32,953 bases of DNA, from NCBI GenBank assembly GCA_017309115.1, contig JAFLEF010000066.1, positions 1-32,953 of the forward strand, read 5' to 3'. This stretch comes from Verrucomicrobiota bacterium. Its GTDB lineage: Bacteria > Verrucomicrobiota > Verrucomicrobiia > Limisphaerales > UBA9464. This document shows, one piece after another, positions 1-32,953 of the stretch; the stretch's first letter is position 1, and every line of letters starts with the position of its first letter. Made by a program: the position numbers and the translations under genes. The notes beneath the pieces are model-generated. The model was not told the DNA's origin. It saw only the letters and a program-made list of their open reading frames with translations, and did no database searches.

Positions 1-55
1 GGCGGAGTGATTCGTCGGTCCACAACCTTCTGGCTCTGGACCCCGCTTCGGCGGA

Positions 56-124
56 GTTTAACCCACGCTGCACCGGCTCGTCACCCACACTAGACCGCAC
101 ACCGTCGAGCCATAGGGTCTAGGC
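56..124 (+). other. Possible degenerate attC before the macrodomain cassette
   Basis: GTTTAAC at 56-62 fits the inverse core RYYYAAC. The words GGCTCG (about 75-80) and CGAGCC (about 106-111) form a short inverted repeat, and GTCTAGGC at 117-124 could be a decayed right core, similar to the decayed GTCTCGGC that ends the next short attC at 1378. The arms pair poorly outside this word. It may equally be ordinary sequence. Nothing else is recognised in bases 1-55. Confidence 0.3.
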
Positions 125-143
125 GGCTGAACACGCTCCTGCC

Positions 144-713
144 ATACAAACCAAAATCGGCAAGTCAACTCTTTGTCTCGTCACCGGCGACATCGCCAAC
201 CAGGACACCGACGCCGTTGTCACTGCCGCTCATTGGCGGTTGAACAAAGGCAACGGCACAGATGGCACCATTCACACGAAAGGCGGCCCCAAGGTTTACG
301 AGGAGTGCCGCCGCATCGGCGGTTGCCCGATTGGTGATGCGGTTATCACCACAGGAGGCAATCTCAAGGCGAGGCACGTCATCCATGCCGTTGGTCCGGT
401 TTGGCGAGGCGGCGATGAGGGCGAGCCTGAGTTGCTGGCGAGTGCATATCGACGGAGTTTGCAGGTAGCCGCGCAGCACCAGTTGCTTAGCATCTCGATT
501 CCATCCATCTCGACAGGGGCTTTTGTTTATCCCATCCGGCTCGCAGCGCCGATTGCCCTCAAGACCATTATTCAGTTTTTAGAGACGGAGCAGCACAACC
601 TCAACGAGGTTCGGATGGTCCTTTACACTCGTGAGGATGACAAGGCGTACACCATTTTCGTACAAGCCCTTGAGCAGATACTTTCAGAGAGAGTCCCGCA
701 TGGAGCCGCCTAA
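144..713 (+). CDS. Macrodomain protein (ADP-ribose-binding fold), non-standard start
   Basis: The reading frame is open from 123 to the TAA at 711-713 and gives a nearly complete macrodomain: the GDI motif at residues 15-17, the region equivalent to VNAAN...GGGVDGAIH at residues 26-40, a GDA(V)ITTGG segment, HAVGPVW, and the SISTGAFVYP loop. Macrodomains bind or hydrolyse ADP-ribose derivatives. The canonical NAAN is TAAH here and GGGVDG is GNGTDG, so ligand binding or catalysis may be altered. No ATG, GTG or TTG exists in frame before 240, and starting at TTG 240 would delete the first strand and the binding motif. The ATA at 144 sits exactly where an ATG would be expected (ATA-Q-T-K-I-G-K), so either a rare start is used or the start was lost by a G-to-A change. 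First clear cassette of the array; its stop codon lies in the following attC. Confidence 0.75.
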   Translation: MQTKIGKSTLCLVTGDIANQDTDAVVTAAHWRLNKGNGTDGTIHTKGGPKVYEECRRIGGCPIGDAVITTGGNLKARHVIHAVGPVWRGGDEGEPELLASAYRRSLQVAAQHQLLSISIPSISTGAFVYPIRLAAPIALKTIIQFLETEQHNLNEVRMVLYTREDDKAYTIFVQALEQILSERVPHGAA

Positions 714-834
714 CAAAACGGATGCACACGAACCGCCGCGCCGCGGTTCAGTTTCGAATTTTCGGGTCTTTCGGACGCTGGATTCGCAGCCAGCGCCCGG
801 TTCCGGCGGCAGTCGGTGATCCGTGTCGTTCGGC
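708..834 (+). other. attC site, long type (127 bp)
   Basis: Left core GCCTAAC (708-714) contains the macrodomain stop codon; right core GTTCGGC (828-834). The arms pair as ACGGAT, one unpaired G, then CAC, followed by CCGCCG against CGGCGG. The unpaired G in the left arm is typical of the extrahelical bases that orient attC recombination. Closely related in length and internal words to the attC at 3028. Confidence 0.85.
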
Positions 835-843
835 GTAACACGT

Positions 844-1284
844 ATGGCCAGCGCGATATCATTTAAGGATCAGTTCTTCTACGTCTCGAACCAGAGGTTT
901 CACTCCCTGATCGAGTTTGGGATGGAAGTCGGGGAGAAGACTGCCACGACTGACGAGGATAAGTCTTTTGTTTCAGACCTAAGAAAGCGGAGCGACGCCT
1001 TCTACCCGGGTTACGATTTCGCGATCGAGCGAGAGTTTCCTTCACTCATCGAAAGTAAGTTCTGGGCACGGGTGTTCTTCGATTTGGCCCACCTGATTTT
1101 TCGCCGCGAGATTGGGAATCAGGAAGACACCTTCTGGCAGTATTCCGCCGTGGGCGATGCTTACCTTTTCGGTCGCGTAATCACCAGATCGGTTCAGGAG
1201 GAGGAGCAGGCATGGCTCCCCACGACGATGGCCTCCATTGAGACCGATGCCTTTCACAAGAAGGGGGTCAACCTGAGGTTATGA
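844..1284 (+). CDS. Cassette-encoded hypothetical protein, 146 aa
   Basis: I do not recognise the family. The ATG at 844 was chosen over the in-frame GTG at 823 because the latter lies inside the attC, whereas 844 is 9 bases past the right core, the spacing seen for neighbouring cassettes. The product is soluble-looking with no signal peptide or membrane segment, is rich in aromatic residues (FFYVSNQRF near residue 11 and WQYSAVGDAYLFGR near residue 103), and has a mixed-charge middle. The TGA at 1282-1284 is 4 bases before the next attC core. Single-gene cassette; no partner is visible. Many integron cassettes encode such single-domain proteins of unknown function. Confidence 0.75.
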   Translation: MASAISFKDQFFYVSNQRFHSLIEFGMEVGEKTATTDEDKSFVSDLRKRSDAFYPGYDFAIEREFPSLIESKFWARVFFDLAHLIFRREIGNQEDTFWQYSAVGDAYLFGRVITRSVQEEEQAWLPTTMASIETDAFHKKGVNLRL

Positions 1285-1288
1285 GAGC

Positions 1289-1378
1289 CCCGAACAAACC
1301 GGCTGCACCGAACGCCGGGATCGCGTCTTGGTTGACAATCGAACACCATTGGCCCGGCGTCGGTGAGCCGGTCTCGGC
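1289..1378 (+). other. attC site, short type, with damaged right core
   Basis: Left core CCCGAAC (1289-1295). The inner part includes GTTGACAATCGAACACCATT and is nearly the same as the attC at 3940-4031. The right end reads GTCTCGGC where GTTCGGC would be expected, so the cleavage triplet is altered. The site may no longer recombine at its right core. Confidence 0.8.
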
Positions 1379-1384
1379 AGAGCG

Positions 1385-2056
1385 ATGAGCACGGCCACCA
1401 GCAACGATAGCGCCCTTGTCCGGTGGATCGAGTATGTGTTCGACCATGCGGTCACTGACCCGGCGTGGCACTGGGCTCCGGACGCCCCAGAATGGCACGA
1501 GCCTCCTGGCCAGGTAGCCACGCACATCGCCGAGACGTTCGAGCACTCTGGGCATTTGCTAGCCCGCTTCACGGACGCACAACTCAACCAAGGCTTCTGG
1601 TTTCTGGTCAGCAACAGTTGCACCGAGTTCATGTTCTCTCTAGTCGAGCTCGAGCTCCCGGTTTCCGTACGCCTTCGCGCACTCCGGTCGTTTGTCCCGC
1701 TTTTCGAGCAGGTCATGGCAGTGCGGTGTTCCCCACACCTTTCACATCTGGACGAACACGGGGCGAATCCGCTCAATGGCGCGTGCTACATGTGGTGGGA
1801 CATTCTGCCCATCCATGGGTGTCCAGAGGATCCGGCGCGTACTGAATTCGATGTTGAGGTTCTTGCCGTGTTGCGCCGGTTACTATCGATTCCACACGAT
1901 GCTTGTCGGGAGAGCGCTTTGCACGGCATCAGCGAGTGGTCCATCGACTACCCACAGGTCTCCGGGATCGTTGACGACTTTCTCGTCTGTACACCGAGCC
2001 TCCGACCTGAGCTCGCTTCCTACGCGCAGCGAGCCAAAGTCGGGAATGTCCTATGA
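1385..2056 (+). CDS. Cassette-encoded hypothetical protein, 223 aa
   Basis: Unrecognised family. The ATG at 1385 lies 6 bases beyond the attC, preceded by AGAG as a weak ribosome-binding sequence. The protein is soluble, acidic and tryptophan-rich in its first 50 residues (WIEYVFDHAV, WHWAPDAPEWHEPPG), with further predicted helices (EHSGHLLARFTDAQLNQGFW near residue 54; VEVLAVLRRLL near 158). No signal peptide. The helical, repeat-like character could suggest a HEAT-like or immunity-protein-like fold, but this is only an impression. The TGA at 2054-2056 is followed 4 bases later by the next attC core. Single gene in its cassette. Confidence 0.8.
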   Translation: MSTATSNDSALVRWIEYVFDHAVTDPAWHWAPDAPEWHEPPGQVATHIAETFEHSGHLLARFTDAQLNQGFWFLVSNSCTEFMFSLVELELPVSVRLRALRSFVPLFEQVMAVRCSPHLSHLDEHGANPLNGACYMWWDILPIHGCPEDPARTEFDVEVLAVLRRLLSIPHDACRESALHGISEWSIDYPQVSGIVDDFLVCTPSLRPELASYAQRAKVGNVL

Positions 2057-2060
2057 GATC

Positions 2061-2193
2061 GCCGAACAAAAAACAAAATCACTCGAGCGAACAGCCGCCC
2101 CGCTTTTCCGTTCGACACCAGACGGCAATTCGAGAGCGTGTTGCGCGCGCCACCGTTACTGTCGGCGGCTGTCGCTCAGTTCTGTCGTTGGCC
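2061..2193 (+). other. attC site (133 bp)
   Basis: Left core GCCGAAC (2061-2067), right core GTTGGCC (2187-2193). The arm GAGCGA-A-CAGCCGCC pairs with GGCGGCTGTCGCTC, leaving one unpaired A, and a second unpaired C occurs just outside. This is the extrahelical-base pattern expected of a folded attC bottom strand. Confidence 0.85.
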
Positions 2194-2198
2194 TGAAT

Positions 2199-2441
2199 AT
2201 GAAGATATTCGTTGCAACACTTTATCGAAATGGATTTCGGAATGCCGAATCCTTTCCGCTCGGCGCGTTTCGCACCAAAGAGAAGGCAGAAAGCGCTGCA
2301 AAAAGAGAATGCTTTGGGAGAGGTTACAAATACGGGTTTGAAATCTCGGAATTCGAGCTGGACCACTATGACGACGATGAAGACAGACCACTGGATGAAA
2401 TTGTCGTTGCACACGGAAATCCAAATTGGAACGCAGGCTGA
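2199..2441 (+). CDS. Small cassette-encoded acidic protein, 80 aa
   Basis: Begins with an ATG 5 bases after the attC right core and ends in TGA at 2439-2441. The first half has an alternating hydrophobic pattern (MKIFVATLYRNGFR) and the second half is very acidic, with DHYDDDEDRPLDE near residues 57-69. No signal peptide or membrane segment. The layout resembles small phage- or plasmid-type accessory proteins, but I do not recognise the family. A second short ORF overlaps its stop (ATGA at 2439-2443). Confidence 0.65.
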   Translation: MKIFVATLYRNGFRNAESFPLGAFRTKEKAESAAKRECFGRGYKYGFEISEFELDHYDDDEDRPLDEIVVAHGNPNWNAG

Positions 2442-2611
2442 TGAGTGCCAATTTAGTGAAGTGCGGTACAGGAACAATCACCATCGGCGGTTCAGTACGC
2501 GACCAAAACCAAATACCAAGAGCCAACCCCGCTGCTCCAGTGAACGCACCGATTGCGCCTCGGCTTTATTCCGGGCTCACTTGTCGGCGCGTCACTGAGC
2601 AGCGACGTTGA
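2441..2611 (+). CDS. Possible short ORF running through an attC, 56 aa
   Basis: An ATG overlaps the stop codon of the preceding gene, the classic arrangement for translational coupling. The first 26 codons (MSANLVKCGTGTITIGG onward) precede the attC; the remaining 30 are the attC itself, and the TGA falls in the right core. It could be a real second gene of the cassette, a peptide tail borrowed from the attC, or a chance open frame in 80 bases of non-coding sequence. Confidence 0.25.
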   Translation: MSANLVKCGTGTITIGGSVRDQNQIPRANPAAPVNAPIAPRLYSGLTCRRVTEQRR

Positions 2612-2613
2612 CC
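2521..2613 (+). other. attC site (93 bp) with clear extrahelical base
   Basis: Left core AGCCAAC (2521-2527), right core GTTGACC (2607-2613). GCTGCT-C-CAGTGA in the left arm pairs with TCACTGAGCAGC in the right arm, leaving a single unpaired C. This is one of the cleanest folds in the array. Confidence 0.85.
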
Positions 2614-2617
2614 GACT

Positions 2618-3007
2618 ATGCTCGCAACGCTTGCAAATCCCTCGCCCCTCTTCGCACTCATTGGTGCCTGGGACTGGGTCGTCATTCTGGCTGCGGCCAT
2701 TATGATTTTCGCGGCGCGTTTACTCCCGGAGCTTGCCCGCGGACTGCGTAAAGGAATCTCCGAGTTTCTCAAGGAATTGGAGAATGTGTCGCACGGCGTA
2801 GGGAGGAGTTTCGGTGGGATCTATGGAAAGTCCGCTGCCCAGGCGCTGACCCCCAACAACCAAACAGCCGAGCTCTACAATCCAGCTGTGTTTCATAGAA
2901 AGAATCCGGCCGACCAGCCTATTTGGCGAAGGCGACTCCGTCACTGGGGCCGCTCGTGGCGCGCGATAATGCGTTGGTTATTGAAGCGATTGGGTACGAA
3001 AGCTTAA
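2618..3007 (+). CDS. TatA/TatE-like membrane protein in a cassette, 129 aa
   Basis: TatA-type proteins form the pore-related component of the twin-arginine system, which exports folded proteins. Here residues 16-35 (IGAWDWVVILAAAIMIFAAR) form the short membrane helix, followed by LPELARGLRKGISEFLKEL (about 36-55), the amphipathic helix with the conserved LPE-AR-L-KGI-EF pattern. The family's Phe-Gly hinge is Phe-Ala here. The C-terminal 70 residues are strongly basic (RRRLRHWGRSWRAIMRWLLKR) and not typical of TatA. The ATG at 2618 is 5 bases after the attC. No tatB or tatC is near, so it may assist or modify the host Tat system, or be a membrane-active protein that reuses the TatA shape. Confidence 0.7.
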   Translation: MLATLANPSPLFALIGAWDWVVILAAAIMIFAARLLPELARGLRKGISEFLKELENVSHGVGRSFGGIYGKSAAQALTPNNQTAELYNPAVFHRKNPADQPIWRRRLRHWGRSWRAIMRWLLKRLGTKA

Positions 3008-3027
3008 AGCTCAGTGAAAACAAAGTC

Positions 3028-3154
3028 GGCCAACAAAATCGCTGCACACGAACCGCCACCACCCGTTTCGATTCCGGGCTCGGCGGATCATAGGACACTG
3101 GATTCGCTGCCAGTGCCCGGCTCCGGCGGCGGTCGGTGAGCTCTGACGTTGGGT
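3028..3154 (+). other. attC site, long type (127 bp)
   Basis: Left core GGCCAAC (3028-3034), right core GTTGGGT (3148-3154), a perfect GTTRRRY. GCT-G-CAC pairs with GTGAGC, leaving one unpaired G, then CGCC pairs further in. The internal words GCACACGAACCGCC and GGTCGGTGA are shared with the attC at 708, so the two belong to one subtype. Confidence 0.88.
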
Positions 3155-3170
3155 GACAATCGAACGCGCT

Positions 3171-3599
3171 ATGAAAACTCAAGGCAGCATTGCGATCGCA
3201 TCCCTGTTCATCTCAGTCGCGGGCTTACAGGCCAGGGACATTGAAAAGGGCAAGCCGGCAGCGCCGCCGAACGTGAAGTCAGTTGCCGGCAGCTATTACT
3301 GCGGCGACGGTCTTGGCTACAACGTGACACTCACGCTGAAGGAGAACGGCACGTACTCCGCCGAGTGGCACGGTTGCCTCGGCAAGTATGGAGATGCCTC
3401 GGGAAGCTGGAAGCTGTCCGACAAGCAGATAGCGCTTATCCCGAAAACGGAGCGAGACATGATGAAGGGCCACCTGAAAACGTTGGATGTTTTGGAGTAC
3501 AAGGGCGGCTGGGTTTTCGTTCGCGCAGATGATAGAGATTTTTACGATAAGCACGGTGTTTCCCGTTACTCGTGCTTCCAAAAACGAGACCAACAATGA
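3171..3599 (+). CDS. Cassette-encoded secreted protein, 142 aa
   Basis: An N-terminal signal peptide (MKTQGSIAIASLFISVAGLQA, residues 1-21) precedes a small domain with three cysteines and a beta-rich pattern (GYNVTLTLKENGTYSAEWHG; ASGSWKLSDKQIALIPK), resembling lipocalin- or META-like small periplasmic domains. ATG 3171 was chosen over an in-frame GTG at 3153 because 3153 is inside the attC core. The TGA at 3597-3599 is followed 10 bases later by the next attC. Probably periplasmic or secreted; function unknown. Confidence 0.75.
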   Translation: MKTQGSIAIASLFISVAGLQARDIEKGKPAAPPNVKSVAGSYYCGDGLGYNVTLTLKENGTYSAEWHGCLGKYGDASGSWKLSDKQIALIPKTERDMMKGHLKTLDVLEYKGGWVFVRADDRDFYDKHGVSRYSCFQKRDQQ

Positions 3600-3609
3600 C
3601 AACAACACC

Positions 3610-3695
3610 GCCCAACAAGCCAGATGCAGTGAACCCGGCGATCGCGCTCCGATTGACAATCGAGGATCAGGGGCGCCAGGTCTGAAGCGTTGGGC
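3610..3695 (+). other. attC site (86 bp), perfect cores
   Basis: Left core GCCCAAC (3610-3616) and right core GTTGGGC (3689-3695) are exact reverse complements and both fit the consensus. The inner part contains GATTGACAATCGA as in the short attC type. Shortest of the well-formed sites. Confidence 0.9.
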
Positions 3696-3702
3696 GTAAA
3701 CA

Positions 3703-3936
3703 ATGTCCCATCCCCTTTACAGCTTATTACGCAGCTTGGAAGACGCGCACATCCATTTCACCCTGGCTCGCAATCGTGAGGACACTGTTCTTGTGACGAT
3801 CACTCTGGTCGGTGAGCGTGTGGAGGTTGACGTTTTTGACGATGGACACATGGAAGTATCGCGTTTCCCAGGTACCGAAAACATCGTCGGCGGTGAAGAG
3901 TTGATCCATGACATCATCCAGGACAATCGAGATTAG
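3703..3936 (+). CDS. Small conserved cassette protein, 77 aa
   Basis: The sequence MSHPLYSLLRSLEDAHIHF at the start and the central VGERVEVDVFDDGHMEVSRF (about residues 36-55) resemble a group of small uncharacterised proteins that I recall from integron cassettes and plasmids; this recollection is not a database result. The fold would be alpha-beta with a helix then a four-strand sheet. No signal peptide, no catalytic motif. The ATG is 7 bases after the attC and the TAG at 3934-3936 is 3 bases before the next. Function unknown; small antitoxin or immunity roles are possible but unsupported. Confidence 0.8.
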   Translation: MSHPLYSLLRSLEDAHIHFTLARNREDTVLVTITLVGERVEVDVFDDGHMEVSRFPGTENIVGGEELIHDIIQDNRD

Positions 3937-3939
3937 ATT

Positions 3940-4031
3940 GCCCAACAAGCCGGCTGCACTGAACACCGGGATCGCGTCTCGGTTGGCAATCGAACACCAT
4001 TGGCCCGGCGTCGGTGATCCGGAGCGTTAAT
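3940..4031 (+). other. attC site, short type (92 bp)
   Basis: Left core GCCCAAC (3940-3946), right core GTTAATC (4025-4031). Arms: CCGG-CTG-CAC against GTGATCCGG and ACCGGG against CCCGGC. Nearly identical to the attC at 1289 through the centre, but with an intact right core. Confidence 0.9.
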
Positions 4032-4034
4032 CCT

Positions 4035-4658
4035 ATGAATCCCGAGAACAGCGAGTATCCCGAGAAGGATTTCCCTTGGACGTTCTATTTTAACGGGGAG
4101 GCCATGCCCAAATGGGCAGCATGCTGGAGCATGGCTGGTGTGGGCAGTTTTGTTCATCCAGAAAGAGACGCGTGCGAGGACGTATCCGAGAGGGACATTT
4201 ACATCATCATGTGCACGATTGATCACATTGGGGTGGAGAGCGCGGACCCAGACATTTTCCTGTACGCCGTTCAAGAGGTGCTTTACCTGCTCTTGTACCA
4301 CAACGATCGGGCACTCGCCTCGATTTCGGAACATCCGCGCGGGGGGAGTTCAGCGCGGGAGATTTTCACCGGGTTGGTGGGGGGCGCTTTCCGCATGCGC
4401 CAACTCGTGCAAGATCAGCGCTGCGCGTTCTGGACTACGGGATATGAGGCAGATAATGACAAGCTGAAGGAATCTATGCGCCGCGCCGCTCTTCCACCTG
4501 CGTCACAGGACTCCGCGCCACCACCGCACTTGGCTCGTATGCGCTCAATGGCCCGGTCTTACCGTGAGCAGCAGATCAGCCGTCTTCATCGCCTAGCTCA
4601 GTCTGGGCGCCTCGACAAGGCCACAAGAAAGCATTTGAATGAACTACGGATGGACTAA
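4035..4658 (+). CDS. Cassette-encoded hypothetical protein, 207 aa
   Basis: Unrecognised. The ATG at 4035 is 3 bases after the attC; the alternative in-frame start at 4014 lies inside the site. Residues 1-45 are aromatic-rich (FPWTFYFNGEAMPKWAACW), the middle is helical (DIFLYAVQEVLYLLLYHNDR near residue 76), and the last 45 residues form a basic helical tail (MARSYREQQISRLHRLAQSG) that may bind nucleic acid or a partner. No signal peptide. The TAA at 4656-4658 lies within the left core of the next attC, a sign that gene and site have moved together. Confidence 0.8.
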   Translation: MNPENSEYPEKDFPWTFYFNGEAMPKWAACWSMAGVGSFVHPERDACEDVSERDIYIIMCTIDHIGVESADPDIFLYAVQEVLYLLLYHNDRALASISEHPRGGSSAREIFTGLVGGAFRMRQLVQDQRCAFWTTGYEADNDKLKESMRRAALPPASQDSAPPPHLARMRSMARSYREQQISRLHRLAQSGRLDKATRKHLNELRMD

Positions 4659-4748
4659 CCAGATCACTGGACCGAACGCGGGCGGGCCACGTCAGCTTCC
4701 TATTCGGACGCCGCTGGCCGCCCGCGTCGGCCAGTTCAGTCGTTAGGT
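4653..4748 (+). other. attC site (96 bp)
   Basis: Left core GACTAAC (4653-4659) contains the stop codon of the preceding gene; right core GTTAGGT (4742-4748) is a perfect GTTRRRY. Long arms GCGGGCGGGCCA against TGGCCGCCCGC, with CACTGG against CCAGT further out, make a strong imperfect hairpin. Confidence 0.9.
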
Positions 4749-4788
4749 GACTAGTGCGCGTCTCGTGAAAATGAACCCGAATGAAGTC
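4749..4788 (+). other. Near-empty cassette body (40 bp)
   Basis: Only 40 bases separate two attC sites. The one open frame is ATG at 4771 to the TAA at 4792-4794, encoding seven residues (MNPNEVA), with the stop inside the next left core as for neighbouring genes. It is either a cassette without a gene or the last scrap of a deleted one. Confidence 0.6.
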
Positions 4789-4949
4789 GCCTAACTCGCG
4801 CGCTTCGCTCGAACCGCCACCGCCCGTTTCGGTTTCGAGCTCGCCGGATTATCGGACCCCGGATTCGCTGCCGCCGCCCGCATCCAGCGGCAGTCGGCGA
4901 ATCAACGTCAGAGGCGGCTGCCTCCCGTCGCTGACCTTGATCGTTATGC
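4789..4949 (+). other. Damaged or hybrid attC site
   Basis: Left core GCCTAAC (4789-4795) and left-arm words (GAACCGCCACCGCCCG) match the long attC type at 3028. The matching right arm ends near 4905 with GTCAGAG (4907-4913), a decayed core. A second tail resembling the last 24 bases of another attC follows (about 4926-4949), ending GTTATGC. Two part-sites may have been joined, or the first core may have decayed beside an old junction. Confidence 0.6.
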
Positions 4950-4953
4950 ATCC

Positions 4954-5160
4954 ATGAAGGTCTCCCGCATTATCGGAGCGAGTCTGGTCATCTGCGCTTT
5001 GGCTACCTTCGTATTGTGGGCCCTCTGGCCTACCCCGTACTCCGAACCGGTGGGTAATTGTTTTCTGGTCAAGGGCTACTCGAGAACAAATGACTCGCTA
5101 GGTGGTGATGCCGGCTACGGACTCCGAGTGGGGGCGGCGAGCTGTGGTTGCCGATCCTGA
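4954..5160 (+). pseudogene. Short membrane-anchored ORF, probably truncated
   Basis: An ATG lies 4 bases after the second attC tail, as in the intact cassettes. Residues 6-26 (IIGASLVICALATFVLWALWP) form a membrane segment or uncleaved signal. The last third (DAGYGLRVGAASCGCRS) is read out of frame over bases that, in the +1 frame, encode a VOC-protein end, so only the first 50 or so codons may be original. No attC follows its stop. Most likely a remnant; a real 68-residue membrane peptide cannot be excluded. Confidence 0.4.
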
Positions 5161-5191
5161 TGGCCACAGAGTCGAGCTAGTCCAGTCATGA
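5102..5191 (+). pseudogene. C-terminal relic of a VOC (glyoxalase-fold) protein
   Basis: In the frame starting at 5102 the sequence reads VVMPATDSEWGRRAVVADPD then GHRVELVQ and stops at TGA 5189-5191. W-G-x-R-A-V-V-x-D-P-D-G-H-x-V-E-L is the C-terminal signature of the vicinal-oxygen-chelate superfamily (glyoxalase I, dioxygenases, resistance proteins), with the last metal-ligand glutamate in VEL. A stop at 5099-5101 cuts it off and nothing upstream supplies the missing 90-110 residues. VOC genes are common cassette cargo, so this is probably the scar of a lost cassette gene. Confidence 0.65.
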
Positions 5192-5482
5192 GTGCGTCGC
5201 CACAAGGATCCAGTTCATCGGATCCTGCCCCCCTTCTTCGGATCCGTTTATACGATGGTTGCTCCTGACACTGACCTCGTATTCCTGACCCTATGGATTC
5301 CCCATGAGATCTTTCGGCGGGAATCATTGCAGCGGTTTCACCACCACACCGTTGCCGAGGACCTATGCGGCGCAGCATTCATGACCGCGATCGTTGGCCT
5401 GCTCCTCATCAGCCCGTTCTACCTCCACTTGAGATTTCTACTCTCCTCAGAATCTGCGGAAATCGGCGTCATCTGCGGATGA
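5192..5482 (+). pseudogene. Degraded ORF with one membrane segment
   Basis: A frame opening at a GTG directly after the VOC stop. Residues from MVAPDTDLVFLTLWIPHEIF onward, and a hydrophobic stretch AAFMTAIVGLLLISPFYLHL near residues 61-80, suggest a fragment of a membrane protein. The last codons are an AATCTGCG-type intergenic repeat, so the true end is gone. No recognised family and no convincing start; probably decayed. Confidence 0.3.
5451..5478 (+). repeat. AATCTGCG dispersed repeat, copy a
   Basis: AATCTGCG, then AATCGGCGTC, then ATCTGCGG. Same word order as the copies at 6311, 6741 and 8361. Between here and 5663 I see no gene; a stretch near 5560-5650 includes CAGTGAGCTCTGA, reminiscent of an attC tail, but has no matching left arm. 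Confidence 0.8.
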
Positions 5483-5663
5483 TCCTTCCTCCCCGACAAC
5501 TTGGTCCTTCTCAGGCACCAGCCAGCCGATACGGTCCGGACATGCAGACAGTCAGATGCGGCCCAGTTTCGGAACCCGCCCCAGCCTCCACTTCGCCGCG
5601 ATCGTTGGCGTTGATTGGGCGCTTCCGACGACCGTCAGTGAGCTCTGAAATGAATACACTCTT

Positions 5664-6257
5664 ATGCGTCCACCAAAAGCCCTTCGTCTGGCCATTGGGG
5701 CTTTGCTCCTGATCGCCGCGGCCCTGGCGCTCATAGCCGGTTGGTATGCCACGTGGGTTTCGCTCACTCTCCCGCCCACGTTCACATCAACTGCCCTCGT
5801 CGCGCCCCCCGGGACGCAATCGGACGTCGCTCAGGAAGCGGAGAGAATCCGATCTCACGAAATCCTGCTGCCCGTCGTCACCAAACTGAATCTCCAACGG
5901 GAGTACTCCGCCGAGCTTCACGCGCCACGGGAGTTGTCGGCCGAGGCGGCGTCTCAGCTCCTCTTGAACCGCACCACCATCAGACCCATCCGAAACCGGC
6001 AACTCGTCGCAATCGTCCACTCCGCCAACGACCCATCCTTGGCCGCCAAAATCGCGAACGCGATCGCTGATTCGTACATCGCCTCGACCGCGAGTGGATT
6101 AGCGGGGACTGCCACACCAGCCACACGCCTCCTCGAACCCGCCCAACCTGCGTCCCATCCCGACCGGGCGAAGCGACTATTGCCGACCACGATTGCTCTG
6201 GTGGCTGCCGGGCTCTTCGCAGTCGGCGGTTTCCTGGCCATACTTCGTTGGAAATAG
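5664..6257 (+). CDS. Wzz-like polysaccharide chain-length domain protein
   Basis: Proteins with a Wzz domain sit in the inner membrane with a large periplasmic part and help set polysaccharide chain length. Residues 9-31 (LAIGALLLIAAALALIAGWY) are the first membrane helix. The periplasmic part contains the family-like TSTALVAPP (about 42-50), a helix with RIRSHEILLPVVTKLNL (about 62-78) and the closing pattern DPSLAAKIANAIADSYIAS (about 123-141). A second helix occurs at about 174-193 (LLPTTIALVAAGLFAVGGFL). At 197 residues it lacks the C-terminal tyrosine kinase of fused forms and is shorter than classic Wzz (about 300-370). No glycosyltransferases are adjacent. The ATG is at 5664 without a clear Shine-Dalgarno. 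Confidence 0.7.
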   Translation: MRPPKALRLAIGALLLIAAALALIAGWYATWVSLTLPPTFTSTALVAPPGTQSDVAQEAERIRSHEILLPVVTKLNLQREYSAELHAPRELSAEAASQLLLNRTTIRPIRNRQLVAIVHSANDPSLAAKIANAIADSYIASTASGLAGTATPATRLLEPAQPASHPDRAKRLLPTTIALVAAGLFAVGGFLAILRWK

Positions 6258-6310
6258 GGACTGAAGTCTAGCGAAGGACCCACGGAAATGAAATCCCTAT
6301 TCTGCCCAGA

Positions 6311-6341
6311 AATCTGCGTGAATCGGCGTCAATCTGCGGTT
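6311..6341 (+). repeat. AATCTGCG dispersed repeat, copy b
   Basis: AATCTGCGTG, AATCGGCGTC, AATCTGCGGT. Lies 50 bases after the Wzz-like gene. The gap 6258-6821 holds this copy, a zinc-ribbon ORF, an inverted AGTGCGG repeat and copy c; I see nothing else in it. Confidence 0.85.
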
Positions 6342-6365
6342 AACCCCTGCCTTGTTCAGTTCTCC

Positions 6366-6575
6366 GTGCCGTCCAAGTCAGGACTGGGGTTTGGGCGACT
6401 CCAGGCGCGTTCCCTTATCGACCTATTCGATGACCTAACGTTCTACTGGTGGTTCCGTGACGATGGGGATTCTGCAGACCAGGCAGCCGCGCAATGTCCG
6501 GTATGTTGCGGGCCCATGGCGGAGCACCCGACACGACGCTTTTTCTTTTGCCACGTTTGCCGAATCTCCGCCTAG
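6366..6575 (+). CDS. Possible small zinc-ribbon protein
   Basis: The frame is open from 6288, but its first 25 codons overlap a dispersed repeat, so a later start such as GTG 6366 is more likely. The C-terminal end CPVCCGPMAEHPTRRFFFCHVC has two CxxC knuckles 14 residues apart, as in zinc-ribbon proteins that bind nucleic acid or act as structural modules. Preceded by LIDLFDDLTFYWWFRDD, which looks like a helix. About 69 residues. It may be an intact small protein or the tail of a larger lost gene. No RBS seen. Confidence 0.35.
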   Translation: MPSKSGLGFGRLQARSLIDLFDDLTFYWWFRDDGDSADQAAAQCPVCCGPMAEHPTRRFFFCHVCRISA

Positions 6576-6602
6576 AAGACCTCGATTGCAGATTGCAGCT
6601 GG

Positions 6603-6645
6603 CGCCTCGCCCATGGGAAAGCGGCAGAAGGTCTGCCGCACTCCA
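6603..6645 (-). repeat. AGTGCGG hairpin repeat, inverted copy
   Basis: Reads on the minus strand as TGGAGTGCGGCAGACC, then TTCTGCCGCTTTCCCATGG. GCGGCAGA and TCTGCCGC form the hairpin. Related to the + strand copies at 8288 and 26939. Confidence 0.75.
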
Positions 6646-6740
6646 CAAGATTCAGCCCCGGTGCTCCTGATCCCGTTCCTGTTTTTCTGTTTTCCAGATT
6701 CAACCTTCTTGGATCCCGACTCGGCACTCGTTCCCCAAAA

Positions 6741-6770
6741 AATTCTGCGGTAATCGGCGTCAATCTGCGG
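6741..6770 (+). repeat. AATCTGCG dispersed repeat, copy c
   Basis: AATTCTGCGG, TAATCGGCGT, CAATCTGCGG. Lies 52 bases before the ATG at 6822, so it would fall in or near the promoter of the next gene cluster. Confidence 0.8.
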
Positions 6771-6821
6771 ACACTTCCTGTTCAATCCGGCCGACCGTCT
6801 CTACAATTCCCTTCAGGTAAA

Positions 6822-7094
6822 ATGCCTGGTCTGACCAAGAACGATTGGAAGGGGCTCTGGGCCATTCTGTGGCGGACTCTGGTCTTCGGACCAGTCGTCT
6901 GGGTGGTGGGCACTATCCTGTTGGCGGTGATCATCGGTGCCTTTGTCACCCCGCCCGCTTATGCGCTGTTAGCATTCCTGGCGGGCGATTGGTTTCTGGG
7001 CTTGGCAGCGCTGATTCCTTGGTTCGTCCTCCTCTGTTTCCGGCAGCGGATTTCGCGTTGGGCGTTTGCAGGAATCGAACATGGAGGCATTTAA
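6822..7094 (+). CDS. Two-helix inner-membrane protein, 90 aa
   Basis: An N-terminal cytoplasmic segment (MPGLTKNDWKGLWAILW) is followed by two hydrophobic helices at about residues 20-44 (LVFGPVVWVVGTILLAVIIG) and 47-72 (YALLAFLAGDWFLGLAALIP), then a basic tail (RQRISRWAF), which fits an N-in, C-in hairpin. Not recognised as a family. It begins a + strand run with the lipoprotein gene 21 bases downstream and a third membrane gene that overlaps the second, suggesting an operon. Role unknown. Confidence 0.6.
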   Translation: MPGLTKNDWKGLWAILWRTLVFGPVVWVVGTILLAVIIGAFVTPPAYALLAFLAGDWFLGLAALIPWFVLLCFRQRISRWAFAGIEHGGI

Positions 7095-7115
7095 CCACCA
7101 GCCGCCTCGGCGGAT

Positions 7116-7559
7116 ATGAGTCTCCGTTCTCGGGTCAACGAAGGCGAAACCAGTGGTCGCTGGCTCGGTGCGCTCCTCGTCGCCAGCACAGTCCTTCTCA
7201 CCGGCTGCGACGAGACGATGCGGATGAATTACCCGTCGGCCGCCGCGGCACGGGCCGACGGAGCGGTTCAACGCGGCTGGCTTCCCGGGGCGCTACCCGA
7301 TTCGGCCACGAACATCTCGGAGGCACACGACCTCGATATCAACACTGGCGGCGGCTCATTCCTGTTTGGCGCGACCGACGTCGACTCCTTTCGCGCCCAA
7401 CTGCGACCAGCCTCGGATGAGCTCGTGAACCAGCACTTCCGTCACGCGAATCGACTTCGCGGCCAAGGTTACCACTTCTACGCCGTTTCCCAGTTCGTGC
7501 TCGCTGTTGATTGGCAGACCCGCAGCGTTTACTTCGTTATCAAACCCAGCTCCCGATGA
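7116..7559 (+). CDS. Lipoprotein, 147 aa
   Basis: Residues 16-31 are hydrophobic and end in the lipobox LLTGC (Cys31), so the protein should be lipidated and held in a membrane. The mature part has YPSAAAARADGAVQRGWLPG then ALPDSATNISEAHDLDINTG (about residues 39-78). A pattern of GW(L)P, PxSAT-I-E-HD-DxN recurs in small bacterial lipoproteins of unknown function, as far as I recall. The stop (TGA 7557-7559) overlaps the next ATG (7556), implying translational coupling. Confidence 0.75.
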   Translation: MSLRSRVNEGETSGRWLGALLVASTVLLTGCDETMRMNYPSAAAARADGAVQRGWLPGALPDSATNISEAHDLDINTGGGSFLFGATDVDSFRAQLRPASDELVNQHFRHANRLRGQGYHFYAVSQFVLAVDWQTRSVYFVIKPSSR

Positions 7560-8194
7560 CCGACACGCCCGAGGATGATTGGTATTGGCGGTTCGGACTG
7601 CTCGCAGGGTCCTCGCTCGTCGTCGGCTGTCTGATGGCCCAATTCCTATGGTCCGTCACCCATCATCGTTACATTGATCCTGACTCAGGCTACTACTACG
7701 GGTCAGTTAAAGGTTCCCTCTCCGGAACCGACGCCACCGTCTATTCGTTTCATTTTGAGGGGCATTCGGAAGCACGGTGGTATTGGACGTACTCAACCCA
7801 TTTTGTTTACCGCAGCCTTCAGTTTGGGTGGTGGTCCCCGTTTGATGGGCGCGGAGATCAGTTGGGGAATACGGGCACGCTCACACTTCCCTCGTTCGAG
7901 TTCGAATCGTCGCAGGGCACCGGCGTCCTGACGCGACCGTTGCTTTCGGAATGGCTGCTGGGCACCACCAACGCCCCGCCCGACCAGATGCGGGGTGTCG
8001 ATCGCATCTACGAACTGCTTCATGCGGCGGCGGACGGAACTCTTCCGGCACCCCGGCATCACACGTACTATTTCCCGCAACCGATCCACGGCTCCATGCA
8101 ACACTTTCGACTCGGGCTTGGTATCAGCTGGCCGGTTTTCGTCTGGCTGGGCATCTGGTTAGCGGGGGTCGTGTATTTCGGACGACGCCGGTAG
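7556..8194 (+). CDS. Bitopic membrane protein, 212 aa
   Basis: Starts at ATG 7556 in the ATGA overlap with the lipoprotein stop. Membrane helices at about residues 13-33 (FGLLAGSSLVVGCLMAQFLW) and 190-208 (WPVFVWLGIWLAGVVYFG) flank a large extracytoplasmic region rich in Tyr and Trp (YIDPDSGYYYGSVKGSLSG; ARWYWTYSTHFVYRSLQFGW). The shape is that of a sensor or scaffold protein, but no enzyme motif is seen. Not recognised. Its tight coupling to a lipoprotein suggests that the two act together in the envelope. Confidence 0.65.
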   Translation: MTDTPEDDWYWRFGLLAGSSLVVGCLMAQFLWSVTHHRYIDPDSGYYYGSVKGSLSGTDATVYSFHFEGHSEARWYWTYSTHFVYRSLQFGWWSPFDGRGDQLGNTGTLTLPSFEFESSQGTGVLTRPLLSEWLLGTTNAPPDQMRGVDRIYELLHAAADGTLPAPRHHTYYFPQPIHGSMQHFRLGLGISWPVFVWLGIWLAGVVYFGRRR

Positions 8195-8287
8195 GGAGCT
8201 TTTGCAAGGGGCTCCCGCGGAGGACGCGGAGATCGCGGGGGGAGAAAGACGAATCTGGAAAACAGGAAAAGACAGGGGAGGCTTTTC

Positions 8288-8340
8288 TATGGAGTGCGGT
8301 AGCGGAGCCTACGGAGCTACCGCTTTCCCACGGGCGAGGG
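8288..8340 (+). repeat. AGTGCGG hairpin repeat, copy 1
   Basis: TATGGAGTGCGGTAGC and GCTACCGCTTTCCC form a hairpin (GCGGTAGC/GCTACCGC) around GGAGCCTACGGA. About 85% the same as 26939-26992. The 299-base gap 8195-8493 holds this, the word GAATCTGGAAAACAGG at 8252 (the inverse of CCTGTTTTCCAGATTC found elsewhere) and copy d below. Confidence 0.85.
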
Positions 8341-8360
8341 CCCGAGCCTTCCTTCCCCCG

Positions 8361-8392
8361 AAATCTGCGCGAATCGGCGTTAATCTGCGGTT
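8361..8392 (+). repeat. AATCTGCG dispersed repeat, copy d
   Basis: AAATCTGCGC, GAATCGGCGT, TAATCTGCGG, TT. The copy closest to the apparent consensus. Directly follows the AGTGCGG hairpin. Confidence 0.88.
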
Positions 8393-8493
8393 ACCGCCGC
8401 TTTCTCTGCTTCTGCTTTCTCTGCGACTTCGCGGGAACCCTCCTCTCGACTCTCGACAAAGTCCCGGAACTGGTGGATTCAACTGTCGCTTCA

Positions 8494-8736
8494 ATGGGAA
8501 CCACGTTACCAGCCCGAGTCGTCGTTCAAGAACGGGGCTATTGGCGAATTCGGCCCGACCGGGGGGAACTGGAGGCGGCGGAGCAGGAAAAGTTGAAGGA
8601 CTATCTTGGCGAGATCCATCTGCCCTACCAAATAAGGGACGGACGGGTATGTATCCCGGCCTCCATTTCCTGGGCAACCCTCGATGAAACACTTTCCCAC
8701 TTCTATGAAGGTTGGGCCGAGGTGTTTCCTTTTTGA
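8494..8736 (+). CDS. Small orphan protein, 80 aa
   Basis: Unrecognised. ATG 8494 is the preferred start; GTG 8473 in the same frame would add seven residues. The protein has a basic first part (ARVVVQERGYWRIRPDRGEL, about 7-26), a helical middle (EAAEQEKLKDYLGEI) and an aromatic end (LDETLSHFYEGWAEVFPF). No signal peptide. It lies alone between repeats and is followed by repeat-rich sequence. It may be a small regulator or toxin-like protein, but there is no positive evidence. Confidence 0.45.
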   Translation: MGTTLPARVVVQERGYWRIRPDRGELEAAEQEKLKDYLGEIHLPYQIRDGRVCIPASISWATLDETLSHFYEGWAEVFPF

Positions 8737-8827
8737 TTGAGGTAAAACGGAAAAGTCCACCGCGAATGAACGCGCGTGCACGCCAATAGGGAACGGCTCG
8801 GCGGAAGCCTCGCCCTACCCTTCCGAC

Positions 8828-8891
8828 CTCTCAGCTCTCAGCTCTCAGCTACCCACAAACCAGTTGAGAGTTGAAAGTTGAGAGTTGAGAG
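8828..8891 (+). repeat. Low-complexity CTCAGCT and GTTGAGAGTT repeats
   Basis: Three copies of CTCTCAG at 8828-8850 and, after 12 bases, a 29-base run built on GTTGAGAGTTGAAA (8863-8891). The 29-base part recurs exactly at 31244-31272. Confidence 0.85.
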
Positions 8892-8986
8892 AAAAGACCT
8901 GAATTCCAGCACGTTAGAAATGCCAATGGGTTTGTGGACACAATGCAGATCCGGTTCACCGGTTTTCTCTCCTCTCAACTTTGCCT

Positions 8987-10117
8987 TCAAGGAAACTCCA
9001 GCCGGTATGCCGCCCAGGGCTCCTCAGCCCCCACCGCCACTTCCCGGACTACCGGCACGCCGGTGCCAATCTCCAAGGGGCCGTCCTGCCAGGTCAGCAG
9101 ATCGCGCGAATGCTGGAGTCGAAAGCTGACTCCGGCCGGGACCTGAAGCTCGAGGGAAAATCGACCCGGAGGCTGCGTCGCCGGGACCCGCAGAAAGCCA
9201 TCCACCACGGTCAACACCGCCGGGGCGCTGGTCACCACGCGCTCGCCGTCCCCCACCACCACGGTATACACCCCAGCCTGCGCCGGAGTCACACTGGCAA
9301 TGGCCAGCGTGTCATTGGTCCGGATGGGAAGTACGACGTTGCCGCGCCACCATTGGTAGGTGAAAGGACCCGGACCCGCCGCCACCACCCGAAGCGTGGC
9401 CGGAGAACCTCGACCCACTCGAACGCTTTGCGGCTGCTCCACCAGGACCGGAGGGGCAGGCGCGGCAAACGGCGTGGCGATCCGGAGATTGTCAAAGTCC
9501 ACCTCCGCCACGTTCACCCGAAATCCCAGCACCTTCATCTGATCCAGAACACCCGCCGCAAAGGGCGACGTCTCGGCCAGGTATTGGTATCCGTTGGTCC
9601 CGGTGAGCTTGATTAGCAACCGATCGGAATCCAGCGGACGCGTCACGTGCAATCGATAGCGGGCCGAGTTCGCCGGCATCCAACTGGTCCCGAGGACACT
9701 GGTCCATTGGCCGGTTCCGGGGTTGAACCATTGAGCGCCCGCCTCGACATCCTGACGGTTCCGATTGCCGATGTTCACCTGCATCTGGACGCCCGAACCG
9801 AGGGAAGGAAAGAAGGACAACCCGGCCAATCCCCGGGTCAGGCCGTCGGCCAGCGGACGCCGAAAGTGCAGATCCACTTCCAAACGCCACGAACGCCCCA
9901 ACTCCACATCGTTTCTTTGGGCGAACAGGTCCGGGATGGATTCCCCGCGGAGGACGCGGTTTTGGTCGGCCTGTTCCACCTGCAGCCAACCGCTGGGCAA
10001 CGTCCAGGAAGCGAGGTTGGAACTGAAGGTATCGACAAAGTCGATCCCGCGCACCGCCGGCATCCCGGTCAGGCAGAAGAGAAGAAGCCACCAGCGGCAG
10101 TGTCTTGAAGAAGGCAT
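8987..10117 (-). CDS. Secreted protein with Ig-like domain, 376 aa
   Basis: The start was set at the ATG whose complement is at 10115-10117 because it gives a clean signal peptide (MPSSRHCRWWLLLFCLTGMP, cleavage near residue 24); the longer frame to 10201 adds 28 unlikely residues. Residues about 25-220 form a beta-sandwich region resembling concanavalin/LamG-like domains (VDTFSSNLASWTLPSGWLQ at the start, RLLIKLTGTNGYQYLAE later, closing with DFDNLRIA). An Ig-like domain follows at about 230-310 (PPVLVEQPQSVRVGRG then FTYQWWRGN and AQAGVYTVVV). The last part (FRLQHSRDLLTWQDGP) matches the C-terminal module often seen in verrucomicrobial secreted proteins. The only minus-strand gene here; it diverges from the exosortase-type gene. 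Confidence 0.8.
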   Translation of the reverse strand: MPSSRHCRWWLLLFCLTGMPAVRGIDFVDTFSSNLASWTLPSGWLQVEQADQNRVLRGESIPDLFAQRNDVELGRSWRLEVDLHFRRPLADGLTRGLAGLSFFPSLGSGVQMQVNIGNRNRQDVEAGAQWFNPGTGQWTSVLGTSWMPANSARYRLHVTRPLDSDRLLIKLTGTNGYQYLAETSPFAAGVLDQMKVLGFRVNVAEVDFDNLRIATPFAAPAPPVLVEQPQSVRVGRGSPATLRVVAAGPGPFTYQWWRGNVVLPIRTNDTLAIASVTPAQAGVYTVVVGDGERVVTSAPAVLTVVDGFLRVPATQPPGRFSLELQVPAGVSFRLQHSRDLLTWQDGPLEIGTGVPVVREVAVGAEEPWAAYRLEFP

Positions 10118-10348
10118 GAAAATCTGAGTGTCGTGTAACGTCCGCAACAGTCCCTTGCGAGAAATCGCGCGCGTGGGCCATCCCGAACCGAAGCCGAACA
10201 AAATCAGAAGTCCCCACGCCGGGCAAGAAGCCCTCTCAGCAGCGCAGTCTCCCGCGCCTTTTGCACGACGGATTCGCGGGTCGTTGACGGAGTTCGTAAG
10301 ACCTGCGCTAGACTTCTCGATGGTTGGTTACCCCCCACCGAACATCAT

Positions 10349-11113
10349 ATGAGAATGCCCCACCACCTTGTTTCACTCGCCCTTTCTGCCTTCACCCTGA
10401 CCGCGGTTTCCGGCGTTGCCACCCACGCCGCGGTCGAGAAGCCCGTCCCTGCCATCTCACTTTGGGTCGATGGCAAGTCGTACGAAGGCCCGCGCATCCA
10501 GGAGATCATCGGAGAAGACGGCAAACTGCGCTACGGCGTGGAGAGCTTCGTCCTCGAGACGCCTGACTTCCTCATCACCATGAGCTCCCTCATGGATCCG
10601 GATCCGTCGATCGCCTACGGCCTCGCCGTCACTGACTTCGGCGCTCCGAGCACGTTCGCCTTTCTGTTTTCCACACCCATTGTTCCGACGGGATTTCCGA
10701 ATCAGGTGAATGCCAGTCTGGTCGGCGGCTTGACCGACTTCACCGGCGACGGAGTCAGCCTGACTCCCACGGGAGCCTTCGTCCAAACCAGCAGTCTGGG
10801 CCTACCCCTGACTGGCATGGGCGTGGATGTCGGCGCGGCCTTCGCGGCCGGCCCGGGAAATCCGGGAGCGTTCTATGCCTATGGACCGTATGCCGCCGGC
10901 CCGATTGCCGGACCTGGACCCGGCCCTTGGACCGTGTTGCAAGCCATGGCGGATTTCAAACTGAGTGGGAACGGGGATATCGCCGCCCTGACCGGTTTTG
11001 CCCAAATCGTCACGGCCCCGGTCCCGGAAGCGGGAACAGGGGGAACCGTGCTCCTATTGGGAACCCTCGCGGCCGGCTACTGGCGCCGCCATCGGATTTC
11101 CCAGAACAAGTAA
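10349..11113 (+). CDS. Exosortase-sorted (PEP/VPxxG-CTERM type) secreted protein, 254 aa
   Basis: Signal peptide at residues 1-28 (MRMPHHLVSLALSAFTLTAV...HA). The last 30 residues have the three-part sorting tail: a VPEAG motif, a hydrophobic helix (GTVLLLGTLAAGYW) and an Arg-rich end (RRHR). This is the layout of exosortase/PEP-CTERM substrates, close to the VPDSG form known from Verrucomicrobia. The rest is Gly/Pro/Ala-rich and of unknown function. Start is ATG 10349 or 10355. No exosortase gene is in the window. A strong terminator follows. Confidence 0.85.
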   Translation: MRMPHHLVSLALSAFTLTAVSGVATHAAVEKPVPAISLWVDGKSYEGPRIQEIIGEDGKLRYGVESFVLETPDFLITMSSLMDPDPSIAYGLAVTDFGAPSTFAFLFSTPIVPTGFPNQVNASLVGGLTDFTGDGVSLTPTGAFVQTSSLGLPLTGMGVDVGAAFAAGPGNPGAFYAYGPYAAGPIAGPGPGPWTVLQAMADFKLSGNGDIAALTGFAQIVTAPVPEAGTGGTVLLLGTLAAGYWRRHRISQNK

Positions 11114-11142
11114 GCTTTGCCTAACCCGCAGCCTTCCGCACC

Positions 11143-11171
11143 GGCCGGTCGATCCTTCGACCGGCCTTTTT
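11143..11171 (+). terminator. Intrinsic terminator
   Basis: A perfect 10-bp stem GGCCGGTCGA/TCGACCGGCC with loop TCCT, followed by TTTTT. It ends the exosortase-substrate gene about 30 bases after its stop codon. Confidence 0.93.
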
Positions 11172-11231
11172 CGTCTCTACGCCCTTCGTTTCGGGCACGG
11201 GAAAGTCTTCCGACAACGGCCCGGGCCTGCC

Positions 11232-11243
11232 TAGGCTCACGTC
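11232..11243 (+). promoter_or_regulatory. Possible -10 box directly before the start codon
   Basis: TAGGCT at 11232-11237 lies 6 bases before the ATG at 11244, with no Shine-Dalgarno between. If it acts as a -10 element, the transcript would start at or near the ATG. The -35 region is weak, so this rests mainly on the same arrangement before 19588 and 27360. Confidence 0.3.
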
Positions 11244-13199
11244 ATGTTCCTCCGCGAATGGTTCGACGACAACTCGACCGAACGCTTCTCCATCCGAACC
11301 CGGGCCGCTGGACCCGCCGGCAAACTTCCCCTTACCGAGGAGCAACTGCGCGAGGCTCCCAGCGGGGATCTGTTCGGGTTGACCCAAAATGCGGGCATGG
11401 GCTGGGAACCGAGTGAAGTGGGCCGCGACGCCTTTCTCATTCTCAGCACCCTGGGCGGACTGCGCGCGCCCGATGGCAAGCCCATCGCGCTCGGCTATCA
11501 CACCGGTCACTGGGAACTGGGACTGCAAGTCAAAGCCGCCGCCGAGGAACTGCGCCGACTGAAAACGGTTCCCTTCGCGGGTTATGTGTCCGATCCCTGC
11601 GACGGCCGCACCCAAGGCACCGTCGGCATGTTCGATTCCCTGCCCTACCGCAATGACGCCGCGATCGTGTTCCGGCGGCTCATCCGTTCCCTGCCCACGC
11701 GCCGCGGCGTGCTCGGCGTGGCGACCTGCGACAAGGGACTTCCCGCCATGCTCATGGCCCTCGCCGGCACGCCGAACCAGCCGACGATCCTCGTTCCCGG
11801 GGGCGTCACGCTGCCGCCGGAAACCGGGGAGGACGCCGGCAAAGTGCAAACCATCGGCGCGCGCTTCAGTCATGGAATGCTGACGCTCGACGAAGCGGCG
11901 GAACTCGGCTGCCGCGCCTGCGCCAGTCCCGGCGGCGGATGTCAGTTTCTGGGAACCGCCGCCACGGCCCAGGTGGTCGCCGAAGCCCTGGGCTTGGCCC
12001 TGCCGCATTCGGCCCTCGCTCCCAGCGGCGAACCCATCTGGCGCGATCTGGCCATCCAGTCCGCGCGGGCGCTCGTGGACCTCGCGCAACGCCGTCTCAC
12101 CACCCGCGACGTCCTGACCGACGCGAGCATTCGCAACGCCATGACGGTGCATGCCGCGTTTGGCGGTTCGACCAACTTGTTACTGCACATTCCCGCCATT
12201 GCCCACGCTGCCGGACTTCGCCGACCCACCGTGGACGACTGGACGTTGATCAACCGTCGCACGCCCCGACTGGTCAGTGTGCTGCCCAACGGTCCCATTC
12301 ATCATCCCACGGTCCGCGTGTTCCTCGCCGGTGGGGTTCCGGAGGTCATGCTACACCTTCGCGCCCTCGGACTGCTGGAGTTGGACGCCCCCACCGTGGC
12401 CGGACAATCTTGGGGCGAAGTCCTCGCCGCCTGGGAACAAGGACCCCGTCGCACCCGTTTCCGGCAGGCGCTTCAAGAACTCGACGGCGTGGATCCCGAC
12501 GACGTCATCCTGCCTCCCGAACGAGCTCGGGAACGCGGACTCACCAGCACCGTCACCTTCCCGCGCGGCAACTTGGCCCCCGAAGGTTCCGTCATTAAAT
12601 CCACCTCCATCGACCCCAGCGTGGTCGACGCCGATGGCGTGTACCGCCACGAAGGTCCGGCGCGAATCTTCACCCGGGAACGCGCCGCCATCGCCGCCAT
12701 CAAGCGCGGGGAAATCAAGGCCGGCGACGTGTTGGTGCTGATGGGCGCCGGTCCCCTGGGAACCGGCATGGAAGAGACCTATCAGCTCACCAGCGCCCTG
12801 AAACATCTACCCTTCGGCAAACATGTCGCGCTCATCACGGACGCGCGGTTCAGCGGGGTCAGCACCGGCGCCTGCCTCGGCCATGTCGGTCCCGAAGCGC
12901 TGGCCGGCGGACCCATCGGACGCCTGCGCGCGGGCGATCGAATCCGACTCGAGATCAATCGTACCACGCTCAGCGGCTCGGTGAATTTGGTTGGGGTTGA
13001 AGGACGAGACCTCACCCCGGAGGAAGCCGCGACCCTGCTGGCGGAACGCCCGATGCACCCAGACCTCGCGCCGCATCCCGATCTCCCCGACGACACCCGG
13101 CTGTGGGGTGCGCTCCAAGCGGTCGGCGGCGGCACGTGGGGTGGTTGTGTCTACGATGTGAACTCCATCGTGGAACGGCTCACCGCCCGCGTTCCCTGA
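11244..13199 (+). CDS. yjhG: D-xylonate dehydratase, YjhG/YagF type, 651 aa
   Basis: Full-length match, from memory, to the YjhG/YagF branch of the IlvD/Edd dehydratases (655 residues in E. coli), starting with the characteristic [16 protein letters not shown] (about residues 39-54). These cytoplasmic enzymes dehydrate sugar acids, here D-xylonate to 2-dehydro-3-deoxy-D-pentonate, with an Fe-S cluster. Cluster ligands are expected in [10 protein letters not shown] (about residues 115-124), ATCDKGLPA (about 161-169) and [11 protein letters not shown]. Further conserved blocks: [56 protein letters not shown] and [11 protein letters not shown] at the end. No aldolase, xylose dehydrogenase or transporter is adjacent, so its pathway partners must be elsewhere. 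Confidence 0.92.
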
Positions 13200-13215
13200 T
13201 TATTCCTCTATTCCC

Positions 13216-13974
13216 ATGTGGCGAGTCTGGCTTCTCGGTCTGTGGCTCGGACTCGGCGTGGCCGGACAGGCCGAAGACGCGTGGCAGGCGCTCGAGTTCG
13301 TGCTCGAACCGAATGGGCAACACCGGGCGCGACTGCATCCCACCAACAGCGCGCCCCCGGGGAGCCGCTGGGTCTTCACTGCTTCCTCCTGGCCGGCCGA
13401 ACTCGTGCCCATTTTCGAAGTTGAACGCAATGGCCACCGCGAACTGCGCCGACGTCCGCCGCTTGGCCGGGAAAACACCACCGACCCGCTCTTCTTCGCC
13501 CGCGCACCCACTCACGATCCCACCGCAACCGCCCTCGCCGGCCGTTGGCAGATCCAGGCCACCAATGTCCACGGCGGCAAACATTGGACCTTCCTCGAAC
13601 TGACCGTGGAGTCAGGAAAGGTCGCCGGTCGCTTTGATCCGCACACCGATTACCGCTTTGCCTTCATGACCGGCGGCGACTGGAAGACCAACCGGCTCCA
13701 ACTGAACGTGGAATACATTCAGGACCGCTACGAACTCACCGCGGACGGGCGGGACGGCAAACTCTCCGGCACGTGGCGTCAGCCCGACGATTCCGAGCAT
13801 GGCACTTGGACTGCCACCCGCGCTCCGGCCCCTGCGCCGCCCACCGGACGAACCGAACCGCTGTGGGAGTGGCGGCGCGCCGACGGAATTCGCCGCTACG
13901 GTCCGGCCTCGCTCAATCCAGGACCGGAATGGGAACGAAGCCCGGAGCCCCTGTGCGAGGTATGGCTTCCTTAA
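13216..13974 (+). CDS. Secreted protein of unknown function, 252 aa
   Basis: Signal peptide at residues 1-19 (MWRVWLLGLWLGLGVAGQAE, cleavage after A-G-Q-A). The middle is beta-rich, with GRWQIQATNVHGGKHWTFLE near residue 107 and a DGKLSGTWR pattern near 180 typical of lipocalin-like or META-like sheets. Near the C-terminus is a proline-rich linker (APAPAPPTGRTEP) followed by WEWRRADGIRRYG. It ends 7 bases before the sialidase gene on the same strand, so the two are probably co-transcribed. Not recognised; it may bind or process the same substrate. Confidence 0.7.
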   Translation: MWRVWLLGLWLGLGVAGQAEDAWQALEFVLEPNGQHRARLHPTNSAPPGSRWVFTASSWPAELVPIFEVERNGHRELRRRPPLGRENTTDPLFFARAPTHDPTATALAGRWQIQATNVHGGKHWTFLELTVESGKVAGRFDPHTDYRFAFMTGGDWKTNRLQLNVEYIQDRYELTADGRDGKLSGTWRQPDDSEHGTWTATRAPAPAPPTGRTEPLWEWRRADGIRRYGPASLNPGPEWERSPEPLCEVWLP

Positions 13975-13981
13975 CGCGGTC

Positions 13982-16297
13982 ATGCGACAAACCGCCATGC
14001 ACCCTCGTGCCGGATGGTTTGTTCTCCTGCTGATCCTCGGCGTCCGCCTCAACGCCGATTTCAGCATCCGCACCAATCTGTTCGTCTCCGGCGAGGGCGG
14101 GTACCCGATGTACCGCATTCCCGCGGTGACCGTCACAACCCAGGGCACGCTCCTCGCCATCTGCGAAGCCCGCACCCGACGCGACTCGGACTGGTCCCAG
14201 ACCGACTTGCTGTATCGGCGCAGTGAAGACGGCGGACGAACCTGGTCCGCCCCCACCAAACTGGTCCAGGCTCCGGCCGATCTGACACGCAATCCCGTCG
14301 CGCTCGCTCAACGCCTCGGTCGCGAGGACGAACGAACGCTGCACAATCCCGTGTTCATCGCCGACCGCGACGGTACGGTGCACTTCCTCTTTGGCGCCGA
14401 GTACAATCGGGTCTTCTACACCCGCAGTCGCGATGACGGACGCACCTTTGAAGCGCCGCAGGAACTCACGTCCGTAGCCGAGGCCTGGCGCTCACAATAC
14501 GATTGGAAAGTCATCGCCACCGGTCCCGGACACGGACTGCAACTCAGTGCCGGTCGCCCCGATCGCACCAATGCCTTGGCCGGTCGGCTGGTCGTTCCGG
14601 TTTGGCTTTCCCTGGGCACCGGTGGACACGGACATCGACCTTCGGCCATCGCCACGTTGATCAGCGACGATCACGGCCTCACCTGGAAAACCGGGGACCT
14701 GATTGCCAACGATCCCGAACCACTCGCGAATCCCAGCGAAGCCACCCTCGCTGAACTCGCCGACGGCCGGGTCATGCTCAACATCCGCAACGAGTCCAAG
14801 AACCATCGCCGCGCCGTCGCCGTGAGCCCGGACGGCGCCCGGGGTTGGTCCCGTCCCCAATTCGATGAAGCCCTCTTCGAACCGATCTGTGCCGCCAGCC
14901 TGATTCGTTTGCCCGGACCGCCCCGCGAACGCGCCGCCACGTTGGTCTTCGTCAATCCCGACAGCCAGTTTCCCGCCACCAACGCCGGCGCCGCCACCGG
15001 AGCGCGCCGCAATCTCACCGTGCGCCTCAGCGCCGACGACGGTCGGACCTGGCCGGTCCAACGGGTGCTGGATCCTGGACCGTCCGGCTACAGCGATCTG
15101 GCCCCGGGTTCCGACGGTTCGATCTGGTGTTTGTATGAATCGAGTCAGGGCCCTTCATTGAGCTACGCCGCGCTGACCCTCGTACGCTTGGATCTCGACT
15201 GGATCTTCGGCGAAGACACTCGCACCGGCGACACGGGATTCGTGGACTTGTTTGATGGCCAATCCTTGAAGGGCTGGGTGAACGTGAACTGCGCCCCCGA
15301 AACCTGGACCGCCACCAACGGCGTGATTGCCTGCACCGGCGCGCCCATTGGCGAACTGCGCACGGAGCGGATGTATCAGAACTTCATCGCCGAACTGGAG
15401 TGGCGTCATCTGAAACCCAAGGGCAACGCCGGAGTGTTCGTCTGGGCCGACGCGTTGACCGCCCGGGGACAACCCTTTCACCGCGGCGTGGAAGTCCAGG
15501 TCTTGGATGGCTTGGAGAGCGACTGGTACACGTCGGATGGCGACGTGTTTCCGATTCACGGCGCGCGGCTGACTCCACTGAACGGCCGCGGCGGCGACCG
15601 AGCCTATCCCGTCACCAAGCGCATGAAACCGTCGCCGGAATGGAATCACTACCGCATTACCTGCGTGGATGGCGTACTCACCCACGCGGTGAACGGCGCG
15701 GTCGTGACCCGGGGCGTCAGCGCCACGCCGCGCAAGGGCTACCTGTGTCTGGAATCCGAGGGTTCCCCGGTGGAATTCCGCCGACTGCGAATCAAGGAAC
15801 TGCCGGCTGCCACGGCACTGGCTCCAGCGGACATCGCGCTCTTCGACGAGAAATTCCACACGCTCTACACCGGGCTGGATCTGCGCGGCTGGCGGGCTCC
15901 GTCGGGCTCACCCGCATGGACGCCGAATGACTGGAACCTGGAACACCCCGGCACGACGGACCCTGCCGCCGGCACGCTCTGGAGCGAAGCGTCCCACGGC
16001 GACTTCGAGTTGATCCTCGACTGGAGTTATCCGAAGGGGACGACGAATTTCGCGCCCGCCGTCCTGCAACTTCGCGGGGATTCAGGCGCTACCCTTCCGC
16101 TGCCCGCCGGATCGCCGGACGAGTGGAACCGGGCCCGTGTGACTCTGCGCGGCAATCAGCTGTCGGTACTGATCAACGGCCAGGCGGTAAAAACCGAGGT
16201 TACGCTTCCCGATCTCGCGCCCAGCGGTCGCATCGGACTTCGGCCCACCGTCCGGCCGGTGTCGTTTGCGAACCTTTTTCTGCGCCGGCTGGATTAG
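13982..16297 (+). CDS. Secreted exo-sialidase fused to DUF1080 domains, 771 aa
   Basis: Start ATG 13982 (or 13997) gives a signal peptide (AGWFVLLLILGVRLNA). Residues 30-410 form a sialidase (GH33-like) propeller: YRIP at 44-47 is the arginine motif, EARTRRDSDW supplies the acid/base region, and four Asp boxes are visible (SEDGGRTW, SRDDGRTF, SDDHGLTW, SADDGRTW). GYSDLAPGSDGSIWCLYE near 360 carries the expected Tyr and Glu. Residues about 418-610 are a DUF1080 (3-keto-disaccharide hydrolase/LamG-like) domain beginning DLFDGQSLKGWV, and about 621-771 a second, diverged copy (TLYTGLDLRGWRAP). The enzyme should release sialic acids or related sugars outside the cell. No sialic acid catabolic genes are near. 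Confidence 0.88.
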   Translation: MRQTAMHPRAGWFVLLLILGVRLNADFSIRTNLFVSGEGGYPMYRIPAVTVTTQGTLLAICEARTRRDSDWSQTDLLYRRSEDGGRTWSAPTKLVQAPADLTRNPVALAQRLGREDERTLHNPVFIADRDGTVHFLFGAEYNRVFYTRSRDDGRTFEAPQELTSVAEAWRSQYDWKVIATGPGHGLQLSAGRPDRTNALAGRLVVPVWLSLGTGGHGHRPSAIATLISDDHGLTWKTGDLIANDPEPLANPSEATLAELADGRVMLNIRNESKNHRRAVAVSPDGARGWSRPQFDEALFEPICAASLIRLPGPPRERAATLVFVNPDSQFPATNAGAATGARRNLTVRLSADDGRTWPVQRVLDPGPSGYSDLAPGSDGSIWCLYESSQGPSLSYAALTLVRLDLDWIFGEDTRTGDTGFVDLFDGQSLKGWVNVNCAPETWTATNGVIACTGAPIGELRTERMYQNFIAELEWRHLKPKGNAGVFVWADALTARGQPFHRGVEVQVLDGLESDWYTSDGDVFPIHGARLTPLNGRGGDRAYPVTKRMKPSPEWNHYRITCVDGVLTHAVNGAVVTRGVSATPRKGYLCLESEGSPVEFRRLRIKELPAATALAPADIALFDEKFHTLYTGLDLRGWRAPSGSPAWTPNDWNLEHPGTTDPAAGTLWSEASHGDFELILDWSYPKGTTNFAPAVLQLRGDSGATLPLPAGSPDEWNRARVTLRGNQLSVLINGQAVKTEVTLPDLAPSGRIGLRPTVRPVSFANLFLRRLD

Positions 16298-16949
16298 CCA
16301 GGAATGACTCAGGGAACCACCGGCACCCGGCGTGCGGACGCCAGGTACGGTCCCGCTGAGTGGGCACCTCCATGGCTGAATGATCACAGCAACCGGCCTG
16401 CGCGGCCACTCTTGGAATCGCCGCCGCACCACGCCACCCGCCCGCGTTCTCCGGATCATGACCAAACGATCATTTGAGTCCGCCGGCTCCAACGGGTTTA
16501 AACCACCGCGTAGATTGGTCTGCTTGATTCTCTCGTCCCTCCGGGCGTCGCGACTCATCGCCTGACCCTGGATCTCGGGGCCGCGACTGCTGCCATCCGG
16601 TCGGAGTCTGAGAATCCCTGAGACACGCTGATCTCGGGAACTGACGGATCAATTCGCCACCCATGCTCTCTCTGCCTCATCGCGCCACGACGACCTGCGA
16701 ATTCGCAGCCGCCCCAGCGCGACCGCGTCCGGCGCTGCGGTCCAACACTGGACCTACGGCGGTCCGAGTGCTGTTTTGGCTCGGTCGATACCGGACCAAT
16801 TCAAAATCAAAACGCCTTAATCCAGGCCATTTCGCCGCCATGACGACTAATGGCACGTCGACTGCAATCAGTCCTCATCAGACGTCATCCCGATTTCGTC
16901 CGCCGTATCGAACGGATCGGAATCTCCCCCCGGCTGAAAGATTCACTCC
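16298..16949. other. Gene-free stretch, 652 bp
   Basis: No convincing gene. An open frame at 16663-16953 is Pro/Arg/Thr-rich, without an RBS and with no domain, and it ends at the start codon of the next gene. I see no terminator with a T-run and no dispersed repeat. AT-richer bases at 16795-16820 (AATTCAAAATCAAAACG) might be part of a promoter region for the downstream gene. Confidence 0.6.
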
Positions 16950-19472
16950 ATGAAAACACTGCTTAAAATTCTGGCTTTGGGTGCGGTCACCTTCGGCCCC
17001 TTATCTACCCAGGCCAGCACGGCCTACGGCGATCTCAACAATTTCGATGTCATCAATGACACCGGCGTCGAATGCCATGGCTTCGAGATCGAGCTCGAAG
17101 ATGTCCACAGCCGGGACATCACCTACACCTACGATTGGAATCACTACGGCACGCCGAAGATCACCGAAGACAACACCGATCCTCTGCATCCCCGCGTCAC
17201 GATTCGTTACGGCAGTCAGCGTCAGCCCAACGGCACCTGGTCGGCTTACACGGCGGTTCCCACTCGGCAGCTGGCTCCAACCGACGGACATTGCTGCACC
17301 AATCCGGCGCTGAACGATGGCTGCGAACACTTCGGCGTGGGCTACTACGGTTCACCATCCGTCGTTCGCTACCACTGGCTGATTGATGATGGCAGCGGCA
17401 ATCTGGTGCGGGGTCCGATGGTCAACATTGCTACTCCGTCGTTTGTCTACTACGCACCAATCCCGAATGTCGCCCCCGCCCAGGTGCAGGCCGCCATTGT
17501 GCCCCCGGAGCCGGCCGAAGTGCCGACGCGGGAATTTGGTGAACCCGTCTGGGTCAAAGCGATCACCACTTCGAGCCACAACGCTCGGAAGGTGAAGCTG
17601 GAAGACCTCGTCTCCGATGATCCCGACAAAGTGGACGAGAAGAACTGGAAGAATGGCGAACCCGATGAAGTTGAAGTGGAGTGGCAATTGCTCCAGGCCG
17701 ATTACAGTTCGGATGGAGGCGAAAACGAGAAGCTCGAGGGCAAACCGGACGACCTCGCCAACGGCGACGAAGTCGTCACGCGCCGTTACGAGTTTTTCAA
17801 GTACGTCGGACCGCTGGACGCCGAGAGCGGCGAAGCGCTCGCGAGCAAAGTGGGCGACGACGGCATTCACGGCTCCGGGACCAAGGAAAAGAAGGGCGTT
17901 GTTTACGACTTCGGCAGCATGGTGGTCGTCGGCGACTATATCGGCGCCCAGATGGCCGGCTTTGACGCCGTCACTCCGCTGGGACTCATTCAAAATCTCC
18001 AGAACGGCGAACTGAATGTTCCCTACGTCGAACGCACCGTGGTGGTCGGCGGCAACATGCCTTACATCGCCTATCTCGCCTCCGGAGCGCTGCCGCAGGG
18101 AATGGAGCTCGACGTGCTAACCGGAATTCTCTCGGGAACCCCGACCGAGAGCGGCGTGTTTTCGTTCCAGCTCGAAGCGTTTGATTCCGACGGTCTCGTG
18201 GTGCAGCAGAACTTCACCCTGACCATTGATGATCCCAACGGCGGCGGCGATGATGGCGGCGATCCGGTCGTGGCACCCACCCTCTCCGGCGTGGTCGCCA
18301 CCGAGGTGAGTCAGACCTCCGCCCTGATCCAATGGCAGACCGACCAACCGGCCAGTAGTCAGGTATTCTTCCTGGGTGAAGGCACGCCCCTGGATGCCAC
18401 GCTGACCCAAAACCACCAGGTGCTCGTCAGCGGCCTGCTCCCGGGATGGACCTATGAATTCACGGTCGTCAGCGTCAACGCCGACGGTCTTTCCACCACC
18501 AGCGCGCCTTCGACCTTCGATACGCTTCCCTGGGTGGTTCAAAGCGCGCAGATCACTTCGATCGGCGCCGACTTCCTGGTCCTCAACGGCGGACTCCTGC
18601 CCACGGACCGGGTGACCTTCGGCCAGGCCCAGATCACCTACACCGGCGGCACCTCCATGCTCGCGCTCGGCGAACTGGTGGATCTGACCGGCAAAGTTTC
18701 CGAAACGGGTTCGGTAGAAGCCAAGACCCTCGTGGTGAAACCGTCTCCCTTCCCGCTCTCGCTCGGAACCATCAAGCTGCCCAAAGCCAAGTACGCGACG
18801 GCTTACTCGGCTCCCATCGCTCCGACTGGCGGTGTGGCACCGTATTCCATCAGCGTCACCGGTCTTCCGCCGGACTTGGAGTTTGACGGTCAGTCGGTCT
18901 CCGGAATGCCGATGACCTTGGGGACGTTTGCCGTGGTGGTTTCCGTCACGGACGCCCGGGGAACGCTCAAGACCAAGAAGTTCAATCTGACGGTCGCGGC
19001 GCCCACGATCAGCCTGCCGCGAAACCTGCGCACCGGAACCACCGGGATTCCGTATCTGAACACACTCAAGCCGACCGGCGGTTACGGCGCCTTGACCCTC
19101 ACGGTGACCGACCTACCCCCGGGCCTGACGTTGGACGGAACTGTGCTAAGCGGCATTCCGACAGTGGCGGGCGATTTCATCATCCACGCCACGGCCGTCG
19201 ACAGTCTGGGGACGACGCTCGTCCGCGAAATTACAGTCTCGGTTCTGGCCGGTGCGGCTCCCAACTACACGCTGAAGGACCAAGGCACCGGGCTGGTATC
19301 GGCCGTCGGTCAGGGCTTCATCAAGGTGGGTTCCAAGCTCATCGTGCTGGATGGTGACTCCACCCTTACCGCCAATGGAAAAGTTCTGACCGTGGGCTCA
19401 TCGGTCTCCTGGACCGGTCTGCGGGACGGACTCACCAAAATCGTCCACGCCACCACCCTGACGTTGAACTAA
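16950..19472 (+). CDS. Large secreted multidomain protein (putative-Ig, Fn3), 840 aa
   Basis: Signal peptide (residues 1-23, MKTLLKILALGAVTFGPLST). Residues about 25-345 form a domain I do not recognise, starting with DVINDTGVECHGFEIELEDV and containing several Cys (DGHCCTNPALNDGCEHFG). Then a putative-Ig (He_PIG) domain at about 350-430 (LPQGMELDVLTGILSGTP), an acidic Gly linker, an Fn3-like domain at about 443-530 (TSALIQWQTDQPASSQVFF), a DUF5666-like OB fold at 531-605, two more He_PIG domains (SGMPMTLGTFAVVVSV; LSGIPTVAGDF) and a final DUF5666-like segment (775-840). Probably cell-surface or released; a structural or adhesive role is inferred. A terminator follows. Confidence 0.82.
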   Translation: MKTLLKILALGAVTFGPLSTQASTAYGDLNNFDVINDTGVECHGFEIELEDVHSRDITYTYDWNHYGTPKITEDNTDPLHPRVTIRYGSQRQPNGTWSAYTAVPTRQLAPTDGHCCTNPALNDGCEHFGVGYYGSPSVVRYHWLIDDGSGNLVRGPMVNIATPSFVYYAPIPNVAPAQVQAAIVPPEPAEVPTREFGEPVWVKAITTSSHNARKVKLEDLVSDDPDKVDEKNWKNGEPDEVEVEWQLLQADYSSDGGENEKLEGKPDDLANGDEVVTRRYEFFKYVGPLDAESGEALASKVGDDGIHGSGTKEKKGVVYDFGSMVVVGDYIGAQMAGFDAVTPLGLIQNLQNGELNVPYVERTVVVGGNMPYIAYLASGALPQGMELDVLTGILSGTPTESGVFSFQLEAFDSDGLVVQQNFTLTIDDPNGGGDDGGDPVVAPTLSGVVATEVSQTSALIQWQTDQPASSQVFFLGEGTPLDATLTQNHQVLVSGLLPGWTYEFTVVSVNADGLSTTSAPSTFDTLPWVVQSAQITSIGADFLVLNGGLLPTDRVTFGQAQITYTGGTSMLALGELVDLTGKVSETGSVEAKTLVVKPSPFPLSLGTIKLPKAKYATAYSAPIAPTGGVAPYSISVTGLPPDLEFDGQSVSGMPMTLGTFAVVVSVTDARGTLKTKKFNLTVAAPTISLPRNLRTGTTGIPYLNTLKPTGGYGALTLTVTDLPPGLTLDGTVLSGIPTVAGDFIIHATAVDSLGTTLVREITVSVLAGAAPNYTLKDQGTGLVSAVGQGFIKVGSKLIVLDGDSTLTANGKVLTVGSSVSWTGLRDGLTKIVHATTLTLN

Positions 19473-19496
19473 TCCATTCCTCCCCGCAGTCGTCAC

Positions 19497-19525
19497 GAGG
19501 GCTCCTTTTTGGGAGCCCTCTTTTT
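19497..19525 (+). terminator. Intrinsic terminator
   Basis: Stem GAGGGCTCC/GGAGCCCTC with loop TTTTTG, followed by TTTTTCTTTT. It closes the large multidomain gene and insulates the next one. Confidence 0.93.
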
Positions 19526-19552
19526 CTTTTCGCCCGACGCCCCAGCCGGGCA

Positions 19553-19581
19553 TTGGCGCAAATCCCGGACTCACGTAATCT
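19553..19581 (+). promoter_or_regulatory. Probable promoter, leaderless arrangement
   Basis: TTGGCG (19553-19558), 17-base spacer, TAATCT (19576-19581), then only 6 bases to the ATG at 19588. Both boxes are near the sigma-70 consensus. A transcript from it would begin at or close to the start codon, with no room for a Shine-Dalgarno. Confidence 0.45.
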
Positions 19582-19587
19582 GCCTTC

Positions 19588-21834
19588 ATGCGTTTGCGCC
19601 GCCGGCTTCAGATTCTTCTGCTCTGCGGGGCAACCCTGCTGCTAAGAGTCCCCGCGAACGCCGCCGAATCGAAGGAACTCCGCGCGGAAGCGTCCCCACC
19701 GGCGTTCACCACCGAACAACTCGTCGGTCGGGTCCGTCCCAGTTTGGTCACACTCTCGACCCGCGGCCGGGACGGAGCCAAGGAAGGTGTGGGAACCGGC
19801 TTTGTGATTGATCCAACCGGACTGATCGCCACCAGCCTGCACGTCGTCGGCGAGTCCCGACCCATCAGTGCCCGGCTGGCTTCGGGCGAAGAGTTGGAAG
19901 TCATTTCCATTCACGCGTTCGACCGCCATGCCGACCTCGCGATCCTGCGGGTCGCGGCCACCAACTTGCCGGCCCTTCCGCTCGGAGACAGTTCCCGGTT
20001 GGCCGTGGGCGCCGAAGTGGTGGCCTTTGGCAATCCGCTCGGTCTGGAGAATTCCGTCGTGGCGGGAGTTCTCTCCGGTCGCCGTTCCTTCGACGAAATC
20101 GAGATGCTGCAGGTGGCCATTCCCATTGAGCCTGGCAACTCCGGCGGTCCCCTGCTCGACCGGGCCGGCCGAGTGAACGGCCTCGTCAACGCCAAGTCGC
20201 TGCTCACTCGAAACCTGGGATTCGCCACGCCCGTCAACTTGCTCAAGCCACTGCTCGAGCGACCCAATCCGGTGCCCCTCGCCCGCTGGGTCCGCACCGG
20301 GGCGCTGGATTCCACCCGCTGGGAATCCCACCTCGGCGCCAATTGGCGGCAACGCGCCGGACGAATCCAGGTCGAAGGCGTCGGATCCGGTTTCGGCGGA
20401 CGTTCCTACATCGTCCAACGCGCCGAAGCCCCGGAACCACCCTACGAAGTCACCGTCACCGTGCGACTGCAGGACGAAGCCGGTGCCGCCGGACTCATCT
20501 TCGGCGGTGACGAGCAGGGCCGGCACTACGGATTCTATCCCACCGGCGGACAACTCCGACTCACCGCCTTCGAAGGACCCGAGGTCTTTTCCTGGCGCAT
20601 TCTGGGAACCGTTCCCAGTCCGGCCTACCGCTCCGGGGACTGGAATGTGCTACGGGTGCGTCAGGACTCCGGGCGAATCCAGTGCTGGGTCAACGGCTCG
20701 GAAGTCTTCTCCGTCGCCGAGTCGGCGTTGGCGGGACGTCGGGTCGGTCTGACCAAGTTTCGCAACACCAGCGCCGAGTTTCGCGACTTTGTTTGCGCCA
20801 CTTCGCTGGAATCCGGCACTTCCCTCGCGGAAAACCTGGCAAACGCCCTGGGCGGAGCTTCCCCCGCACCCGCCCCGCTCACCCCGGAACAACTCGCCGC
20901 TCTGCGAAGGCAATTGCCCGCCGCCCGCGCCTTCCTGGCCGCCCGCGCCCAGAATTTGGAACGGGAAGCCACGCGCCTCCGGGAACTCGGCCAGCAACTG
21001 CATCGGGATCAGGTGCGCGACGACCTCGTGGCCGAACTCAATCAAGCGGAGGAAAAGATCGACCTCGCCCGGGCCGCGTTGTTGGTGGCCCGCCTCGACC
21101 AACCCGACCTGGATCTGACTGCATACCGTCAGCAACTCCGCGACCTCGGCGACGAACTGCGTAGCCGCCTGGGCGCCTCCCTCTCCGACGCGGAACGGGT
21201 GGAACTGCTCCGAAAATTCCTGTTCGAGGAGAACGGCTTTCACGGCAGCCGACACGACTACTACAACCGGGCGAACAGTTATCTAAACGAAGTACTCGAC
21301 GACCGCGAAGGCCTGCCGATTACCCTGAGTTTCGTCTTCCTCTCCGTTGGCGAACAAGCCGGCATCCCGGATCTGCACGGCGTCCCGCTGCCCGGCCACT
21401 TCCTGGTCAAGTACGCCCCGACCGGCGGCGACGAGCGTCTCATCGATGTCTTTGACGGCGGACGTTACCTCACCCATAGCGAAGCCGACGAACTGGGCTC
21501 GAGCGCCGCCCGACTGCCCGTCCGATCGGAATTTATCCGGCCCGCCACCAAGCGGGAAATGATCGTGCGTCTGCTCGGCAATCTGCAGTCATTCACCGAA
21601 CGCGACGAAAGCCCGGCTGCGTCCCTGCCCTATTCCGACCTGTTGGTGGCGGTCGCCGGCGATGCCCGGTCGGAAGCCGCCCAGCGAATCGACCGGGCCC
21701 GCCTGCGCAGTCGGACGGGTGATCTGGTCGGAGCTCGGGCTGACCTCCAGTGGATCGTGGATACGTCGCCACCCGGGTTCGTCCAGGAACAGCTCCAGGA
21801 GATGATCGAGCGACTGGAGGCCGCGGGACGGTGA
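19588..21834 (+). CDS. Trypsin-like (HtrA-type) protease, LamG-like and SirB1-type fusion, 748 aa
   Basis: Signal peptide (residues 1-25). Residues 40-215 are a trypsin/HtrA-type serine protease with visible triad His85 (TSLHVV), Asp116 (HADLAIL) and Ser185 (GNSGGPLL); no PDZ domain follows, unlike HtrA. Residues about 230-400 are a LamG/DUF1080-like sandwich (GLIFGGDEQGRHYGFYP). A helical, possibly coiled-coil part follows at about 420-510 (RAQNLEREATRLRELGQQL). Residues about 533-660 match the SirB1/transglutaminase-like family (FHGSRHDYYNRANSYLNEVL; LPITLSFVF; LPGHFLVKY), with the usual His but no catalytic Cys. The ends (TGDLVGARADLQWIVD) look like a TPR remnant. It likely acts in the periplasm or outside; this combination is unusual. 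Confidence 0.88.
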   Translation: MRLRRRLQILLLCGATLLLRVPANAAESKELRAEASPPAFTTEQLVGRVRPSLVTLSTRGRDGAKEGVGTGFVIDPTGLIATSLHVVGESRPISARLASGEELEVISIHAFDRHADLAILRVAATNLPALPLGDSSRLAVGAEVVAFGNPLGLENSVVAGVLSGRRSFDEIEMLQVAIPIEPGNSGGPLLDRAGRVNGLVNAKSLLTRNLGFATPVNLLKPLLERPNPVPLARWVRTGALDSTRWESHLGANWRQRAGRIQVEGVGSGFGGRSYIVQRAEAPEPPYEVTVTVRLQDEAGAAGLIFGGDEQGRHYGFYPTGGQLRLTAFEGPEVFSWRILGTVPSPAYRSGDWNVLRVRQDSGRIQCWVNGSEVFSVAESALAGRRVGLTKFRNTSAEFRDFVCATSLESGTSLAENLANALGGASPAPAPLTPEQLAALRRQLPAARAFLAARAQNLEREATRLRELGQQLHRDQVRDDLVAELNQAEEKIDLARAALLVARLDQPDLDLTAYRQQLRDLGDELRSRLGASLSDAERVELLRKFLFEENGFHGSRHDYYNRANSYLNEVLDDREGLPITLSFVFLSVGEQAGIPDLHGVPLPGHFLVKYAPTGGDERLIDVFDGGRYLTHSEADELGSSAARLPVRSEFIRPATKREMIVRLLGNLQSFTERDESPAASLPYSDLLVAVAGDARSEAAQRIDRARLRSRTGDLVGARADLQWIVDTSPPGFVQEQLQEMIERLEAAGR

Positions 21835-22073
21835 CGATTGACGAAATGTCAGCTGCCTGATTTCGGGGAGTTGCCCTCCCCTCCTTTCGACCACGCTGTT
21901 CAAATTGAGCCAATAGGCGGCCGAATCTTGGCCAATTTGAGGTAGGTTCATCGTATTCCCTTCCCTAGGTTGGACGCCGCTAGATACTGCTGGTTTACGG
22001 AAGCGAATCGCCCCGGTCTGGGGTGATTCCCTCTGATTTGTCCCTGAATCACGAATTGAAAGTGAAATTCCCC

Positions 22074-24932
22074 ATGAAACGAATGTTTGAACACCTCAGC
22101 CGGTGCCTCAGAGGCGGCGGCTGGATCGCGGCGATAGCGGCGCTTCTGCCCGCCAGTCACGCCGCCACTACCATCGGAATCAATTTCTCCGATGATTGGG
22201 CCGATGGCGGTGGCGCCGCCGTGACCCAGGATGCGTTCGGCGTGCCGGCGGCCAATTGGTACAACATGCCGCGCGTCTTCAACTCGATCGCCGGCCCCTC
22301 CGTCTCCTCCAACGCCGTCGTCACTCTCCCCGAAGGCGGCACGCTGCTCGTGGAATGGACGTGCGTGAATACCTACAGCCTCGCCGCCGACGTGCCGGTC
22401 GATGGCCCCGGTGAGGATCAGGTGATTTACGGTTATCTCGACGACACCGGCGTGGGATACCAAGTCAAGGTGAGTGGTTTCCGCAATTCCATGTCGGGCT
22501 ATTCGCTGACGCTGATCGCTTCGACCGACGGCGGTGAAGGCTTCACCGATGCCAATGTCGTCACCACCACCGGAACCAATGTCGTTCAATACACCGACAT
22601 CCAAAACCCGAGCTTCGCGGGCGGCGTCTTCAGTGTCAGCAGCGTCACCCCGGAGATTGCCACCGTGGCCGCCAACAACACCGCCACACTTACCGGCGTG
22701 CCGCGCGCCGGAGCCCTACGTTCCACCCTGGCTGGTTTCCTGATCACCTACACCGCGGGCGGCAGCAATCCTCCGCTGATCGAATCCCAACCGACCGGCC
22801 CAACCGGACCCACCTATTCCGGCTCCCCGTTGACGGTCAGCGCCCTGGCCTCCGGCTCCTCACCGCTGGCCTATCAATGGCGGTTGAACGGCAGCCCGAT
22901 CACCGGTGCCACTGCCGCCACCTACACGAAGCCCGTCTCCACCGTGGGCGACAGTGGCGACTATGACGTCGTGGTCACCAACAGCTTCGGAGCGATCACC
23001 AGCAGCATCGTTAACGTAACGGTCTCGGCCATTGTCACTCCGACCATCACTTCGCCCCCGGTGTCGCAGACGTTCTTCTCGGGCTATCCCGCCACCTTCT
23101 CCGTTCAAGCCACTGGCGGACAACTGGCGTACCAATGGTCCAAGGGAACGTCGCCCATCGCCAACGCGACCAACTCCACGCTCACGCTGCCCAGCGTGAC
23201 GAGCGCCGACGCCGGCACCTACACCGTCAAGGTCAGCAACTCCGCTGGCACTGCGGAAGCCTCCGCGACCTTGACCATCGCCGAACCCGGCGCGCCCTAT
23301 CCGACTGCGGTGGCCGCCACCAAGCCGATGCTTTATTTCCGGCTGAACGAGACCACCCCCATTGCTCAAGCCACTGCCACCAATCGCGGCAGCCTCGGAT
23401 CGGCCGGCACTGGTCTCTACGTCGGCGCCTACAGCCTGCTCTCCCCTGGCGCGCTCGTCGGCAGCAGCGACACCGCTGTCACGCTCTCCGGTGGTCGGGC
23501 GGTTGTAGCCTACAACGAAGCGCTGAATCCGGCCGGCTCCTTTACTGTGGAATGCTGGGCGAAGCCCGCCAATACCGCGTCGGGCAACCGGATCCTCGTT
23601 CAGTCCATGATCAACGGCGAAATCCCTGAAAACACCGCCGACCGCACTGGCTGGGCGCTGCGTCAGGTGGGCTCGAATCTGCAGTTCCTCGTCGGCCTCG
23701 AATTTGGTGGAGCGTTCTATCAGTTCGTGACGGCCGAAGGCGCCATCCAGGGCGAAGTCTGGAGTCACTACGCCGCCACCTACAACAGCGAGGCCCTCTC
23801 CGTCTCTCTGTTCGTCAATGGCCTCGAAGTGACCAACGTCGTACTCACCGAGCCGCTGATTCCCAACAAGGCGGCCCCGGTGATCGTGGGCGATCGCGGC
23901 TACGGTGGCTGGACCTTCCAAGGCGGCCTGGATGAAGTCGCCATCTATCCTTCGCTGCTCACGCCCGCCCAGTTGCTCGCGCACTACCAGGCCGGCACCA
24001 ACGCCGCGACCTCCGCGACTTATCCCAACCTCGTTATCAACGCCGGCGCCGTCGAGTACCTGCGCCTGGACGACGCCGGACTCGCCCCCGGAGCCAACTC
24101 CGCCGTCAACAACGGCACCCTGGGCTCGGCCTGGACCGGCACCTACGCCGGAGCCGGATCAACCCTCGGCAACCCGCTCATCGCCACCGGTACCGATGGT
24201 CCCCGACCAACGCCGTTCCCCGGACTCGAAACCTCCAATGACGCCGTGGCCATGACCAATGGCTGGGTCACCTCGCCCCAGCTCACCCTCGGCAATCAAG
24301 TCACCGCCATCGTCTGGCTCAATCGCCAGGAAATCTCCACTACCGGCGACCTGAGCTGGCCCGCCTGGCTCGGCGGCGGCGGTCTGCACCTCAACAACGG
24401 TTCGGCCACCAATCCCGACGCGGAACTCCGCTATCACTGGAACGGCGGGGAATGGGGCTGGGGCTCCGGTCTGTTCGTCCCGGCCAATGTCTGGACCTTC
24501 GCAGCCCTGGTCGTCGAACCTACCCAGGCAGTCATCTACATGTCGGAAGGCAACACGCTGTTGTCCTCCACCAACGCCGTGAATCACGCACCCATGGTCG
24601 TGACGTCGCCTCCGGGATTCGGCGGCAATCAGCCCGCTCGCGCCGACCGCAATTACATCGGTCAGCTCGATGAAGTGGCGGTTTACGATCGCGCGCTCTC
24701 CGGCGAGGAAATCACGGCGGTCTTCAACAGCGCCTTCTCCACCGGACCGGTGCCGCCCAGCGCGCTCACCCTGAGCGTGGTTGGCGGGGAATACTTCCTG
24801 TCCTGGACCTCCGGCGCGCTGCAAGCCGCCCCGTCCCTCAATGGAACCTTCACCGACGTGGCCGGCGCGACTTCACCCTACAAGATGGTGCCGTCCGCAG
24901 GTCTGAACTTCTACCGGCTGCGCGCGAACTAA
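22074..24932 (+). CDS. Surface protein with Ig-like and two LamG domains, 952 aa
   Basis: Start ATG 22074 (or 22083) gives a signal peptide ending near PASHAA. Residues about 26-230 are an unrecognised N-terminal domain (TTIGINFSDDWADGGG). Ig-like domains at about 235-315 (SPLAYQWRLNGSPITGATAA) and 322-402 (QLAYQWSKGTSPI; DAGTYTVKVSN). Two LamG/concanavalin domains at about 408-640 (FTVECWAKPANTASGNRI; GLDEVAIYPSLLTPAQLLAH) and 650-880 (TAIVWLNRQ; QLDEVAVYDRALSGEEI). A short module at the end (YFLSWTSGALQAAPSLNG) is of the kind seen in other verrucomicrobial exported proteins. Likely carbohydrate-binding or adhesive. A terminator follows. Confidence 0.85.
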   Translation: MKRMFEHLSRCLRGGGWIAAIAALLPASHAATTIGINFSDDWADGGGAAVTQDAFGVPAANWYNMPRVFNSIAGPSVSSNAVVTLPEGGTLLVEWTCVNTYSLAADVPVDGPGEDQVIYGYLDDTGVGYQVKVSGFRNSMSGYSLTLIASTDGGEGFTDANVVTTTGTNVVQYTDIQNPSFAGGVFSVSSVTPEIATVAANNTATLTGVPRAGALRSTLAGFLITYTAGGSNPPLIESQPTGPTGPTYSGSPLTVSALASGSSPLAYQWRLNGSPITGATAATYTKPVSTVGDSGDYDVVVTNSFGAITSSIVNVTVSAIVTPTITSPPVSQTFFSGYPATFSVQATGGQLAYQWSKGTSPIANATNSTLTLPSVTSADAGTYTVKVSNSAGTAEASATLTIAEPGAPYPTAVAATKPMLYFRLNETTPIAQATATNRGSLGSAGTGLYVGAYSLLSPGALVGSSDTAVTLSGGRAVVAYNEALNPAGSFTVECWAKPANTASGNRILVQSMINGEIPENTADRTGWALRQVGSNLQFLVGLEFGGAFYQFVTAEGAIQGEVWSHYAATYNSEALSVSLFVNGLEVTNVVLTEPLIPNKAAPVIVGDRGYGGWTFQGGLDEVAIYPSLLTPAQLLAHYQAGTNAATSATYPNLVINAGAVEYLRLDDAGLAPGANSAVNNGTLGSAWTGTYAGAGSTLGNPLIATGTDGPRPTPFPGLETSNDAVAMTNGWVTSPQLTLGNQVTAIVWLNRQEISTTGDLSWPAWLGGGGLHLNNGSATNPDAELRYHWNGGEWGWGSGLFVPANVWTFAALVVEPTQAVIYMSEGNTLLSSTNAVNHAPMVVTSPPGFGGNQPARADRNYIGQLDEVAVYDRALSGEEITAVFNSAFSTGPVPPSALTLSVVGGEYFLSWTSGALQAAPSLNGTFTDVAGATSPYKMVPSAGLNFYRLRAN

Positions 24933-24952
24933 ACCTCGCCTCACGCCGTCAC

Positions 24953-24988
24953 GCCGGCCAACAGGGCAACCTGTTGGCCGGCTTTTTT
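24953..24988 (+). terminator. Intrinsic terminator
   Basis: Perfect 13-bp stem GCCGGCCAACAGG/CCTGTTGGCCGGC, loop GCAA (a GNRA tetraloop), then six T. Ends the Ig/LamG gene. Confidence 0.95.
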
Positions 24989-25047
24989 CTGGGCCCGTAG
25001 CGGGGGAAGTCCTTTTCCCCGACAGCGCCTCCCGCCACACTCCCCGC

Positions 25048-26874
25048 GTGATCCATCGTCGCCTGCGCCACTTCGTCGTCGGGATGTTTGCCCTCTGGGC
25101 CTCGACCACCTTCGCTGCCGAGCCGCAACAAACCCCGGATGGCCGCATCACCTTCCCCGCCTCAGCCGCGCGCTTGTCCGGCGATCAAACCCAACTGGTC
25201 ACTCCCACCGACGGCCCAGCCTCCGTCACCCTGACCGCCGGTAGCGCCGCAGAATGGAACTTCAAGCCCACCCGCTGGGGACGCTACGACCTTGTGATGA
25301 ACTACGCCCTGGCCGGAATCGCGCCCGAGGTCCGCCTCGTTCTGGCCGGACAAGCGTTCACGTTCACGCCGCCCGTCACCGGCAGTTCCCAACGGTTCAG
25401 CAACGCCGTCGCCGCCCGGGTGTATTTGCCGGCGTCCGATCCCTTTTCGCTCCAAGTGGCCACTCTGGGCCAACCCGGCTTCACCGGCTTGCATCTGAGT
25501 TCGCTCACGCTGATTCCCGCGCCGGAAGGTGGCGAGATCACCCAGGCCGCCAACGGCGTGATCACCTTGCACTCCGGCGAGGCGACGACGCACAGCGTCA
25601 TGATGCGTTATGAACCGGCGACCAACAAAAACTGCCTCGGCTATTGGGTGAATCCGGCGGACTGGGCGGACTGGACCTTCCAGGTCAAACAACCCGGCAC
25701 CTACGACGTCCAGGTCTGGCAAGGCTGCGGCACCGGCCACGGCGGCAGTGATGTCCTGGTCGAAGTGGGCGATCAGAAATTTCCCTTCGTCGTGGAGGAA
25801 ACCGGCCACTTCCAAAACTTCGTTCCGCGCACCCTCGGCCGGGTGACGTTCCCCGCCGCTGGCACTTACACGCTTGCCATCAAACCTCAGCGCAAACAGG
25901 GCGGCGCCGTGATGGATATCCGCCAGATTCGACTCGTCCCGCCCACCACGGCTAAAGCCCCTCCGGCGGGCGCGCGGGATTTGGTCAACGCGAAACGCGT
26001 GGTGGTCCTCGGCGACAGCATCACTTACGCCGGCGGCTGGGTGGAACTCGTCGAGACCTGGCTGCAACTCAACCTTCCCGAGGCCCAGGTGCAGTTCTTC
26101 AATCTGGGTCTGCCGAGCGAAACGGTCTCCGGATTATCCGAACCCGGCCACGCTGGCGGATCCTTTCCCCGCCCCGGATTGCTGGAACGGCTGGATCGCG
26201 TGCTGACCAAGGCCAAGCCTGATCTGATCATCGCCTGCTACGGCATGAACGACGGGATCTACTTCCCGCTCGCCGAGGACCGCTCCAAAAAATTCCAGGA
26301 GGGGATGCGGCAACTGCGCAGCAAAGCCGCCCATGAAGGCATCAGAGTGATTCACGTCACTCCGCCGGTCTTCGATCCCCTCCCCCTCGCCGGCCGCACG
26401 CTCCCCGCCGGGCGAACCGAATATCCGTCCCCGTATGAAGGCTACAATGAGGTGCTCGACCGCTACTCCGAATGGCTGCTGTCGCAACGCGGGCAAGGCT
26501 GGGAAGTCATCGATGCCCACGGCCCGATGAGCCAGTTCCTGGCCGAGCAGCGTCAGACGAATCCGAAGTTCATCCTGGCTGCCGACGGTGTTCACGCGAA
26601 TGAGCAGGGCCACTGGCTCATCGCTCGGGAGGTACTGCGGCACTTCGGCGCGACACCGGAATTGCTGGCGGCGCCGACCCCTACGCTGCTCCTCGCCTCG
26701 TCCCCGCGCGGTCCGGAAGTGTACGAACTCGTGAAGCAACGTCAGAACGCCCTGAAGGATCCTCTGCTGACCGCCGTGGGGCATCAACGCCCCGGCATGG
26801 GCGCCGGCAAGCCTCTACCCCAAGCCGAACAAGACGCCGCCGCCGTCACTGCGAAACTGGTTTCGGGACGGTAA
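25048..26874 (+). CDS. Secreted SGNH/GDSL hydrolase with N-terminal sugar-binding-like domains, 608 aa
   Basis: Starts with GTG 25048 and has a signal peptide (VGMFALWASTTFAAEP). Residues about 27-300 hold two beta-sandwich regions (GRYDLVMNYALAGIAPEVRL; PGTYDVQVWQGCGTGHGGSD then FPAAGTYTLAIKPQ), like carbohydrate-binding or DUF5077-type domains. The catalytic part begins near residue 316: GDSI gives Ser324, NLGLPSE the Gly block, YGMND Asn401, and DGVH Asp513 and His516. These match SGNH ester hydrolases such as sugar O-acetylesterases. The stop codon falls in the first unit of a TAAGGGG repeat. It may deacetylate extracellular polysaccharide. Confidence 0.87.
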   Translation: MIHRRLRHFVVGMFALWASTTFAAEPQQTPDGRITFPASAARLSGDQTQLVTPTDGPASVTLTAGSAAEWNFKPTRWGRYDLVMNYALAGIAPEVRLVLAGQAFTFTPPVTGSSQRFSNAVAARVYLPASDPFSLQVATLGQPGFTGLHLSSLTLIPAPEGGEITQAANGVITLHSGEATTHSVMMRYEPATNKNCLGYWVNPADWADWTFQVKQPGTYDVQVWQGCGTGHGGSDVLVEVGDQKFPFVVEETGHFQNFVPRTLGRVTFPAAGTYTLAIKPQRKQGGAVMDIRQIRLVPPTTAKAPPAGARDLVNAKRVVVLGDSITYAGGWVELVETWLQLNLPEAQVQFFNLGLPSETVSGLSEPGHAGGSFPRPGLLERLDRVLTKAKPDLIIACYGMNDGIYFPLAEDRSKKFQEGMRQLRSKAAHEGIRVIHVTPPVFDPLPLAGRTLPAGRTEYPSPYEGYNEVLDRYSEWLLSQRGQGWEVIDAHGPMSQFLAEQRQTNPKFILAADGVHANEQGHWLIAREVLRHFGATPELLAAPTPTLLLASSPRGPEVYELVKQRQNALKDPLLTAVGHQRPGMGAGKPLPQAEQDAAAVTAKLVSGR

Positions 26875-26898
26875 GGGGTAAGGGGTAAGGGGTAAGGG
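26872..26898 (+). repeat. TAAGGGG heptamer repeat
   Basis: About four tandem TAAGGGG units starting at the stop codon of the SGNH gene. Likely slippage-prone; the stop is kept in each unit, so changes in copy number would not alter the protein. Confidence 0.9.
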
Positions 26899-26938
26899 CG
26901 GGCAGTATGCGACCCGGTAGGGCGACGCTCCGCGGAGT

Positions 26939-26992
26939 CTATGGAGTGCGGTAGCGAAGCCTGCGTAGCTACCGCTTTCCCCTGGGCGAGGC
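26939..26992 (+). repeat. AGTGCGG hairpin repeat, copy 2
   Basis: CTATGGAGTGCGGTAGC and GCTACCGCTTTCCCCTGG form the same hairpin as at 8288 (GCGGTAGC/GCTACCGC), with a slightly different loop. Confidence 0.85.
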
Positions 26993-27005
26993 CTCGGCAG
27001 CGATC

Positions 27006-27076
27006 ACGCGTCGAGTGTTGCAGAATTCTCGCCTTCGACTGACGCCCCCCAAAGCGGCAGAGGGCTGCCGCAGTCC
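27006..27076 (+). repeat. 71-bp dispersed repeat, copy 1
   Basis: Begins ACGCGTCGAGTGTTGC and ends with hairpin GCGGCA/TGCCGC and GCAGTCC. Differs from the copy at 32791 at 7 of 71 positions; two of these changes keep a hairpin pair. Confidence 0.9.
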
Positions 27077-27345
27077 AAACGCTTCGCGACTACCTTGCTG
27101 CCGACCGCTTCCCTGTGGACTGCGGAAGCCTTTCTACCGCTTTCCCATTCCACCGCCGCGCCGAAACATCACACGCCCCAGCACCCTCCAACGCCTCGCT
27201 CTACCAAAGCAGCAGAAAGTCTGCCCGCACTCCAAACGCTTCGCGACTCCCTTTACCGCCTCTCCAAGTCTCCTACTCCCTCTTTCGTCCCCTTTCCAGA
27301 TTCCTCCCTCCGGCTTTCAAGCGAGACACCGAGCAACCGCCCCCC

Positions 27346-27359
27346 TAGCCTTGCCGCCG
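27346..27359 (+). promoter_or_regulatory. Possible -10 box close to the start codon
   Basis: TAGCCT (27346-27351) lies 8 bases before the ATG at 27360. GAGACA at 27323-27328, 17 bases upstream, could serve as a -35. The region is part of a dispersed repeat. Confidence 0.3.
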
Positions 27360-28820
27360 ATGGAGGCAACCACGGAGCGGCATCCGCGCGGAATCTACAC
27401 ACTCTTCTTCACCGAGATGTGGGAGCGCATGAGCTACTACGGCATGCGCGGATTGCTGGTGCTGTTTATGGTCGATGCCGTGAGCCGGGGCGGGCTCGGC
27501 CTCTCGGACGAAGTCGCCACCGCCATCTACGGACTCTACACCGCCGCCGTTTATCTGGTCGCACTGCCGGGCGGCTGGATCGCTGATCGACTCCTGGGAG
27601 GCCAACGCGCGGTGTGGTACGGCGGATGTCTCATCACCGCCGGCCATTTCGCCCTCGCCGTACCGCAAGTGCCTTTTTTCTTTTCCGGATTGCTCCTCGT
27701 GGTCCTCGGCACCGGTCTGCTCAAACCCAACATCAGCACGCTGGTCGGCCAATTGTATCCGGAAGGTGGCGCGCGGCGGGATGCCGGATTCACGCTGTTC
27801 TACATGGGCATCAACCTGGGGGCCGCCATCGGACCGCTGGTATGCAGTGCCCTCGGAGAAAAGCTCAACTGGCACTACGGATTCGGCGCCGCTGGCATCG
27901 GCATGCTCGCCGGACTGATTCAATTCCGCCTGACACGCCATCACCTGGGCACGGCCGGACTCGTCCCACCCTCGCCACCCGAAAATCCGGGCCGGCTCTG
28001 GCTGGGCGTAGGCCTCGGATTGGTCGCCATCGCGCTGATCGCCGGTCTCGCCCTCGCCGGCGTTCTACCCCTGAACCCGGTGTGGCTCGCCAGTCGCACC
28101 GCCGCCGTCATTGTGGGACTGGCCCTGGCGTACTTCGGCTGGGTGCTGCTGGGGGTCAAACTGGAACCCGTGGAACGCGGACGCGTCATCGTCATCATCA
28201 TTCTCTTCCTCGCCGCCGCCCTGTTCTGGAGTGGATACGAACAAGCCGGCTCTTCGCTCAATCTCTTCGCCGACCGCTACACCAACCGAACGGTGAACGG
28301 CTTCGAAGTACCGGCTGGCTGGTTTCAGTCGTTGCCCGCCATCTTCGTCATCGTCTTCGCGCCAGTGGTCGCCTGGATCTGGCTGGGCCTGGCGCGGCGC
28401 GGCAGAAACCCATCCCTAGTCGTGAAGCTCGCCTGGGGTTTGGTGCTCCTGTCCTCGAGCTTCTTGGTGCTCATGATCGGTTCCAAGCGGGCACTGGCCC
28501 AGGGAACAGTCTGGCCCACTTGGCTGATCCTCACGTATCTGCTGCAGGTGTTCGGTGAATTGCTCCTCAGTCCGGTGGGGCTTAGCTCCGTCACCAAGCT
28601 TGCGCCCGCCCGGTTAGCCGGTCAGATGATGGGCGTTTGGTTCCTCGCCGCGTCCCTCGGCAATCTGTTGGCGGGCTTGCTGGCCGGTCAGGTCACCGGC
28701 GCCAACGCCTCGGCCATGCCCGCGCAGTTCCTCCAAGTCACCCTCATCAGCGGTGTCGCTGGAGCGTTGCTGCTGGTGTTGGCCAGACCAATCCGACGAT
28801 TGATGGGTGGCGTCACCTGA
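27360..28820 (+). CDS. POT/PTR2-family proton-coupled peptide transporter, 486 aa
   Basis: Inner-membrane symporter of the major facilitator superfamily that imports di- and tripeptides. The N-terminal FFTEMWERMSYYGMRGLL (about residues 17-34) contains the ExxER proton-coupling motif and the conserved Tyr pair. GTGLLKPNIS (about 118-127) and FYMGINLGAAIGPL (about 145-158, the PTR2 signature) follow. About 12-14 hydrophobic helices can be traced to the end. The frame is open from 27015, but homology begins at ATG 27360. Genomic setting, downstream of extracellular hydrolases, fits uptake of breakdown products. Confidence 0.9.
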   Translation: MEATTERHPRGIYTLFFTEMWERMSYYGMRGLLVLFMVDAVSRGGLGLSDEVATAIYGLYTAAVYLVALPGGWIADRLLGGQRAVWYGGCLITAGHFALAVPQVPFFFSGLLLVVLGTGLLKPNISTLVGQLYPEGGARRDAGFTLFYMGINLGAAIGPLVCSALGEKLNWHYGFGAAGIGMLAGLIQFRLTRHHLGTAGLVPPSPPENPGRLWLGVGLGLVAIALIAGLALAGVLPLNPVWLASRTAAVIVGLALAYFGWVLLGVKLEPVERGRVIVIIILFLAAALFWSGYEQAGSSLNLFADRYTNRTVNGFEVPAGWFQSLPAIFVIVFAPVVAWIWLGLARRGRNPSLVVKLAWGLVLLSSSFLVLMIGSKRALAQGTVWPTWLILTYLLQVFGELLLSPVGLSSVTKLAPARLAGQMMGVWFLAASLGNLLAGLLAGQVTGANASAMPAQFLQVTLISGVAGALLLVLARPIRRLMGGVT

Positions 28821-28839
28821 ACGGGAAAGAGGCAGTTGG

Positions 28840-28874
28840 AACCGCAGATTAAACACAGATTAACGCAGATTTTT
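28840..28874 (-). repeat. Left arm of perfect 35-bp inverted repeat
   Basis: AACCGCAGATTAAACACAGA then TTAACGCAGATTTTT; exact reverse complement of 29664-29698. Belongs to the AATCTGCG repeat family but with the TAATCTGTGTT variant centre. Confidence 0.92.
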
Positions 28875-28898
28875 AATGATAGAATTCTTACGCATGCG

Positions 28899-29294
28899 AT
28901 GAAAATTTTAACAATAGTTGCATTTAGCAGCATATGCATAATTTTGTTAATTCTTCTGCGGCAACTGTATTTAGACAATGGTATTGGCAGCCGGATGGGA
29001 CCCGTGGAGTCGACTCGCGCTTCTCTGGCTAGAATGGAGAAATGGTTTATATTTTATCGGGACACTCATGGGCATTGGCCAGTTACAAACGATTGGCAAG
29101 TTGCGATCATTCGGCAAATGGGTAGTGACAAAAGCAATACATTCAGTGATTTGTGGGGTAATAAATTGGTATATTTTGTTACATCGACTAATGGAGTCGT
29201 TTATTCATTTGGGCCGAATGGAGTCGATGACAAATGTCGCGACGACGATATTTACTGGGAGATTTTTAGAGAGAACTCGACGCGCCAGCCATAG
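28899..29294 (+). CDS. AT-rich gene for a pseudopilin-like (GspG-type) protein, 131 aa
   Basis: ATG 28899 is followed by a hydrophobic helix (MKILTIVAFSSICIILLILL) and, at about residues 93-125, the pattern DLWGNKLVYFVTSTNGVVYS then FGPNGVDDKCRDDDIYWEI, which resembles the C-terminal part of type II secretion major pseudopilins (WG-x-L/P-Y...S-GPDG-D...DDI). The N-terminal prepilin peptidase site and glycine-Phe start are absent, so it is not a normal pseudopilin. Codon use and base content are far more AT-rich than its neighbours, as if recently acquired. It is enclosed by perfect 35-bp inverted repeats. Confidence 0.65.
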   Translation: MKILTIVAFSSICIILLILLRQLYLDNGIGSRMGPVESTRASLARMEKWFIFYRDTHGHWPVTNDWQVAIIRQMGSDKSNTFSDLWGNKLVYFVTSTNGVVYSFGPNGVDDKCRDDDIYWEIFRENSTRQP

Positions 29295-29868
29295 CACTCG
29301 CGGTTTCCTCCCGAAGTGCCGACTATAACTTCAACTCCTGATTCGAAATCGGGCTTAGCTGCCAGGACATTCCGGATAGCACCGTGGGGTGCTTGGGGCC
29401 CAAGCTTGAGTTCGAACCAGTCATCCGTCTCCTTCCCATCACTCCCGCCAGATTCTGTCACCCCCCGGGTTCATCCCTAAATCTGACGATTGCCCGGACC
29501 AGGGGCCCATTCGGGTAGCGTTACCGGGCTGCAACTCCTACTTGATGACGGCCGGACCATCTCCGTTCCCGTGGAAAACGGTCTTTTGGTGTTTCAGCGA
29601 GTTTGAGGTCGAGGGAACAGCTGGCTGATCGGTTGGAAAGAAAAATGACCCTCTTTCTGCCGAAAAAATCTGCGTTAATCTGTGTTTAATCTGCGGTTCA
29701 CTTCACCTCGGGTTGATTCGCGGTGGGTCTCAATCGTTCCGGCCAAGATCGTCAGGTTCCTACGCTGGTAATCCTTGGCCAGTTCGCGAAGGGGTTCGGA
29801 ACTAGCCGGACCGCTGGGCCCAACCCACGGTTAAGGCCGCGTTGGGAGCATCCCGACGTCGCCCGCTC
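29295..29868. other. Gene-poor stretch, 574 bp
   Basis: No gene I can defend. A minus-strand frame at 29252-29461 (69 codons, containing ELKLGPQAPHGAIRNVLAAK) looks partly protein-like, but it overlaps the AT-rich gene and has no start context. The region holds the right arm of the inverted repeat and then about 170 bases before the metallopeptidase gene with no clear promoter. Confidence 0.5.
29664..29698 (+). repeat. Right arm of perfect 35-bp inverted repeat
   Basis: AAAAATCTGCGTTAATCTGT then GTTTAATCTGCGGTT, exactly complementary to 28840-28874. No target-site duplication is seen outside the pair. Confidence 0.92.
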
Positions 29869-31236
29869 ATGCATCGTCTTGCCTGTCTTCTTTGGTTCGG
29901 ACTGGGAGTTCTAGGAACGGTTCTCGCCCAGACCGTCACTCCGGTTCCGGCGGACATCCGCGCCCAGTTCAAGTTGGCTCCCTTCTACCAGAAGTACCTC
30001 GACGTGGGCGGTCTGCCGGTCGTCGGCTCCACCAAGGTCTCCGACTTCGCCCTGCTCGAGACCGCTTGGATCGTGCGCCAGATGCTCGCGGAACGACCCG
30101 ACATCCTGCGCTCCCTCGCCACCAACGGCACGCGCTTCGCCGTCATGGCCTACAACGAATACACTACTGACGTTCCGGAACACGCGGATCTGAAGCCCCG
30201 CATCTTCTGGGATCGACGCGCCCGCGGACTCGGCGCCTCCCCGGAAGCCCCGGCGGTCAGCTGTGCCGAGGAAAACGTGCTCTGCTTTCCGGGCGATCCG
30301 TACTCGACCGAGAACATCGCCATCCACGAGTTCGCCCACGCCATTCACGGCATGGGCCTGAACACCTTGGATCCCACCTTCGACGCCCGACTGCTCGCCG
30401 CCTTTCACAGCGCCACCAACCAGGGACTTTGGAAGGGCACCTACGCCGGATCGAATCATCACGAATACTGGGCCGAGTGCGTGCAAAACTGGTTTGATGA
30501 TAACCGCGAGAACGACGCCCTGCACAATCACGTCAACACGCGTCAGGAACTCAAGGACTACGACCCCACCGCCGCGGCCCTGTGTCGGGAAGTGTTCGGT
30601 GACGGACCCTGGCGATATCAGAAGCCTCACCTCCGCGCTCCCGCTGACCGCGCGCATTTGCAGGGATTCGACTTCGCCTCCGCGCCGCGCTTCCGTTGGC
30701 GCAATGAGCCGGTGTCGGAATATCCCCGCGTGCTGATCCAAACCGCGCTGGGCGACATTGAGGTGGAACTCGACGCCAAAGCAGCGCCTCTGACGGTCAC
30801 CAACTTTCTCAAGTACGCCCAGGATGGCCTGTACGCCGACGGCCGTTTCTTCCGCACCGTGACGTCATCGAATCAGCCGACCAACGCCATAAAGATTGCC
30901 GTGATTCAGGCCCAGGCGAATCCGGCCAAGACGAACGAGTTCTATCCGCCGATCCGTTTGGAGCGGACCCGGGACACCGGGTTGAAGCATCTGGCCGGCA
31001 CCCTTTCGATGGCCCGGGGCGAACCCGATTCGGCGCAGGACCACTTCTTCATCTGCGCGACCGACCAACCGGAATTGGATTTCGGCGGCCGGCGCAATCC
31101 CGACGGCCAGGGCTTCGCTGCCTTCGGCCGCGTGACCAAGGGCATGGACGTGGTGCGTCAGATCCACACCTCGCCTGCCGAAGGTCAGCAACTCACGCCA
31201 CCCATTCGCATCCAGCGCGCCATCCGACTGGAGTAG
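29869..31236 (+). CDS. Secreted zinc metallopeptidase fused to cyclophilin-type PPIase, 455 aa
   Basis: Start ATG 29869 gives a signal peptide (RLACLLWFGLGVLGTVLAQT). The first half contains HEFAH (His153, Glu154, His157) followed 41 residues later by HEYWAE (Glu199/Glu203), the layout of gluzincin zinc peptidases. Residues about 288-455 are a cyclophilin domain: VLIQTALGDIEVELDAKAAP, then GTLSMARGEPDSAQDHFFIC (about 382-401) and FGRVTKGMDVVRQIHTSP. The cyclophilin core is complete, with the S-x-x-x-x-F-F-I pattern. Activity outside the cell is likely: a folding catalyst joined to a protease. Neighbours show no shared theme. Confidence 0.88.
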   Translation: MHRLACLLWFGLGVLGTVLAQTVTPVPADIRAQFKLAPFYQKYLDVGGLPVVGSTKVSDFALLETAWIVRQMLAERPDILRSLATNGTRFAVMAYNEYTTDVPEHADLKPRIFWDRRARGLGASPEAPAVSCAEENVLCFPGDPYSTENIAIHEFAHAIHGMGLNTLDPTFDARLLAAFHSATNQGLWKGTYAGSNHHEYWAECVQNWFDDNRENDALHNHVNTRQELKDYDPTAAALCREVFGDGPWRYQKPHLRAPADRAHLQGFDFASAPRFRWRNEPVSEYPRVLIQTALGDIEVELDAKAAPLTVTNFLKYAQDGLYADGRFFRTVTSSNQPTNAIKIAVIQAQANPAKTNEFYPPIRLERTRDTGLKHLAGTLSMARGEPDSAQDHFFICATDQPELDFGGRRNPDGQGFAAFGRVTKGMDVVRQIHTSPAEGQQLTPPIRIQRAIRLE

Positions 31237-31240
31237 AGGG

Positions 31241-31273
31241 AAAGTTGAGAGTTGAAAGTTGAGAGTTGAGAGG
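31241..31273 (+). repeat. GTTGAGAGTT low-complexity repeat
   Basis: Contains 29 bases identical to 8863-8891 (starting GTTGAGAGTTGAAAGTTG), immediately after the metallopeptidase gene and before the nuclease-like gene. Confidence 0.9.
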
Positions 31274-31325
31274 GGGGAATGGTGAAGCGCTTCTCGCAAC
31301 CGCGTTCTTGGCGAGAATCGATAAA

Positions 31326-32414
31326 ATGTCTAAAAACCCGTCAGGGAATAAACTCGTCGAAATCCACGTCAGCCAAGCGTTATTGGACAACGCTCACGAA
31401 AAGGTACTTTCGATCTTTTCCGATTGGGAATTTACGCCGGCCCAAGTCCACTCCCATCTGGAAGTAGGCCTTAATCGGGGAAACATGGTCCTTGATGTCG
31501 CCCAGGATGTGGTTCCGCCAATCGCTTTTGCATTGAGTTACTTCGGACACACGTTGCCGCAAGGGTTGATCCAAAAGCTCCGGAACAAACCACAAACACC
31601 TGATACGCTTTTCGAACTACTTTGCATGGGCATCCTCGCCCACAATCACAAGGTTGTATACGAACCCAGATTGGGCGACGGCAAAGTACCAGACTTCATG
31701 GTCGAGCTCGAGGGTGGACCTCCAATCTATGTTGAGTGCAAATCACACAGGTTTGCTGACGCTCCTTACGCGCAGACGTTCCAAACCATTTCTTCTGAGG
31801 TTTTCGACTCCTTCACAAACCAGCCCATCACGGAGGCCTGCCAGCAGGAACGCAGGCGCTTGGAGGTTCATCTACGAGCCAGGCCAAACAGCCAGGAGCT
31901 TGACGAATTGAAGAAGGCAGCTCGGACACTCGGCCTGGAAGACTTTCGAACCGAATGTTCCGTGACCCCAAACATCGCCCTGGTGTCCGTTCCTCAGTCC
32001 CAACCTGTTCGCGCCAGTGCGTCCATTATGAGCGGACGACATAAGGTAGGAACTGAATGGACAAGGTTTGCCCTCGAGAAATGTCATTTACTGACTTATT
32101 CATGGCCCGGATTGGACAGGCAGCGTAGGAGACTCCAACGAGAACTACTTAAGACTGCTAGGCTTCAGCTTCGAGGGATACCGGCAGGCTCTTATGGCAT
32201 GATTGGTATTCAAACGGTTTCTGCCAAACGATTCCTGCCCGATCTTCACGAGCTAATTGACCAAAACGAGTTCAATCGGGTCCCACTTGTCTGGCTTAAT
32301 CCGTCGCTATCCCCCGGGACTGATTCAAGGATTGTCTACAGGGATGGATCTCGTAACTTGGTGGATAGACTGTTCTTGTCGCCCTACAGTGGCGGGATCG
32401 ATAGTGAAGATTGA
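31326..32414 (+). CDS. PD-(D/E)XK nuclease-like protein, 362 aa
   Basis: Start ATG 31326; the longer frame from 31266 begins inside a repeat. FELLCMGILAHNHKVVYEPR (Glu97 in the first helix), PDFMVE (Asp123) and YVECK (Glu137-Cys-Lys139) give the PD-(D/E)XK nuclease core of restriction and repair enzymes, with the charged residues spaced as expected. The N-terminal 90 residues (IHVSQALLDNAHEKVLSIFS) and the long C-terminal part are not recognised. No methylase, helicase or partner gene is visible in the window, so it may be an orphan defence gene or part of a system beyond the right edge. Base content looks lower in GC than the upstream genes, consistent with transfer. Confidence 0.72.
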   Translation: MSKNPSGNKLVEIHVSQALLDNAHEKVLSIFSDWEFTPAQVHSHLEVGLNRGNMVLDVAQDVVPPIAFALSYFGHTLPQGLIQKLRNKPQTPDTLFELLCMGILAHNHKVVYEPRLGDGKVPDFMVELEGGPPIYVECKSHRFADAPYAQTFQTISSEVFDSFTNQPITEACQQERRRLEVHLRARPNSQELDELKKAARTLGLEDFRTECSVTPNIALVSVPQSQPVRASASIMSGRHKVGTEWTRFALEKCHLLTYSWPGLDRQRRRLQRELLKTARLQLRGIPAGSYGMIGIQTVSAKRFLPDLHELIDQNEFNRVPLVWLNPSLSPGTDSRIVYRDGSRNLVDRLFLSPYSGGIDSED

Positions 32415-32455
32415 GAGCGAAAGTTTTCCAAAGGTAATCAGTTCTCCCCCTCCTG

Positions 32456-32568
32456 TTTTCCAGATTCCACCTCCCTTTCGGCTTTCCAGAGCGACACGGC
32501 AGGTCAGAGCGACACGACTTCCAGCGCTGACCAGCAAGTACCGGTCGGCCCAGCGGTCCATCCCTACC
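32456..32568 (+). repeat. 113-bp repeat, tandem copy A
   Basis: From TTTTCCAGATTCCACC to TCCATCCCTACC. Copy B at 32644 matches it but carries an extra piece of about 28 bases in the middle. Confidence 0.88.
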
Positions 32569-32643
32569 TCAGTGGCGCTCTCCCCCTCTCCCCCTCCCAC
32601 TTTCTCCCCCTCCTACTCTCCCCGTCTTCTTCCTGTTTTCATG

Positions 32644-32784
32644 TTTTCCAGATTCCACCCGCCTTTCGGCTTTCCAGAGCGACACGGCAGGTCAGAGCGC
32701 CATGACTTCCAGCGCTGACCAGCAAACACCGGTCGGCCAGGCTCCGCCAGCCAACCGGGGACGGCCCAACAGTCCATCCCTACC
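32644..32784 (+). repeat. 141-bp repeat, tandem copy B
   Basis: Same ends as copy A, with the extra segment AGGCTCCGCCAGCCAACCGG onward before the shared ATCCCTACC end. Directly followed by the 71-bp repeat. Confidence 0.88.
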
Positions 32785-32790
32785 AAACGG

Positions 32791-32861
32791 ACGCGTCGGG
32801 TGTTGCCGAATTCTCGCCTGCTCCTGACGCCCCCCAAAGCGCCAGAGGGCTGGCGCAGTCC
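32791..32861 (+). repeat. 71-bp dispersed repeat, copy 2
   Basis: Matches 27006-27076 except at 7 positions. The hairpin is GCGCCA/TGGCGC here and GCGGCA/TGCCGC there. Beyond the shared GCAGTCC the two copies part abruptly. Confidence 0.9.
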
Positions 32862-32953
32862 GTGCGTTTGTGAAACTGATGAGACTAACCAGTGAAAGAC
32901 TGAGTACGATGCCGACAGGGCGTCGTGTAGCTGAAGGCAACTGCGTCGCCGCA
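32862..32953 (+). mobile_element. Possible 5' end of a group II intron, runs off the window
   Basis: The segment starts GTGCG, the 5' consensus (GUGYG) of group II introns, exactly where the 71-bp repeat loses its match to the other copy. It continues with paired-looking words (GACTAACCAGTGAAAGACT; GATGCCGACAGGGCGTCG) like the start of a structured domain I. Some bacterial group II introns insert just after hairpins, and a hairpin (GCGCCA/TGGCGC) ends 7 bases upstream. No reverse transcriptase or 3' domains V and VI are visible, as only 92 bases are present. Confidence 0.4.

Follow-up and report, generated by a model that had tools for sequence, protein, structure and literature searches.

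An integron is usually described as one integrase, one attI site and one array of cassettes. The stretch of DNA analysed here (the window, 32,953 nucleotides of a Verrucomicrobiota draft genome) carries a cassette array, and its contig, C75, has no integrase-model match. Where, then, are the integrase and the attI that would serve this array, and does the genome hold one such array or many?

The window array

We searched the window with two covariance models. The first, R1, was trained on the ten attC of another contig, C3, only, so all nine window attC are held out from it; in the second, R2, the sites at 3610, 1289 and 3940 lie outside the training set and those at 2521 and 4653 inside it. 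R1 finds nine attC between 708 and 4915, all on the plus strand and mostly alternating with small plus-strand genes. Nine attC had also been claimed in a preliminary description of this DNA, and that number is confirmed by the model trained elsewhere (E 1.2e-26 to 3e-5 for six sites, 0.01 to 0.049 for the remaining three). The features are as follows.

150..713, plus strand: cassette gene 1, macro-domain protein (O-acetyl-ADP-ribose deacetylase-like); Pfam Macro E 2.5e-35; NCBIfam matches all below cut-offs
708..834, plus strand: attC 1, long type, 127 nt; R1 101.2 bits, E 7.5e-22, held out; fold z at most -1.7
844..1284, plus strand: cassette gene 2; no Pfam match at E up to 0.01; start codon chosen by the analyst
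1289..1379, plus strand: attC 2, short type, degenerate R' box; R1 17.8 bits, E 0.02; R2 46.2 bits, E 2.2e-10, held out; fold z -4.9
1385..2056, plus strand: cassette gene 3; no Pfam match at E up to 0.01
2061..2193, plus strand: attC 3; R1 62.5 bits, E 7.9e-13
2199..2441, plus strand: cassette gene 4, DUF7336; Pfam E 2.3e-7; start codon chosen by the analyst
2521..2613, plus strand: attC 4, short type; R1 30 bits, E 3e-5; R2 69.3 bits (in R2 training set); fold z at most -1.7
2618..3007, plus strand: cassette gene 5, TatA/B/E-like; Pfam E 1.9e-9
3028..3154, plus strand: attC 5, long type; R1 121.9 bits, E 1.2e-26; fold z at most -1.7
3171..3599, plus strand: cassette gene 6; no Pfam match
3610..3695, plus strand: attC 6, short type; R1 19.1 bits, E 0.01; R2 26.8 bits, E 1.6e-4, held out
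3703..3936, plus strand: cassette gene 7; no Pfam match at E up to 0.01
3940..4032, plus strand: attC 7, short type; R1 16.2 bits, E 0.049; R2 49.4 bits, E 2.4e-11, held out
4035..4658, plus strand: cassette gene 8; no Pfam match at E up to 0.01
4653..4748, plus strand: attC 8, short type; R1 59.7 bits, E 3.5e-12; R2 96.7 bits (in R2 training set); fold z -5.6
4789..4915, plus strand: attC 9, long type, degenerate R' box, the array's last site with model support; R1 75.8 bits, E 6.3e-16; fold z +0.3

R and L boxes and extrahelical bases are present in all nine sites, and the attC covary, with two-sided changes in 10 of 22 pairs (51 cells) and in at most 2 pairs of the slid controls. Folding as DNA against shuffles is mixed: z is at most -1.7 at five of the nine (708, 1289, 2521, 3028 and 4653) and lies between -0.9 and +0.3 at the other four. 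Over the remaining 28 kb the top R1 match reaches just 12.8 bits (E 0.3) and R2 is without a match at E up to 1; Rfam families, at their gathering thresholds, gave no match anywhere in the window. At position 56, which the preliminary description gave as the left edge of the array, neither R1 (up to E 10) nor R2 (up to E 1) finds an attC, and the fold of 56 to 142 is no better than that of shuffled sequence (z -0.18). That left edge is unsupported; a site at 56 is probably not an attC, and one of the present nine may not be among the nine claimed earlier.

The macro domain of cassette gene 1 has no canonical start upstream, and TTG at 240 is the first listed start. No resistance family, of the sort carried by mobile (class 1-5) integrons, was found in the eight window cassettes (Pfam, E up to 0.01). 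Cassette 6 (gene 3171..3599) has 93% DNA identity with a cassette of an array on contig C68. Because the window begins at a contig end, the 5' part of its array is missing; C75, with at least two attC and no neighbouring intI, falls under the definition of a CALIN, which may be an assembly effect since the contig begins inside the array. These results support the window array as the 3' portion of a single cassette array in a Verrucomicrobiota chromosomal integron. The phylum, earlier named as probable, is confirmed through a genome placed in the same family, G018, whose intI locus is identical to L014 ('uncultured Verrucomicrobia bacterium').

An integrase on another contig and twelve attI-like leaders

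The intI and attI sought to the left of the array are both present in the same draft genome (111 contigs, 7.5 Mb, 95.3% complete, 3.69% contamination), on contig C3 rather than on the window contig. C3:5670-6764 encodes a full-length integron integrase, a tyrosine recombinase with the insert specific to IntI, which scores 417 bits with TIGR02249 (cut-off 265), the sole match above cut-off among 20 in the assembly. It aligns to IntI4 (PDB 2a3v) over residues 44-363 of 364, and with the narrower model NF011946 it gives 324.7 bits, below the cut-off of 435. C3 thus carries a full-length intI, an attI and ten attC, and with window attC that pass the C3-trained model, the earlier assignment to a chromosomal integron cassette array holds. 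Two other recombinases were considered as second integrases, of 305 aa on C46 (TIGR02249 169.9 bits) and of 307 aa on C44 (101.3 bits); both are below the cut-off of 265 and, as we read the ORFs, adjoin transposon-like genes, and for these reasons they are not counted as IntI.

Across the draft genome there are about 155 attC, grouped in 28 clusters, 21 of them with two or more sites, and 129 of these attC score at least 40 bits. Palindromes throughout non-cassette parts of the genome had been proposed as a refuting sign; such sites do occur outside the window, but inside cassette arrays: in 127 inter-attC intervals the longest ORF lies on the attC strand in 95, on the opposite strand in 27 and is tied in 5. 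This orientation, together with the held-out R1 matches, led us to reject chance palindromes. The clusters form at least 17-18 separate arrays. The count rests on nine contigs that contain the 3' boundary of an array but not its 5' side, and on nine clusters with both sides inside a contig. As nine arrays have no 5' end in the draft, the assembly could lack additional intI genes or have collapsed them.

Twelve attI-like leaders precede cassettes, six of core family A and six of core family B, and in eleven of them a model-supported attC follows 51-364 bases downstream. (The term 'attI-like' is present in an integron paper, PMC10127599.) The C3 attI (5384-5642) is next to intI and has a predicted insertion point at G^TT; the copies on C81 and C108 align with it as far as ..ATCAACTG^TT, beyond which they differ. 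Within each family the leaders are homologous over 45-250 nt, the homology ends at the G^TT crossover, and different cassettes follow. Mean identity in the 100 nt upstream and downstream of the crossover is 0.66 and 0.35 for group A and 0.75 and 0.37 for group B (15 pairs each; random 0.33). The group A copies on C86, C70 and C10 reach only 0.51-0.60 identity (100 nt) with those on C3, C81 and C108. A consensus scan of the C3 attI for a cassette promoter (Pc) found none; the single promoter-like site there is directed towards intI.

Two related genomes share this design without a detected intI. G004, from the same genus, contains attI-B in three copies; G028, from another family, contains a copied stub of intI alongside an attI-like leader. 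Anchor genes were found among 23 genomes (own included) in 16 (htpG), 22 (recR) and 23 (metG). In 18 stretches of the relatives (190 kb), searched with R2 only, there is no attC at E up to 0.1, and the stretches at htpG, recR and metG, with synteny on the anchor side only, contain no precise empty site.

A probable single enzyme for many arrays, and the alternatives

We favour, at a probability of roughly 0.6, a multi-platform chromosomal integron, in which copies of attI would have spread and a single IntI would load cassettes at them in trans. Platform copies (attI, sometimes with a 5' intI stub) would have spread through the genome and, having lost or never possessed an intact integrase, would yet have continued to take circular cassettes. 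The C3 IntI is the likely enzyme; cassettes would be excised as folded single-strand attC, and any attI would receive them in trans at its G^TT, so that the arrays would draw on one cassette pool. A broader proposal is more tentative, and we hold it somewhat short of even odds: a genome-wide network in this Verrucomicrobiota order, in which an attI platform (in some cases with a 5' intI stub) copies itself, one resident or incoming integrase serves all copies in trans, and cassettes circulate among loci with differing neighbours and promoters.

The 486-nt cassette at the attI-B of C46b has a 100% identical copy further along the same array, which from the sequence suggests recent recombination at that site. 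A C3 cassette is also (93%) the first cassette at an attI-B in C46a, so that one crossover-precise cassette is common to an A and a B platform, and both exchanged blocks terminate at the crossover on either side. Over all nine shared blocks, the right end lies within 10 nt of the crossover in only 5 and the left start in 2. The exact copy in C46b and the cassette common to both families argue against a reading in which several integrons, or copies of one, were acquired with an intI each, their integrases decayed, and attI sites and arrays stayed behind as relics, the shared cassettes being old and trans service having ceased. Such decay would account for a 142-aa N-terminal IntI stub adjoining the attI-B of C46b (TIGR02249 45.6 bits), for IntI fragments at C108 (5' part) and at C29 (internal, 79 aa), and for the arrays and attI of G004 and G028, in which no IntI is detected; families A and B also differ, as if two integrases had been involved. 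One intact IntI persists on C3, however, and the intI stubs of G028 have a common tail past the break, which indicates that the truncated module was itself copied. We judge this account unlikely, if still a serious competitor.

Dispersed arrays could also have arisen by off-target cassette insertion at attG, not at attI copies. Such insertion is on record (Loot 2024, as cited in the available parts of PMC12444791 and PMC12901181), and as here it lets cassettes land away from the main attI. In our motif scan no attI was recognised at five multi-site clusters whose 5' side is in the contig (C90, C16, C94, C33 and C44), as an attG origin would have it, nor at the single sites C90:91334, C26 and C95:12628. 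In contrast to attG as described in those citing papers, the landing sites here are homologous attI copies with dyads ahead of the cut, and twelve leaders alike within A and B up to the crossover do not resemble random targets; we consider an attG origin improbable.

A mixed bin, with arrays from several strains or species, is conceivable given the 3.69% contamination of the draft and several attC-rich contigs of only 9-46 kb. We think it very improbable: arrays also lie on contigs of 188, 211 and 225 kb, the same attC types recur across contigs, and C46 (235 kb) alone has three attI-B platforms. Lastly, a single superintegron fragmented by the assembler, the remainder being plain CALINs, would fit the many arrays that terminate no more than 1 kb from a contig end and the 97-98% likeness of the first cassettes of C44, C54 and C72, as from repeat-induced breaks, but it is contradicted and retains next to no probability, because one array has one 3' boundary and nine contigs have one, with 17-221 kb beyond it (at least 28 kb on C75), and because C46 has two clusters ~68 kb apart.

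Relation to known integrons

The multi-platform integron that we favour resembles several known systems in part. With the sedentary chromosomal integron of the Vibrio type, as generally described and as far as covered by the accessible text of PMC8618304, it shares intI, an adjacent attI, many one-strand cassettes with similar attC and mostly unknown cargo; unlike that single locus, one draft genome here has at least 17-18 arrays and twelve attI-like copies. Arrays apart from intI are known as CALINs of Xanthomonas, for which the available part of PMC12444791 gives seven loci on the chromosome, counted over species represented by more than ten genomes; several arrays here, by contrast, begin at attI copies. 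Many attC on many draft contigs have been described for archaeal MAGs, with up to 107 attC spread over more than 18 contigs; the part of PMC9668308 available describes attI beside intI and makes no mention of duplicated attI platforms. One proposal for attC clusters found elsewhere is that they are degraded integrons (PMC9024848, in part). The preliminary description had held that arrays in this phylum are less described; integrons of Verrucomicrobiota are in fact already listed (PMC8618304, same text). The novelty is the duplicated attI platforms, not the window array. Orphan or multiple attI go without mention among the literature matches listed, which is not proof of absence in print.

If attI platforms multiply and load in trans, one enzyme could run many cassette outlets per genome. 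Standard software makes no attI search outside class I, according to the available text of PMC9024848, and for that reason the common CALIN class may, if our reading is true, hide unrecognised working attI sites. The twelve natural attI variants in one genome make the requirements of attI a testable question.

attC sites and cassette genes

The window (contig C75, bases 1-32953) belongs to a draft genome of 7,529,670 bases in 111 contigs (95.3% complete, 3.69% contamination), and was described preliminarily as holding an integron cassette array at 56..4949 with nine attC-like sites. We delineated nine attC by hand (708-4915, all on the + strand), with R''/L''...L'/R' boxes and, in most, single unpaired stem bases. 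For a fair test, covariance model R1 was trained on the ten attC of another contig, C3. It matched all nine sites (E <= 3e-5 in six, E 0.01-0.049 in three), and its top match over the remaining 28 kb of the window had E 0.3. A second model, R2, trained on 20 short-type attC with the three weak window sites left out, supports those three. Both sides have changed in 10 of 22 pairs of the R2 alignment (51 cells; at most two pairs in slid controls), and this covariation backs the pairing of the attC stem. Single-strand DNA folding is convincing on its own in five of the nine. The proposed array start at 56 did not hold up: neither model supports it, and its fold is no different from shuffles.

Eight small + strand genes precede or separate the sites. 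Three have Pfam matches (Macro, DUF7336, TatA_B_E), and the other five have none at E up to 0.01. The macro-domain gene (150-713) has no ATG, GTG or TTG ahead of its conserved domain; TTG 240, the earliest start listed, is already within that domain. Only 40 geneless bases (4749-4788) separate attC 8 from attC 9, which can be read as an empty cassette or a tandem attC. Past the last site, 5624-5648 copies the right end of the long-type attC at 84% identity (repeat family D3), without an R1 match; it is perhaps a decayed attC. The gene past the array (5664-6257) matches Wzz weakly, at E 0.0022, which falls short of the Pfam cut-off.

Arrays and attI leaders across the genome

Whole-genome scans, with the best 150 candidates scored in each, gave at least 124 R1 matches (E up to 10) and at least 94 R2 matches (E up to 1), weak ones included. 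Merging local scans of 30 sources, with model training sites included and most matches under about 22 bits left out, yielded 155 distinct attC, 142 at >=30 bits and 129 at >=40 bits. These fall in 28 clusters, and the 21 with at least two sites hold 148. Spacing is mostly 400-650 bases. Of 127 inter-attC intervals, 95 have their longest ORF on the attC strand and 27 on the opposite strand, with 5 ties. The following clusters imply at least 18 arrays, or 17 if C44, which has transposon-like sequence on its 5' side, is not counted.

3' boundary present, 5' side off the contig (nine): C92, C67, C54, C75 (the window), C68, C57, C72, C17, C20
Both sides in the contig (nine): C46 (two, C46a and C46b), C44, C36, C95, C16, C90, C94, C33

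The first C44 cassette directly follows a 307-aa tyrosine recombinase and what we take to be a serine recombinase, an ORF of 690 aa (both in L132:14200-17221). Transposon-like genes also lie within the C46b array (L122:5026-7184 and 9734-10885), including a 305-aa tyrosine recombinase and ORFs that are presumably IS91-like transposases.

DNA comparison of the arrays revealed that several open with homologous leaders, the cassette docking sites, in two core families:

attI-A: C3, C81, C108 and, having the core of about 45-50 bases in common with them, C86, C70, C10
attI-B: C36, C80, C95, C46b and two in C46a

Within each group, agreement runs to the crossover G^TT and the sequences differ past it. 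Mean identity over 100 bases is 0.66 upstream and 0.35 downstream in group A, and 0.75 and 0.37 in group B (15 pairs each; random 0.33). Eleven of the 12 leaders sit 51-364 bases ahead of a model-supported attC; at the remaining one, C10, the attC of the cassette looks cut short and has no model match. Whole-genome BLAST recovers six B copies, three full A copies and the A cores at C10 and C86; local search added the C70 core and, in C46a, a degenerate A-like piece. In five further multi-site clusters we recognised no attI, nor did a motif scan reveal one. What is shown is the anatomy, the copy number and the crossover-precise junctions.

The same coding-sequence 3' end (..HDYRRLPYAESGY-like, translated by eye) is found ahead of several attI-B copies and also of one attI-A-like remnant (L133:5380-5690; L121:4030-4345 and 11060-11380; L138, in C80). 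Within the attI-A leader, L009:5593-5623 holds a near-perfect palindrome of ~27 bases (TGTCGG..CCGACA), with similar dyads ahead of the crossover; it may be an operator or IntI site.

One integrase above the family cut-off and proposed cassette movement

An IntI at C3:5670-6764 scores 417 bits against TIGR02249 (cut-off 265) and aligns over residues 44-363 of 364 to IntI4 of V. cholerae (PDB 2a3v). It alone among 20 matches in the genome passes the cut-off, and no match in 14 control genomes does. The C3 attI leader, which contains dyads, adjoins intI divergently and ends in ..GGTGAATCAACTG^TT; past it, ten model-supported attC extend as far as the contig end, with an eleventh match that is weak (18.5 bits). 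An internal integron integrase piece, 75% identical to C3 IntI over 79 residues, stands alone near the start of C29 (416-655), with no attC match in C29:1-8000.

We propose that C3 IntI would excise cassettes as folded bottom-strand attC and act in trans to insert them at the remaining attI copies. The intI 5' end kept in some copies may preserve the cassette promoter; a scan of the C3 attI found no such promoter. There are nine shared blocks (>=85% identity, >=240 bases, leaders excluded). Right ends fall within 10 bases of a crossover in 5/9 and left starts in 2/9, where a random position would do so with a chance of 3.9% for one sequence and either of two was accepted. Two of the blocks consist of one cassette each, bounded by crossovers on both sides: the first cassette at the C46b attI-B has a 100% copy further down the same array, and one from the C3 array, which bears intI, is first at an attI-B of C46a (93% identical). 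The window cassette at 3122-3695 is 93% identical to one in C68. Counting against cassette exchange, the ends of four of these blocks do not coincide with crossovers; the one shared by C20 and C46b lies in 2-kb intervals, adjoins a transposase-like gene in C46b and may not be a cassette.

The main rival to action in trans holds that the remaining platforms are relics and that their own integrases have decayed. Relatives show the same design. In G004 (same genus, 93% complete), three attI-B copies are followed by differing sequence with same-strand attC, and one adjoins a 37-residue IntI stub piece, 62% identical to the C46b stub; no IntI was detected in this genome. G028 (same order, another family, 98% complete) carries N-terminal IntI stubs in three near-identical copies, two readable into the leader and the third at a contig end; in the two readable copies the leaders are 0.99 identical up to the cut and 0.17 past it. 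IntI was likewise not detected there, and at least 45 R2 attC matches spread over many contigs. The G028 stubs have a common tail past the break, so it was the already truncated module that was copied.

Distribution and novelty

IntI homologues (E up to 1e-40) occur in 15/38 other relatives (genus 0/4, family 11/19, order 4/15). Among the IntI relatives listed (the best 80 of 346), the first five that come from named genomes are Verrucomicrobia MAGs, 58-67% identical; the intI locus of G018, placed in the same family as this genome, is identical (101/101 40-mers) to L014, a record named 'uncultured Verrucomicrobia bacterium'. With the best 107 candidates scored per genome, R2 matches attC at E up to 0.01 in 31/38 other relatives (1 to at least 45 each) and in none of the remaining seven, an indication that the false-positive rate is low. 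By BLAST, attI-B matches 3/39 genomes (its own, G004 and, over 35 bases, G032), as does attI-A (its own, and G001 and G002 by 25-base matches), so these leaders are not sequence found throughout the order.

Published work already describes integrons in Verrucomicrobiota (PMC8618304), CALINs, which are attC clusters lacking an integron-integrase (PMC12444791), and attC-rich draft genomes (PMC9668308), and indicates that IntegronFinder is blind to attI of such kind (PMC9024848). A literature search for additional, duplicated or orphan attI turned up no account of such duplicated platforms, which is not proof of absence. Given these precedents and the lack of a description in the literature searched, we regard duplicated attI platforms as a new feature on a known kind of integron.

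Follow-up and report, generated by a model that had tools for sequence, protein, structure and literature searches.

Evidence that an integron cassette array in a Verrucomicrobiota bacterium is one of 24 attC clusters in a genome with one intact integrase gene

The small genes at the left end of a 32,953-nucleotide contig from a Verrucomicrobiota bacterium (contig C75, which in its entire length is called the window here) form an integron cassette array that occupies positions 120-4913. We are highly confident that this array is genuine and that it belongs to a set of 24 attC clusters in a genome that carries one intact integrase gene, on contig C3, along with integrase relics and 14 attI-like sites. 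The evidence comes from the structure and covariation of the attC sites, the homology of the integrase, the junctions of the attI sites and cassette copies found in more than one array. A cassette is normally a small gene with a 3′ attC site, the bottom strand of which forms a hairpin with unpaired bases, and the integron integrase recombines attC at the G|TT of its core with another attC or with attI. The usual model joins one integrase in cis to one attI and a single array, and treats integrase-less attC clusters as degraded integrons. We read the integron described here as spread over many platforms, which may be served in trans by one integrase.

Results

We scanned the window with an attC covariance model (R1) trained on 34 sites from the same genome, the window contig being excluded from the training set. 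The model matched nine sites, all in the same orientation (sites on the top strand, with the model matching the bottom strand), with scores of 37.9-79.6 bits and E-values from 3.6e-8 to 2.1e-19. These sites lie at 708-834 (76.9 bits), 1289-1378 (56.6 bits), 2068-2193 (54.5 bits), 2521-2613 (50.7 bits), 3028-3154 (79.6 bits), 3610-3695 (37.9 bits), 3940-4032 (63.9 bits), 4653-4748 (74.3 bits) and 4789-4913 (42.7 bits), the last being the final site of the array. R and L boxes, the GTT core and a hairpin with unpaired bases are present in the array. Up to E = 1, R1 found nothing else on the same strand of the 33-kb window, and the sole additional match (14.9 bits) was on the reverse strand, as a shadow of the site at 708. 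In a control with 68 loci from other bacteria (1.10 Mb), the model gave four matches up to E = 1, the best of 19 bits. The initial annotation had described a single array over 56..4949, in which attC-like sites alternate with same-strand small genes, and had proposed a covariance model as the check. R1 matched at the places claimed, and small genes do alternate with the sites; however, the span had to be narrowed to 120-4913, as a candidate attC near 56 was ruled out at 3.1 bits with filters off and the first ~120 bases are the end of an insertion sequence (IS). Among the window sites there are weak ones (37.9 bits) and one with a broken core, at 4789-4913; this last site has a degenerate R′ core and no gene ahead of it, and lies ~40 bp past the eighth site.

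The GTT was invariant in all 34 training sites, and their MAFFT alignment showed compensated changes in nine of 16 pairs. Across 149 distinct rows, 94.8% of the pair cells were paired and 13 of the 16 pairs had changed on both sides; covariation was 0.424, and fell to 0.142 in shuffled controls and to 0.053 or less after sliding. The alignment was fitted to the model and so leans towards it, and it includes three reverse-strand shadows. Once these shadows were dropped, a single orientation was seen in all 22 loci with at least two sites. Rfam at the gathering threshold gave no matches. A plain R-box regular expression and a lax hairpin scan gave noisy matches all along the window, and were dropped for the covariance model. 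Palindromes of this kind could instead be terminators, REP-like repeats or MITEs, since some of the sites resemble one another in sequence and chance palindromes do turn up in shuffled DNA (in 20 shuffles of 5 kb, the lax hairpin scan found 1.95 matches on average on one strand). The uniform orientation inside loci, the invariant GTT, the conserved unpaired bases and the compensatory changes, together with the integrase and attI that this genome carries, make this exceedingly improbable. Nor did the palindromes recur across non-cassette DNA, the result that the initial annotation had named as speaking against an array: beyond the array there was no further window match, and 144 of the 147 attC sites of the genome lie in clusters of at least two.

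The cassette genes are all on the plus strand, and seven of the nine cassettes carry an ATG gene of 77-223 aa, while cassette 9 has no gene. The first gene (123..713) encodes a macro-domain protein similar to O-acetyl-ADP-ribose deacetylase; its product from 240 onward matched PF01661 (E 3.8e-34) and, at 148 bits and thus under the cut-off of 200, NF001664. As read by eye, its frame is open from 123, with no ATG, GTG or TTG before 240. The products of cassettes 2 (844..1284, 146 aa), 3 (1385..2056, 223 aa) and 7 (3703..3936, 77 aa) had no match in Pfam, NCBIfam or PADLOC. Cassette 4 (2199..2441, 80 aa) encodes a DUF7336 protein (PF24024, 31 bits, cut-off 25), and it was this Pfam match that decided the choice of gene over an out-of-frame ORF picked by the script. 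The product of cassette 5 (2618..3007, 129 aa) has a TatA/Hcf106-like N-terminus (PF02416, 37.1 bits, cut-off 21; TIGR01411, 33.2 bits, under the cut-off of 53.9). No family was assigned to the products of cassettes 6 (3171..3599, 142 aa) and 8 (4035..4658, 207 aa). Cassette 6 resembles a cassette of the C68 array (C68_7 versus C75_6, 95.3% across 534/541 bp), and the product of cassette 8 has 50 relatives in the database (E ≤ 0.001), of which one is named Verrucomicrobiota. Eight window cassette proteins searched with PADLOC gave no match, and the 125 cassette proteins of the genome matched 11 PADLOC models with a single member each, too few to support an argument for a role in defence.

The window contig starts within the array, in the end of an IS110/IS1111-family element (1..119, no strand assigned). 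The same end occurs at six places in the genome, and is 98-100% identical on C75, C20, C92, C36 and C34. In aligned junctions, the boundary GGGTC|TAGGC at the left end of the window reads as the remainder of an attC R′ core. The sequence that continues from the IS end is core-like, with T[A/C]G in six of six places and T[A/C]GGC in three of six, and each insertion is whole on one side only, the other side being missing or truncated. Judged from these junctions, the element at the proximal end of the array appears to sit within an attC core. IS elements are seen to break into arrays. The element resembles the IS1111-attC elements, said to have been described by Tetu and Holmes in 2008 and by Post and Hall in 2009, in having an IS110/IS1111-type end flanked by part of an R′ core. 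Unlike them, it is represented by ends and an N-terminal transposase fragment of 85 aa on C34 (PF01548, 22 bits, below the cut-off of 29), and a family search of the whole genome found no full copy and no match for the DEDD transposase of that group.

Neither intI nor attI was found on the window contig as assembled, and the search beyond it that the initial annotation had advised located both on C3 of the same genome. The C3 gene, the one intact intI in the genome as assembled, adjoins an attI and 11 attC sites. Its product scored 415-417 bits with TIGR02249 (cut-off 265), and residues 44-363 aligned to the structure of V. cholerae IntI4 (2a3v) with an E-value of 5.4e-86, the alignment extending through the stretch that we take to be the IntI-specific insert. 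The nearest named integrases, 67% identical, come from Verrucomicrobia MAGs, in agreement with the phylum proposed earlier for the host. A relic on C108 is 93% identical over residues 1-40 and then stops, and further relics are present on C29 and C34. Two tyrosine recombinase genes near attC sites (on C44, and near 115 kb on C46) were considered as second integrases and rejected as IntI, with TIGR02249 scores of ~100 bits and the stretch before position ~240 absent. ORFs that adjoin them are transposase- or resolvase-like, as named by reading, without a family search.

The 14 attI-like sites of the genome fall into two families of eight and six copies, and homology among them ends at the crossover. 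Eleven lie 200-420 bp ahead of an attC, and only that on C3 is accompanied by an intact intI; a site on C67 lies ahead of the contig end, and none was found on C75. An attI leader and cassettes are common to C3, C81, C108 and C46 at 84-97%. A divergent IntI N-terminal fragment adjoins a type-2 attI copy on C46, which suggests that the type-2 family had its own, different integrase. The C3 integrase may therefore not use type-2 sites.

Nine multi-site clusters lie well inside contigs, and two clusters share a single 235-kb contig. Cassette copies are found across arrays at full length (593/593 bp at 95.5%, 464/464 at 93.1% and 438/438 at 97.0%); overall they range from 92 to 100% and end at cassette boundaries. 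Two copies connect arrays behind type-1 and type-2 attI (C3/C46a and C108/C46b), so that the same cassettes stand behind both families. Such copies may also reflect separate capture from outside and not movement from array to array.

Discussion

Integrons were already known in Verrucomicrobiota (PMC8618304). The window array resembles the sedentary chromosomal integrons of, for example, Vibrio and Xanthomonas in its attC structure, its G|TT core and its same-strand small genes, most of which lack a family match, and the C3 integrase gene is likewise divergent from its array with attI in between. The genome differs from these in having 24 clusters instead of one array, and 14 attI-like sites; the array of the initial annotation is one of these clusters. 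With at least two attC sites and, as assembled, no neighbouring intI, its proximal side being the contig end, the window cluster is also like the attC clusters without integrase termed CALIN in IntegronFinder 2 (PMC9024848). CALINs are given there an average of almost six attC sites, against 14 per complete integron (PMC9024848); here, by contrast, one genome holds 147 sites in 24 clusters, and 11 attI-like sites lie ahead of an attC, that on C3 being the one with an intact intI. One origin proposed for CALINs is that intI was lost (PMC8618304), as is seen here on C108.

Draft assemblies inflate counts of integrase-less clusters (PMC9024848). The C3 integron (intI, attI and array) could have been split by the assembler, with the window array simply as its distal portion. 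The C3 array does leave its contig distally and the window array enters proximally, in compatible orientations. Nine clusters, however, are proximally open and distally internal against five that are distally open, and C67, one of the nine, has an attI-like site ahead of its contig end, which leaves eight, no more than one of which can be the C3 tail. Moreover, the window starts with the IS end common to C20 and C92, whereas C3 ends at an attC crossover, and the two ends share no 20-mers. Contigs could not be joined by end overlap: the 20-mers shared among 16 contig ends were confined to the IS end of C75, C20 and C92. We consider such a split improbable. That the genome is a mixed bin, with arrays from several organisms, is more improbable still: estimated contamination is 3.69% over 111 contigs, but the near-identical IS end on five contigs, the attI leader and cassettes common to four, flank GC of 0.595-0.661 in the 24 loci, out of 25, that had enough flank, and the two clusters on one contig speak for a single genome.

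The dispersed arrays, that of the window included, could also be fossils, i.e., old duplicates or acquisitions with decayed integrases and no present movement. The relics on C108, C29, C34 and C46, the IS insertions and the weak or degenerate attC sites agree with this, as do 15 of the 39 genomes searched (G000 included) that have attC matches but no IntI match at E ≤ 1e-20. Against it stand the intact integrase and the cassette-bounded copies at 92-100%, as well as a distance of 125-127 bases to the crossover at six array contig ends, which would fit assembly forks at that point. We regard the fossil reading as rather unlikely. A distributed integron would instead have one integrase acting in trans on two attI families across the 7.5-Mb genome, cassettes circulating among about two dozen clusters, and alternative crossover joins still present in the sequenced population. 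The C3 integrase would then be functional still, acting in trans on the window array and others. We put this forward tentatively, with the odds somewhat against it; the relic of a different integrase beside a type-2 site lowers its probability.

Searches of the literature turned up no account of a genome with several attI-headed arrays that lack an integrase, although such an account may exist. Pools of cassettes are widespread in the order: of the 39 genomes searched (G000 included), 33 have attC. With its one intact integrase, two families of attI-like sites and 24 clusters, the genome described here makes it possible to test directly whether many platforms are supplied by one integrase, how integrase-less clusters arise and whether placement behind different attI leaders alters which cassettes are expressed. 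If the integron is indeed distributed, integrase-less arrays headed by attI would be working outposts and not debris, a state shared with the congener G004, in which three type-2 attI-headed arrays and no integrase were detected.

The cassette array and its host genome

The contig analysed here (C75, 32,953 bp) belongs to an assembly of 7.53 Mb in 111 contigs (G000; completeness 95.3%, contamination 3.69%). We built an attC covariance model from 34 candidate sites aligned from seven other contigs of this genome, with the window sites absent from training. The core GTT and several L-box bases were unchanged in all 34 aligned sites, and RNAalifold predicted 16 pairs, nine of them with compensatory changes. 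On the window the model found nine sites in a single orientation (37.9–79.6 bits), the only other match up to E = 1 being a 14.9-bit opposite-strand shadow of one of them. A control of 68 loci from other bacteria (1.10 Mb) gave four matches up to E = 1, the highest at 19 bits. The initial annotation proposed an array of nine attC-like sites, and it is close to certain that the array (120–4913) is real. The region near position 56, where the annotated interval starts, did not hold as an attC, scoring 3.1 bits with filters off; it falls within a repeat (1–124) that reads as the end of an IS element. The suggested Verrucomicrobiota host was accepted because the nearest named integrases (67%) come from Verrucomicrobia MAGs.

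The product of the first cassette gene has a macro domain (PF01661, E = 3.8e-34); the frame is open from 123, with no ATG, GTG or TTG upstream of 240. Pfam identified DUF7336 in cassette 4 and a TatA-like N-terminus in cassette 5, while the remaining five window cassette genes gave nothing above cut-off in Pfam and nothing in NCBIfam or PADLOC. In 125 cassette proteins of the genome, a set that leaves out doubtful-looking first-cassette ORFs, 24 Pfam families were represented by one member each, including HicA, Barstar, Imm32, Imm35 and SUKH. An IlvD/Edd-type dehydratase gene (11244–13199) lies ∼6 kb beyond the distal end of the array. In Xanthomonas, ilvD adjoins intI (PMC12444791); the resemblance is probably coincidental.

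The array very likely extends left past the contig start, and no attI proper to the window array was seen. Positions 1–124 recur at the ends of C20 and C92 and inside C36, C34 and C54, all contigs of G000. The repeat terminates in GGGTC, followed in the aligned copies by T(A/C)G in six of six and T(A/C)GGC in three of six, bases that would supply an attC R' core from its third base onward. The C34 copy holds an IS110-type transposase N-terminus (PF01548, 22 bits, under the cut-off of 29), and a genome-wide search for this family returned zero matches. The repeat is like IS1111-attC elements, and the fit is one-sided, with the far side of each insertion missing or truncated. Such elements are named in the titles of papers that PMC11187229 cites. 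On C36 (L043 5925–6210) and C54 (L040 5508–5770), the IS fragment is cut at an identical internal point and abuts an attC core directly, followed by differing cassettes. On C34 (L157 5178–5510), an IS110-type fragment leads into the final 20 codons of an integron integrase, a further integrase relic.

attC clusters in the genome and its relatives

The model was run on 28 stretches of G000 selected from earlier matches, and matched 158 times at E ≤ 0.01. Alignment of the 150 highest-scoring matches and removal of three reverse-strand duplicates left 147 sites, with eight lower matches uncounted. These form 24 clusters, 21 of which hold at least two sites, and every one of the 22 multi-site loci has its sites in a uniform orientation. 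Of the clusters, ten (nine multi-site) lie >1.5 kb from both contig ends; the open ones are open on the proximal (nine) or distal (five) side. A whole-genome search, in which 150 of 7,948 candidates were scored, gave at least 121 matches at E ≤ 0.1, leaving the genome total uncertain.

Among 39 genomes drawn from the genus, family and order of G000 and counting G000 itself, attC matches were present in at least 33, an IntI relative at E ≤ 1e-20 in 19, and attC without such a relative in 15; counts for other genomes are lower bounds, because the model learned from G000 sites and no more than 90 candidates per genome were scored. In one relative (G028), at least 51 attC matches are spread over numerous contigs, and the search at E ≤ 1e-20 returned no IntI relative.

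Two families of attI-like sites

An intact 364-aa integrase is encoded at C3:5670–6764, divergent from an array of 11 sites on the other strand. It passes the TIGR02249 cut-off, and residues 44–363 align with V. cholerae IntI4 (2a3v; E = 5.4e-86). In BLAST its attI leader matched C108 (87% over 502 bp, reaching a broken intI start) and C81 (93.6% over 236 bp, with no intI match beside it), both matches stopping at the identical base. The core of this first family, GTCGGTGAATCAACTGTT, occurs in G000 in five exact copies, two with one mismatch (C108, C70) and three with two mismatches; its reversed control gave none. We count eight sites, including only C67, which precedes an attC cluster, from the two-mismatch places. 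Homology ends past GTT in C3, C81, C108, C86, C10 and C26, and C70 and C67 stay alike beyond it. No convincing attC was found near the C10 and C26 sites; near C70 the only match was one of 18 bits.

A second leader is common to six places (C36, C80, C95 and three on C46), spans ∼210–280 bp with 74–83% identity to the C36 copy, and closes in CAGTCGTAGATTAAACG|TT, after which the copies diverge; the reversed control of its core gave 0. An attC stands 260–355 bp past each of the six. The C46 copy at 125.8 kb adjoins a 153-aa ORF (L044 14046–14507), divergent from the array, whose N-terminus resembles IntI (TIGR02249 positions 2–78, 44 bits; 35–38% to two other integrases). The second family thus looks to have been the attI type of another integrase that has since broken down. 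Seven integrase queries found no match beside the other five sites (∼2.6 kb flank each). The leader was matched in four of 59 genomes searched, G000 included; the congener G004 has three such cores, followed by attC, and lacked IntI matches at E ≤ 1e-20.

Across both families, 11 attI-like sites precede attC by 200–420 bp (C3, C81, C108, C86, C67, C36, C80, C95 and three on C46). Both leaders carry repeated inverted motifs, TGTCGGTATATT, ATATACGAACCGG and TGTCGGACGATT (L009 5392–5622; L043 4708–4914; L155 2538–2749), with centres that vary among copies; these are putative extra integrase-binding sites or an operator. Two second-family sites (L061 10333–10546 and 13336–13595) lie within one attC cluster on C46, as if tandem platforms.

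A 433-aa tyrosine-recombinase-like ORF neighbours the 153-aa ORF on the opposite strand. A repeated element on C44 (L049 4200–7221) encodes a tyrosine recombinase together with a resolvase-like ORF of 690 aa. Parts of it recur at the contig ends of C54, C72 and C10, on the first two proximal to arrays and on C10 adjoining the attI-like site. On C46 (L044 2870–5184), a cassette gene seems to have been split from its attC by an insertion that carries a tyrosine recombinase of 305 aa and a transposase-like ORF, ∼70 bp from the attC.

Cassette copies and contig ends

All 147 cassettes were compared with one another, and a pair was counted when ≥120 bp outside attC matched at E ≤ 1e-20. Whole cassettes were shared between C3 and C81 (593/593 bp, 95.5%), C3 and one array of C46 (C46a; 464/464 bp, 93.1%, the C46 copy standing first behind a second-family attI), C108 and another array of C46 (C46b; 438/438 bp, 97.0%), C46a and C95 (∼515 bp, 92.5%), and window cassette 6 (gene at 3171–3599) and C68 (534/541 bp, 95.3%). 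C46b has one internal duplicate (100%); other counted pairs were partial (80–94%) or leader, IS or mobile-element sequence. The neighbours of whole-cassette pairs were not among the pairs shared in this comparison, and therefore movement of individual cassettes would fit better than block duplication.

Six of 14 open cluster ends lie at a fixed distance from the crossover (G|TT): C3, C80, C86 and C108 end 125–126 bases past the G of GTT, with 126 for C80 when counted from its core GTT, and at the starts of C17 and C68 GTT finishes exactly at base 127. Three further open ends are an IS end. An assembly graph with k−1 = 127 would produce such ends if one attC were joined to several cassettes, or one cassette to several attC. 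Fixed duplicates would produce them equally. A rough binomial figure for the fixed ends is 2.7e-7, from 15 ends (C10 included) and resting on a window and cassette length of our choosing; the scan covered C57 and C72 up to their last 99 and 88 bases, respectively.

A genome with one intact integrase and many attI-like sites

Verrucomicrobiota integrons are already recorded, the phylum being in the list of PMC8618304, and CALINs (attC clusters lacking integrase), their origin by decay and their mobilisation in trans are published (PMC8618304, PMC12444791). The literature searched yielded no published genome that combines one intact integrase with two attI-like families (14 copies) and 24 attC clusters. 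That the system is largely fossil is a serious alternative. It is plausible that the C3 integrase would serve other arrays in trans, most tentatively so for the putative second-family platforms.
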